Source of the DNA: Bdellovibrio sp.
GTDB lineage: Bacteria > Bdellovibrionota > Bdellovibrionia > Bdellovibrionales > Bdellovibrionaceae
Length of the DNA stretch: 41,694 nucleotides
Direction of reading: 5' to 3'
Assembly (NCBI GenBank): GCA_013360185.1
Contig: JABWCO010000013.1
Span: forward strand, 1 to 41,694
Part shown: positions 1 to 41,694 of the stretch, piece by piece
Layout: each line of letters opens with the position of its first letter
Numbering within the stretch: position 1 is the first letter of the stretch
Made by a program: the position numbers and the translations under genes
The notes under the pieces: generated by a model
Seen by the model: the letters and a program-made list of their open reading frames with translations, nothing else
Database searches by the model: none
Told to the model about the DNA's origin: nothing

Positions 1-828
1 CCAGGCGGCCCCTTTGATGACGAAGTCGCTTTGAACCCCATCGTCAAAGAGCAACTGACACAGCACTGGAAAATCGAACAATCTTGGCCAGAGCAGGCTT
101 TGTCTTACGCTGGCGGTATTTTACAAGGGGACCTCGGGGTCTCCATGGTTCGCCCAGAAAGAACCGTAGCCGAGATAATCGGGCAGGGCTTGCGTAATAC
201 TTTTTCTTTGAATCTTTTAGCCTTGTTGATTGTCGTCGGTGGCGCTTTGTTTGTGGCTCTTATGTCGTTGCGTTTTAAGGATACATGGTTTGAGGAGCTT
301 CTTGATCAAGCGGTCATCACTTTTTTGGCATTACCCAGTCTGTTCTGGGGGCCGTTGCTGATTTATTTCTTTGGTTTTTATTTTAATCTTTTGCCCGTGG
401 CGTTTCTTTCCAGTCCTGCACATTATATTTTGCCGCTTTTAACTTTGTGCTTGCGACCAATGGCGGCGTTAATTCGGATTTTAAAAAACTCCTTAAATGA
501 AAATTTTCGCCAAGACTATGTGCGCACCGCTCGCGCCAAAGGGGTGGGAACCTGGCAGATTCTAGTGCATCACGTTTTAAAGAACTCCATGATTCCTTTT
601 TTAAGTTACCTGGGACCTCTGCTTGTTTCGTTATTTTCTGGCTCATTTTTGGTGGAAGTTTTATTTGCGATTCCGGGTTTGGGTACGGAGTTTGTAGCCG
701 CTCTGAATGATCGCGATTACACTTTGATCGTCGGTTTGACGTTGTTCTATGGTGTGTTACTGATAGTCGTGAACTCTGGGCTAGACGTTTTAACTAAATA
801 TTTAGATCCACGACTGCGGGAGGTTTGA
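1..828 (+). CDS. Oligopeptide/dipeptide ABC transporter permease, OppB/DppB type (5' partial)
   Basis: One of the two inner-membrane permeases of a peptide-type ABC importer. The reading frame is open to the window edge: the first codons give PGGPFDDE, the GGPFD motif found after the first membrane segment of OppB proteins, so the true start lies upstream. Several hydrophobic helices follow. The cytoplasmic EAA-type loop that docks on the ATPase is seen at TARAKGVGTWQILVHHVLKN. The TGA stop is directly followed by the start of the next permease, so the two are one operon. Substrate cannot be told; dipeptides, oligopeptides or nickel are all possible in this family. The binding protein and ATPases are not in the window. 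Confidence 0.9.
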   Translation, partial: PGGPFDDEVALNPIVKEQLTQHWKIEQSWPEQALSYAGGILQGDLGVSMVRPERTVAEIIGQGLRNTFSLNLLALLIVVGGALFVALMSLRFKDTWFEELLDQAVITFLALPSLFWGPLLIYFFGFYFNLLPVAFLSSPAHYILPLLTLCLRPMAALIRILKNSLNENFRQDYVRTARAKGVGTWQILVHHVLKNSMIPFLSYLGPLLVSLFSGSFLVEVLFAIPGLGTEFVAALNDRDYTLIVGLTLFYGVLLIVVNSGLDVLTKYLDPRLREV

Positions 829-1656
829 TTGAAAAAATACTTTTTCGCCATAGCCTCGGCCTTCTTAATTTTTTTAGTTCTTTTGTTGGTGGGTGGCGGT
901 CCGTGGTTAGGATTGCCTTCGGCTTATGATCAAAACGTCGAAATGATGTTGGCATCGCCCAGCACACAGCACTGGTTTGGCACGGACTCTTTGGGGCGTG
1001 ATGTGTTCGCTCGTGTTTTGTTAGGTGGACGGACGTCATTGTTAGTCGGTGTTCTTTGCTCTGTGTTGTCGATGCTCTTTGGTTTTCTATACGGGGCCTT
1101 GGCGGGTTGGTTTGAAGGCTGGACGGATCGTTTGCTGATGCGTTTTTGTGATATTCTGATGGCGCTGCCAAGTTTTATCTTGGTTTCGATTTTGTGTTTT
1201 AGTTTGCAGTTGTTATTGCCGTGGCAAGATGCGCACCTTAAAGCTTTAGTCAGCTTGTGCATCGGGATTTCGGCAACTCATTGGATGGGTTTAGCTCGTG
1301 TAACGCGCGGAATGGTCATGGAAATCAAAAGACGTCCGTTCGTAGAGGCCGCCCGGGCCCTAGGCGGGACCCAGGTTCATATAGTCTTGCGCCATGTTCT
1401 GCCAAATATGATGGGCGCGCTGTTGGTTCTAGTGGCGTTACAGGTGCCGACAAATATTCTGTATGAAAGCTTTATGAGTTTTATTGGCCTGGGAATTCAC
1501 CCGCCAGATACCAGTTGGGGTATCTTGGTGCGCGAAGGGTGGAAGACCTTATCTAGCTTCCCGCACATGGTGCTTTTCCCATCGCTGGTTTTATTTTTAA
1601 CGGTGTGGAGCCTGCACATCGTCCTGGATCGTTTCAAAGAATATCGACGGTATTAG
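829..1656 (+). CDS. Oligopeptide/dipeptide ABC transporter permease, OppC/DppC type
   Basis: Second permease of the peptide importer, 275 aa, near usual length for OppC/DppC. It starts with TTG placed directly after the TGA of the upstream permease (zero spacing), which suggests translational coupling. There is one N-terminal membrane helix, then the typical periplasmic motif HWFGTDSLGRDVFARVLLG, then five more helices. The EAA loop reads VEAARALGGTQVHIVLRHVLP, and SFIGLGIHPPDTSWG near the C-terminus is also characteristic of the family. The gene ends 13 bp before a convergent gene and no clear terminator is visible between them. Confidence 0.92.
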   Translation: MKKYFFAIASAFLIFLVLLLVGGGPWLGLPSAYDQNVEMMLASPSTQHWFGTDSLGRDVFARVLLGGRTSLLVGVLCSVLSMLFGFLYGALAGWFEGWTDRLLMRFCDILMALPSFILVSILCFSLQLLLPWQDAHLKALVSLCIGISATHWMGLARVTRGMVMEIKRRPFVEAARALGGTQVHIVLRHVLPNMMGALLVLVALQVPTNILYESFMSFIGLGIHPPDTSWGILVREGWKTLSSFPHMVLFPSLVLFLTVWSLHIVLDRFKEYRRY

Positions 1657-1669
1657 TTGCTCGTGCGTT

Positions 1670-2794
1670 TTACAGGCGCTCTTTGCAATACTCGTACAGA
1701 GTTTCAAAGGCTTCTTTGTATTTTCTTAAGTTCGCGGCACTGCCTTCAAAAGTCACATAAAAATTTCTTTTATCGACGAACTCGGACTCGAATCTTAATT
1801 GATAGCTGTCACTGCTTACTTTAACGATCGTTGCGCCACTTTTACCACTGGTGCGGTCCCAAGAATTGGTGTTGCGGGATAACAAAAAGGGGATCGCCTT
1901 TGAAGTTCCGTCTTCGGTCATTTCGATACGACAGTTGTCATCTTTAAAGACGACCTTGTAACCGGTTAATACTCCTAAAGCGATCAGCTCATTGCGGGCA
2001 TCAAAAACTTTTGCGTTTTTGGCATCGCTAGCTTGTTTTGCCTCGAGTGCCGCTTTGATATCGGCAGCTTGTTTTGCAAGTTTTTTCGCTTCTTCTTCTT
2101 GGCGGCATTTTTCTTCATAGGCTTCGCGCTCTTTGCGCGCTTTTTCCAGCCCTTCATAGTCAGGATCGTTCAAGGTTTCGCCTGAAATCTTACCCGTGGA
2201 TCTTTTCGTGTGACCTTTAATCAGCGAACTTCCGTCAACGCGAACGTCGCCAGAAAGCTTGGCATTGCCATTGACCCGAGCAGAACCTTCGACCACGGCA
2301 TCTTCCGTCACGCGGGCTGATCCTCCGACGCGGGCTTTACCAGATACCCGTGCTAATCTTTCGCTGTCAGAGTTTACAACAGAAGCATTGTCTGTGACGA
2401 CGGCGTCTTCCATCACTTCGACAAAACCTGAAACAACGGCTTTGCCGCTGATTTTAGAATTTCCAGAAACTTCAGCGCCACTAGAAATTACGGCATTTTC
2501 ACTGATTTCAGCACTGTCTTTGACGGTGGCGCTGCGAATGACGGCGCTGCCGAAAATACGCGCGCGTCCTGAAACTCGTGAGCTTCCGCAAATGGAAACT
2601 TCAGGTCCGATAAAGATCATTTCATCGGTGTCTTGCACGTCGGCTTTATTCGAAACGAATCCACCTTGAGTCGGATTGCGGCGTTTATAGTTGGTAAAAT
2701 AGTAGCCTTCTTCACCAGGACATTCCGGCGACGTCGCTGCAAAAGAATTTAAAGAAAATAGAAATATGGCAGCTGCAAAAATCGATTTAATCAT
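1670..2794 (-). CDS. Secreted protein with a left-handed beta-helix-like repeat region and a charged coiled-coil segment
   Basis: 374 aa with a signal peptide ending near NSFAA (about residue 20), so exported. Residues about 60-200 consist of short repeats of the type AxVsGnAkVsGk (for example SGKARVGGSARVTEDAVVEG), the hexapeptide-like spacing of a left-handed parallel beta-helix. A charged helix follows (about 215-265, rich in E, K, A; EKCRQEEEAKKLAKQAAD). A C-terminal domain of about 110 aa ends in YEYCKERL. The start has a good AGGGGAC ribosome site. No acyltransferase catalytic His or partner domain was seen, so a structural or binding role is more likely than an enzyme. I do not recognise a named family. 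Confidence 0.8.
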   Translation of the reverse strand: MIKSIFAAAIFLFSLNSFAATSPECPGEEGYYFTNYKRRNPTQGGFVSNKADVQDTDEMIFIGPEVSICGSSRVSGRARIFGSAVIRSATVKDSAEISENAVISSGAEVSGNSKISGKAVVSGFVEVMEDAVVTDNASVVNSDSERLARVSGKARVGGSARVTEDAVVEGSARVNGNAKLSGDVRVDGSSLIKGHTKRSTGKISGETLNDPDYEGLEKARKEREAYEEKCRQEEEAKKLAKQAADIKAALEAKQASDAKNAKVFDARNELIALGVLTGYKVVFKDDNCRIEMTEDGTSKAIPFLLSRNTNSWDRTSGKSGATIVKVSSDSYQLRFESEFVDKRNFYVTFEGSAANLRKYKEAFETLYEYCKERL

Positions 2795-3050
2795 GAAATC
2801 CAGTCCCCTAGAAAATAGACTCTTTCAGTATGAAATCAGGGGGCCGGAATATAAACAAAAACCGTGGGTTCTGGACCAGGCGGGAGGTCTAGTTCTTTGC
2901 TCGCCATTCCCGTCCATCGGTTCAAGTCAAACTAGATATCCGAGCTAAGACGAGTTGTGAATTTTAGAATCTTCATTGCCTTTCTAACTGCTATTTGAGG
3001 CGGGATAAACCCTTGCATATCCACTTCCCAAATAAGTGATCTTGACAAAG
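2795..3050. other. Intergenic region between divergent genes, no gene seen
   Basis: About 250 bp between the secreted beta-helix gene (leftward) and the toxin-antitoxin module (rightward). It must hold the promoters of both, but I could not pick convincing -35/-10 pairs. TTGACA at 3042-3047 lies just before the TA operator but has no matching -10 at normal spacing. Confidence 0.4.
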
Positions 3051-3068
3051 TGTGCGGAATATCGCACA
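3051..3068. promoter_or_regulatory. Probable operator of the HigBA-like module
   Basis: Perfect 6-bp inverted repeat TGTGCG-GAATAT-CGCACA, centred 23 bp upstream of the toxin ATG at 3083. HigA/RelB-type antitoxins with a helix-turn-helix bind such short dyads and repress their own operon. The role is inferred from position only. Confidence 0.5.
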
Positions 3069-3082
3069 GTGGAGATATTGGG

Positions 3083-3379
3083 ATGACTTTCCGTATTTTT
3101 GAGACGGCAGAGTTTCATAGGTGGTTTCGAAGCCAAAACATAAAGACCCAGTTGATAGTGACGGCTCGAATTGAGCGACTGCAAGTCGAAGGACACTGGG
3201 GATTTGTAAATCGTTTTGATAGTTTAATAGAACTTAAATGGGCATTAGGAATGAGAATATACACTTCGCTAATCGAAAACACTGTTGTCGTCATCCTATT
3301 GGGAGGTAATAAAAATGGACAAAGTAAGGACATCAAAAAAGCTAAAAAACTCCTCCAAGAAGTCCTTGAAGGAATTTAA
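3083..3379 (+). CDS. Type II toxin, RelE/HigB-like addiction killer protein
   Basis: 98 aa, a typical toxin length. It matches the RelE/ParE-superfamily subgroup encoded upstream of its antitoxin: N-terminal FxxTxEFxxWF pattern, ELKWALGMRIYTS in the core, and the near C-terminal signature LLGGNKNGQSKDIKKAKKLL. Such toxins are usually ribosome-dependent or free mRNA interferases. An in-frame GTG at 3050 lies inside the operator dyad, so I prefer ATG 3083. The 3' end overlaps the antitoxin by 65 bp (3315-3379), giving a toxin-first operon as in HigBA. Substrate and activity are not visible from sequence. Confidence 0.85.
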   Translation: MTFRIFETAEFHRWFRSQNIKTQLIVTARIERLQVEGHWGFVNRFDSLIELKWALGMRIYTSLIENTVVVILLGGNKNGQSKDIKKAKKLLQEVLEGI

Positions 3380-3623
3380 ACCAAGTACTTCGTTACTTTT
3401 GAGCAAAAAGCTTGTTGCGGAAGTCTTAGTTGATAGCCTTTTAGAAAATGATATTCAGACATTTCAAGATGTTCTTGTTTCGCACTTAAGAACTCTTTCT
3501 AAAACAGAGCTGGCCAAGCAAACTGGATTAGGTCGTCGCACATTATATGATTTGATCGAGGGAAAAAACTTCGATCCAAGATTATCTACATTGAGCGCCT
3601 TGCTTAGTAAAATCGCCGGTTAA
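3315..3623 (+). CDS. Antitoxin of the HigBA-like module, helix-turn-helix
   Basis: 102 aa. It has a very lysine-rich N-terminal stretch (KKLKNSSKKSLKE) and a C-terminal helix-turn-helix: SKTELAKQTGLGRRTLYDLI followed by EGKNFDPRLSTLSALLSKIAG. This is the arrangement of the DNA-binding antitoxin family that pairs with the upstream toxin. ATG 3315 is preceded by GGGAGG at 3301-3306, and the gene starts inside the toxin gene, so production is coupled. It is expected to neutralise the toxin and repress through the dyad at 3051-3068. Confidence 0.83.
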   Translation: MDKVRTSKKLKNSSKKSLKEFKPSTSLLLSKKLVAEVLVDSLLENDIQTFQDVLVSHLRTLSKTELAKQTGLGRRTLYDLIEGKNFDPRLSTLSALLSKIAG

Positions 3624-3648
3624 AATCGCCGAGCACAGATTTATTGTC

Positions 3649-4014
3649 TTACGCATTTTTACTGCGATGAGAAATAACCTTTGTCAAATTCGCTTCAACC
3701 CACAGCTTCAGTGCAGAGACTTTTTCAGCAACATCTTTTCCTAGTGGGGTTAGGCTGTATTCTACTTTGGGTGGAATCACCGGATACACCTTGCGCGCGA
3801 TAAAACCGTCTTTTTCTAAGAGCTGTAACGTTTGTGCCAGCATCTTTTCGCTGATGCCTCCGATGCGGTTGCGCAATTCACTAAAGCGATAAGTTTGTTC
3901 CAAAAGAAGAACCAGGACCAAAGAACCCCAGGTCGAAGTGACATGATTTAAAACTTCGCGCGAAGGACATTTGGAAGAGTAGACGTCTGCAGTGAGTCGT
4001 TTATTTTTTGCCAT
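3649..4014 (-). CDS. HxlR-family (DUF24) winged-helix transcriptional regulator
   Basis: 121 aa, standard for the family. Family features are present: the N-terminal Cys-Pro (KCPSREVL, Cys16), then W..LVLVLLLE, FSELRNRIGGISEKMLAQTL (recognition helix region), L..LEKDGFIARKVYPVIPPKVEYSLT (wing) and LTPLGKDV. In relatives such as YodB, QsrR and QorR the N-terminal Cys senses quinones or electrophiles and the regulator represses a quinone reductase gene. Here the divergent neighbour is a QorB-like reductase, which fits that scheme (inference). The palindrome at 4087-4101 between the two genes is a candidate site. Confidence 0.9.
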   Translation of the reverse strand: MAKNKRLTADVYSSKCPSREVLNHVTSTWGSLVLVLLLEQTYRFSELRNRIGGISEKMLAQTLQLLEKDGFIARKVYPVIPPKVEYSLTPLGKDVAEKVSALKLWVEANLTKVISHRSKNA

Positions 4015-4086
4015 ATTAAGTCCTTGTAAAGACGGGGTAATTTAATAAGCCTCGTATTTATATTCATACTTACCAAAAAGTGCGTA

Positions 4087-4101
4087 CTTACTTTAAGTAA
4101 G
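4087..4101. promoter_or_regulatory. Candidate HxlR operator between the divergent regulator and reductase genes
   Basis: CTTACTT-T-AAGTAAG, a perfect 7-bp inverted repeat with a 1-bp centre. A TATGAT -10-like box for the rightward gene follows at 4104-4109, so a bound protein would cover that promoter. A second related half site (ACTTACC) lies at about 4067-4073. Confidence 0.55.
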
Positions 4102-4164
4102 CTTATGATTTAAAGTTAGCACATAAACGTATCTTTTGAAAGAGAATCATTAAAGGAGATATTT

Positions 4165-5013
4165 ATGATCGCAGTCACAGGTGCTAATGGAAAACTAGGC
4201 CACCACGTCATTAAAGAGCTATTAAAACGTACAGACGCTAAAAACATCATTGCCGTCGTGCGCAACCCAGAAAAGGCCGCAGACCTGAAAGCCTTAGGGG
4301 TTGAAGTCAGAAAAGGGGACTATGATCAATATGAATCATTAGTCACAGCCTTTGAAGGTGTACAGAAGGTTGTTTTGATTTCTTCAAGCGAAGTCGGTAA
4401 ACGACAGGCACAACACGCCAATGCCGTCAAAGCAGCAAAACAAGCAGGTATTAAGCTTCTTGCTTACACCAGCATCTTGCGCGCAGATACTTCCGTTTTA
4501 GGTTTGGCCAAAGAACATTTAGCTACAGAAAATGAAATCAAGGCATCGGGTATTCCGTATACGTTCTTGCGCAATGGTTGGTATTTAGAAAATCACACAG
4601 AAAATCTTGCTTCGGCTTTGCAATTCGGACAAATGATCGGTGCTGCGGGTGAAGGTCGTTTTTCTTCAGCCAGCCGCCAGGATTATGCAACGGCCGCGGC
4701 CGTGGTTGTGACCCAAGCGGGTCATGAAGGCAAAATTTATGAACTAGCGGGCGACAATACTTTCACGATGGCAGAACTTGCTAAAGAGGTTGGACATCAA
4801 GCTAATAAAACAATCACGTATCAAGATATGACGGAAGCGGACTATGAAAAAGCTTTGGTAGGCTTTGGCTTGCCACAAGCTTTTGCGCACCTTCTTGCTG
4901 ACTCGGACACGGGTGCAAAAAAAGGGGATCTGTTCAGTAGCAGCAAAGATCTGTCGCGCTTAATTGGACATGAAACAACGACGTTGGCTTCGGCGGTAAA
5001 GTCGGCTCTTTAG
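4165..5013 (+). CDS. NAD(P)H-dependent quinone oxidoreductase, QorB-like (atypical SDR, NmrA family)
   Basis: 282 aa, the usual length for QorB/YtfG. The Rossmann nucleotide motif TGANGKLGHHV is at residues 4-14. Further family blocks are VRNPEKAADLKALGVEVRKG, the variable YTS motif (LLAYTSILRAD), and YTFLRNGWYLEN, typical of QorB. Expected to reduce quinones with NADPH in the cytosol and so protect against electrophile stress. The start is set by AAAGGAGAT just upstream. It is divergent from an HxlR-type repressor, which is the usual genetic pairing, and a strong bidirectional terminator follows at 5097-5130. Confidence 0.87.
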   Translation: MIAVTGANGKLGHHVIKELLKRTDAKNIIAVVRNPEKAADLKALGVEVRKGDYDQYESLVTAFEGVQKVVLISSSEVGKRQAQHANAVKAAKQAGIKLLAYTSILRADTSVLGLAKEHLATENEIKASGIPYTFLRNGWYLENHTENLASALQFGQMIGAAGEGRFSSASRQDYATAAAVVVTQAGHEGKIYELAGDNTFTMAELAKEVGHQANKTITYQDMTEADYEKALVGFGLPQAFAHLLADSDTGAKKGDLFSSSKDLSRLIGHETTTLASAVKSAL

Positions 5014-5096
5014 TTTGATGTTAGGGCCTTCTTGTTGATTTTTTAGCAAGAGGCTTGCTTCGTCACTATATACCGTTACCGCTATTTGAAAAGTTC

Positions 5097-5130
5097 AAAA
5101 AAAAAGGCCTGCTTTCAAGCAGGCCTTTTT
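5097..5130. terminator. Bidirectional intrinsic terminator between the QorB-like gene and ychF
   Basis: Stem AAAAAGGCCTGCTT / AAGCAGGCCTTTTT at 5101-5130 with a very tight loop. There is a run of A on the left (T9 for leftward transcripts) and T5 on the right, so it can end both the rightward reductase and the leftward ychF transcript. Confidence 0.9.
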
Positions 5131-5150
5131 AGTTTAAAATCTAAAACAGA

Positions 5151-6251
5151 CTAAACGTTGAAACGGAAGAACAAGATATCGCCGTCTTTAACAACGTACT
5201 CTTTACCCTCAACGCGATATTTACCGGCATCCTTAACTGCTTGCTCAGATTTGAACGAGAACAAATCTTCACAGTGGTAAGTTTCAGCACGGATAAAACC
5301 TTTTTCGAAATCCGTATGGATCACGCCGGCCGCTTGTGGAGCTTTCGTGTTTGCACGAATCGTCCAAGCACGCACTTCTTTTTCACCCGCAGTGAAGTAC
5401 GTTTGTAAGCCTAGTAATGTGTAAGCTTCGCGGATCAAACGATTCAAGCCTGGTTCTTCAGCGCCTAAGGCAGCCAAGAAATCGGCACGATCTTCTGGCG
5501 GTAACAAAGCAATCTCTGCTTCCATCGCTGAACAGATCATGATCGTTTTATTGTTTTCTTCAGCCGCACGTTGCACAACGGATTTAGTCCAGTCATTGCC
5601 GCCAGCCGCAAAGTCAGTATCAGAAACGTTCATCGCGTAAAGAACTGGTTTTGCCGTTAGCAAATGGAACTCTTTTAAGATCGGAGCTTCCATATCATCT
5701 AAAGTCACTGAGCGAGCCGGAAGACCTTTACCCAACGCTTCTAAAACGCGTTTAGCAACTTCAACTTCCATTTTAAGTTTCTTGTCAGTTGAGTTCTTTG
5801 CTTGTTTTTCGATACGTTGCAGACGTTTTTCAACAGAATCAAGATCGGCTAACAAAAGCTCTGTATTGATGATTTCGATATCGCGAAGTGGGTCGACACT
5901 GCCAGCAACGTGCACGATATTTGGGTCGTCAAAACAACGAACCACGTGAACGATCGCATCTGTTTGGCGAATGTGTGAAAGGAACTGATTTCCTAAGCCT
6001 TCACCTTGCGAAGCCCCTTTAACGATACCCGCGATGTCCACGAATTCCATAGTTGTTGGAACGACTTTTTGTGGTTTGATGAAAGTCGTAATTTTATCCA
6101 TGCGAGGATCTGGCACAGTCACGACACCGACGTTGGGATCAATGGTACAGAAAGGGTAGTTCGCCGCCTCTGCTTTCGCCGAAGTGAGGGCGTTGAACAG
6201 CGTACTTTTACCAACGTTTGGAAGACCGACGATACCGACTTGTAAAGCCAT
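5151..6251 (-). CDS. ychF: Ribosome-binding ATPase YchF (Obg/OLA1 family)
   Basis: 366 aa, full length. P-loop GLPNVGKSTLFNALT at residues 9-23, switch region FCTIDPNVGVVTVPDPR, G3 FVDIAGIVKGASQGEGLGN, and in the G4 position the NVSD of YAMNVSD instead of NKxD, which is why YchF prefers ATP. The C-terminal TGS-like domain has the conserved EVRAWTIRANTKAPQAAGVIHTDFEKGFIRAE. It binds ribosomes and is linked to stress-responsive translation. It is last in the order prs-rplY-pth-ychF, a common bacterial cluster, but is separated from pth by 171 bp holding the cloverleaf-like element. Confidence 0.97.
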   Translation of the reverse strand: MALQVGIVGLPNVGKSTLFNALTSAKAEAANYPFCTIDPNVGVVTVPDPRMDKITTFIKPQKVVPTTMEFVDIAGIVKGASQGEGLGNQFLSHIRQTDAIVHVVRCFDDPNIVHVAGSVDPLRDIEIINTELLLADLDSVEKRLQRIEKQAKNSTDKKLKMEVEVAKRVLEALGKGLPARSVTLDDMEAPILKEFHLLTAKPVLYAMNVSDTDFAAGGNDWTKSVVQRAAEENNKTIMICSAMEAEIALLPPEDRADFLAALGAEEPGLNRLIREAYTLLGLQTYFTAGEKEVRAWTIRANTKAPQAAGVIHTDFEKGFIRAETYHCEDLFSFKSEQAVKDAGKYRVEGKEYVVKDGDILFFRFNV

Positions 6252-6293
6252 AAAAACCTCGCAGAAAAATTAAACCAAGAGACAGCAAGAAGT

Positions 6294-6405
6294 TTGTTTT
6301 AGGATTTTCCTTAGAGGTCAAACCTCCAGCCCCACACGATGTGGTATTCAAGGCTGGCGAGGGCAGGATGCCCGTGTTTGAGCTTTAAGGAAAATCCTAA
6401 AACAA
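6294..6405. repeat. 112-bp cloverleaf-like inverted-repeat element between pth and ychF
   Basis: Two perfect 20-nt arms (6294-6313 and 6386-6405) enclose three hairpins: 6314-6326 (stem GAGGT/ACCTC, loop 3), 6326-6357 (CCAGCC/GGCTGG enclosing CCACA/TGTGG with loop 3) and 6361-6373 (GGGCA/TGCCC, loop 3). Nearly every base of the inner 60 is paired. There is no T tract, so it is not a plain terminator. It lies in the leader or spacer of ychF on the minus strand. It could be a structured RNA, a processing site, or a non-autonomous palindromic mobile element (MITE-like). I do not recognise a named family and see no second copy in the window. Confidence 0.75.
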
Positions 6406-6422
6406 GCGTTCGTGACTGTAAC

Positions 6423-6986
6423 TTACCCGTTGAATTTTGTCGAAGCTTTTTGGACTCCATCAAGGATAATGCTTTCGATGGCCTCGATGCCCTTATTAAG
6501 GAACGTCGGCATTGTCTCGAACTCTTCCTTTGAAAATTTCCCCAAAACATAGTCTGCGACCGGAAATTGGGGATTTTCAGGGCGGCCCACGCCTAATTTA
6601 AGGCGGATATAATCGGCAGAGCCTAGCAGCCCCGAAATACTGCGGATCCCATTGTGCCCGCCGTGGCCACGGTTTTTATGAATTTTCATTTGATTAAAGG
6701 GCTGATCGATATCGTCGTGAATAACGATCAAACGATCTTGCGGGATTTTATAAAAACCCATCAGCGGTTGTACGGATTCGCCAGAAAGATTCATGTACGT
6801 CTGCGGTTTGCAGAACAACAGTTGTTCATCTTTCCATTTCACCTGCGCGACTTCCGCTTTAAATTTGTTTTGAATCGGAGGATTGCCAAGGCCTTTCAGA
6901 AAATGGTCGACAGCCATAAAGCCGATATTGTGACGAGTGAGTTTATATTCACCACCAGGATTACCAAGACCAACCACGAGCCACAT
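6423..6986 (-). CDS. pth: Peptidyl-tRNA hydrolase
   Basis: 187 aa, usual bacterial length. It frees tRNA from peptidyl-tRNA that drops off ribosomes. Seen: WLVVGLGNPGGEYKLTRHN with the Asn9 and catalytic His19 positions, KPQTYMNLSGES, IVIHDDIDQPF with the catalytic Asp, and the GHGGHNGIRSI loop. The frame extends upstream to a TTG at 7007, but ATG 6986 fits the conserved N-terminus and has GGGGAG 8 nt before it. It lies 23 bp beyond the rplY terminator, so expression needs read-through or its own promoter. Confidence 0.96.
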   Translation of the reverse strand: MWLVVGLGNPGGEYKLTRHNIGFMAVDHFLKGLGNPPIQNKFKAEVAQVKWKDEQLLFCKPQTYMNLSGESVQPLMGFYKIPQDRLIVIHDDIDQPFNQMKIHKNRGHGGHNGIRSISGLLGSADYIRLKLGVGRPENPQFPVADYVLGKFSKEEFETMPTFLNKGIEAIESIILDGVQKASTKFNG

Positions 6987-7005
6987 ATGACCACTCCCCA
7001 AAAAC

Positions 7006-7035
7006 AAAAAAAGGCAGCCTTGTTGGCTGCCTTTT
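7006..7035 (-). terminator. Intrinsic terminator after rplY
   Basis: Stem GGCAGCC/GGCTGCC (7013-7019 with 7025-7031), extended by four A-T pairs, with a 5-nt loop. The A run at 7006-7012 becomes a T7 tract for the leftward transcript. It sits between rplY and the pth ribosome site, so it may also act as an attenuator for pth and ychF. Confidence 0.85.
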
Positions 7036-7068
7036 GAAAGTACTACTTTGCAGTCTTTATGGTAAAGA

Positions 7069-7734
7069 CTATTTTTTCGCTGCTGGAGCTTTTGCTGCTG
7101 CAGGTGCTTTAGCGCCCGCTGCTGCTGCTGGAGCCGCTGCCGCCGCTGGAGCTGCTACTGGAGTTGCAACAACTTCTTCGTCTTGAGCAGAGACAACCGC
7201 GATAGTTTGCTCGCCGCCAGTGATAACTTTCGCTGAACCAGTCACTTTGATGTCTGATACGTGAAGAGCATCGCCTAGGCCCAAGTTAGAAACGTCAACT
7301 GTGAAGAATTCTGGGATGTCAGTTGGAAGAGTTTCAACTTCGATAGAACGAAGAACTACGTTCAACAAACCGCCTTCAGAAAGACCGATTGGTTTGCCTT
7401 CAAGACGAACTTCAACGTTAACGCGAACTGCTTTTTTAAGATCAAGTGCGAAGAAGTCAACGTGTTGTGGACGACGAGAAAGTGGGTGAACGTCTACTGA
7501 TTTAACAAGTACAACGATACCGTTTGCTTTTTTGTCGTTAGATTTCAATGTGAAAAGAGCATTTTCGTAAGCACGTGTGTTGTACTTAACGATTTCTTTT
7601 TCACCCACTGAAACGTTCAATGGTTCAACAGCTCCGTAGATAACTGCTGGTACGTTACGAGATGTACGAAGAGCACGGCTGTTATGTTTGCCGATTTCGC
7701 GAGGTTCTACAGAAAGTTCAATTCTGTTTTTCAT
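7069..7734 (-). CDS. rplY: 50S ribosomal protein L25, long Ctc/TL5 form
   Basis: 221 aa. The N-terminal L25 domain (about 1-95) starts MKNRIELSVEPREIGKHNSR and includes RNVPAVIYG, the 5S rRNA-binding region. The C-terminal beta domain (about 98-185) has RVNVEVRLEGKPIGLSEGG and IEVETLPTDIPEFFTVDVS. A low-complexity Ala/Pro/Lys tail (about 190-221) makes it longer than Ctc of Bacillus. It binds 5S rRNA in the large subunit; Ctc forms are often stress-induced. It follows prs by 81 bp on the same strand and ends in a strong terminator. Confidence 0.95.
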   Translation of the reverse strand: MKNRIELSVEPREIGKHNSRALRTSRNVPAVIYGAVEPLNVSVGEKEIVKYNTRAYENALFTLKSNDKKANGIVVLVKSVDVHPLSRRPQHVDFFALDLKKAVRVNVEVRLEGKPIGLSEGGLLNVVLRSIEVETLPTDIPEFFTVDVSNLGLGDALHVSDIKVTGSAKVITGGEQTIAVVSAQDEEVVATPVAAPAAAAAPAAAAGAKAPAAAKAPAAKK

Positions 7735-7815
7735 ATGTATCTTCCTTCTAGTCCAATAGAGGAGGTTATTAAAAATCTCTTTTTCTTCAAGTTCCCAGGC
7801 TTGCGCCCGAGGTCT

Positions 7816-8760
7816 TTAGTCAAAGAGGCTACTTACAGAGTCATTACCGTGGATACGTTTAATAGCTTCAGCGAGCACATCGGCAACGGAAACTACTTCG
7901 ATCTTTCCACAGTTTTTCGCCGCTTCACTGAGCGGAATCGAATCGGTCACCCATACTTTTTCAATGGCGCTTTCCTTCAATCGATTGATTGCGGGTCCTG
8001 AAAACACAGGGTGGGTTGCAACGGCGAACACCCTTTTTGCCCCATTCTTTAAGAGGCTGTCAACTGCTTGTGTAAGAGTTCCAGCCGTATCAATCATATC
8101 GTCAACAATAACAGCAGTTTTGCCAGCAACGTCGCCAATTAAATGCAGGGCTTTAGCTTCATTGGGACCTGAACGGCGCTTATCAATGATCGCCATCGAG
8201 GATTCAATGCGTTTAGCGAAGGCGCGGGTTCTTTCGACCCCACCAGCGTCTGGACTCACCGCAACAAAATCAGAGCCTTTGCCATAAGCTTCGCGCCAAG
8301 CCCGAGCCAATGTCGGAATGGCAAATAAGTGATCCACCGGGACATTAAAGAACCCTTGGATTTGGGCGGCATGCAGATCGACAGAAACAACTCTTGTCGC
8401 CCCCGCCGTGGTCAATAAATCAGCCATCAGTTTAGCCGAGATCGGGGCGCGAGGAGCCACTTTGCGATCTTGGCGAGCGTACCCATAATAGGGGATGACA
8501 GCCGTGATAGAGGCCGCTGAGGCTCTGCGAAGAGCATCGAGCATCACAAACAGCTCCATGTAATTCTGATTGACCGGTGGGCACGTGCTTTGGATCACAA
8601 AGACATGCTGTCCACGGACGCTTTCATGAATTTCAACTTGGATTTCCCCGTCAGCAAAGCTGCTCACTTCACAGTAACCAAGCTCTACACCTGCGGCTTC
8701 GGCTACTTTCTTTGCCAGGTTTGGATTGGCATTAGCAGTAAAAATCTTAAGGCCCTTCAT
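7816..8760 (-). CDS. prs: Ribose-phosphate pyrophosphokinase (PRPP synthetase)
   Basis: 314 aa, the usual class I length. It makes PRPP from ribose 5-phosphate and ATP for nucleotide, His and Trp synthesis. Seen: SFADGEIQVEI, the flexible loop PYYGYARQDRKVAPRAPIS, the His-containing VSVDLHAAQIQGFF, VSPDAGGVERTRAFA, and the PRPP loop VIVDDMIDTAGTLTQAV. The frame stays open upstream to 8868, but the conserved start MKGLKIFTANAN at 8760 has AGGAG before it. The upstream part of the open frame coincides with a strongly folded leader (8788-8889), so it is taken as untranslated. Confidence 0.97.
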   Translation of the reverse strand: MKGLKIFTANANPNLAKKVAEAAGVELGYCEVSSFADGEIQVEIHESVRGQHVFVIQSTCPPVNQNYMELFVMLDALRRASAASITAVIPYYGYARQDRKVAPRAPISAKLMADLLTTAGATRVVSVDLHAAQIQGFFNVPVDHLFAIPTLARAWREAYGKGSDFVAVSPDAGGVERTRAFAKRIESSMAIIDKRRSGPNEAKALHLIGDVAGKTAVIVDDMIDTAGTLTQAVDSLLKNGAKRVFAVATHPVFSGPAINRLKESAIEKVWVTDSIPLSEAAKNCGKIEVVSVADVLAEAIKRIHGNDSVSSLFD

Positions 8761-8787
8761 CTCGTAGTCTCCTGAGTTAAAAGTCCG

Positions 8788-8889
8788 AAACGACTCACTC
8801 ATTGCCAACTGCTTCGTTGGTCGGCGTCGACGTACTTGAAAGTACGCCTTCCTTCTCCCGCCTCGCATTTGACAATGATTGAGCCGTTT
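8788..8889 (-). promoter_or_regulatory. Structured leader of prs with a 21-bp outer stem
   Basis: Arms 8788-8808 and 8869-8889 pair over 21 positions as minus-strand RNA, with two G-U pairs and one A-G mismatch. They enclose a perfect 7-bp hairpin, CGTACTT-GA-AAGTACG, at 8831-8846. A competing hairpin CCAAC/GTTGG (8805-8809 with 8816-8820) would break the outer stem. It ends 27 bp before the prs start. G-U pairs keeping the stem suggest an RNA role. No T tract is present, so control by termination is not indicated. The roughly 80 bp upstream of it to rdgB shows nothing further. Confidence 0.6.
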
Positions 8890-8967
8890 TTGTTGTCAGG
8901 ACGGTAGCAAGCGGGGAGGGGAATGTCCACTTTTTCGGATTATTTTTATGGGGCCTTGGGCCGTTGG

Positions 8968-9561
8968 TTAAACGGCTTGGAGTTTGGCTAGGAAGGCTTT
9001 GAGGGCTTGGGCGCGGTGGGAGTGTTGGGTTTTGAAACCGTCGCCTATTTCTGCGAGGGTTTTGGTTTGGCCCTCGGGGATAAATACGGGGTCGTAGCCG
9101 AAGCCGTGCAGGCCGGCAGGCTTGGTGGCTAGGGTGCCCTTCATTTCGCCGTTAAAGACCCATTCTTCGCCGGTGGGGGAATAAACCACCGTGGTGCAGA
9201 CGAATTTTGCGTTGCGGTTAGGCATGGGCTTGATGGCGGTCATTTTTAAAAGTTTTGAAACATTTTCGCTGTCAGAAGCTTTGGGGCCGGCATAGCGGGC
9301 CGAGTGAATGCCCGGAAGGCCGTTAAGTCCCTCTACAACCAAGCCTGCGTCTTCGCCTAACACCCACACGTTGTTTTTTACAGCGCGCAGGGATTTGGCT
9401 TTAATGCGAGCGTTGTCTTCAAAGGTTTTGCCATCTTCTGGACGGGGAGTGAAAGAGGGGATGTCGCCTTGGGAAAAAACTTTCAGATCGGCCACTTCAC
9501 GCAAAAGAAGTTTGTACTCTGAGAGTTTGCCTTTGTTACCTGTCGCAATCCACAATTCCAT
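8968..9561 (-). CDS. rdgB: Non-canonical purine NTP pyrophosphatase, RdgB/HAM1 family
   Basis: 197 aa, typical. It hydrolyses dITP, ITP and XTP to monophosphates and keeps deaminated purines out of nucleic acids. Seen: WIATGNKGKLSEY at the N-terminus, FEDNARIKAKSL, the catalytic Asp in LGEDAGLVVEGLNG, LPGIHSARYAG, HGFGYDPVFIPEG, KTLAEIGDG and the C-terminal QHSHRAQAL. It starts 11 bp after the rph stop, so rph-rdgB form an operon, a pairing common in bacteria. Confidence 0.96.
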   Translation of the reverse strand: MELWIATGNKGKLSEYKLLLREVADLKVFSQGDIPSFTPRPEDGKTFEDNARIKAKSLRAVKNNVWVLGEDAGLVVEGLNGLPGIHSARYAGPKASDSENVSKLLKMTAIKPMPNRNAKFVCTTVVYSPTGEEWVFNGEMKGTLATKPAGLHGFGYDPVFIPEGQTKTLAEIGDGFKTQHSHRAQALKAFLAKLQAV

Positions 9562-9572
9562 TTTTAAATCCC

Positions 9573-10304
9573 TTACGCGTTTGCCAGTTTATAAATTTCG
9601 CCCACGATCGCGGCTTGTGCGACAAACAATTCACGACAGCCTTTTTCTGCAACATCCATCATGCCGTTCAGTTGTGCGCGCGTGAAGGGAACGTGTTCCG
9701 CCGTGCCCTGGACTTCAACGAATTGACCTTTATCGGTCATCACGAAGTTCATGTCGGTGCCAATCGCAGAATCTTCTTCGTAATTTAGATCCAACAAAAA
9801 GTTTTCTTTGTGCAAACCCACGCTGATCGCAGAAACGTAATTGATGATCGGGAAAGCTTTAATTTCGCTGACGTCACATAATTTTTTTGCCGCTAAAGCC
9901 AAGGCAACAAAGCCCCCAGTGACCGCCGCCGTGCGAGTTCCGCCATCGGCATTCAGAACGTCACAGTCGATGATGATTTGTTTTTCATTCAGTAAACGCA
10001 AATCCACTGCCGCTCTTAAAGAGCGTCCAATCAGGCGCGAAATTTCTTGAGTACGCCCACCGGTCATGGATTTTTCACGCTTAATACGAGTGTGGGTTGA
10101 GCGTGGCAGCATGCCATATTCAGCTGTCACCCAGCCCGCCCCCGTGCCAACCAACCATTGGGGGGCTTTGGGTTCGTAAGTAGCTGTGCACAGAACTTTG
10201 GTTTTACCAAATTCGACGATGCATGAACCTTCAGCATACTCAGACACATGAGGCGTAATTTTAATATTTCTTAATTGATCAAACTGACGCCCATCACTGC
10301 GCAT
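9573..10304 (-). CDS. rph: Ribonuclease PH
   Basis: 243 aa, full length. A phosphorolytic 3'-exoribonuclease for tRNA 3' maturation and rRNA decay. Seen: RSDGRQFDQLRNI at the N-terminus, EFGKTKVLCTATYE, the basic loop REKSMTGGRTQEISRLIGRS, CDVLNADGGTRTAAVTGGF and LDLNYEEDSAIGTDMNFVM with the acidic metal-site residues. Full length contrasts with the frameshifted rph of E. coli K-12. ATG 10304 has GGGAG 6 nt upstream. First gene of rph-rdgB. Confidence 0.96.
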   Translation of the reverse strand: MRSDGRQFDQLRNIKITPHVSEYAEGSCIVEFGKTKVLCTATYEPKAPQWLVGTGAGWVTAEYGMLPRSTHTRIKREKSMTGGRTQEISRLIGRSLRAAVDLRLLNEKQIIIDCDVLNADGGTRTAAVTGGFVALALAAKKLCDVSEIKAFPIINYVSAISVGLHKENFLLDLNYEEDSAIGTDMNFVMTDKGQFVEVQGTAEHVPFTRAQLNGMMDVAEKGCRELFVAQAAIVGEIYKLANA

Positions 10305-10359
10305 TTTTTACTCCCATAGATTGAGCCTGCGTTTACACTTTCGCAGAAAAATTTAATAC

Positions 10360-10441
10360 TTTAGAGTTGGCTGCTCAAACAGTCCTCACAGACGCCCTCC
10401 CTTGAGGAGAAGCTGTCGTGGAACTCGCTGCGATCTCTAAA
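10360..10441. other. Nested inverted repeats in the rph upstream region
   Basis: Perfect outer arms TTTAGAG (10360-10366) and CTCTAAA (10435-10441) enclose smaller nested arms (ACAG/CTGT and CTCC-cttga-GGAG near 10388-10415). It may be a leader structure of rph or a small RNA. It lacks the signature loops of SRP RNA, and I could not fit it to 6S RNA. Otherwise the 185-bp gap to the amidase gene shows nothing clear. Confidence 0.3.
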
Positions 10442-10489
10442 ATTTTGAATTTTTCAGCAAAAGCTCGAAGAGGCTCTTTTGTAATGGGA

Positions 10490-11275
10490 TCAATCTAAGG
10501 TTTGTGCGGTGGGCTTGTCCATCTTTTCTTTGTAAGAGAGCAAAGCGGTATAGATTTTTTTAGCTAAGTCGTTTTGGTATTCCGTGGTCAGTAAGCGCTT
10601 GGCTTCTTTGGGGTTGGTCAGGAAGCCGATTTCGATCAAGACCGAGGGCATTGAAGTTTTTGAAATCACATAAAACGGTGCTTGTTTGATCGTTGCTTGA
10701 GAGGCTTTATCGTCTTGACCCCAAATATGCGTTAAAGTTTGTGACAAGTTCAGACTGCTGACCAAGCGGTTTTGCCGATGCAGGTCTTCGACGATGGCTG
10801 AGACGTCGCCTTTTTTGGAAAGTTCATCGCCGCCAGAGATGTCGTGCAGGTCCTTGCTGTTCATTAACATCTGATTTTCTTGGCTGGCTAAAAATAAACT
10901 TTCTTCGTCCGGGGGTAAATTATTTTGGAAGAAGAATTCCACACCTTTGGCTCTTTGGTCGGAAGCGGCATTGGCGTGCAAACTGACAAAGACGTCGGCT
11001 TTGGCATCTTCAGCGATCTTCACTCGCGCGGGCAGGCTGATGTTTTTATCTTGAACCCGGGTGACCGTTACTTTGAAGGACTCATCCTTGTCGAGCAAAA
11101 CTTTAAGACGTTGAGACACTTTTAAAACCAAGTCCGCCTCTTTGGCCTGGCCGTGGACGGCGCCGGTGTCGATGCCGCCGTGGCCGGGGTCTAAAGCGAT
11201 TCGCAATGCGAAGGCGGGGGTTGCGCATAGAAAACAAAAGACGCCAGTTGCGAAAGTGATTTTTTGTAGATTCAT
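10490..11275 (-). CDS. Secreted N-acetylmuramoyl-L-alanine amidase, AmiC type (Amidase_3)
   Basis: 261 aa with signal peptide (cut near TPAFA, residue 23), so periplasmic. It cleaves the amide between MurNAc and the stem peptide. The Zn-dependent Amidase_3 fold is complete: His32 in LDPGHGGIDTG, Glu46 in AKEADL, His100 in VSLHANAA and catalytic Glu215 in VLIEIGFLTN. It is a stand-alone catalytic domain without an AMIN targeting domain. In a predator such enzymes may act in division or in remodelling the prey wall; nothing in the gene decides between these. Confidence 0.93.
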   Translation of the reverse strand: MNLQKITFATGVFCFLCATPAFALRIALDPGHGGIDTGAVHGQAKEADLVLKVSQRLKVLLDKDESFKVTVTRVQDKNISLPARVKIAEDAKADVFVSLHANAASDQRAKGVEFFFQNNLPPDEESLFLASQENQMLMNSKDLHDISGGDELSKKGDVSAIVEDLHRQNRLVSSLNLSQTLTHIWGQDDKASQATIKQAPFYVISKTSMPSVLIEIGFLTNPKEAKRLLTTEYQNDLAKKIYTALLSYKEKMDKPTAQTLD

Positions 11276-11334
11276 TTGTTCAGGCTAGAAAAATCAGTCA
11301 GAGGTGTCGAGTCCAGCAGGGGCTAGTTATTGTG

Positions 11335-11390
11335 AGTGCGCACTGGTACGGGATTGAGACGCCTGGGTTAGTTCTTAGCCTAGGTCCCGT
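11335..11390. promoter_or_regulatory. Palindrome and hairpin upstream of the amidase gene
   Basis: A perfect 10-bp palindrome AGTGCGCACT (11335-11344) is followed by an extended hairpin. Its outer arms are ACGGGA (11348-11353) and TCCCGT (11385-11390). Its inner arms CCTGGGTTA (11362-11370) and TAGCCTAGG (11376-11384) pair fully if G-U is allowed. It starts 60 bp before the amidase start codon. Could be an operator plus leader hairpin; no family recognised. Confidence 0.4.
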
Positions 11391-11583
11391 TTTGGTTCGC
11401 GGGGCTAAAATATTTTTCGTCTGATTTGCCAGGGATCCTCGACCCATCAATGTCAGAAGTTCTGCGCTTTATTTGAAAATCGGCGCCCTCAATTGTCAGA
11501 AACCGTCAAAAACCTCGACACAGGTCTTGGCCTATCGGCTGAGTTAATCGCTTTTGACGAAAAAGTGCACATGGCATCACCGT

Positions 11584-11655
11584 TGCTATACTAATTATTA
11601 ACCCCCCATGGCGGCCAGGAGTTCCCCCCCCCCAATCCTGGTCGCTTTTTTTTTT
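11584..11655 (+). ncRNA. Candidate short RNA: extended -10 promoter plus terminator with a C10 loop
   Basis: TGCTATACT (11584-11592) is a good extended -10 element, placing a start near 11599. Only about 12 nt later begins a strong intrinsic terminator: GCGGCCAGGA (11611-11620) pairs with TCCTGGTCGC (11636-11645), followed by T10 (11646-11655). The 15-nt loop contains ten consecutive C (11624-11633), and C6 precedes the stem. The product would be about 55 nt. Either a small RNA with an unpaired C-rich loop, or an attenuator for the gene at 11710. No -35 box was found. The preceding 11391-11583 shows no gene. Confidence 0.5.
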
Positions 11656-11709
11656 CTAAAAATGCCGATATTCTAAACTCCATAGTTTGTTCATCGTAAG
11701 GAGACACTC

Positions 11710-12918
11710 ATGAAGTTGAAACCACTTGGCATTCTTCTATTGGCAGCATTCATTACTCAAGGAGTGCCACAGTTCGCTTTAGCGCAAACAGAGGGCGCAC
11801 AAATCGATGCGGAAGAAGCTTCCGCCGACGCCGAAGCCGCAAAGGCTGAAGCCAGCGAAGCAAAGCGTCGCGCTGAAGACGAGCGCAAACGTCGCGATAA
11901 ATTGCGTTCTGAAGCGCAATCCGCAATTGCAAAAGCGCGGGCTTTAGAAAATGACTCAAAAAAAGAACAAGCGGAATCCGAGCGTGAAGCGGCCAAGTTA
12001 AAACTTGAATCTGCAGAGCACGAACGCGATCAAAAAAATGCAGAGAAGGATCAAGCCACTTCGCAAGCGCGCATCAAGGCCGCTCAAGAAAAAGTGGCTA
12101 AGGCCAAACAGTTGCGTGAAGAATCCCTGGCTAAACGCAAACAGGCTGAAGAAAAAGCCAAAGAATTTCAAGCGCAAGCAAAAGATGAAGAAAAGGCCGC
12201 AGTCAGTGCTTCAGAGGCCGGCGCTTTAGCTGCGAAGGAAGCGGAAGAAGCCAAAGCGGATACGGCCCGTGCCGAACAGGCTTTATCCAAGGCGCGTTTG
12301 TTAACACAAAAAGCCGTGGCTGAAACCAAAGCCCGTGAAGCCAAAGCCAAGCAAGAAATTGCTCGAGCAGATGCGGACAAAGCAAGAGCCGAAGCTGAAA
12401 TGGCGCGCTTAAAAGCCCAAGACGAACAATCCAAAGCGATGATCGAAAAAGTCGAGGCGGAACTAAAAACTTCCTTGGCGGGCGCGAAAGAAGCGACTCA
12501 GCAAGTGGAAGTAGAACGTAAAAAAGTCGCTGAAACTAAAAATCAAGAAGAGAAGCTAAAACAAACGGCAGCCAAAGCTCGTCAAGAGCTGGAAAGCAAT
12601 CGTGCGAAGCTTATGAAAGAACAAGCGACTGCGAACCTCGAGATCGCTCGTGCTAAAAAAGTCATCGCAGAAAGCGAAACCGAGATCGCTCGATCTGAAT
12701 CTGAATTAGGCCGTCTGCGTTCTGAAGCTGAAAAGGCAAAAGCCGAACGCGAACGAGTAGAACAGTTAGCCGAAAGTGCCGCGAATAAAGCTGAAGAGAC
12801 GAAAATCAAAATGGAAACTGTGAAAGCGGAAGCCGAAGCAGAAAAAATGAAATTGGAAGCTTCAAAAATTCGCGCTGAATCTGGTTTGACAGAAAAAACC
12901 AAGAAGAAAAAGAAATAG
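11710..12918 (+). CDS. Secreted long coiled-coil (charged helix) protein
   Basis: 402 aa with signal peptide (cut near FALAQ, residue 26). Almost all the rest, residues about 33-402, is one run of Ala, Glu, Lys, Arg and Gln with very few Pro or Gly, of the type AEASEAKRRAEDERKRRDKL. This predicts a very long coiled coil or single alpha helix in the periplasm. It ends in a lysine run (EKTKKKKK). It resembles the middle of TolA in composition but lacks both the TolA membrane anchor and C-terminal domain, so TolA is not claimed. It has a good AAGGAG site and a terminator-like element 55 bp upstream. Function unknown. Confidence 0.8.
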   Translation: MKLKPLGILLLAAFITQGVPQFALAQTEGAQIDAEEASADAEAAKAEASEAKRRAEDERKRRDKLRSEAQSAIAKARALENDSKKEQAESEREAAKLKLESAEHERDQKNAEKDQATSQARIKAAQEKVAKAKQLREESLAKRKQAEEKAKEFQAQAKDEEKAAVSASEAGALAAKEAEEAKADTARAEQALSKARLLTQKAVAETKAREAKAKQEIARADADKARAEAEMARLKAQDEQSKAMIEKVEAELKTSLAGAKEATQQVEVERKKVAETKNQEEKLKQTAAKARQELESNRAKLMKEQATANLEIARAKKVIAESETEIARSESELGRLRSEAEKAKAERERVEQLAESAANKAEETKIKMETVKAEAEAEKMKLEASKIRAESGLTEKTKKKKK

Positions 12919-12935
12919 TTTTTTGGTCTTTCCGG

Positions 12936-13015
12936 TTTAGGCCTAAATGACAAATGTCTTGTGCCAAACCGCAGTCGTTTGTATTTCTGGCAGGTCACGC
13001 TTAAAAATGTGACCT
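12936..13015. other. Palindrome and hairpin after the coiled-coil gene
   Basis: TTTAGGCCTAAA (12936-12947) is a perfect 12-bp palindrome just after the stop. AGGTCAC (12992-12998) and GTGACCT (13009-13015) form a 7-bp stem with a 10-nt loop. Neither has a T tract. The second lies just ahead of the hairpin covering the start region of the next gene. Confidence 0.35.
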
Positions 13016-13026
13016 AAAAAGCAGAT

Positions 13027-13076
13027 CCCCTCTAAGGTTAAATCCACAGCACAATACTTGCTGTTTTAGAGGGGAG
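13027..13076 (+). promoter_or_regulatory. Hairpin that encloses the ribosome binding site of the PNPOx-like gene
   Basis: CCCCTCTAA (13027-13035) pairs perfectly with TTAGAGGGG (13066-13074). Inside, CAGCA (13047-13051) pairs with TGCTG (13059-13063). The right arm is the Shine-Dalgarno GAGGGGAG (13069-13076) for ATG 13083, so the closed form would hide it. Candidate translational switch; no known riboswitch class recognised. Confidence 0.55.
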
Positions 13077-13082
13077 CTTATA

Positions 13083-13529
13083 ATGCACGAACAACGTGAA
13101 ACCACGCAGGCCCTGTCGGCGAAAGAATCTCTGGAACTCTTTGAAAAAAAACACTTTGCTCATCTTGCTTGCCACCACAAAAACGATCTTTATCTGATCC
13201 CGATCACCTATGCCTTCGCAGATGGCACTATCTACAGCCATACAGGTCCTGGCAAAAAAATTGAGATCATGCGGAAAAATCCCCACGTTTGTATTCAAGT
13301 CGAAGATATCGAAAACTACTTCGAATGGAAAAGCGCGATTGCCTGGGGAGACTTTGAAGAATTGCATGGTGATGAGGCCGCACAGGCGGCGCGCCTAATG
13401 CTCCGACAGTTCGCGGAAAAAGAGAGACCCCAGCGGCGGTCAGACTTGGTGGAGGACTTCCCCGAAGAATTAGAGTCTGCAATTTTATTCAAAGTTAAAA
13501 TCAAAGAGTGTACGGGTCGATTCCAATAG
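13083..13529 (+). CDS. Pyridoxamine 5'-phosphate oxidase-fold flavin-binding protein (NimA-like)
   Basis: 148 aa, typical for the split-barrel FMN-binding proteins annotated as pyridoxamine 5'-phosphate oxidase family. The pattern LACHHKNDLYLIPITYAFADGT then IYSHTGPGKKIEIMRKNPHV and WKSAIAWGDFEELHG fits the NimA/Rv-type subgroup, where the His/Gly-rich segment binds flavin and the following K..MR..NP strand lines the barrel. It probably uses FMN, F420 or haem; substrate unknown. It is a single gene with its ribosome site buried in the hairpin at 13027-13076. Confidence 0.82.
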   Translation: MHEQRETTQALSAKESLELFEKKHFAHLACHHKNDLYLIPITYAFADGTIYSHTGPGKKIEIMRKNPHVCIQVEDIENYFEWKSAIAWGDFEELHGDEAAQAARLMLRQFAEKERPQRRSDLVEDFPEELESAILFKVKIKECTGRFQ

Positions 13530-13921
13530 CTCTCTTGTCAGAGAGGCCGGCGCCGAGCCGCTTTAGTCTCCTCTTGTTATGAATTCCTGTACTGGGCACG
13601 TCGTAGAAATGTCTCATGGTGAGACTCAAAGGACCCCGTCCGGGATATCAGAGATTAAATCAGTTTTACGTAATTGTGAATTTTCACTAAAAATATTGCT
13701 CCCTCGAGATGTGACGTGGAAACAGCGTCTGAGTTTGCTGCGTTCCTAGGAAAGCTAAGGAAATTCATCACATTAGCGCATATTGTGGATAAAAGCTTTG
13801 TTTAAAAGTGAGAAATCCTGGGCACTCCCAACTTCCAATCTCTAAATGACGCTTAAACAGAAGGACTCTTAGACCGATGAAGAATAGAGCTTTTTTTTTA
13901 TTCTGAACGTGAGGTTGAAAA
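13530..13921. other. Intergenic region before the fibre cassette
   Basis: About 390 bp without a convincing gene. A perfect 6-bp hairpin GTCTCA-TGG-TGAGAC lies at 13611-13625, and an AGAATA/TATTCT pair around a T run near 13881-13905 precedes the lipoprotein gene. The cassette promoter is presumably here but I could not place it. Confidence 0.4.
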
Positions 13922-14212
13922 GTGTTAGGTAAAATAATTGCCCAGAGTCTCGACTTTAGATTGCTAAAGCAAAGCTGTGTTGCGTTGGGAACTATTTTCG
14001 CTTTGGGAGCCTGCTCTCTCGACGCGAACATTCAAGCCTTGACTGAAACCATCGATATCGAAAATTTGAATCGAAAAGAACCTGACTTTATTCACGGTGA
14101 AGTTGTGACCTCGGGGCAATTTGAAATCACCGGAGTGTTCGGGGAGATCTCTGAAAAAACCAAGGCCATAAATAATAATGACTGGGAATTCGAAGGGGTC
14201 TTTTATGAATAA
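13922..14212 (+). CDS. Small lipoprotein leading the fibre cassette
   Basis: 96 aa, starting with GTG behind GAGG at 13911-13914. After a short N-terminal region and one hydrophobic helix it has a lipobox FALGAC with Cys31, so it should be lipid-anchored, likely in the outer membrane (residue after Cys is Ser). The mature part of about 65 aa (SLDANIQALTETIDIENLN and GQFEITGVFGEIS) matches no family I know. Its last 8 bp overlap the start of the 706-aa fibre gene, so the two are translationally coupled. An anchor or assembly partner for the fibre is a reasonable inference. Confidence 0.7.
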   Translation: MLGKIIAQSLDFRLLKQSCVALGTIFALGACSLDANIQALTETIDIENLNRKEPDFIHGEVVTSGQFEITGVFGEISEKTKAINNNDWEFEGVFYE

Positions 14213-16325
14213 ATATTCTGTATCATCCCTTCTTCTAGGTCTTTTACTTATTTTAGGATCAGCGGGTGATGCTTTCGCCCAGCATAAGGGCATAAGTTTT
14301 CAAGCGGTGATGAAGAAGTCAGATGGCAGCTATCCGAGTGTTACTGGGATTTCGGTGACGGCGCAAATTCTAGACCCAGTAAATAATTGCATCTTACGGG
14401 AAGAAGAACACACCGGTAAAAATATCACCAAAGGCTATTTGAATTTGGTGTTAGGTGATAGCGGGGTTGCGACGCCGGCGATCCGCAACCCCTCGCCGGT
14501 GCTGACGATCAGTCAGGTTTTAGATAACCAAACGACGCGCACAGGTTTAAAGTGTGTAGATCAAAACAATAATATTCTAGCCACGGGGCAAAGTTACATT
14601 CCCTCGAACATTGATCGTCGCATTTTGCGCGTGCGTTTAAATATTTTAGGCGAGGACATTGTCGCTGATTTCAATATGCGAGCCGTGGCTTATGCGGTCA
14701 ATGCAGAGATGCTTAACAGTAAATCCGACACAGACTTTATCAACGTCAACGGTGCTAAGGGTGTTGAGCAAAATAAGTTAGAAAGTATTTTTGAAAGATT
14801 CACGAAGCTAGATGCTATTTTAAATAACTCCAACGGCAGCGGAACTTCTTTGGGCGTTAATATTTCTGGCAACGCCGCCACCGCGACCAGTGTGACGGGC
14901 ACCGTGGGTATCGCCAATGGCGGAACCGGTGCGACAACGGCTGCGGATGCCAGGACGAATCTTGACTTGGGTCCTTTGGCGGCGATGAAACCCACAGGGA
15001 CAGCGGATGCGACAACCTATTTGCGCGGAGACGGAACATGGCAAGCCATCGGTGGTGGTGGCGCAGTTTCAAGTGTTGCCGGACGTACCGGGGCTGTGAC
15101 GTTAACAACCGCAGACGTCAGTGGCTTGGGCGCCTTGGCCACGAAAACCACTTCTGGTACTGCCGATAACACAACTTATCTCAGAGGCGATGGTGCGTGG
15201 ACGGCCCTTGGTGGCGCTGCTTTATTAAATGTTGGCACCGGTGCGGGGACTGTGGCGGCGGGTGATGACTCAAGAATTTCTAAGGCTATACAAAATGGGG
15301 GCTCAGGTGCTTCGTCAGATATCGTTGCAATTTCCGCAGGGGCTGACTCCAGTAAACCGGGAGCTCCGGTGGCTGGGCAAATGTATGTGGCGACGGATGC
15401 TCAGAAAATATATCGTTTTGATGGGGGCTCTTGGATCACTGTTGCGCAGGTCGGGGCCTCGGGCTTTACGGGAAGTTTAAGCGGAGACGTCAGCGGGACT
15501 CAGTCCTCAACAAGTGTCGATAAAATTAAGGGCCAAGCGGTGACGGCCACGGCAAGTACGGCGGGGCAAGTTTTGCGCTATGCCGGGAGCAACAATTGGA
15601 CACCAAGCTTTGTCGCTATGACGGATTTAAGATCCACGGTGACAGGTGGTAGTCAGTTGGGGAGCTCTTGTTTGGCTCATCAAACACTGACTTACAACTC
15701 CGTGGGGGACGTCATGCAATGTGCAAGCATCGCCGGTCTTGATGCTGCGGTCTTAACCACGGGAACGATCGCAGACTCGTTGTTGCCTGCCAGTGTGAAG
15801 TATTGGACAGCCGTGACTGATGGAATTAACTATGCCACAGGTCGCGTAGGCGTGAATGTATCAAGTCCTTCTGCACAACTGGATGTTCGGTCGCCTGCCA
15901 GTTACGCTGTTCCTGCGACACTTTCAGGAAATATTACTGCCGGCGTTACTTCGATTTCCGTGAGCAGCACTGCCGGTTATCCAACCAGTGGGGTTTTATT
16001 AATTGATGATGAATTGATTGCCTATACAGGAATCACGGGAACAAGTTTTACCGGTTTAACTCGAGGTTTTAGTGGCACAACGGCCGCAGCACATTTAGCC
16101 GGAGCTTACACAGAAGTTCTGGCGATGTATGCAGGGGGCAACGTAAAAACTGGAATTCTGACTTCAGATGAAATTCGTGTCGGAGCTACCACTTCAGCCA
16201 CTGTGATCGATTCTGGCGGAACTATTTTGCCAGGAGTGACCACTTCCAATGAAGGCGACGTTTGTAATGATGGCGGTGCCATCGTGCGCGATGCCGCCGG
16301 AGACGTGATGATTTGTTCTGATTAA
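14205..16325 (+). CDS. Phage tail-fibre-like secreted surface protein (possible mosaic adhesive fibre)
   Basis: 706 aa. ATG 14205 is chosen over the in-frame upstream ATG 14178 because it gives a clean signal peptide (cut near DAFAQ, residue 26) and follows GAAGGGG. Residues about 27-180 form a globular beta-rich domain (ISFQAVMKKSDGSYPSVTG). Phage fibre modules follow: IANGGTGATTAADARTNLDL, YLRGDGTWQ and a second YLRGDGAWT, SSVAGRTGAVTLTTADVSG. The C-terminal part has YTGITGTSFTGLTRGFSGTT, common in phage virion proteins, and ends in a small Cys module (EGDVCNDGGAIV...MICSD). Bdellovibrio carries trimeric mosaic adhesive fibres for prey recognition; membership here is inference from architecture. 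It is followed 61 bp later by the glycine-rich gene. Confidence 0.8.
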   Translation: MNKYSVSSLLLGLLLILGSAGDAFAQHKGISFQAVMKKSDGSYPSVTGISVTAQILDPVNNCILREEEHTGKNITKGYLNLVLGDSGVATPAIRNPSPVLTISQVLDNQTTRTGLKCVDQNNNILATGQSYIPSNIDRRILRVRLNILGEDIVADFNMRAVAYAVNAEMLNSKSDTDFINVNGAKGVEQNKLESIFERFTKLDAILNNSNGSGTSLGVNISGNAATATSVTGTVGIANGGTGATTAADARTNLDLGPLAAMKPTGTADATTYLRGDGTWQAIGGGGAVSSVAGRTGAVTLTTADVSGLGALATKTTSGTADNTTYLRGDGAWTALGGAALLNVGTGAGTVAAGDDSRISKAIQNGGSGASSDIVAISAGADSSKPGAPVAGQMYVATDAQKIYRFDGGSWITVAQVGASGFTGSLSGDVSGTQSSTSVDKIKGQAVTATASTAGQVLRYAGSNNWTPSFVAMTDLRSTVTGGSQLGSSCLAHQTLTYNSVGDVMQCASIAGLDAAVLTTGTIADSLLPASVKYWTAVTDGINYATGRVGVNVSSPSAQLDVRSPASYAVPATLSGNITAGVTSISVSSTAGYPTSGVLLIDDELIAYTGITGTSFTGLTRGFSGTTAAAHLAGAYTEVLAMYAGGNVKTGILTSDEIRVGATTSATVIDSGGTILPGVTTSNEGDVCNDGGAIVRDAAGDVMICSD

Positions 16326-16386
16326 GCATCAAGCAGATCACGAAGTTGAATTTATATTAAAAAAAATAATTTTCTGGAGACACTGT

Positions 16387-17247
16387 ATGAACATCAAAAC
16401 AAAAACCATCTTCCAAAATATCGGGTCCGTATTTTTACCGGCATTAGCAATCAGTCTTTTCATCACGCCCTCAAACTTCGCCCAAGCGAAGACCTGGAAA
16501 AAAGTTTCTGGTGGCGGCGACTCGATTTTGAGTCTTAAAAGTCAACAGGTGTTCACAGCGAACGGAACCTTTAACGTCCCTGCGGGAGTAAGCACAGTCT
16601 ACGTCACTGCCATCGGCGGTGGCGGTGGCGGCGGCAGCCAGAGTGGCGGTGGCTACGGCGGTGGAGGTGGTGGAGGTGGCGTGTGTGTGATCCAATTCGC
16701 GTGCGCTGTGACTCCGTCTTCTACAGTTGCTGTTACCGTTGGTGGTGGGGGCACTGGTTCTCCCTCTGGTAATGGCGGAATTGGTAGTTCATCCAGCTTT
16801 GGCTCTTGTGTGTCAGTGAGCGGTGGCAGCGGTGGATTGCCTAGTGGCATGGGTGGTTCGGGCGGATCTGGTGGGGGTAGCGGAGAGGCAGGTTTCCCTC
16901 CTGGCTCCGGTAGTTCAGGCGGCAGTGGTGGTTCTGCTGGATTGACAAATACGATTGCTTATGGTGGCGGGGGAGGTTCTGGTTGTGGCATAACTCCCCC
17001 TGTCGCTGGCGTGGGAGCAGGGGTAAATTATGGTGGAGCCGGCGGTGGCAATGGGGGTTCGGGTGGACGGTCCGGTGGCGGCGGTGGCGGCGGACTCCAC
17101 TATTTGGGTATAGTAAATAATCAACGGGGTGCTTATGGTAATGCTGGCGGGAGCGGCGGCGGTGGCTATGGCGCCGGCGGTGGTGGGGCTTACCTCGGTA
17201 GTCCCGGCGGCAGTGGAGCACCCGGTGTTGTGGTTGTGGAGTGGTAA
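16387..17247 (+). CDS. Secreted glycine-rich protein resembling phage adhesin tips
   Basis: 286 aa with signal peptide (cut near NFAQA, residue 34). After a short linker comes a beta-sandwich entry typical of glycine-rich phage receptor-binding proteins, QVFTANGTFNVPAGVSTVYV. Then about 200 residues of Gly-rich blocks (runs of 5-8 Gly, with S, A, Y) and the characteristic ending GAPGVVVVEW. Such Gly repeats can pack as polyglycine II helices, as in the gp38 adhesin of T-even-like phages. Four Cys lie in two short inserts. It sits directly downstream of the fibre-like gene, as gp38-type adhesins sit after gp37. Local GC is raised by Gly codons. No enzymatic motif. Confidence 0.75.
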   Translation: MNIKTKTIFQNIGSVFLPALAISLFITPSNFAQAKTWKKVSGGGDSILSLKSQQVFTANGTFNVPAGVSTVYVTAIGGGGGGGSQSGGGYGGGGGGGGVCVIQFACAVTPSSTVAVTVGGGGTGSPSGNGGIGSSSSFGSCVSVSGGSGGLPSGMGGSGGSGGGSGEAGFPPGSGSSGGSGGSAGLTNTIAYGGGGGSGCGITPPVAGVGAGVNYGGAGGGNGGSGGRSGGGGGGGLHYLGIVNNQRGAYGNAGGSGGGGYGAGGGGAYLGSPGGSGAPGVVVVEW

Positions 17248-17256
17248 CACATGTCC

Positions 17257-18570
17257 TCACGCTCGGGGCGATGAGGACTCTTCCACCTTCTTAATTAAGT
17301 CGTGACAAACTTGTTCATAAAAGGACTTTTTCGCAACCAAGCGGGCTGCGACGTTTGCAATCATGGAAGCCAACATTAAATATAAAATAATCTCGTGGGA
17401 GTCGCCCATTTCTAACACCAGCACAAAAGAGGTGAAGGGCGAACGTGTCACACCTGTCAAAAAAGCGACCATACCTACGAACGCCATCAATTTAAAATTA
17501 CTAAAGCCAAGATTTTGACTTAACCAATGTGCTAAGGTTGCACCGCTGGCTAAGGCCGGCGCAAAAACTCCACCGATGACTCCGGCAGAATACGTAAAGA
17601 AATTACCTAAGATGCGTGAGGCGGGGACTTCAGCTGCTAAGGTCTGATCGGGATTTTGCAAAGAACTTAAAATCACAGATTTACCTGCGCCGATGGTACT
17701 GGGGCCACAAAGCCAAATGGTTAGGCTTAGCAAAAGTCCAAAAAACAAAGTAATAAAAATTTTTTCTGAAAATGTTTTTTGCGCGCGCCATTTGCCGACG
17801 CGATAAAGCCCTTCAGCAAAAAGACCACTGATGGCTCCGATGACAACGGCGATAAAGATGGTTTGAAAAATCACGCGCGCCGTGATGGCGTCAAAAGATG
17901 AGTTTCCAAAATAAAGATAATTGCCCAAAAAGAATTGAGACATGATACCGGCGATAATCACCGCTTGAAACACCGCCGTGCGTACCAGGCTGATGTGGGT
18001 TTTTGCTAGCTCTTCAATCGCAAACACAATGCCGCCCAGGGGGGTGTTAAAGGCCGACGCTAAACCCGCGGCTCCTCCGGCTAACATCATGGCCGGCAGT
18101 TGCGGGGCAGGAAGTTTTTTGGGCCAGTATTTGGTCATCTGATAAAAAATGGCAGCAGAAACTTGCAGTGTTGGGCCTTCTCGGCCGGAAACGCCCCCGC
18201 CTAAAACGCAAATGCAAGATCCGAAAATTTTCACCAGCAGCATCGGCACGCTGAGCAGTTTGTCTAAGAACTTGTTATTTGTGGTCGACAGCTCCATGGC
18301 AGCCATAACCTGAGGAATTCCGCTTCCCAGAGCTTCTTTAGAAAGAAAATGTCCCATTAAAAACGAAGCCAATAAAGCCAAAGGTGCGGTGAGCAGAAGC
18401 CAAGGTGAAGAGGCGTGCTTCAAAGCCCAATCTTCACAAAATTTAAAAAGATAATTATAAAAGACAGAAATCACGGCGGCTAAAGCGGCGGCCACCCAAA
18501 AGGGAATATTGGTTATAAGTTTTTCCTGAAGATATTTAACTGTCTCTTGGTTTTTTAATTGGGTGATCAT
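17257..18570 (-). CDS. ClC-family chloride channel/antiporter
   Basis: 437 aa inner-membrane protein with about a dozen or more helices. The ClC selectivity motifs are all present: GSGIPQV (about 82-88), GGGVSGREGPTLQ with the gating Glu131, and GGVFAPALASG. The internal proton-path Glu is kept (FAIEELAK, Glu187), which in this family indicates Cl-/H+ exchange rather than a passive channel. There is no cytoplasmic CBS domain. Its ATG overlaps the TGA of the MscS gene (ATGA), so it is coupled to it. Last gene of uppP-mscS-clc. Confidence 0.93.
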   Translation of the reverse strand: MITQLKNQETVKYLQEKLITNIPFWVAAALAAVISVFYNYLFKFCEDWALKHASSPWLLLTAPLALLASFLMGHFLSKEALGSGIPQVMAAMELSTTNNKFLDKLLSVPMLLVKIFGSCICVLGGGVSGREGPTLQVSAAIFYQMTKYWPKKLPAPQLPAMMLAGGAAGLASAFNTPLGGIVFAIEELAKTHISLVRTAVFQAVIIAGIMSQFFLGNYLYFGNSSFDAITARVIFQTIFIAVVIGAISGLFAEGLYRVGKWRAQKTFSEKIFITLFFGLLLSLTIWLCGPSTIGAGKSVILSSLQNPDQTLAAEVPASRILGNFFTYSAGVIGGVFAPALASGATLAHWLSQNLGFSNFKLMAFVGMVAFLTGVTRSPFTSFVLVLEMGDSHEIILYLMLASMIANVAARLVAKKSFYEQVCHDLIKKVEESSSPRA

Positions 18571-19733
18571 GACACGGTTTCCGGCGGTTTTTCGTTAGCC
18601 GCCGCAGGTGGCATCGGAAACTTATTGTAAATCGTTTGGGTTGGGTAAGCGAATTCGACCCCAAGATCGGACGCAATCTGCAAAATTTCTAAGAAGATCC
18701 CCTGTTGATGTTCCATTTCTTCGGCCGCCGTGAAAACCTCTAAGTGAAAGATCATCAGGACATCTAACGAGGAAGCGCTGTAGTTATTAAAACGGCACAA
18801 GACAGTTTCTGGATTCACTTTCGGGTGGCGAGTCACTAAATAGCGAACTTGATCGCAGAACTGGTCGATTTTTTCTGGAGGAGTTTCATAAGCCAGTCCC
18901 AAAATTTGCCGGGTACGTCGAAAAGGGCGAATCCCCATATTGTCGATAGTTTCTTTGGCCATCATCGCATTGGGAATTGAAATTACAGAGTTATAGGCCG
19001 TGCGAATGCGCGTGGAACGAAAGCCAATGTCTTCGACTGTCCCTTCCATGTCTTTGATTTTAATTAAGTCGCCGACTTTAAAAGGATGATCGAACAGGAT
19101 TGTAATTGAACCAAAAAGATTGGCAGCGGTGTCTTGGGCCGCAAGAGCTAAGGCCAAACCACCAAGTCCCAGGCCTGCAAGAATAGACATCACGTTGAGG
19201 CCGAAATTTTGCAAAGCAATCAGCACACCCATGACGATGACAAAAACTTTGGCGGACTTTGTTGCGAAAGGAACAAGCTGGTCGTCATAAGTGCTGACTG
19301 TCTTTTCCGCCATCTTCTGCAGCATGCTGCCGCCAGCATCGACGGCATAATAGAACAAACGGATTGCGTAAATGGCGACCAGGCCACGCAAAATATGTTC
19401 ATAATAAGTTTGAATTTTGCCCGTAAGACCAATGGCATCACCAACGGCAAACCACATCATGATCGTGAGTAACCAAGAAATGGCGCGTTCAATTTCGAGA
19501 GATAAAAAGAACGCCATAAAACCTTGCGGAAACTTTTTTGAAAACGGATTGTGGCGCTTAAATTCTTTTAAAAGGATTTGCAGTAAAGGGCGCAGTAAAA
19601 TTCCCGCGGTCAAAACGATCGCGAGCACACACCATTTCCAGTTGGGCATACCGATCACGGTCATCTTTAGGATGCCGGCAACTTCGGACGTAAAAAAAGC
19701 AGAATCTTCAAAAATAAACTTTTCGAGAGACAT
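18567..19733 (-). CDS. MscS-family mechanosensitive ion channel
   Basis: 388 aa, with about five predicted helices. The pore helix and beta domain are clear: ILAGLGLGGLALALAAQDTA, then NLFGSITILFDHPFKVGDLI, then GTVEDIGFRSTRIRT and ISIPNAMMAKETIDN. It opens under membrane tension to release solutes on osmotic downshock. It is somewhat longer than E. coli MscS through extra N-terminal helices. It starts 27 bp after uppP and overlaps the ClC gene by 4 bp, so the three likely form one operon concerned with envelope and osmotic balance. Confidence 0.93.
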   Translation of the reverse strand: MSLEKFIFEDSAFFTSEVAGILKMTVIGMPNWKWCVLAIVLTAGILLRPLLQILLKEFKRHNPFSKKFPQGFMAFFLSLEIERAISWLLTIMMWFAVGDAIGLTGKIQTYYEHILRGLVAIYAIRLFYYAVDAGGSMLQKMAEKTVSTYDDQLVPFATKSAKVFVIVMGVLIALQNFGLNVMSILAGLGLGGLALALAAQDTAANLFGSITILFDHPFKVGDLIKIKDMEGTVEDIGFRSTRIRTAYNSVISIPNAMMAKETIDNMGIRPFRRTRQILGLAYETPPEKIDQFCDQVRYLVTRHPKVNPETVLCRFNNYSASSLDVLMIFHLEVFTAAEEMEHQQGIFLEILQIASDLGVEFAYPTQTIYNKFPMPPAAANEKPPETVS

Positions 19734-19760
19734 AAAAATCCTTTACAAAAAAAACGAATC

Positions 19761-20552
19761 TTAAGTGACCTGCAGATTCGTGCCCGAATACAGAAGGATT
19801 AAAATAATCACTCCCAAAACAATGCGGTAATAACCAAAGCCGCGGAAGCCATAACGGGCGACAATATTTATGAAAAATTTAATGGCCAACATCGCCACAA
19901 TGAAAGCGACAAAGCAACCTACCAAAAGAAGACTGACTTGTCCCGGCTCAATCGTTTTATAAATCTTTAACAATTTGTATCCGGTGGCCGCAGCCATTGT
20001 CGGCACAGCCAGGAAAAATGAAAACTCTGCTGCCTCTTTTTTGTTCATGCCCAGTGTCAATCCGCCCATGATGGTGGCGGCAGATCTGGACACACCTGGG
20101 ATCATAGCGATGGCTTGAAACAAACCCAGCTTCGCCGAATCTACATACGTTAAATCATTTGTCGTGCGCCCGGTCGCGGTTAAGTGTCCGAACAAACGAT
20201 CCGACCAGATTAAAATTACTCCGCCGACAATAAGGGCCCAGGCTACAATTTGCACACTGCCTAGCATATGATCGACAAAGTCCTTTATGGCAAAGCCGAT
20301 AATGGCAGTTGGCAAAAAAGCGACGAACAGTTTTTTGTAAAAGCCCCAATGAGGCAAGAAGCGCTTCCAGTACAAAACTAGCACCGATAAGATCGCACCG
20401 AACTGAATGATGACCTCGAAGGCTTTCGTGAACTGGTTATCTTCGATACCCATGGCCGAGCTGGCCAGGATCATGTGACCGGTCGAAGAAATCGGTAAAA
20501 ATTCAGTGATGCCTTCAACTATTCCCAGGATGATCGCATGCAGATAACTCAT
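19761..20552 (-). CDS. uppP: Undecaprenyl-diphosphatase (BacA/UppP)
   Basis: 263 aa, usual length. It dephosphorylates undecaprenyl pyrophosphate so that the lipid carrier for peptidoglycan and O-antigen can be reused. Seen: GIVEGITEFLPISSTGHMIL at the N-terminus with the Glu-rich active-site motif, and MIPGVSRSAATIMGG, the second conserved (Ser/Arg) motif. Multiple membrane helices. First gene of the leftward operon uppP-mscS-clc. The upstream region 20553-20721 is shared with the divergent subtilase. Confidence 0.96.
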   Translation of the reverse strand: MSYLHAIILGIVEGITEFLPISSTGHMILASSAMGIEDNQFTKAFEVIIQFGAILSVLVLYWKRFLPHWGFYKKLFVAFLPTAIIGFAIKDFVDHMLGSVQIVAWALIVGGVILIWSDRLFGHLTATGRTTNDLTYVDSAKLGLFQAIAMIPGVSRSAATIMGGLTLGMNKKEAAEFSFFLAVPTMAAATGYKLLKIYKTIEPGQVSLLLVGCFVAFIVAMLAIKFFINIVARYGFRGFGYYRIVLGVIILILLYSGTNLQVT

Positions 20553-20721
20553 TGGTGTCCTTATATATAGATGTTGAAAATCAGCGTGTTCATTCTTTAG
20601 AAGATCGTCACTGGGTTCAATATTCGATGGCTTGTGTCATGGAATTTAAGATTTATTTAAGATTTTCCTATTCATTGTGGTCGGAATCTGAATATGATTT
20701 TTCTACCACGGAGGGGGTTTT
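20553..20721. promoter_or_regulatory. Divergent promoter region of uppP and the subtilase gene
   Basis: AT-rich 169 bp between oppositely directed genes. GGAGGGGG ends a few bases before ATG 20722 and is a very strong, G-rich ribosome site. GTGGT (20677-20681) and ACCAC (20705-20709) form a weak dyad before it. Promoter boxes were not clear. Confidence 0.4.
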
Positions 20722-22266
20722 ATGAAACGTGCATTATTTTTAGGTGCATTGTTGCTTGGTAGTCAGGCATTCGCAGGCGAATACTTGGTGAAATATCAAA
20801 GCACAAGTGCTCTGAACATGCTTAATACAATGACAATGTCTCGAGTTGCGATGATCCAAATGACGGACCACAACGCGACAGCAAGCTTAGTGAAAGTGGA
20901 CATCAACAAGGCACACGAAGCGCAAGCTTTGGCGTCTCTTCTTTCTCAACCAGGCGTTGAGTATGTGGTGCCAAACTTTAAGTTGAAAGCTTTCACTGCA
21001 CCAGTTGATGCAGCGGCTTTAAAAGACCAATGGGCGATTGCAAAAGTTCAAGCTGAAAAAGCTTGGCAACGTGCCGGCAACAAAGGAAATCGCAGCGTGA
21101 TCGTAGCGGTTATCGACACAGGTGTTGACTATAAACATCCTGCTTTGGCGCCGAACATGATCCAAGGTTATGACTTCAAAGAAAACGACAACGATCCAAT
21201 GGACAAAACTGGCTTCCAAAACCCTGGTCACGGTACTCACTGTGCTGGTGCGGTTGGAGCAACTGGTTTGATCGACGGCGGTATCGTAGGTCTTTCTCCT
21301 GAAGTTTCTATGATGCCTCTTCGCTTCTTGGGTGAAGACGGTTCTGGTGACCTTAACAACGCGATCAAAGCTATTGATTACGCTGTTGAAAAAGGTGCTT
21401 CAGTGATCTCTGCATCTTGGGGTGCAGCAGTTCCTAGATCACAAGCGGCTCCATTGTTAGAAGCAGTTAAACGTGCTGATGACAAAGGTGTTATCTTCAT
21501 CGCTGCAGCTGCGAATGATGGTAAAAACAACGACAAAACTGAAATGTTCCCAGCGAACAATGGTTATCCTAACTCGATCACTGTTGCCGCGTCAGGTCCT
21601 TCTGATGCAAAACCATCTTGGTCAAACTACGGAACAGCAACTGTTCACGTATCTGCTCCGGGTGAAAACATCATGAGCACATTGCCAAACAGCAAGTACG
21701 GAAATCTTTCTGGTACTTCAATGGCGACTCCACTGGTGTCAGGCCTTGTTGCTTTGATGAAAGCGCAAGATCCTTCACTAACAGGTGCGCAAGTTCGTGC
21801 GATCCTACAAACGACAGGTGCTAAAGTTTCTATTGAAACTGCTTGTAACTGCCGCGTAGACGCTTTCGAAGCTGTGGATGCTGTTATCGCTAAAAAAATG
21901 ACTGTAGTTCCTGCTGCAGCGACTGTGAAAACTTCAGAGACTTTAGCGTTCTCGGTTCTTCACGGTAAAGCGCCTTTCAAATTCGTAAGCAGCAACCCTG
22001 CAATTGCAACTGTTGCGGATAACGGAACTTTGACGGCAGTAGCAAATGGTTCAACTGTTGTGACAGTGACTGATGCTACAGGTAAAACTGCATCTACATT
22101 GAACATCAACGTAGGTGCAGTTTCTAGCACACCTCCTCCGGGCGGTGGACAACCTGGACAGCCGGGTGAACCAGGTGAGCCGGGCGAATGCCCACTGGGC
22201 GATCCAATGATTTGTCAGATCATCTGCCAAATTCAACCAGATCTTCCATTCTGCTCTGGTAACTAA
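20722..22266 (+). CDS. Secreted subtilisin-like serine protease (S8) with a bacterial Ig-like domain
   Basis: 514 aa. Signal peptide (cut near QAFAG, residue 18), an inhibitor-type propeptide (about 19-90), then the S8 catalytic domain: Asp132 in AVIDTGVDYKHP, His170 in GHGTHCAG, oxyanion Asn265 in AAANDG and Ser333 in SGTSMATPLVSG. Residues about 392-465 form a Big_2-type Ig-like domain (SSNPAIATVADNGTLTAVAN). A Gly-Pro-rich linker (GQPGQPGEPGEPGE) and a tail with five Cys follow. Codon choice is noticeably more uniform than in neighbours, which suggests high expression. Likely an extracellular or prey-directed protease (inference). Strong ribosome site and a clear terminator follow. Confidence 0.93.
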   Translation: MKRALFLGALLLGSQAFAGEYLVKYQSTSALNMLNTMTMSRVAMIQMTDHNATASLVKVDINKAHEAQALASLLSQPGVEYVVPNFKLKAFTAPVDAAALKDQWAIAKVQAEKAWQRAGNKGNRSVIVAVIDTGVDYKHPALAPNMIQGYDFKENDNDPMDKTGFQNPGHGTHCAGAVGATGLIDGGIVGLSPEVSMMPLRFLGEDGSGDLNNAIKAIDYAVEKGASVISASWGAAVPRSQAAPLLEAVKRADDKGVIFIAAAANDGKNNDKTEMFPANNGYPNSITVAASGPSDAKPSWSNYGTATVHVSAPGENIMSTLPNSKYGNLSGTSMATPLVSGLVALMKAQDPSLTGAQVRAILQTTGAKVSIETACNCRVDAFEAVDAVIAKKMTVVPAAATVKTSETLAFSVLHGKAPFKFVSSNPAIATVADNGTLTAVANGSTVVTVTDATGKTASTLNINVGAVSSTPPPGGGQPGQPGEPGEPGECPLGDPMICQIICQIQPDLPFCSGN

Positions 22267-22281
22267 GACCACGGCAAAAGC

Positions 22282-22310
22282 AAAAGGCTCCCGCTCGGGA
22301 GCCTTTTTTT
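22282..22310 (+). terminator. Intrinsic terminator of the subtilase gene
   Basis: GGCTCCCG (22286-22293) pairs with CGGGAGCC (22296-22303), extended by A-T pairs and followed by T7. It starts 16 bp after the stop codon. Confidence 0.9.
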
Positions 22311-22380
22311 ATTCTGATATCTTGTTCCCAAGTTCCCTGGCGTTTACACTTAAAATAAGTTTTTAAACTCAGGAGCAACC

Positions 22381-23196
22381 ATGGGATTTTACGACCAATC
22401 CTTTACGCATTTAAAGTCGTCTTTGCAGAATCATATTCTGTGGATCACGTTGAATAATCCAGAGCAAAGCAATGCTATTTCTTTGGAAATGGTTAGCTCC
22501 CTGACGCAAGTTTTAAAGCATGCCGATTTTGATCCGGCGGTGCGAGTTATTGTCCTAAGCGGCGAAGGTGCGAACTTTTGCGCAGGCGGAGACGTCAAAG
22601 CCATGCAGGAACGCACCGGGATGTTTGCGGGCGAAAGTAACGAACTGCGCATGCGTTACATGCACGGAATTCAGCAGATCCCAAAACACATCGAAGACCT
22701 TTCAAAGCCTGTGATTGCCATGGTGAATGGAGCTGCGATTGGCGCTGGTTGCGATCTCGCCATGATGTGTGATCTGCGTATAGGCACAGAAAAAGCGAAG
22801 TTCGGTGAGACTTTTGTGAAGCTGGGGCTTGTGCCCGGAGATGGTGGCAGTTTCTTTTTGCAACGAGTGATTGGTTATTCCAAAGCGATGCAGATGTCGT
22901 TAACGGGAGACGTTGTCAGCGGTGCGGCAGCCCTTCAGTGGGGGTTGTTGAATTACTTTGTTCCAGAAGCCGATTTGCAGGCAGAAACTCAGAAGTTGGC
23001 AGAAAGAATTGCCAGCAACGCGCCGATCGCCGTGCAGATGACAAAAAAAACCATGAAGATGGCTTACTTGAATGATTTAAACACGGTCTTAGATGTGTCC
23101 GCGGCCTATCAGGGAATTAGCCAACGAACGACAGATCATTTTGAAGCCTTACATGCGATGAAGCAGAAAACAACGCCGGACTATCAAGGGCGATAG
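22381..23196 (+). CDS. Enoyl-CoA hydratase/isomerase (crotonase) family enzyme
   Basis: 271 aa. Crotonase fold: ITLNNPEQSNAISLEM, the first oxyanion-hole segment GANFCAGGDVKAM, the second GAAIGAGCDLAMMCDLRIG, then KFGETFVKLGLVPGDGG, and C-terminal TKKTMKMAY. Acts on acyl-CoA thioesters in the cytosol; fatty-acid or amino-acid breakdown is likely. The Asp of PGDGG and the missing usual Glu pair make the exact reaction uncertain, so no symbol is given. AGGAG 5 nt before ATG. Convergent with the next gene, 7 bp apart. Confidence 0.88.
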   Translation: MGFYDQSFTHLKSSLQNHILWITLNNPEQSNAISLEMVSSLTQVLKHADFDPAVRVIVLSGEGANFCAGGDVKAMQERTGMFAGESNELRMRYMHGIQQIPKHIEDLSKPVIAMVNGAAIGAGCDLAMMCDLRIGTEKAKFGETFVKLGLVPGDGGSFFLQRVIGYSKAMQMSLTGDVVSGAAALQWGLLNYFVPEADLQAETQKLAERIASNAPIAVQMTKKTMKMAYLNDLNTVLDVSAAYQGISQRTTDHFEALHAMKQKTTPDYQGR

Positions 23197-23203
23197 GCGC
23201 AAG

Positions 23204-24037
23204 TTAAGGACGTTGCGAAAGCTTTTCCAGCTCATCTGCACGAGCTAAAAGATTTTTAGATAAGTTCTTTTTTTGCGTTTCATTTAAGCTTGGCCAAAAT
23301 GTTTCCATTAAGAAGGTGCGAAACGCTATCTTGTTGGCGTCCACCGCTTTTTTGTAAGCGGGCAGGCGCACGGCTTCATAATCTTGAAAGAACAGGGACA
23401 CGAAAGCTTTAATTTTTTCTGGATCTTTTTTGCTTTCTAAAAATTGAGTAAGGACAAATTCGCGATTGGCGTTCTGTAGTTTCCAGGGAAAAGGATGGGT
23501 TGTGCTAAAGTTTTTCACCTTTTCTTTTTGGTCTTTCGACAATCCACCAAACCACATTTCTAGACCGTTCTGATAGCGTTTAAAATTTTTCCGGTCCGAA
23601 TCTGAGGGGTCTCTGTTTTCTTTTTCCGTTTTGTGGATCTCTTCGCGCATTTCTTTTTCTAGATGATTAAATTGTTCTGGCTGTAAGGACAACGACAGTT
23701 GCACGGCGGTTTTTTGAAATTCCAAAGTCAAAGATTTTGACTGGGTTTGGAATTCTTCAAACTTTTGCGCCACCCACGGGGCTTCGATTTTTTCTTGGCG
23801 AGTGTGGGCTTCGATTTCACGTAATGACTTAACAATAGTGGGTAAGGATTCTTTACGGATGCGCGCCAGATCCGTATCAAGATGTTGATGCAGTTCTTTT
23901 TTCTGCTGCCGAGTTAGATCAAAAAAATCATCAGTTTTCGACACGATAATGTTGTCAGCAAAGCTGAACATAATGTCGGAACGGCTGCAGGAACTTAATA
24001 TGAATAAACTTGAAATAACAAAAATGAAATGTTTCAT
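23204..24037 (-). CDS. DUF6279-like lipoprotein
   Basis: 277 aa when started at ATG 24037, which gives MKHFIFVISSLFILSSCSRS: a signal peptide with lipobox LSSC (Cys17). The open frame continues upstream to 24313 but that part lies inside the overlapping yciB gene. The mature protein is mostly helical and charged: FSFADNIIVSKTDDFFDLTR, then QQKKELHQHLD, and repeated Glu/Lys helices ending ARADELEKLSQRP. This resembles the DUF6279 lipoproteins (two linked helical halves). Function unknown. Its start overlaps the yciB stop by 4 bp, so it belongs to the pyrC-yciB-lipoprotein operon. Confidence 0.75.
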   Translation of the reverse strand: MKHFIFVISSLFILSSCSRSDIMFSFADNIIVSKTDDFFDLTRQQKKELHQHLDTDLARIRKESLPTIVKSLREIEAHTRQEKIEAPWVAQKFEEFQTQSKSLTLEFQKTAVQLSLSLQPEQFNHLEKEMREEIHKTEKENRDPSDSDRKNFKRYQNGLEMWFGGLSKDQKEKVKNFSTTHPFPWKLQNANREFVLTQFLESKKDPEKIKAFVSLFFQDYEAVRLPAYKKAVDANKIAFRTFLMETFWPSLNETQKKNLSKNLLARADELEKLSQRP

Positions 24038-24603
24038 ACCTTTTGTTTTAGAAGGGTCCTGCGCAAAAAGAAACCCTCTAAGACAAGGTACACAATAAAA
24101 CTCACCGTTAGTCCCACACCTTTTAGTAAGGCCCATGCAGTGGTGCTCCAAGCCAGGGCGGCCCATACGGCCAAAGCCGCTTGGATGGCGAAAAAGAAGC
24201 CGGTGCGAATTGTAATTCCCTTCATATTCTTTTTTACTTCGTCGGGGAATTTGTGTCCTTGTTGTTCGGCAAGATACGACAGTAAAGGTTTGCCGACCAC
24301 GACCGAGCCCCACAAGATCAGGGCGAAAACTCCTTCCATTAAGGCCGGTTGCAACTTAAACCAAAGGCCTTCGGATGAAAGCAGTGAAATCGCGCCAAGT
24401 CCTAATAATAAACCGTTGCCGATCCAAGTGATCTGTTGAACTTTTTTGTACTTATAAAGTTCGTAAGCAATTTCACCGACGCCAAAAACCATCCCGGCGA
24501 TCAGCCCGGCCATTGTGCCGTAATATTCTTCAATCAAAGTAAAGGCGATAACAGGCAGAAGGCCGGCAAAAAACAGACCGGCGGCCTGATTTTTAGCGGT
24601 CAT
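24034..24603 (-). CDS. YciB/IspZ-family inner-membrane septation protein
   Basis: 189 aa from ATG 24603, five or more membrane helices. Family features: FFAGLLPVIAFTLIEEYYG, GLIAGMVFGVGEIAYELYKY, the middle LALGLGAI-type helix, and W.STTAWALLKGVGLTVSF near the end. YciB proteins are involved in cell envelope maintenance and septation. The family match is moderate: the sequence also resembles more distant septation-protein-A-like proteins. It starts 11 bp inside the end of the dihydroorotase gene and ends 4 bp inside the lipoprotein gene. Confidence 0.68.
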   Translation of the reverse strand: MTAKNQAAGLFFAGLLPVIAFTLIEEYYGTMAGLIAGMVFGVGEIAYELYKYKKVQQITWIGNGLLLGLGAISLLSSEGLWFKLQPALMEGVFALILWGSVVVGKPLLSYLAEQQGHKFPDEVKKNMKGITIRTGFFFAIQAALAVWAALAWSTTAWALLKGVGLTVSFIVYLVLEGFFLRRTLLKQKV

Positions 24604-25954
24604 GTCGGGTCTCCGCAAAGTTCACAGGCTTTCCTTGGGCAGGGGAAATCACCTGATCGTTTTCCATAACCACCGTGCCACCGACAATTGTGTGCGTTGG
24701 CCAGCCGGTCACAGACATACCATGAAAAGGCGTCCAACCACAGCGGCTGGCAATCCACGAGTTGTCGATGGTCACAGTTTTTTTCAAATCCACCAGGGTG
24801 ATATCCGCATCAAATCCCTGGCGCAGAGATCCTTTGTTTTGAATACCAAAAACCCGCACGGGGTTGGTGGTCACCATTTCAACAAAGCGCAAAAGACTTA
24901 GGCGCCCTTCGTGCACATGATTCAACATGATCGGCAGCAAAGTTTGCACACCCGGGACGCCCGAGGGGCTGGCTGGATAAGGACGGTCTTTTTCTTCGCG
25001 CGTGTGGGGGGCGTGGTCAGAGCCGATCACATCCACAGTGCCATCAAGGACCGCTTTCCACAGGCGATCCATGTGGCGTTTTTCGCGGATCGGGGGATTT
25101 TGTTGTGCGTAGGTGCCTAACTTATCGTAACAGTCGGGAGCATACAAAGTTAAGTGCTGTGGCAACACTTCCACGGACGCGATGTCTTTTTGATCTTGCA
25201 GCAGGTCCATTTCTTCGCCGGTGGAAATATGCAGAACGTGAATACGACGATTGGTTTTACGCGCCAGTTTTAAAAGTCGGCGGGTCGAATTGACGGCGGT
25301 TTCAACGTCTCGCCACACCGGATGATAGTGCGGGTCCGCCATGTCTGTGGCGATGTGTTTTCTTTCGCGTAAACGCATTTCATCCTCGCTGTGAAAAATC
25401 ACGCGGCGATGGCCTTGCATTAAGATTTTTTCTAAGGTCGCATCGTCTTCAACCAACAACGTGCCCGTGGAGCTGCCCATAAATATTTTGACGCCGGAAC
25501 AATGGGGCAGCAATTCAAGGTTTGCGATATTTTCCACATTGTCGTGGGCGCCGCCGACAAAGAAGGCATAGTTAGCGTGAGCACGGCCTTTGGCTCTGGC
25601 TAATTTTTCTTCGAAAGCTTCGCGGGTGGTGGTTGCGGGATTGGTGTTGGGCATTTCAAAGATGCTAGTAACGCCACCTAAAATGGCGGCCTTTGTACCA
25701 GTTTCTAAATCTTCCTTGTGAGTTAAGCCCGGTTCGCGGAAATGTACTTGGCTGTCGATGATACCCGGAAGGACGTGAAGCCCTTTAGCCTGGACCACCT
25801 TTGCCGCAGGTTCCGTGATGCTGTCGCGAATTTTTTCGATGCGGCCATCGCGAATGGCGATGTCGGCCTTTTGTTCCATTAAGCCTGTGCCGGAGGGGTG
25901 AGGAAGTAAGCAAGTTCCGCCTTGAATAACCAGATCGTAAGGACGCTCGGACAT
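24593..25954 (-). CDS. pyrC: Dihydroorotase, class I (PyrC-like)
   Basis: 453 aa, amidohydrolase fold. It interconverts carbamoyl-aspartate and dihydroorotate in pyrimidine synthesis. Seen: LPGIIDSQVHFREPGLTHKE, FEMPNTNPAT (substrate binding), the metal-bridging Lys in GVKIFMGSSTG, His in VIFHSEDE, His in IHVLHIST, and catalytic Asp in VIGSDHAPHT. The first metal ligand position, usually HxH, is Gln69-x-His71. I recall a QVHFREPG form in other bacterial dihydroorotases, so this may be a true subgroup and not a defect. A related hydantoinase or allantoinase role is less likely given MPNTNP. First in an overlapping operon. Confidence 0.85.
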   Translation of the reverse strand: MSERPYDLVIQGGTCLLPHPSGTGLMEQKADIAIRDGRIEKIRDSITEPAAKVVQAKGLHVLPGIIDSQVHFREPGLTHKEDLETGTKAAILGGVTSIFEMPNTNPATTTREAFEEKLARAKGRAHANYAFFVGGAHDNVENIANLELLPHCSGVKIFMGSSTGTLLVEDDATLEKILMQGHRRVIFHSEDEMRLRERKHIATDMADPHYHPVWRDVETAVNSTRRLLKLARKTNRRIHVLHISTGEEMDLLQDQKDIASVEVLPQHLTLYAPDCYDKLGTYAQQNPPIREKRHMDRLWKAVLDGTVDVIGSDHAPHTREEKDRPYPASPSGVPGVQTLLPIMLNHVHEGRLSLLRFVEMVTTNPVRVFGIQNKGSLRQGFDADITLVDLKKTVTIDNSWIASRCGWTPFHGMSVTGWPTHTIVGGTVVMENDQVISPAQGKPVNFAETRHDR

Positions 25955-26045
25955 AAAATCACCTCGTTATTCCCTGAACATAGCACCACACACCTTCCAA
26001 GGTCCAGCATTGACCAGCCCTGCGGGATAGTAGAGAATTTAAATT

Positions 26046-27128
26046 GTGACAATGGATAAATTTCTATCCCTCTGGGACAACCACAATATCGCCATTATCG
26101 AGGGCCTCGTTGCTCTCGTAATTTTATTTTCACTTCTTTTGGCGTATCGCAGTTTTTTTGCGAAGTCAGCCCAAGGCCATGACGGTGACGCGGGACAGGG
26201 GCTTGATGCTGCACAGTTAGAAAAAACTCTGCAAAAAATCTTAGACAATCAAGCCGCCGGAAAGTCCAAAGGCACTGAAGATTTAAGTTTGGATATTGCG
26301 GAAGAGTCAGAATCCTCTTCGGCAAAACCCGCTGTTGGTGCCGGCGCTGATGCGGCAGAAGTGGCAAAGTTAAAAGCGGCAGTGAGCGAAGGCCAACAAA
26401 AAATTCAAGAATTGCAGAAGCAGGTTAAAGAAGCCCAAGCGGCGGCAGAAGCCAGTGCGGCCGCTGCGGCGACAGTGGCTCCCGCGGGTGGCGGTGAAGG
26501 CGCCGGTGGTATCAGTGCCAAAGAAAAAGAGGATCTTCTGGGTAAGATTCGCGATCTTGAGGCACGTCTGGCAGAATATGAAATTATCAGTGAAGACATT
26601 GCCGATCTTTCAAGATACCGCGAAGAAAATGATAATTTGAAAAAAGAAATCGAGACCTTAAAAGCGGGAGTTCCCGCTGCAGCGCCGGCGGCACCACCAG
26701 CGGATCCGGTTGCTGTTTCAGCGCCGGCGGCAGAGGAGCCCGTAGCACCAGCAGCTCCAGCAGAGTCTTCACCTGAAGCGGCACCAGAGCCTGTGCTTGA
26801 GGTGGCGGCATCCGGTGTGGCGGCGGCACCGATGGATGCAGAACTTGAAGCGGCTGTGGCCGCGATGGCGGATCAAGCCGTCGAGGCTCCTGCGGCAGAA
26901 GTGGCCGAAGCACCTGCGGTTGAGGCGGCACCGGCGCCAGCTTCGCCTGATGAAAGTGTCATTGATGATGACTTGATGAAAGAGTTCGCAGCCGCGGTCC
27001 AAGGTCAAAAAGATCTGAGTGCTGCCGCCGGTAAAGCGGGTGACGGCAAGGCCGCTGCTAAGAAAGCTGACGCTGAATCCGACAAGTTGATGAATGAATT
27101 TGAAAACTTCGTGACGAAAAAGAGCTAA
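26046..27128 (+). CDS. Membrane-anchored Ala/Pro-rich coiled-coil protein of unknown function
   Basis: 360 aa from GTG 26046; ATG 26052 is equally possible and no clear ribosome site decides. One N-terminal membrane helix (about 13-35, IIEGLVALVILFSLLLAYRS) with no cleavage site, so anchored in the inner membrane. Coiled-coil segments follow (about 110-140 and 160-205, SAKEKEDLLGKIRDLEARLA). A long Ala/Pro/Glu-rich, probably disordered part (about 205-315) precedes a short C-terminal helix, DKLMNEFENFVTKKS, which repeats the DDLMKEFAAAVQ motif. No family recognised. The next gene starts 3 bp after the stop. Confidence 0.75.
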   Translation: MTMDKFLSLWDNHNIAIIEGLVALVILFSLLLAYRSFFAKSAQGHDGDAGQGLDAAQLEKTLQKILDNQAAGKSKGTEDLSLDIAEESESSSAKPAVGAGADAAEVAKLKAAVSEGQQKIQELQKQVKEAQAAAEASAAAAATVAPAGGGEGAGGISAKEKEDLLGKIRDLEARLAEYEIISEDIADLSRYREENDNLKKEIETLKAGVPAAAPAAPPADPVAVSAPAAEEPVAPAAPAESSPEAAPEPVLEVAASGVAAAPMDAELEAAVAAMADQAVEAPAAEVAEAPAVEAAPAPASPDESVIDDDLMKEFAAAVQGQKDLSAAAGKAGDGKAAAKKADAESDKLMNEFENFVTKKS

Positions 27129-27131
27129 TCT

Positions 27132-27869
27132 ATGAATAAGATTGTTGTGGCAACATTGCTAGTTACTGGACTTTCTTCAAGCAGTTTCGCGGCTACAACA
27201 AGTCCTTCATCTAGTACTTTAACTTCAGCCCTGGAAGTTCTTAAGCTTCCTTCGGAAAATCGCCGCATGGTGGTCCAGGGGCAGGGTGATAAGTACTATG
27301 CTAGTTTTGTGCAAATGGCTTTTGATGAAGCTCAGGCTATGAATGTGCGCTGGCGTTCCCTGATGGCCGCCGCCGAAGCGCGCGGTGAAAAATCCACCCC
27401 TGACCTTTTAAAGGCGGGCGAGCATAAGCACTGGTTTATGCGAAATGCAGCGTTGGTGGCTTTAGCGGAGGTCAATCCCGCACAAAGCGAAAAGCTCGCG
27501 AAAAAACTTTTAAAAGATAAAGCTTTGGTCGTTCGTTCTGCGGCGGTGGCCACCCTAGAAAAGAGTGCGTCGGCGGAAGTGCGCGAGCAACTGTGGGAAG
27601 AACTAAATCAAAAATATAATTTCAAAAACAAACAAAGTCTGTGGATTCGTCATCAAATCGTTGAGGTTTTGGCCAAAAAACCTTTAGACCGCGAAACGCA
27701 AAGTTTTGCCGGGCTTTTATCGGACAAAGACGAGCGCATTCACTTGCACGCGGTTCATGGCCTAGAACGACTGACGGGTGTGAAGTTAGGCGGCGCAAAT
27801 CCCATCAAGAAGTCGGCTTTGGTCGGCATGTGGAAAGACTACGTTAAGAACGAAAAGGTGGGGCTTTAA
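27132..27869 (+). CDS. Secreted HEAT-repeat protein
   Basis: 245 aa with signal peptide (cut near SSFAA, residue 20). Residues about 85-225 are alpha-helical pairs of HEAT type: HWFMRNAALVALAEVNPAQS, ALVVRSAAVATLEKSASAEV, WIRHQIVEVLAKKPLD and RIHLHAVHGLERLTG. Such repeats are protein-binding scaffolds. It is coupled (3-bp gap) to the membrane-anchored Ala/Pro-rich protein, so both may act in one periplasmic complex (inference). Confidence 0.82.
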   Translation: MNKIVVATLLVTGLSSSSFAATTSPSSSTLTSALEVLKLPSENRRMVVQGQGDKYYASFVQMAFDEAQAMNVRWRSLMAAAEARGEKSTPDLLKAGEHKHWFMRNAALVALAEVNPAQSEKLAKKLLKDKALVVRSAAVATLEKSASAEVREQLWEELNQKYNFKNKQSLWIRHQIVEVLAKKPLDRETQSFAGLLSDKDERIHLHAVHGLERLTGVKLGGANPIKKSALVGMWKDYVKNEKVGL

Positions 27870-27940
27870 GCTCCTCTTTCCTGATTATCTTTCATAAAAT
27901 CCAGACTCGACCTGACGTCGCTTTTTACCGATGAAGGGCT

Positions 27941-29476
27941 GTGCTTTTTCGCTTATTTTTAATCTTATTTTGCAGTCTTTTTGGCGTGGCAATGGCAACG
28001 GCGGGGGAGATGTGCGAGCTCTCGTCATTTAAACCGCGCCGACTTAAAGACGATGCCTGCAAATTACATCAGGCGGCCGCCGGCTGCGCACAATATCACG
28101 CGCAACTGGCCCAAGAATTCGGAGCTAGTGAAGCAGCCCAACTGGCAATGAATTGCCGCGAGCGTGATGAGACGGTGGATGCCGTGAAGACTTGCTCGGT
28201 CACCGCAGGGGTTTTGACGGTGAGTTTAATGAAAAATGTGGCGGCGAGGGCCGCTTCTTCGGCGTTGAATGTTTATTTTTTGGCGGACTTAATGAATGAA
28301 GCCTTAGCGTCAGATAAACAGTGTATGCAAGACGTCGAAGGCAAACGGCATTTAGTCAAAACTTATAACCAGGCCGTGGCTGAATTCACGGTGGGCCTGC
28401 AGGCGCGTGGGGAAAAGTTTGATGCGCAGGGTTTGTCGATTGAAACCTTCGGCGCTTTTTATGCAAACGACGCTTTAAAAAATATTAGCTGCCAAGATTT
28501 GCGCCGTTTGCTTTATGAAAAAGAAAAGTCCCTCAAAGCAAAGTTGGGATCGTTTATTGCTCAGGGAAAACTGTCAACGCAGGAATATCAAGAGGCCTTT
28601 AGCCTTGGCGTGACGGGATCCCAGAATAAAATTAAATTTGAGTGCTTAAAGCCTTCGGTGCAGTGGGCGGTACGCTGCAATTTAGCAAGTATCGGGATAC
28701 TAGGTGCCAAAGCAGTGATGGCGCCGTTGACAAAAAAATTATTGGGACTAAATCCCGCAACCTTGCGACAAATTGACGAGGCCACGTTAGCGAATGTCGG
28801 AATTTTTGAGGTCCCCAAAAAAGGGGGCTTGTACAATCTTTTTAAAAGCTCCATTTACGACAAGGACGCGGTGTATTTGGGGATCGCCAATGCTCCGGGG
28901 CACGGAACCCATCATTACTATTTGATCGCGGGTAACAAACGTTATGATGGCAGTCCATTTTTCACGGCGTCGAAAACCAAAGACTTAAAAGAAAATGCGG
29001 CGGTGGCCAAAGGTGTGATCTTCAAAATGAATGTGCCGGCCGAAGTTTCTGCGAAAGTCGTTGCCGCGATAGAAAAAAATGCGAACTCGCGCAACTTAAG
29101 TTGCCTTAATGGAGCATGCAATGTTTTAGACGACGCCGGGATTACGATCCCGGGTGTGGAAAAGGGACAGGTCTTTAAGTTAATTCCTGTGGTGCGGGGG
29201 CTTGTGCAGGGCGAGGTTAGAACCTCTGCTGGTTCTGCGCCGGTCACCATGCATGCAAATTCAGCCCGTGAAGTTGAACACTTTCTAGCGCAAGTCAGAA
29301 CAAAAAATCAAAACATGATCGAAAGAGCCGCAGGACAAGCCGCCTTTAAGGGAGTCATCGTCACCGGTGCTGTCGGTTTAGGGGCGGGACTGACGCAAGA
29401 TACAGAGTATGTCGTTTATAAAATAAGCGAAGAAAAGCTCCGCGAATCTAATTCGCGCGGCGTAAAGCCTCGTTGA
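27941..29476 (+). CDS. Secreted protein of unknown function with a possible Cys-His hydrolase-like C-terminal part
   Basis: 511 aa, GTG start; the nearby ATG 27931 is in another frame. Signal peptide (cut near MATAGE, residue 21). The N-terminal half is helical with several Cys (ELSSFKPRRLKDDACK, NISCQDLRRLL). In the C-terminal half, VYLGIANAPGHGTHHYYLIA supplies conserved-looking His residues, and about 75 aa later LSCLNGACNVLDDAGITIP supplies Cys. This His-then-Cys order resembles circularly permuted NlpC/P60-type folds, but that is weak inference. A final hydrophobic segment (FKGVIVTGAVGLGAGL) is near the C-terminus. Its 3' end overlaps the convergent lipoprotein gene by 29 bp. Confidence 0.7.
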   Translation: MLFRLFLILFCSLFGVAMATAGEMCELSSFKPRRLKDDACKLHQAAAGCAQYHAQLAQEFGASEAAQLAMNCRERDETVDAVKTCSVTAGVLTVSLMKNVAARAASSALNVYFLADLMNEALASDKQCMQDVEGKRHLVKTYNQAVAEFTVGLQARGEKFDAQGLSIETFGAFYANDALKNISCQDLRRLLYEKEKSLKAKLGSFIAQGKLSTQEYQEAFSLGVTGSQNKIKFECLKPSVQWAVRCNLASIGILGAKAVMAPLTKKLLGLNPATLRQIDEATLANVGIFEVPKKGGLYNLFKSSIYDKDAVYLGIANAPGHGTHHYYLIAGNKRYDGSPFFTASKTKDLKENAAVAKGVIFKMNVPAEVSAKVVAAIEKNANSRNLSCLNGACNVLDDAGITIPGVEKGQVFKLIPVVRGLVQGEVRTSAGSAPVTMHANSAREVEHFLAQVRTKNQNMIERAAGQAAFKGVIVTGAVGLGAGLTQDTEYVVYKISEEKLRESNSRGVKPR

Positions 29477-29960
29477 TGATCAGCTCGCGTTCGATGCGAT
29501 AAAAAATAATTTTTTCTTCCAAGCCATCTGTTTCTAGGTTTTCTGGTTCAGAAAAGAAATCGCGCAGGATTTCCATTTTCTTATCAATGGTCACGCGCGT
29601 GGATTCTCGCCCTTCGGTTTTTCCTTTGGCAAAAGTCAGCGTCAACTTGTAACGGATGCCGCTGGACGGGGGACGTTGTTCATTGGGTGGCAACCAGCCA
29701 TCGATTCCTTTGATGTATTCTGTTTCAATCATGCCGGTGTCTTGGTTTTCTTGGGCAATCGGATATTTTAAAACGGCATGGGCTGCGCGCCACACTTGAT
29801 CATAGTTGGCGAAGAAAACTTTTTGCTTATTGATTTGTGCCATGCGGGCGTGCGCAGAAGGTTTTTTATCAAACAAGCTACACCCCAAAAAGGTGCAGCT
29901 TGTGAGAATCACAAAAACAAGAATGATTTTTCTAAAAAGTGACTGTGCTGTGTGTGACAT
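29448..29960 (-). CDS. Lipoprotein, possibly BamC-like
   Basis: 170 aa from ATG 29960 (an upstream in-frame ATG at 29975 adds only five residues). Signal peptide with lipobox TFLGC. The mature part NYDQVWRAAHAVLKYPIAQE, then DTGMIETEYIKG, then YKLTLTFAKG and VTIDKKMEI has the helix-strand pattern seen in BamC/NlpB and related DUF3576-like outer-membrane lipoproteins. The match is by pattern only. Its start lies inside the 3' end of the upstream lipoprotein gene, so both form an operon. Confidence 0.65.
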   Translation of the reverse strand: MSHTAQSLFRKIILVFVILTSCTFLGCSLFDKKPSAHARMAQINKQKVFFANYDQVWRAAHAVLKYPIAQENQDTGMIETEYIKGIDGWLPPNEQRPPSSGIRYKLTLTFAKGKTEGRESTRVTIDKKMEILRDFFSEPENLETDGLEEKIIFYRIERELIINEALRRAN

Positions 29961-31383
29961 GTGTTGCGGCTTCAATCATAGCAGGACCCACTGGAGCTTG
30001 GGAAGCAGTTTGGCTGCCGACAAAACTTACGGCCCAGCGTTTCTTTCCGGCCACGGGTTTGTCCGTCGGCCAACGCGGAACTGTCATGCGTTCTAGCCAC
30101 GTGTTTGCATAGATCTCCCACTGGGGATTTTGAATTTTGACCTTGGCATTACCTTGTTGAACTTCTTCCTCTTTTGAAAGGACAGAATACGTGGCAATGG
30201 GGTTGATGCTCGGAGCTGCATTGAATTTAGGCATTACAATATCATCGCCGGCGATTGTCGGGTCTGGGATCATCGGCAGCATCGTGGGGGTGGCTCCGGA
30301 AACAAACGGAACCAACGACGCACTCATGCGGTCGCCGCCGTTTTTCATCTCTTCAGATTTTTTTAAGACTCCCAAAGCCAAGGCCTCTGCGCCGGGCAAA
30401 GTGTCTAACTGGACTTTGTCGAACTGCGGAATTTTTTTAAAGTCCGTCGGGATCAAATAGCCGGACTGATTGGCCACGCTGACGGCGATGAATATTTCAT
30501 CGTGTTTTACTGCCGGCGCGACAAAAACTTTAGGCTCTGCGAACGTGAACTCATTGGTTGGCAGATCAATTTTCGTTTGGGTGGATTTAATATCCAAATC
30601 GCGGATGGCGCCGCCGTGGATTTTAAAATCATTGATCAGTTCATAAAACGCTTTGCCAGCGCGTAAATGATCGACCGTCGAACGGAACGGGAAGCGTCCG
30701 CGAGCTGCGAACACGCGATTGACACCAGGGTTGCCGTAATAAATACGGTAAACAGGTTTATCGAGCTTCACCGTAAAGATCCCGAACTTTTCTTCTTGTT
30801 CAGGCAATGCGATGTTTGACGGCACGTCGATCTGCTGACCTAGGGGGGTGATGCGATCCGTTTGCGGGCTGATCACGCGGTCCATACTAAAAGACAACAT
30901 ATCCAGTTTGCTAAATGCGGGCATGACCAAGCCAAAATCTGTCCAGCCATCTTTATGTTGGATTGGTAAGTTGGGGGTTGTTCCCGTCACTTCGTGTTGG
31001 ATTTTCGCGGGTTGGACGCGCAGGCGCAGAGTCATGGCTCCCGGTTCTTGATTTAAATAAGTCAGACGCATGTAGCCTTCGGCTTGCACGGTGATCGCTT
31101 GGGCAGAGGTCCACTCTGCCGGAATTTCGACCAGACCGTTTTCATCGGCTGTTAAAAAGTTCCCGGCAAAGGGTGCGTCCAAGGCCGTTCCGATTAAAAT
31201 TTGAGCACCCGCTAAGGCTTCGCCTTCGTAATTTTTAACAGCGATCACGTTTTCAAGGGTTTGATCATTCCAGATCAGGCCTGCCATTTGCTCACTGAAA
31301 GAACTAGGTTTTTGCGGCTTTTTATCTTCCGAACAGCCCATCAGCAATGCCGGCAGAGCTAATGACATCATTAGTTTCTTCAT
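29932..31383 (-). CDS. Large lipoprotein of unknown function
   Basis: 483 aa from ATG 31383, which follows GGAGGGGG and gives a signal peptide with lipobox LLMGC (Cys16). The frame is open further upstream to 31527 but that part is not needed. N-terminal mature region has a carboxypeptidase-regulatory-like beta fold (AVKNYEGEALAGAQILIGTA, then GLVEIPAEWTSAQAITVQAE). The rest is beta-rich with no family recognised (KFGIFTVKLDKPVYRIYYGN). Likely outer-membrane or periplasmic. It overlaps the BamC-like lipoprotein gene by 29 bp. Confidence 0.75.
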   Translation of the reverse strand: MKKLMMSLALPALLMGCSEDKKPQKPSSFSEQMAGLIWNDQTLENVIAVKNYEGEALAGAQILIGTALDAPFAGNFLTADENGLVEIPAEWTSAQAITVQAEGYMRLTYLNQEPGAMTLRLRVQPAKIQHEVTGTTPNLPIQHKDGWTDFGLVMPAFSKLDMLSFSMDRVISPQTDRITPLGQQIDVPSNIALPEQEEKFGIFTVKLDKPVYRIYYGNPGVNRVFAARGRFPFRSTVDHLRAGKAFYELINDFKIHGGAIRDLDIKSTQTKIDLPTNEFTFAEPKVFVAPAVKHDEIFIAVSVANQSGYLIPTDFKKIPQFDKVQLDTLPGAEALALGVLKKSEEMKNGGDRMSASLVPFVSGATPTMLPMIPDPTIAGDDIVMPKFNAAPSINPIATYSVLSKEEEVQQGNAKVKIQNPQWEIYANTWLERMTVPRWPTDKPVAGKKRWAVSFVGSQTASQAPVGPAMIEAATHVTHSTVTF

Positions 31384-31511
31384 AAGTTTCCCCCTCCGTG
31401 GTGGTTTTCTTACAACACCTGTTATTGCAGTAGGGATAAGCTTTGGGGTCAAGACTAAAGGCGAGGAAGTGGGGGCTTTTTTAAAAAAGTAATTTAACGC
31501 AAAGCCCATTA

Positions 31512-31540
31512 TTGACTTAGTGCGCACCTGCCATTAAAAA
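31512..31540 (+). promoter_or_regulatory. Promoter of the tRNA-Met gene
   Basis: TTGACT (31512-31517) and TAAAAA (31535-31540) with a 17-bp spacer, 32 bp before the mature tRNA 5' end. Good sigma-70-like match. Confidence 0.65.
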
Positions 31541-31572
31541 TCCTACTTCGCACAATCAAACGTGCTTCGTGT

Positions 31573-31649
<77 letters not shown>

Positions 31650-31695
31650 ATTTTGTCCTTACGGACAATACATAGTTCATCGGATGCGTTCTGAT

Positions 31696-31746
31696 GGTTC
31701 TTCTCCAAAGGTAGGGGCAGAGGTTCTTCTCCAAAGGTAGGGGCAG
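31696..31746. repeat. Tandem duplication of the IS left end
   Basis: Two perfect copies of a 25-26 bp unit (31696-31721 and 31722-31746) containing CCAAAGGTAGGGGCAG. The second copy is the outer part of the left terminal inverted repeat of the ISL3 element. The first is an extra copy outside it. Confidence 0.85.
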
Positions 31747-33025
31747 GCAAGGATTCTGCTAGCTACAGTATGCTTTTACTCTGATTCTATAATTATTAAA
31801 ATTATGCATTCCGTAGGCTCGGTTTTGTATCTCATCCATTCTTCGATGTAAACCCTCGGTTATCGAGTTTGTTTTACTAAATCTCCACATTCTCACGATT
31901 TCTTTACTCCAATTTTCCAAAGTATCTCCTAAAGTTTCTAAATTTCTGAACCCACAGGTTTTTAAGGCCACAATAGCGTCTAAAAAATGCGGTATGATCT
32001 TGGCTGCATCTCGCTTGCTGTAGACCCTTGTCAGAATAACTTTCATCAGCCGCTGTTTAAATTCATAGACGGATTTTAAAGCAGGGTTTTCCGCTAAATA
32101 TCTGTTTAAGTTTCTTCGGGACTTTTCTTTCATTCTCGTCCACTCGTGCATGCGCATCAGGTGAGTTAGTCCACGGCTTTTTCTTCCAACTTCATCAAGC
32201 TGACCCCAGGTCTTTAGGAAGTGCTGATTGATTAATCGCACCACATGAAAACGGTCTGCGACGATCATCGCTTGCGGGAAATAATGTTGCGCAATTTTGC
32301 GATAAGTTTCGGATAAATCCATAACAACGACTTTGCAGTTCTTTCGATCAGGCATGCGCCGCAAATACTTACCCAGGTTGGATTCTGTGCGACCTAAGGT
32401 AATGTCGAAAACTGTATGCTTTTGAAGGTTTACAAGTGTTGTTTGATAGCCCAATTTTTTAGAAAACTTCTTCTCATCAATACCCAAAATCTTCGGGCAA
32501 CTTGCATTTTTATGTTCGTTAAATTCTCGCTGCAAATAGCTTTTGTAATAGCGCCCCACCGTCGCTTGTCCTAATGCCAGACGCTGACTTACTTTTAGAA
32601 TTGAATGACCATCATGGTGCTTGCTCGCAACTTCGTCTTTAAAAGGTTCTGTGACCCTTTGGTAGGGTAAAACTCCTGGCATTCTTTGGTTAAAATACTT
32701 TCCGCAGTCTCGGCAGTGGAACTTGTACGTTTGGATGATAAGGACGCTTTTGGCCGATCCAATGCTGTGATGTTTCAAAATCCTCTGAAAGCGTTCCTTT
32801 TTGCGTAGGTTCTTAGATTGGCAACGAGTACAAACTGTCGGCCCTGTGTATTCTGCAACGATTTCAACGGTCTTTAGGCCGTTGCAGGAAATAATTTTAT
32901 AATCTGGCAATCCAATGATAGATTCCGATCTGATTAGGGGCATTCGGGGTTCCTTTTGTTAAAACAGTTTGTGGTAAAACCATTCTAACAGATTCCCTGA
33001 CTGCCCCTGTCATTGAGGGAGAACA
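31722..33025 (-). mobile_element. ISL3-family insertion sequence
   Basis: About 1.3 kb with one transposase gene. Imperfect terminal inverted repeats of about 41 bp (31722-31762 and 32985-33025), about 30 of 41 matching, sharing the core AGGGGCAG. No 8-bp target duplication is visible: the flanks are GGGGCAGA on the left and AGTGGAAA on the right. This points to rearrangement after insertion. The right end cuts into the AbiEii gene. Confidence 0.85.
31759..32943 (-). CDS. ISL3-family transposase
   Basis: 394 aa, apparently intact. N-terminal zinc-binding region with Cys38, Cys41, Cys77 and Cys80 (CTRC, CRDC), a helix-turn-helix (LKVSQRLALGQATVGRYYKS), then the DDE domain. Candidate catalytic acids are Asp156 (ILGIDEKKF), Asp209 (VVMDLSETYR) and Glu363 (SITEGLHRRMDEIQNRAYG). 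The family motif VADRFHVVRLINQ is present. Its stop lies inside the left inverted repeat. Length and motifs fit an active ISL3 transposase. Confidence 0.95.
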   Translation of the reverse strand: MPLIRSESIIGLPDYKIISCNGLKTVEIVAEYTGPTVCTRCQSKNLRKKERFQRILKHHSIGSAKSVLIIQTYKFHCRDCGKYFNQRMPGVLPYQRVTEPFKDEVASKHHDGHSILKVSQRLALGQATVGRYYKSYLQREFNEHKNASCPKILGIDEKKFSKKLGYQTTLVNLQKHTVFDITLGRTESNLGKYLRRMPDRKNCKVVVMDLSETYRKIAQHYFPQAMIVADRFHVVRLINQHFLKTWGQLDEVGRKSRGLTHLMRMHEWTRMKEKSRRNLNRYLAENPALKSVYEFKQRLMKVILTRVYSKRDAAKIIPHFLDAIVALKTCGFRNLETLGDTLENWSKEIVRMWRFSKTNSITEGLHRRMDEIQNRAYGMHNFNNYRIRVKAYCS

Positions 33026-33744
33026 AGTGGAAATTTTAGAGGCGTACGTCTGTTCGCAAAGGTAAGTTCGATTGCTTTCTTAAGTTCTGGGCCTTCTGGT
33101 AAATCGCCAGAGCGAACAATCAGAAGCGCATCGTGATAGTCTTTCATCCGACTGTTAATGGCGCCTTTGGATGCAATGGTTTCTAGCTTTTCAGCAAGAA
33201 TGGTTTCTAGCTTTTCAGCAAGAATAGTTTCTAGAGGGTATACTTGAATGGCGATGGCGTCAGAAAAAAGTGCCGCGCCCTTATAGTCAAAAGTTTGATA
33301 GTCCATTTCCTCTGGATTGACGACGTCGCCCACGCCGATATCAACCTGCACTTTGTCCGTCATTGTTTCGAAGGACATTTTTAAGGTCACTCTGAAGCCG
33401 TCATATTCCATGTGCGGCTGATCAAGCTTTTCGATAGATTCATAATCGAATTTAAAAAAGTCGCCAAGATCTACTCTGGCAATTTCGGTCACAGCGATTT
33501 TGATGGCGTCCTCGGTGGCACTTAAGTTCTTCATCAAGAAATCAAGATCAACGGTCTCGCGTCCTATCTTGATGTATTGAGAAAGAAGTAAACCACCTTT
33601 GAAAATGAACTTATCGTTGTGCTTGGACTTCGCAAGCCTTGCCAGAAAGCGTTCAAAGGCAAGTTGGTTCCACACTTCTTGTGATGTAAGTCCTTTTTCT
33701 TTTGCGATGAATTTTAAGCGATCTTTCAAAGCTTGAAGCTTCAT
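33010..33744 (-). CDS. AbiEii-type nucleotidyltransferase toxin, C-terminally truncated by the IS
   Basis: 244 aa; AbiEii proteins are usually nearer 290-300. Nucleotidyltransferase features: FIFKGGLLLSQY then ETVDLDFLM (metal-binding Asp residues), KVQVDIGVGD, and NSRMKDYHD. AbiEii is the toxin of the AbiE type IV system and blocks growth of phage-infected cells, by NTP transfer to tRNA in studied relatives. The last five residues (LVLPQ) and the stop are supplied by the IS terminal repeat, so the natural C-terminus is missing. A 24-bp tandem duplication (33178-33225) repeats ILAEKLET. Both suggest loss of activity. Its ATG overlaps the AbiEi stop by 4 bp. Confidence 0.85.
   Translation of the reverse strand: MKLQALKDRLKFIAKEKGLTSQEVWNQLAFERFLARLAKSKHNDKFIFKGGLLLSQYIKIGRETVDLDFLMKNLSATEDAIKIAVTEIARVDLGDFFKFDYESIEKLDQPHMEYDGFRVTLKMSFETMTDKVQVDIGVGDVVNPEEMDYQTFDYKGAALFSDAIAIQVYPLETILAEKLETILAEKLETIASKGAINSRMKDYHDALLIVRSGDLPEGPELKKAIELTFANRRTPLKFPLVLPQ
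33178..33225. repeat. 24-bp tandem duplication inside the AbiEii gene
   Basis: Two perfect 24-bp copies (33178-33201 and 33202-33225), with a partial third, adding eight in-frame residues so that ETILAEKL occurs twice. Relatives normally have one such segment in front of the NSRMKD motif. Confidence 0.9.
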
Positions 33745-34337
33745 GTTGTCACCGACAGAATATAGGGGGCGATATTCACTTTTAGCTTCTTGGCGTAGTC
33801 TTCGAGTTTTTTAAGACCTAGCTTCTCAGCACCCTTTCGCTTCATCGCCATCTTCAAAGCTTTAATCGCAGTCTCTTTGTCGAGCAGTCTGAAGGAATCC
33901 ACAATTGTGCGCTCCAAATCAAAGATTGGAACTTTGATTCCTTCGATAGTAAAAGTTGTTCTCCCAAGGGTGACGTCCCTCATCCTGACAAGTCTGACAA
34001 GGGGAGTTCTCTTGTGACTTGTGTCGTTTCCAATAGCGATCCAATATTCACGCGGAATGTCTTCTGTAACTCCATAAACAGCTAAGGCTGAAACAAGACA
34101 AACCACACCACCTTTGATTGTCTGTGTGACATTGACCAGATCTTCCCATCGCAAGTCATTCACTACGGGAGCACTCGTATGTCTGTAAACGCCTCGAGCA
34201 AGGCGTTCGAGAGCCCCGACATTCACATAGTGAGATAAGGTTGCGGCAGAAACGCCGAGGGCCCTGGCTTCTTTGCTGGTGAAGCTAGGGGCTTTTAGAA
34301 GTGGCTTGAGGGCTTTCAATGCTGATTGTGGCTTCAT
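33741..34337 (-). CDS. AbiEi-type antitoxin / autorepressor
   Basis: 198 aa. The N-terminal winged helix (about 1-60, SFTSKEARALGVSAATLSHY and LERLARGVYRH) binds DNA. The C-terminal domain has VCLVSALAVYGVTEDIP and IFDLERTIVDSFRLL, as in AbiEi proteins. It counteracts AbiEii indirectly and represses the operon. A 23-bp inverted repeat, the size reported for AbiEi operators, lies directly at its start (34340-34396). It looks intact while the toxin gene is damaged. Confidence 0.88.
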   Translation of the reverse strand: MKPQSALKALKPLLKAPSFTSKEARALGVSAATLSHYVNVGALERLARGVYRHTSAPVVNDLRWEDLVNVTQTIKGGVVCLVSALAVYGVTEDIPREYWIAIGNDTSHKRTPLVRLVRMRDVTLGRTTFTIEGIKVPIFDLERTIVDSFRLLDKETAIKALKMAMKRKGAEKLGLKKLEDYAKKLKVNIAPYILSVTT

Positions 34338-34339
34338 GA

Positions 34340-34396
34340 TTTTAACTTAACACTAACACTCACAGGCGTCCACTGAGTGTTAGTGTTAAGTTAAAA
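34340..34396. promoter_or_regulatory. AbiEi operator: two 23-bp inverted repeats
   Basis: Perfect 23-bp arms 34340-34362 and 34374-34396 with an 11-bp spacer, starting 2 bp before the AbiEi ATG. Each arm contains the direct repeat AACACTAACACT. In studied AbiE systems the antitoxin binds two such repeats cooperatively and bends the promoter. Confidence 0.85.
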
Positions 34397-34599
34397 ATAC
34401 CTCCAAAGCTCATATATTAGATCTGGCGCTTAAATTACGACTGGTTAGTCCTGCTAGACCGAATCGCCTACTAAAAGCGATTTGAAGAAATATGCAAAAA
34501 AATATAGAACTTTCTCGTTTTGAGGCGTTTTTTCGCCGCTTCGTATTTCATGCTCATTTTGATGAGTAGCTGTGGGACTACGCAAAAGGAGAGGAGGGT
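34397..34599. other. Intergenic, no gene seen
   Basis: AT-rich spacer between the AbiE operator and the tRNA remnant. Two small hairpins are visible: AATCGC/GCGATT (about 34463-34483) and CTCAT/ATGAG around 34553-34567. No integrase or other gene. Confidence 0.4.
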
Positions 34600-34642
34600 T
34601 GGTTAGAGCAACGGAATCATAATCCGTAGCTCCGCGGTTCAA
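34600..34642 (+). pseudogene. tRNA-Met remnant at the island edge
   Basis: 30 bp (34600-34629) are identical to 31589-31618 of the intact tRNA-Met, from D loop through anticodon stem. After four mostly different bases GCGGTTCAA again matches. The acceptor, the 5' D stem and the 3' half of the T stem are lost, so it cannot fold as a tRNA. It marks the right edge of the IS/AbiE island. Confidence 0.8.
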
Positions 34643-34727
34643 AAACGGGATTCCCAATGGCCCCGCACCCCCTATAAGTCACACTTCAGTTTCCTTGCCC
34701 TTTGAAAATCAAATGTTTGGATTTGCT

Positions 34728-35654
34728 TTAAGACGCCGTTTTTTCAGTAGAGTTCGTCTCAGAGGATTCAGATGCTAAGACTTGTTCCGCTTGTGGCGGC
34801 GTTGTATTCGCTTCTTCCGCATTGTTTGATTTTCTCGTGCGCTTAACTTTTCGTGATGCTCTTTTTTGTGACTTAACGAATTTTAATATTTCAGCAGCTT
34901 TTGTGTCGTTCCATCCTTTGATGGCATCGTTGAGTCCTTGTTCAAGTAGCCAATAGAGGCGATCCGTCAGGATCTCATGGTTGGCTTTATACTCATGTTC
35001 TCCACGGACGTACTTAGCAATATATTTTACGACATCGACTGAAAGAATAGCTTTCGCCAATGATTCTGGAGAGAACGCCATGGCTTCTTTCGCAAGCTCT
35101 GGCCATACATCTGTGATGAATGAGTTTTCGTGCAAGTCATAAAATTCATAGGCTTGTTCTTCCACACCTTTTTTGGAAGTGTCGATGACGTCAGCGTCTG
35201 ATTTTAAATCAAAGCTCGCGATTTCAATGCCGCCATACTCTGGCATAGAAAAGTCATAAAGTTTCCACTCACAACCATTTGTTAAGATACCCCATCGAAC
35301 ACTGCCGATTAGATTTAAATATTCGTTAAGTTGAACTTTCCCGCAGCGAAAGTCTGACTTATTTAAATCGAAGCCCATTTTCTTTACTTCGACAACAAAG
35401 ATAGGCTTGTCATTGCGAAGTACGATCAGGTCAGGTCGCATTTTTCCTTTAGTTTCTTGCGCACGTATTGAGTATCCACCAGATGCCGTATAGCCAAGGC
35501 AATTTTTCAAGAAGCTTTGTGCCCATCTTTCTACATCGAGTTCCTTAGTGTTTGGATTGATGTCCAAAGTCTTTAGCTCATGAAGATGTTCTGTTGTTTG
35601 ATCCAAAAGATTGCGTACAATTCTGTCTTGTTTTGTTTCTCTAGACACGCTCAC
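34728..35654 (-). CDS. Stand-alone type I restriction HsdR N-terminal-like nuclease
   Basis: 308 aa. Residues about 35-150 match the HSDR_N type PD-(D/E)xK domain: KMRPDLIVLRNDKPIFVVEV carries Asp75, Glu89 and Lys91, and WGILTNGCEWKLYDF follows as in the family. There is no helicase domain and no HsdM/HsdS neighbours, so it is not a complete restriction enzyme. The C-terminal third (about 265-308) is a basic then Ser/Thr/Glu-rich tail (KSQKRASRKVKRTRKSN). A defence or DNA-repair role is possible from context beside AbiE and an IS. ATG at 35654 is preceded by AAGGAGTG. Confidence 0.8.
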   Translation of the reverse strand: MSVSRETKQDRIVRNLLDQTTEHLHELKTLDINPNTKELDVERWAQSFLKNCLGYTASGGYSIRAQETKGKMRPDLIVLRNDKPIFVVEVKKMGFDLNKSDFRCGKVQLNEYLNLIGSVRWGILTNGCEWKLYDFSMPEYGGIEIASFDLKSDADVIDTSKKGVEEQAYEFYDLHENSFITDVWPELAKEAMAFSPESLAKAILSVDVVKYIAKYVRGEHEYKANHEILTDRLYWLLEQGLNDAIKGWNDTKAAEILKFVKSQKRASRKVKRTRKSNNAEEANTTPPQAEQVLASESSETNSTEKTAS

Positions 35655-35833
35655 TCCTTGTTATTCAATATATTTCGGTTTGTTTATTTAAAAGTTGAGG
35701 GTTTGCTTAAATATAAAGCACAATCTGTTTTTGCATGGGATGCTTCACGGGCAGAAAAATTTTAACGAACGATCTATAAAGTTTTTTGTATTTATGTCGA
35801 AGAGGTGGTTTTTATCGGAAGCAGAGAAGTCAG

Positions 35834-36070
35834 ATGAGAAGTATTTCTATATTAGTTTTATTGATATTATTTTTTAGTTTTAGCTTTTCCGCGGAGGCGC
35901 AAGTTGTAGGCGTTCTTCAATCAAGTATCGTATCAAAGAACAACACTCGCACAGTTTCACAGTATTGCTGCAAAAAATGCAAAACAGGAAAAGCTTGCGG
36001 TAACTCTTGCATACAGAGATCAAAAACTTGTCACAAGCCGCCAGGTTGTGCATGTGACAAAGTTTTTTGA
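35834..36070 (+). CDS. Small secreted Cys-rich protein
   Basis: 78 aa from ATG 35834, which gives a clean signal peptide (MRSISILVLLILFFSFSF, cut near AEAQ). The mature part of about 55 aa carries eight Cys in its C-terminal half: QYCCKKCKTGKACGNSCIQR then SKTCHKPPGCACDKVF. The pattern CxxC-x3-GKxCGxxCI-x4-CH-x3-GCAC recurs in small secreted proteins of other Proteobacteria, in my memory without known function. Disulfide-stabilised or metal-binding are both possible. No strong ribosome site. The upstream 35655-35833 holds its promoter and that of the HsdR-N gene; nothing else seen. Confidence 0.7.
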   Translation: MRSISILVLLILFFSFSFSAEAQVVGVLQSSIVSKNNTRTVSQYCCKKCKTGKACGNSCIQRSKTCHKPPGCACDKVF

Positions 36071-36126
36071 CTTAATATCTAAACATCTAAAATAAATCTC
36101 TAGTTAAAAGACTAAATTTGCATTAA

Positions 36127-36365
36127 GGCAAAACAACTTCCACCGACAAAGAAGGAAATCTGCTTTCTGGGGAACCTCAAGAAATTGACGTGTGGGTTCC
36201 TAGAAAATGGAATCAAACAGACGATGAGTGGGCCGCCAGCGTTTTCTCGGAAGCTTTGAAAAATTAGACTCTGATGATTATTTTTTTGTGACCTCGAAAC
36301 AGTATCTGCCTGGAGCTTGGTCCAGAAAATTTCTCAGCCGTGCGTATTTTAGTCCAGAGGACTAA
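36127..36365 (+). pseudogene. Frameshifted remnant of an unknown gene
   Basis: Coding-like sequence without a start. First part (36127-36267): GEPQEIDVWVPRKWNQTDDE and WAASVFSEALKN, then TAG. After a one-base shift near 36264 it continues SDDYFFVTSKQYLPGAWSRK then FLSRAYFSPED and stops at 36363-36365. The two parts read as one protein tail if one base is restored. No family recognised. It lies directly after the island genes. Confidence 0.55.
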
Positions 36366-36408
36366 CTTCACCTTGGTCTAGTTGAGTCTTAGGCCCTTAG
36401 TACCGAAC

Positions 36409-36428
36409 TGGATCTCATCGGAGATCCA
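36409..36428 (+). promoter_or_regulatory. Perfect hairpin abutting the start codon of the GH-like lipoprotein gene
   Basis: TGGATCTC-ATCG-GAGATCCA, 8-bp perfect stem whose last base is next to ATG 36429. The likely ribosome site GGAG (36420-36423) lies in its loop edge and right arm, so folding would limit initiation. Confidence 0.55.
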
Positions 36429-38177
36429 ATGCTTATTAAGAATTACAACTCAGCTAACCGCACAATCACCTTAGCAACCTGTTTATTTGCAACCCTCTTG
36501 CAAGGCTGCGGTTTTAATTTACAAGGCTTTGCTGCCAAACTTACGAACTCAAGTGATATGCAGTTTCAAAGCTTTGAGCCAGCGTTTTCAAAGTTAGCGC
36601 AAACGGCAGGGGAAAAATCAGTCATTACCGTGGACAATGTCTGCAGCCCTTCTGAAGGGTGGATTTGTATGCCTGAACCTTTGTTGCCTTCCGATACTAT
36701 TGTGGGCGCTTGGTACAGTATTTATTTTTATGAAAAGAATGGTACTGACCCTGATCACTGGAGCGATTGGACCAGATATAAACCGGAGCTTGGGTATTAC
36801 GACAGCGGAGATGTGATTAAGAAGCAGTATCCGTACTTTAAGCGCGCAGGCGTGAATTACTTATTGTTGGATCATACCAATGGTTGGTTCAACGATGGGG
36901 GGCGCATTGCCAATAATGCAAAAAAAGTTCTTAACAATTTACCTTCTGATATCCCAGTGGCTATGGCCGGTGGATTTCCTCTTTGGAATGGGCAATGGAA
37001 CGCCAATGAGCGTGTGATACAAATGAAGAATGAAGCGGACTTACTGTGGAATGAACTGGCACAAAAACCAAATTATTTAAAATGGTTTGATCCAAGTACG
37101 AATTCTTACAAGCCACTTTTTATCGTCTATAATGATTTGCAAAATGAACACCCGAATGACGAAATCAAACGCTACTGGAAGGATTCGCGTTTTACCGTGC
37201 GATACTCTGCCGGTGATACCGACAGCCGCAATCGCTTGTTGTGGCCTTATGCGGCTGAAGGATTATGGGGATGGTTGATTCGCTTTCCGCAAATTACCAG
37301 CAAGGAAACGATGCCTGTGCAACCTGGGCATAACACCACTCATTTGCCTGGCCGAACTGCCATACCAGTTTTGCGCAATGGTGGGCAAAGTTATATGCAG
37401 CAATGGTTAGAAATTTTAAAACAACGCCCGCAAAATATTATTATTCCGTCTTGGAATGATTGGGGCGAAGAAACGGCTATCGAGCCGGCCCGCAGAATGG
37501 TCGCGACTGCCGAACTGCATGCAGATCACTATGGCGAAGAAACTCCAGACTGGTATCTGCAAATTACAGAGGGCTATACGAATTTACGTAAAGGTCTGAT
37601 GCCCAATACTTACTATCGTTCTGAAGATGATTCTAAAGTTTATAAAGTTGAAGGTGGAAAGCTTGTTTATCAAACAGCCATGCCACACAGAAAGCCCATT
37701 ATAATTTTGCCTGCGGGCACATTGGCCAAGATATTATTAAGCAGTGGCTCTAGCGAAAGCACAGTGCCCGGGGGACCGTCAGGCCCCACCGCTCCTAGTA
37801 ATCCCACAGGACCTTTTATGGTGGGTATTAATTTGTATAACAGTACTGGTTCAACCTACTGTTATTTCCCTTCGATGGAGCTGTTTACAAAGTTAACTGG
37901 ATTAACAGGTGTTGAGACTGTTCCAAGATATAGCGCCATCCCAAGTGGCTTAGTGGATGCGGGTGTTTGTACAGACAAGCAAGCACCTACGGAACAGCCA
38001 ATTAGTGAAGGTCTTTTTGTTTTAGGTACTGGAATTTACTACAGCAATGGCACCGCCTATTGCTACTTTCCATCAATGGAATTGTACAAACAACGTACGG
38101 GTCGCAGCGAAATTAACGGAGTTCGCAGAGTTACTTCAATTCCTGCGGCAATGAAGAACGATGGTGACTGTAAGTAG
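36429..38177 (+). CDS. Lipoprotein with a GH99/GH71-like glycoside hydrolase domain and two C-terminal Cys modules
   Basis: 582 aa. Lipobox LLQGC (Cys27). Residues about 85-400 resemble the TIM-barrel of GH99/GH71/WbsX-like proteins: DTIVGAWYSIYFYEKNGTDP, VNYLLLDHTNGWFNDGG, and the strong motif IIIPSWNDWGEETAIEPA, where Glu residues are the likely acid/base pair. These enzymes cut alpha-mannosides or related glycans. A Gly/Pro linker (GPSGPTAPSNPTGPF) leads to two repeats of about 50 aa with YCYFPSMEL and Arg-x3-IP patterns (about 465-515 and 528-582), each ending in Cys, perhaps carbohydrate-binding. It may act on prey or host surface sugars (inference). Confidence 0.78.
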   Translation: MLIKNYNSANRTITLATCLFATLLQGCGFNLQGFAAKLTNSSDMQFQSFEPAFSKLAQTAGEKSVITVDNVCSPSEGWICMPEPLLPSDTIVGAWYSIYFYEKNGTDPDHWSDWTRYKPELGYYDSGDVIKKQYPYFKRAGVNYLLLDHTNGWFNDGGRIANNAKKVLNNLPSDIPVAMAGGFPLWNGQWNANERVIQMKNEADLLWNELAQKPNYLKWFDPSTNSYKPLFIVYNDLQNEHPNDEIKRYWKDSRFTVRYSAGDTDSRNRLLWPYAAEGLWGWLIRFPQITSKETMPVQPGHNTTHLPGRTAIPVLRNGGQSYMQQWLEILKQRPQNIIIPSWNDWGEETAIEPARRMVATAELHADHYGEETPDWYLQITEGYTNLRKGLMPNTYYRSEDDSKVYKVEGGKLVYQTAMPHRKPIIILPAGTLAKILLSSGSSESTVPGGPSGPTAPSNPTGPFMVGINLYNSTGSTYCYFPSMELFTKLTGLTGVETVPRYSAIPSGLVDAGVCTDKQAPTEQPISEGLFVLGTGIYYSNGTAYCYFPSMELYKQRTGRSEINGVRRVTSIPAAMKNDGDCK

Positions 38178-38390
38178 TTAGTAAAGCGGAGCGAGAGATT
38201 TTTTCTAACGTTCCGCCAAGGTTGCTATTCTGTAAGATATATAAATTCTTGCTTGTTGTTGTGATGATCTACGTCACGCTTCTATATTTTTTTTCCGCGA
38301 CCTAGGTGCGAGGCTGCACATATCGAGGTTGTGTTAAATATCTGTGACACCTATTCTTTCTCAAGAATTTTAAAAAAATGAGGTTCTTTA
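38178..38390. other. Intergenic before the chemoreceptor gene
   Basis: GCGGAGCG (38186-38193) pairs with CGTTCCGC (38209-38216), an 8-bp stem with one G-U, just after the lipoprotein stop but without a T tract. A TATATT box near 38283 and ATTCTT/AAGAAT around 38353-38368 lie upstream of the receptor gene. No flagellar sigma-28 box seen. Confidence 0.35.
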
Positions 38391-39707
38391 GTGAGAAGAC
38401 TGTCCTTTGAGTTTCGCCTTCTAATTCCGGTCGTTTTGGTGAGCTGTTTGTTTCTATTTGCTACGGGATACTTTCAAGCAAGAATGATTGGCTCTCAACT
38501 ACAGAATACTTTGGAAGAAAACGGAAGGTTGTTAACAGTGTTTCTGGCTAAAACGGCCACTCCCTATATTACGAACTATGATCTGTCGGCATTGGAGGCA
38601 TTCGTAAAGCAGCTGACCTCGCAAAAACAGGTGGCGTATGTCGTATTCCTGTCGAAGGAAGGACAGCCTCTAACGGAGTCTGTGAAGGAACCTGAAGAAA
38701 AGAGTTCTTTTCTTCATTTTGAAGAAACAATCTTAGATGCTACAGAGCAGCCGATCGGAAAAGTTTTAGTGGGATATCACATGGAGGAAATGCGTAATCA
38801 GAACGATAAGGCCAAGATTTTATCATTCGGCAGCTCGGCAATTTTGCTGTTGCTTCTTACGGTCGTAATCTATGTTTATGCAAGGAAGTCTGGGGTTGTT
38901 CTGCGTGAGCAAAGCAACTCGATAAGTGAAGCCTCTCAGGTTCTTGGGGTAACTGGTGAAGAACTCAAGGTCGTCAGTCAACGACTAAATGATGGAGCAA
39001 TGACTGCTGCAGCTTCCATTGAAGAAACTGTGGCCAGCCTCAAGTCCGTTTCTGAGCTTGGACGCGAAAACACTGACTATGTTAAAAAAGCTGAAACTCT
39101 TTTTCAATCTGCTTTAGATGTTGCCAGTCAGGGAGAAACAAAACTACGTGGTCTTACGACTTCGATGGGCGAAATTGCAGAGGACTCCAAAAAAATTACC
39201 GATATTGTGTCCGTCATGGAGGATATAGCGTTTCAAACAAATCTTTTGGCGTTAAATGCATCCGTGGAGGCCGCCAGAGCCGGGGAGTCGGGGAAAGGGT
39301 TTGCGGTCGTCGCGGAAGCGGTTCGCAATCTTGCTCAGAAATCAGCTGGTTCGGCAAAGGATATAGCCACACTCATTCATGAGACCAGTGACAAAATTCA
39401 AAGAGGTGTTTTGTCAGCGGACCAAAGTGAAGAAGCGATCAAGCTTCTTATCGCGACGGTTCGTCAACTGGCTGAAGTGAATGAGAAGATATCTGTGGCA
39501 ACAGTTCAACAGGAAGATCAGATTCAGCAAATCGGAAAAGCTGTTGAGCTCGTAGATGAAATCACCCAAAAAAATGCCGAGGTCTCTGAGCATACGTCGA
39601 GCCATGTTCAGAAAACCGCTTCTCAGGTTGAAACGCTGACCTTGGTAGCGAAAAGCCTGGTGGAACTTGTTGATGGAAAAAAAGATAAATTGGAGGAGAC
39701 AGTATGA
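38391..39707 (+). CDS. Methyl-accepting chemotaxis protein with a short periplasmic sensor domain
   Basis: 438 aa, GTG start behind GAGG; the nearby ATG 38378 is out of frame. TM1 at about 10-30, periplasmic region about 31-140 of single-Cache-like character (VAYVVFLSKEGQPL, EQPIGKVLVGYHMEE), TM2 about 142-163. I see no clear HAMP domain after TM2. The cytoplasmic coiled coil has the signalling tip IAFQTNLLALNASVEAARAG and GKGFAVVAEAVRNLAQKSAG. No CheR-tethering pentapeptide at the end. Its stop overlaps the start of the binding-protein gene (ATGA), a strong hint that both work together in sensing. Confidence 0.92.
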   Translation: MRRLSFEFRLLIPVVLVSCLFLFATGYFQARMIGSQLQNTLEENGRLLTVFLAKTATPYITNYDLSALEAFVKQLTSQKQVAYVVFLSKEGQPLTESVKEPEEKSSFLHFEETILDATEQPIGKVLVGYHMEEMRNQNDKAKILSFGSSAILLLLLTVVIYVYARKSGVVLREQSNSISEASQVLGVTGEELKVVSQRLNDGAMTAAASIEETVASLKSVSELGRENTDYVKKAETLFQSALDVASQGETKLRGLTTSMGEIAEDSKKITDIVSVMEDIAFQTNLLALNASVEAARAGESGKGFAVVAEAVRNLAQKSAGSAKDIATLIHETSDKIQRGVLSADQSEEAIKLLIATVRQLAEVNEKISVATVQQEDQIQQIGKAVELVDEITQKNAEVSEHTSSHVQKTASQVETLTLVAKSLVELVDGKKDKLEETV

Positions 39708-40837
39708 TGCAAAAGAAGATTGGTTGTTTGTTGTTGGCTATGGCTTTAGGGGCCGAAGTCGCTAATGCCGAAGGTGTCACGGATACGGAGATCAAGTTAG
39801 GAATGTCGAATGCTCTTTCGGGTGCTTCCGCAGCCCTTGGAACAGGAATGAAGAGCGGTGCAACAGCGTTCTTCACAAAGTTAAACGCTGCAGGAGGAGT
39901 CGCTGGAAGGAAAATTAATCTAGTGTCCTACGACGATACCTATGAACCGGCGAAGGCAGTCGAAAATACAAAGAAGTTGATCGAAACAGATAAGGTTTTT
40001 GCCTTGTTCGGATATGTGGGGACGCCAACCTCGACGGCAGTTTTGCCCTTAGCGGGAAAAAACAAAGTTCCTTATTTTGCCCCTTTTTCTGGAGCCGAGT
40101 TTCTGCGAAACCCTGTGAACCCTATGGTGTATAATATTCGCTCAAGCTACTTTGATGAAACCGAAGCGCAGGTAGAGTTTCTTACTACAAAATTGAGCGT
40201 TAAGAAAATCGGCATTTTTATGCAAGATGATGCATATGGTGCTGCAGGTGAGTCAGGTCTTTTGAGGGCTTTAAAGAAAAGAAATCTTCAGATCACTGGC
40301 AAAGGAAAGTATGCCCGTAATACCGTAGATGTGGCGGGCGGAGTTAAAGAATTAAAAATGGCAGCTCCAGAAGCAATCGTGATGGTTGGTTCTTACAAGG
40401 CTTGTGCTGAATTTGTGAAGCAGGCAAAGGCCTCAGGAGTTAAGGCCGTATTCTTAAATCTATCTTTTGTGGGAACTAGTGCCTTCATTAGTGAGGTTGG
40501 CAATGATGGCGAGGGTGTGTACATTACGCAAGTTGTACCTTCTCCGTGGGATACTTCTATTCCGGTTGTGAAAGAGTATCAAGCAGACATGAAAGCACAG
40601 GGTGCGACTTCTTATGATTACACGAGTCTAGAAGGATACATCGCTGCGAAAGCATTTGGCGAGGCTTTAAAGGGCCCAGGTAAAAGTCTGACAGTGGAAT
40701 CTTTATTGTCTTCATTCAATGGTATGAATATAGATCTGGGAGGATTCTCGGTACGCTTTTCTCCGACAGATCATGCGGGCTCCAAAAAGGTTTGGCTGAC
40801 GATTGTTAAAGGTGGAAAAGCTGAGGCCGTGAACTAA
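39704..40837 (+). CDS. LivK-type (Peripla_BP_6) periplasmic substrate-binding protein
   Basis: 377 aa with signal peptide (cut near EVANA, residue 22). Type I periplasmic binding fold: TEIKLGMSNALSGASAALGT, GAGGVAGRKI-type loop (AAGGVAGRKINLVSYDD), FALFGYVGTPTSTAVLP and YDYTSLEGYIAAKAFGEAL. Such proteins bind branched amino acids, amides or similar small ligands. No permease or ATPase genes follow. The gene overlaps the chemoreceptor by 4 bp, so it probably serves as the receptor's ligand-binding partner and not in transport (inference). Confidence 0.9.
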   Translation: MMQKKIGCLLLAMALGAEVANAEGVTDTEIKLGMSNALSGASAALGTGMKSGATAFFTKLNAAGGVAGRKINLVSYDDTYEPAKAVENTKKLIETDKVFALFGYVGTPTSTAVLPLAGKNKVPYFAPFSGAEFLRNPVNPMVYNIRSSYFDETEAQVEFLTTKLSVKKIGIFMQDDAYGAAGESGLLRALKKRNLQITGKGKYARNTVDVAGGVKELKMAAPEAIVMVGSYKACAEFVKQAKASGVKAVFLNLSFVGTSAFISEVGNDGEGVYITQVVPSPWDTSIPVVKEYQADMKAQGATSYDYTSLEGYIAAKAFGEALKGPGKSLTVESLLSSFNGMNIDLGGFSVRFSPTDHAGSKKVWLTIVKGGKAEAVN

Positions 40838-40860
40838 TCCCTTAAGAGACGTTTCTGATG

Positions 40861-40893
40861 CCACCATGGCCTCCTTGGCGGAGGCCGTGGTGG
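40861..40893. terminator. Strong hairpin after the binding-protein gene
   Basis: 14-bp stem (40861-40874 with 40880-40893) with one G-U pair and a 5-nt loop, 24 bp after the stop. It lacks a T tract on the plus strand, so it may stabilise the mRNA 3' end or act with Rho and not as a classic terminator. The rest of the gap to 41043 shows only the GAGGGGG ribosome site of the next gene. Confidence 0.6.
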
Positions 40894-41043
40894 TGAAATA
40901 AAAATCATAGACCCGCAGTCTAAAAGACAATCCGTCCCAAAGTGAGACAGAAAAATAGATAATAGCTAAAGGTTCTTTTACTCAGCTTCAGAAAGTTCGA
41001 CCAAAGTCCGATAGGTACCTTGGGAATGAAGAGGGGGACTTTT

Positions 41044-41694
41044 ATGCAAAAAAGATCAGTCTTTAATCTGTTGATTATGGCGCCGATTTTATCAGGCATT
41101 GTCCTGTCATTTCAAAACTGCAGCCCCGTGAACTTTTCAACTCTTGCCTCTGAAAGCAGCATTGATTTATTAGGAGTGTGTGAGGTCGATCCCTCTTTGC
41201 CTCAGTGTTCCGATCCGGAACCTAAGTCTCCGCAGAAGTGCACCTTTAACGGGAAAGAGTATTCCGAAGGTGAAACCGTCAAGGCCTTCTTATCTTCAAC
41301 GGTAGCTGCCGGACAAGTTTGTGTATCGGAAGATCGTCGTTGCGTGAATGGCGCATTCACGGGTTCCTATCTTTATGCGACTTGTGCTGTCGATGCCCCG
41401 GCATCCTGCCTCTTTAATGGGATTACGGTTCCTCATGGGGACACGATCGAAGCGTTTGAAAATCCGTCAGTACCTTATAACGCGAATTGTGTTGCGGAAA
41501 TGCGCCGTTGTAATAATGGGGTTCTGGGTGGCACTTATGAACACTTAAAATGTGAACCCGTCGCCGCAAGTTTTGCTTGGGCGTCGTCGCCGCAGGGAAG
41601 TTGTTCGGCGACACCGTCGTACAATTATGGAGCGTGGTCAGCCTGTGGCTCTAACGGTCAACAAACACGCACATCATCGTGTGTGAACACCTCG
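41044..41694 (+). CDS. Cys-rich lipoprotein (3' partial)
   Basis: 217 codons visible, open to the window end. ATG 41044 follows GAGGGGG. Lipobox SFQNC, a form frequent in Bdellovibrio lipoproteins. The mature part has two similar blocks of about 50-60 aa: CTFNGKEYSEGETVKAF with RRCVNGAFTGSY, and CLFNGITVPHGDTIEAF with RRCNNGVLGGTYEH. A thrombospondin-1-like start follows (YGAWSACGSNGQQTRTSSC). Likely surface-exposed and adhesive or binding; no enzyme motif seen. Confidence 0.75.
   Translation, partial: MQKRSVFNLLIMAPILSGIVLSFQNCSPVNFSTLASESSIDLLGVCEVDPSLPQCSDPEPKSPQKCTFNGKEYSEGETVKAFLSSTVAAGQVCVSEDRRCVNGAFTGSYLYATCAVDAPASCLFNGITVPHGDTIEAFENPSVPYNANCVAEMRRCNNGVLGGTYEHLKCEPVAASFAWASSPQGSCSATPSYNYGAWSACGSNGQQTRTSSCVNTS

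Follow-up and report, generated by a model that had tools for sequence, protein, structure and literature searches.

A candidate three-part prey-adhesion fibre cassette in Bdellovibrio: a lipoprotein, a MAT-family fibre and a separate phage-type tip

Described fibres and the layout of the locus

In Bdellovibrio, the proteins identified as recognising prey are the mosaic adhesive trimer (MAT) fibres. Caulton et al. 2024 (PMC10769870) described 21 MAT proteins in Bdellovibrio bacteriovorus, which are recognised by a conserved beta-rich domain of ~130 aa directly after the signal peptide and by a diversified C-terminal tip (S74 or non-S74) that is a domain of the fibre itself. The surface holder of these fibres, i.e., the element bound by their N-terminal domain, is stated there as unknown, and the words lipoprotein, glycine, and operon are absent from the main text of that report. 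Our literature search, which covered mainly open-access journal papers, found no later report on a MAT surface partner. Among phages, the T2-type pair gp37/gp38 (S16, PP01; PMC12892980) consists of a fibre gene followed by a gene for a separate glycine-rich receptor-binding protein, where the N-terminal part of gp38 sets the compatibility with the fibre and hypervariable segments lie between glycine-rich motifs. In the cyanophage Pam3, tip and shaft form one protein, the fibre gp24 (7YPX, 7YFW), in which a TNF-like plus glycine-rich domain has been proposed to act as the receptor-binding tip (PMC9608196). A glycine-rich fold is also found in the “tail wing brush” gp33 of mycobacteriophage Bxb1 (9D93), a siphophage tail-tip component that is not part of a bacterial surface fibre.

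The locus that we describe here lies in a 41,694-nucleotide stretch of Bdellovibrio sp. DNA (hereafter, the window). At 13922-17247 on the + strand, surrounded by housekeeping genes, it contains a gene for a small lipoprotein of 96 aa (13922..14212, with a GTG start after GAGG), a gene for a fibre protein of 706 aa with a signal peptide (14205..16325), and a gene for a secreted glycine-rich protein of 286 aa (16387..17247), in that order. The fibre ATG at 14205 is located inside the last codons of the lipoprotein gene (ATGAATAA), yielding an overlap of 8 nt, while the gap between the fibre gene and the glycine-rich gene amounts to 61 nt. A scan found no terminator-like sites between the three genes, and no Rfam matches were found within 12900-17500. 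The initial annotation had proposed, from the letters alone, three same-strand genes of which the first two are translationally coupled, encoding an anchored lipoprotein, an exported fibre with phage-type modules, and an exported glycine-rich protein, and all of these elements could be located: a lipobox in the first protein (its lipidation being a prediction from sequence); a signal peptide, NGGTGATTAADARTNL, two YLRGDG copies, and SVAGRTGAVTL in the second; and a signal peptide, VPAGV, and VVVVEW in the third, which matched Gly_rich_2 as well as PHROG tail families.

The same arrangement of lipoprotein and fibre genes occurs in paralogous copies elsewhere in the same genome, and counterparts of the trio are present in other genera, which argues that the cassette is not a chance association. 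All three genes together, with the tip encoded separately, are seen less often, namely, in the window and on one further contig of the same genome (C208). The co-conservation that the initial annotation called for was likewise borne out, as the lipoprotein-fibre pairing is widespread and fibre and glycine-rich sequences occur both as adjacent genes and as fusions. Its interpretation is thus supported, and three observations go beyond it: The fibre belongs to the MAT family, a lipoprotein of this kind generally accompanies one subset of MATs, and fused forms exist. We consider it likely that the three genes encode a prey-adhesion fibre in three parts, viz., a lipoprotein base, a MAT fibre, and a separate phage-type tip. 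While the MAT family was already known, the variant with a lipoprotein partner and a separately encoded tip is new here.

A MAT-family fibre and its candidate lipoprotein partner

Pfam gave no match for the window fibre, and hence none for an S74 terminus, but a search of the fibre’s own genome returned many paralogues. We built a profile (A1) from its N-terminal beta-rich domain (14280..14828, +; “QHKGISFQAV” type), which matched 12 places in the window’s genome, where the MAT census rests on searches, and had matches in 39 members of a 144-genome sample of the phylum. In a 3,782,950-base genome of the same genus, which we take to be that of B. bacteriovorus HD100, the profile matched exactly 21 loci, and open-frame lengths there agreed with those of named MATs, viz., 627 (Bd2740), 626/627 (Bd2872), and 922 (Bd3182), with Bd numbers assigned from open-frame lengths and positions rather than from annotation. 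Given the count of 21 and the agreeing lengths, we assign the window fibre to the MAT family, as a member in which no S74 terminus is recognised. Its signal peptide is followed by a domain that is common to 11 other loci of its own genome and to the 21 of HD100, and C-termini differ between the paralogues. It thus resembles the described MAT fibres (PMC10769870) in its signal peptide, conserved beta-rich N-terminal domain, phage-fibre-like repeats, and variable C-terminus, whereas its tip would be a separate secreted protein. By analogy with the family, the fibre would serve as a trimeric shaft. In a genome-contig scan with a narrower alignment, an earlier mixed alignment being too diverse for this use, profile matches in named records came only from Bdellovibrio sp. 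MAGs.

The model of the N-terminal domain was mostly strand (pLDDT 55.8) and yielded nothing at E<=0.001 in a PDB fold search; at this level of confidence, we therefore make no claim as to whether the fold is known or new, and the MAT report likewise obtained no confident PDB match for this domain (PMC10769870). When the fibre, the N-terminal profile, and the lipoprotein profile were compared by sequence with solved structures, no meaningful match emerged.

The small lipoprotein carries the lipobox LGA-C at 14003-14014 (LGAC, residues 28-31), with a Ser after the Cys and a mature part of 66 aa (14012-14209), and the Cys is invariant among the aligned paralogues. When the lipoprotein was used as a query against the same genome, related frames turned up immediately before other MAT genes, and inspection added more. 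Among 74 surveyed MAT genes with enough flank, we found a lipobox open frame directly upstream of 32, whereas an HD100 control set of 251 genes yielded 8 (Fisher 1e-16, where this p-value, like the Fisher value given below for promoter-like sites, overstates the evidence because the sets of related sequences are not phylogenetically independent). Same-strand overlaps of 8 or 4 nt between lipoprotein and MAT genes recur. The association also holds in the reverse direction: At E<=1.7e-7, matches of the lipoprotein profile are adjoined by a MAT N-terminal domain in every fetched locus, while weaker matches are mostly unrelated lipoproteins. Within HD100, 6 of the 21 MATs have such an upstream frame, which divides into 6/7 of those that lack the standard LTYQGRI-like N-terminus vs 0/14 of the standard ones. 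MATs with a standard N-terminus occur without a dedicated lipoprotein, and the lipoprotein is therefore not a universal requirement of MATs.

Lipoproteins and fibres were also found to be matched by type. MATs starting with LFTYEG or GYHVSG have partner lipoproteins that start with CSD-x-x-P or similar, and those starting with HKGI-FQ or GAVITYHG have partners that mostly start with C-S-[LMIF]-[DE]. Across 35 pairs, distances between lipoproteins correlated with distances between the N-termini of their partners (Mantel rho 0.42, reached in 0 of 5000 permutations), and the correlation was not significant for the eight pairs of the window’s own genome alone (rho 0.23, p 0.24). At the sequence level, such a correlation can reflect either joint inheritance as a unit or contact. 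We propose that the lipoprotein is a dedicated outer-membrane base of the fibre, where its short beta-repeat tail would bind, in a type-specific manner, the N-terminal domain of the fibre that is encoded by the overlapping gene. The paired lipoproteins are the best available candidates for MAT anchors, and they would name a specific candidate partner in HD100, beside loci that match the structurally characterised Bd2439, Bd2734, Bd2740, and Bd3182. The base-plus-fibre pairing recurs across predatory bacteria.

Most of the paired lipoproteins extend beyond the Cys by about 65-85 or 165 residues, and an Asp directly after the Cys occurs in none of the 35. According to the E. coli Lol rule, whose validity in Bdellovibrio is an assumption, lipoproteins without this Asp are expected to be retained in the outer membrane. 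Such retention, together with the small size and predicted lipidation of the paired lipoproteins, speaks against the strongest competing explanation, in which the lipoprotein acts as an assembly or export partner of the fibre (a periplasmic chaperone or an outer-membrane translocation helper) that does not end up in the finished fibre. Translational coupling and type matching would fit a dedicated chaperone equally well, and phage fibres often need dedicated chaperones that are encoded adjacently, as for Pam3 gp25 (PMC9608196). On balance, we regard a role in assembly as unlikely, albeit the most serious of the alternatives, and favour the lipoprotein as the base of the fibre.

A separate glycine-rich protein as candidate tip

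The third protein matches the Pfam family Gly_rich_2 (PF21722) with an E-value of 5.9e-9 (36.7 bits vs a cut-off of 24.3). Because Gly_rich_2 family searches miss true cases, the window’s own protein among them, the counts of glycine-rich genes given here are lower bounds. A structural model that was built on five sequences reached a mean pLDDT of 60.9, with core blocks at 85-95 and a low-confidence middle (residues 121-221). Its best fold match was the fibre of cyanophage Pam3 (7ypx; Foldseek 6.4e-7; VIA Z 18.0 over 195 residues), followed by a tail-tip chain of Bxb1 (9d93_Qa; VIA Z 13.7; profile match 4.3e-6), while most matches among viral models were to glycine-rich and tail fibre proteins of phages. 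The adhesin fold anticipated in the initial annotation was thus recovered as a prediction: The protein is modelled as a Pam3-type tip with a TNF-like plus glycine-rich fold, although, different from Pam3, tip and shaft are encoded by separate genes. The comparison with T-even gp37/gp38 that the initial annotation drew stands as a functional likeness and fails as a family assignment. Membership of the T4-superfamily GP38 was rejected, as Pfam found only Gly_rich_2; moreover, in contrast to gp38, the candidate tip is bacterial, is secreted by a signal peptide, has a different putative docking motif, and has a predicted fold that is closer to Pam3.

Tip paralogues are alike at their ends (identities of 49% and 46% when shared glycines are left aside) and diverge between them (22%). 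This variable middle resembles the hypervariable segments of gp38 adhesins (PMC12892980), and we suggest that it is the part that would contact prey surfaces. On contig C194 of the window’s genome, four tip genes flank a single MAT gene, two on each side, with one of the four frame-broken near its 3' end.

In several genera, MATs carry the Gly_rich_2 domain as a C-terminal fusion (Pfam-confirmed for five). At one locus of the genus Bdellovibrio (L196), a lipoprotein gene (2028-2297) overlaps a gene for a 1018-aa MAT that ends in Gly_rich_2 and whose N-terminal part shares 48% identity with the window fibre over 286 aa; judged by its sequence, this locus is the window cassette with the third gene fused on. 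The split form carries a signature of its own. Near its C-terminus, the window fibre has a two-cysteine module, CNDGGAIVRDAAGDVMIC (16263..16316, +), and the glycine-rich protein has, after its signal peptide, the motif AKTWKK (16486..16503, +), which is conserved among separate tips (general form [AG]-x-x-W-[KQR]-[KR]). The two-cysteine module ends five MATs in three genera, each of which has a secreted glycine-rich protein of this WKK type encoded next to it downstream, whereas none of 68 other complete MATs has either the module or such a follower (5/5 vs 0/68; the p-value of 7e-8 is descriptive only, because both patterns were defined after seeing the cases). The module and the WKK motif are both absent from the 8 fusions that we checked, as expected if the two motifs form a docking pair of the split form. 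In such a scheme, the separately secreted receptor-binding domain would dock with its N-terminal WKK segment onto the two-cysteine module of the fibre. One WKK-type glycine-rich gene, on contig C185, has no adjoining MAT.

That orphan paralogue would suit a different explanation, in which the third protein is secreted to act on its own, as a matrix or adhesin protein, and its gene only happens to adjoin the fibre gene. The protein’s own signal peptide, the 61-nt gap, and the occurrence, in some other families of the phylum, of Gly_rich_2 proteins that have no MAT nearby point in the same direction. We nevertheless judge this explanation to be improbable, more so than the assembly role of the lipoprotein, in view of the fusions to MAT C-termini in several genera, the 5/5 link with the fibre’s C-terminal module, the predicted phage-tip fold, and the lack of a terminator before the glycine-rich gene. 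As a detachable tip of the fibre, the protein would, along with the proposed docking pair, offer a phage-like route to a changed specificity while the fibre stays unchanged. More tentatively, with somewhat less than even confidence, we propose that this applies to predatory bacteria generally: Part of their prey-recognition fibres would be modular and consist of a type-matched lipoprotein base, which would be the missing surface partner of MATs, a fibre, and an exchangeable phage-type tip.

Promoter-like site and genomic surroundings

A promoter-like site of the attack-phase (sigma28/FliA) type, TTAAA-N16-CCGATG, lies at 13853..13879 (+), 42 nt before the lipoprotein start, and matches 9 of the 11 positions of the consensus TTAAG-N16-CCGATA that Karunker et al. 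2013 (PMC3627812) derived from mapped attack-phase promoters. Upon scanning with the published consensus unchanged (score >=9 of 11, within 200 nt upstream), such sites were found before 48 of 88 MAT operons, compared to 12 of 257 control genes (Fisher 3e-23, likewise overstated by relatedness). The three genes are probably transcribed as one unit from an attack-phase promoter, and the promoter-like site lends indirect support to a putative display of the fibre on attack-phase cells. The fused G210 cassette likewise has a site, and the four-tip array on C194 has a 10/11 match before its first tip gene, an arrangement that would allow one fibre to carry alternative tips.

Phage-like fibre modules and PHROG tail matches might suggest that the locus is what remains of a fibre operon from a prophage or tailocin. 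We reject this as highly improbable, since all three proteins carry export signals, the N-terminal domain of the fibre is common to 12 MAT loci of the same genome and found no counterpart among 50,697 phage records, and 20 surrounding genes, as the initial annotation had foreseen, contain no phage structural family in Pfam. These 20 neighbours include ribose-phosphate pyrophosphokinase, Ham1, RNase PH, an amidase, a ClC channel, an MscS-type channel, BacA, and others, and the neighbouring ClC gene was also found in six other Bdellovibrio genomes.

Proposed glycine-rich tip genes at other loci

Within the window's own genome, contig C194 (locus L035, 2880-8878) carries one mosaic adhesive trimer (MAT) gene between four glycine-rich tip genes, two per side, with a 10/11 match to the attack-phase promoter (consensus TTAAG-N16-CCGATA; PMC3627812) ahead of the first tip gene and a frame break close to the 3′ end of the copy at 3818-4510. 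This array is similar to a tandem of three tip-like glycine-rich genes on an IMG/VR contig (L253, 2005-4535) that is flanked by phage fibre-like genes. Contig C185 of the same genome (L192) holds an orphan WKK-type glycine-rich gene at 3826-4704, with a 9/11 promoter match and no MAT gene nearby, whose product may partner a fibre encoded at another locus.

Other neighbors of MAT genes

Two further contigs of this genome carry different genes downstream of a lipoprotein-MAT pair. On C209 (L037, 745-2072), two secreted proteins follow in tandem, possibly a further kind of separate tip; one of the two was scanned and gave a DUF1554/Endostatin match. On C199 (L032, 79-1125), the gene immediately 3′ of the pair encodes a protein that carries a twin-arginine signal and DUF7483 (2.4e-26).

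Orthologues of the 626-aa, Bd2872-like MAT at four loci (L080, L088, L092, and L127) have no upstream lipoprotein. They are preceded by a conserved ~200-aa protein with an N-terminal membrane segment (MNxRNVxxxIxGTV) and followed by conserved genes of 145 aa and ~400 aa, a set that possibly represents another anchor type.

A possible defence patch

The window has a possible mobile defence patch at 31759-35654, where genes for an ISL3-type transposase, an AbiEii nucleotidyltransferase toxin, and a protein of HSDR_N type adjoin one another.
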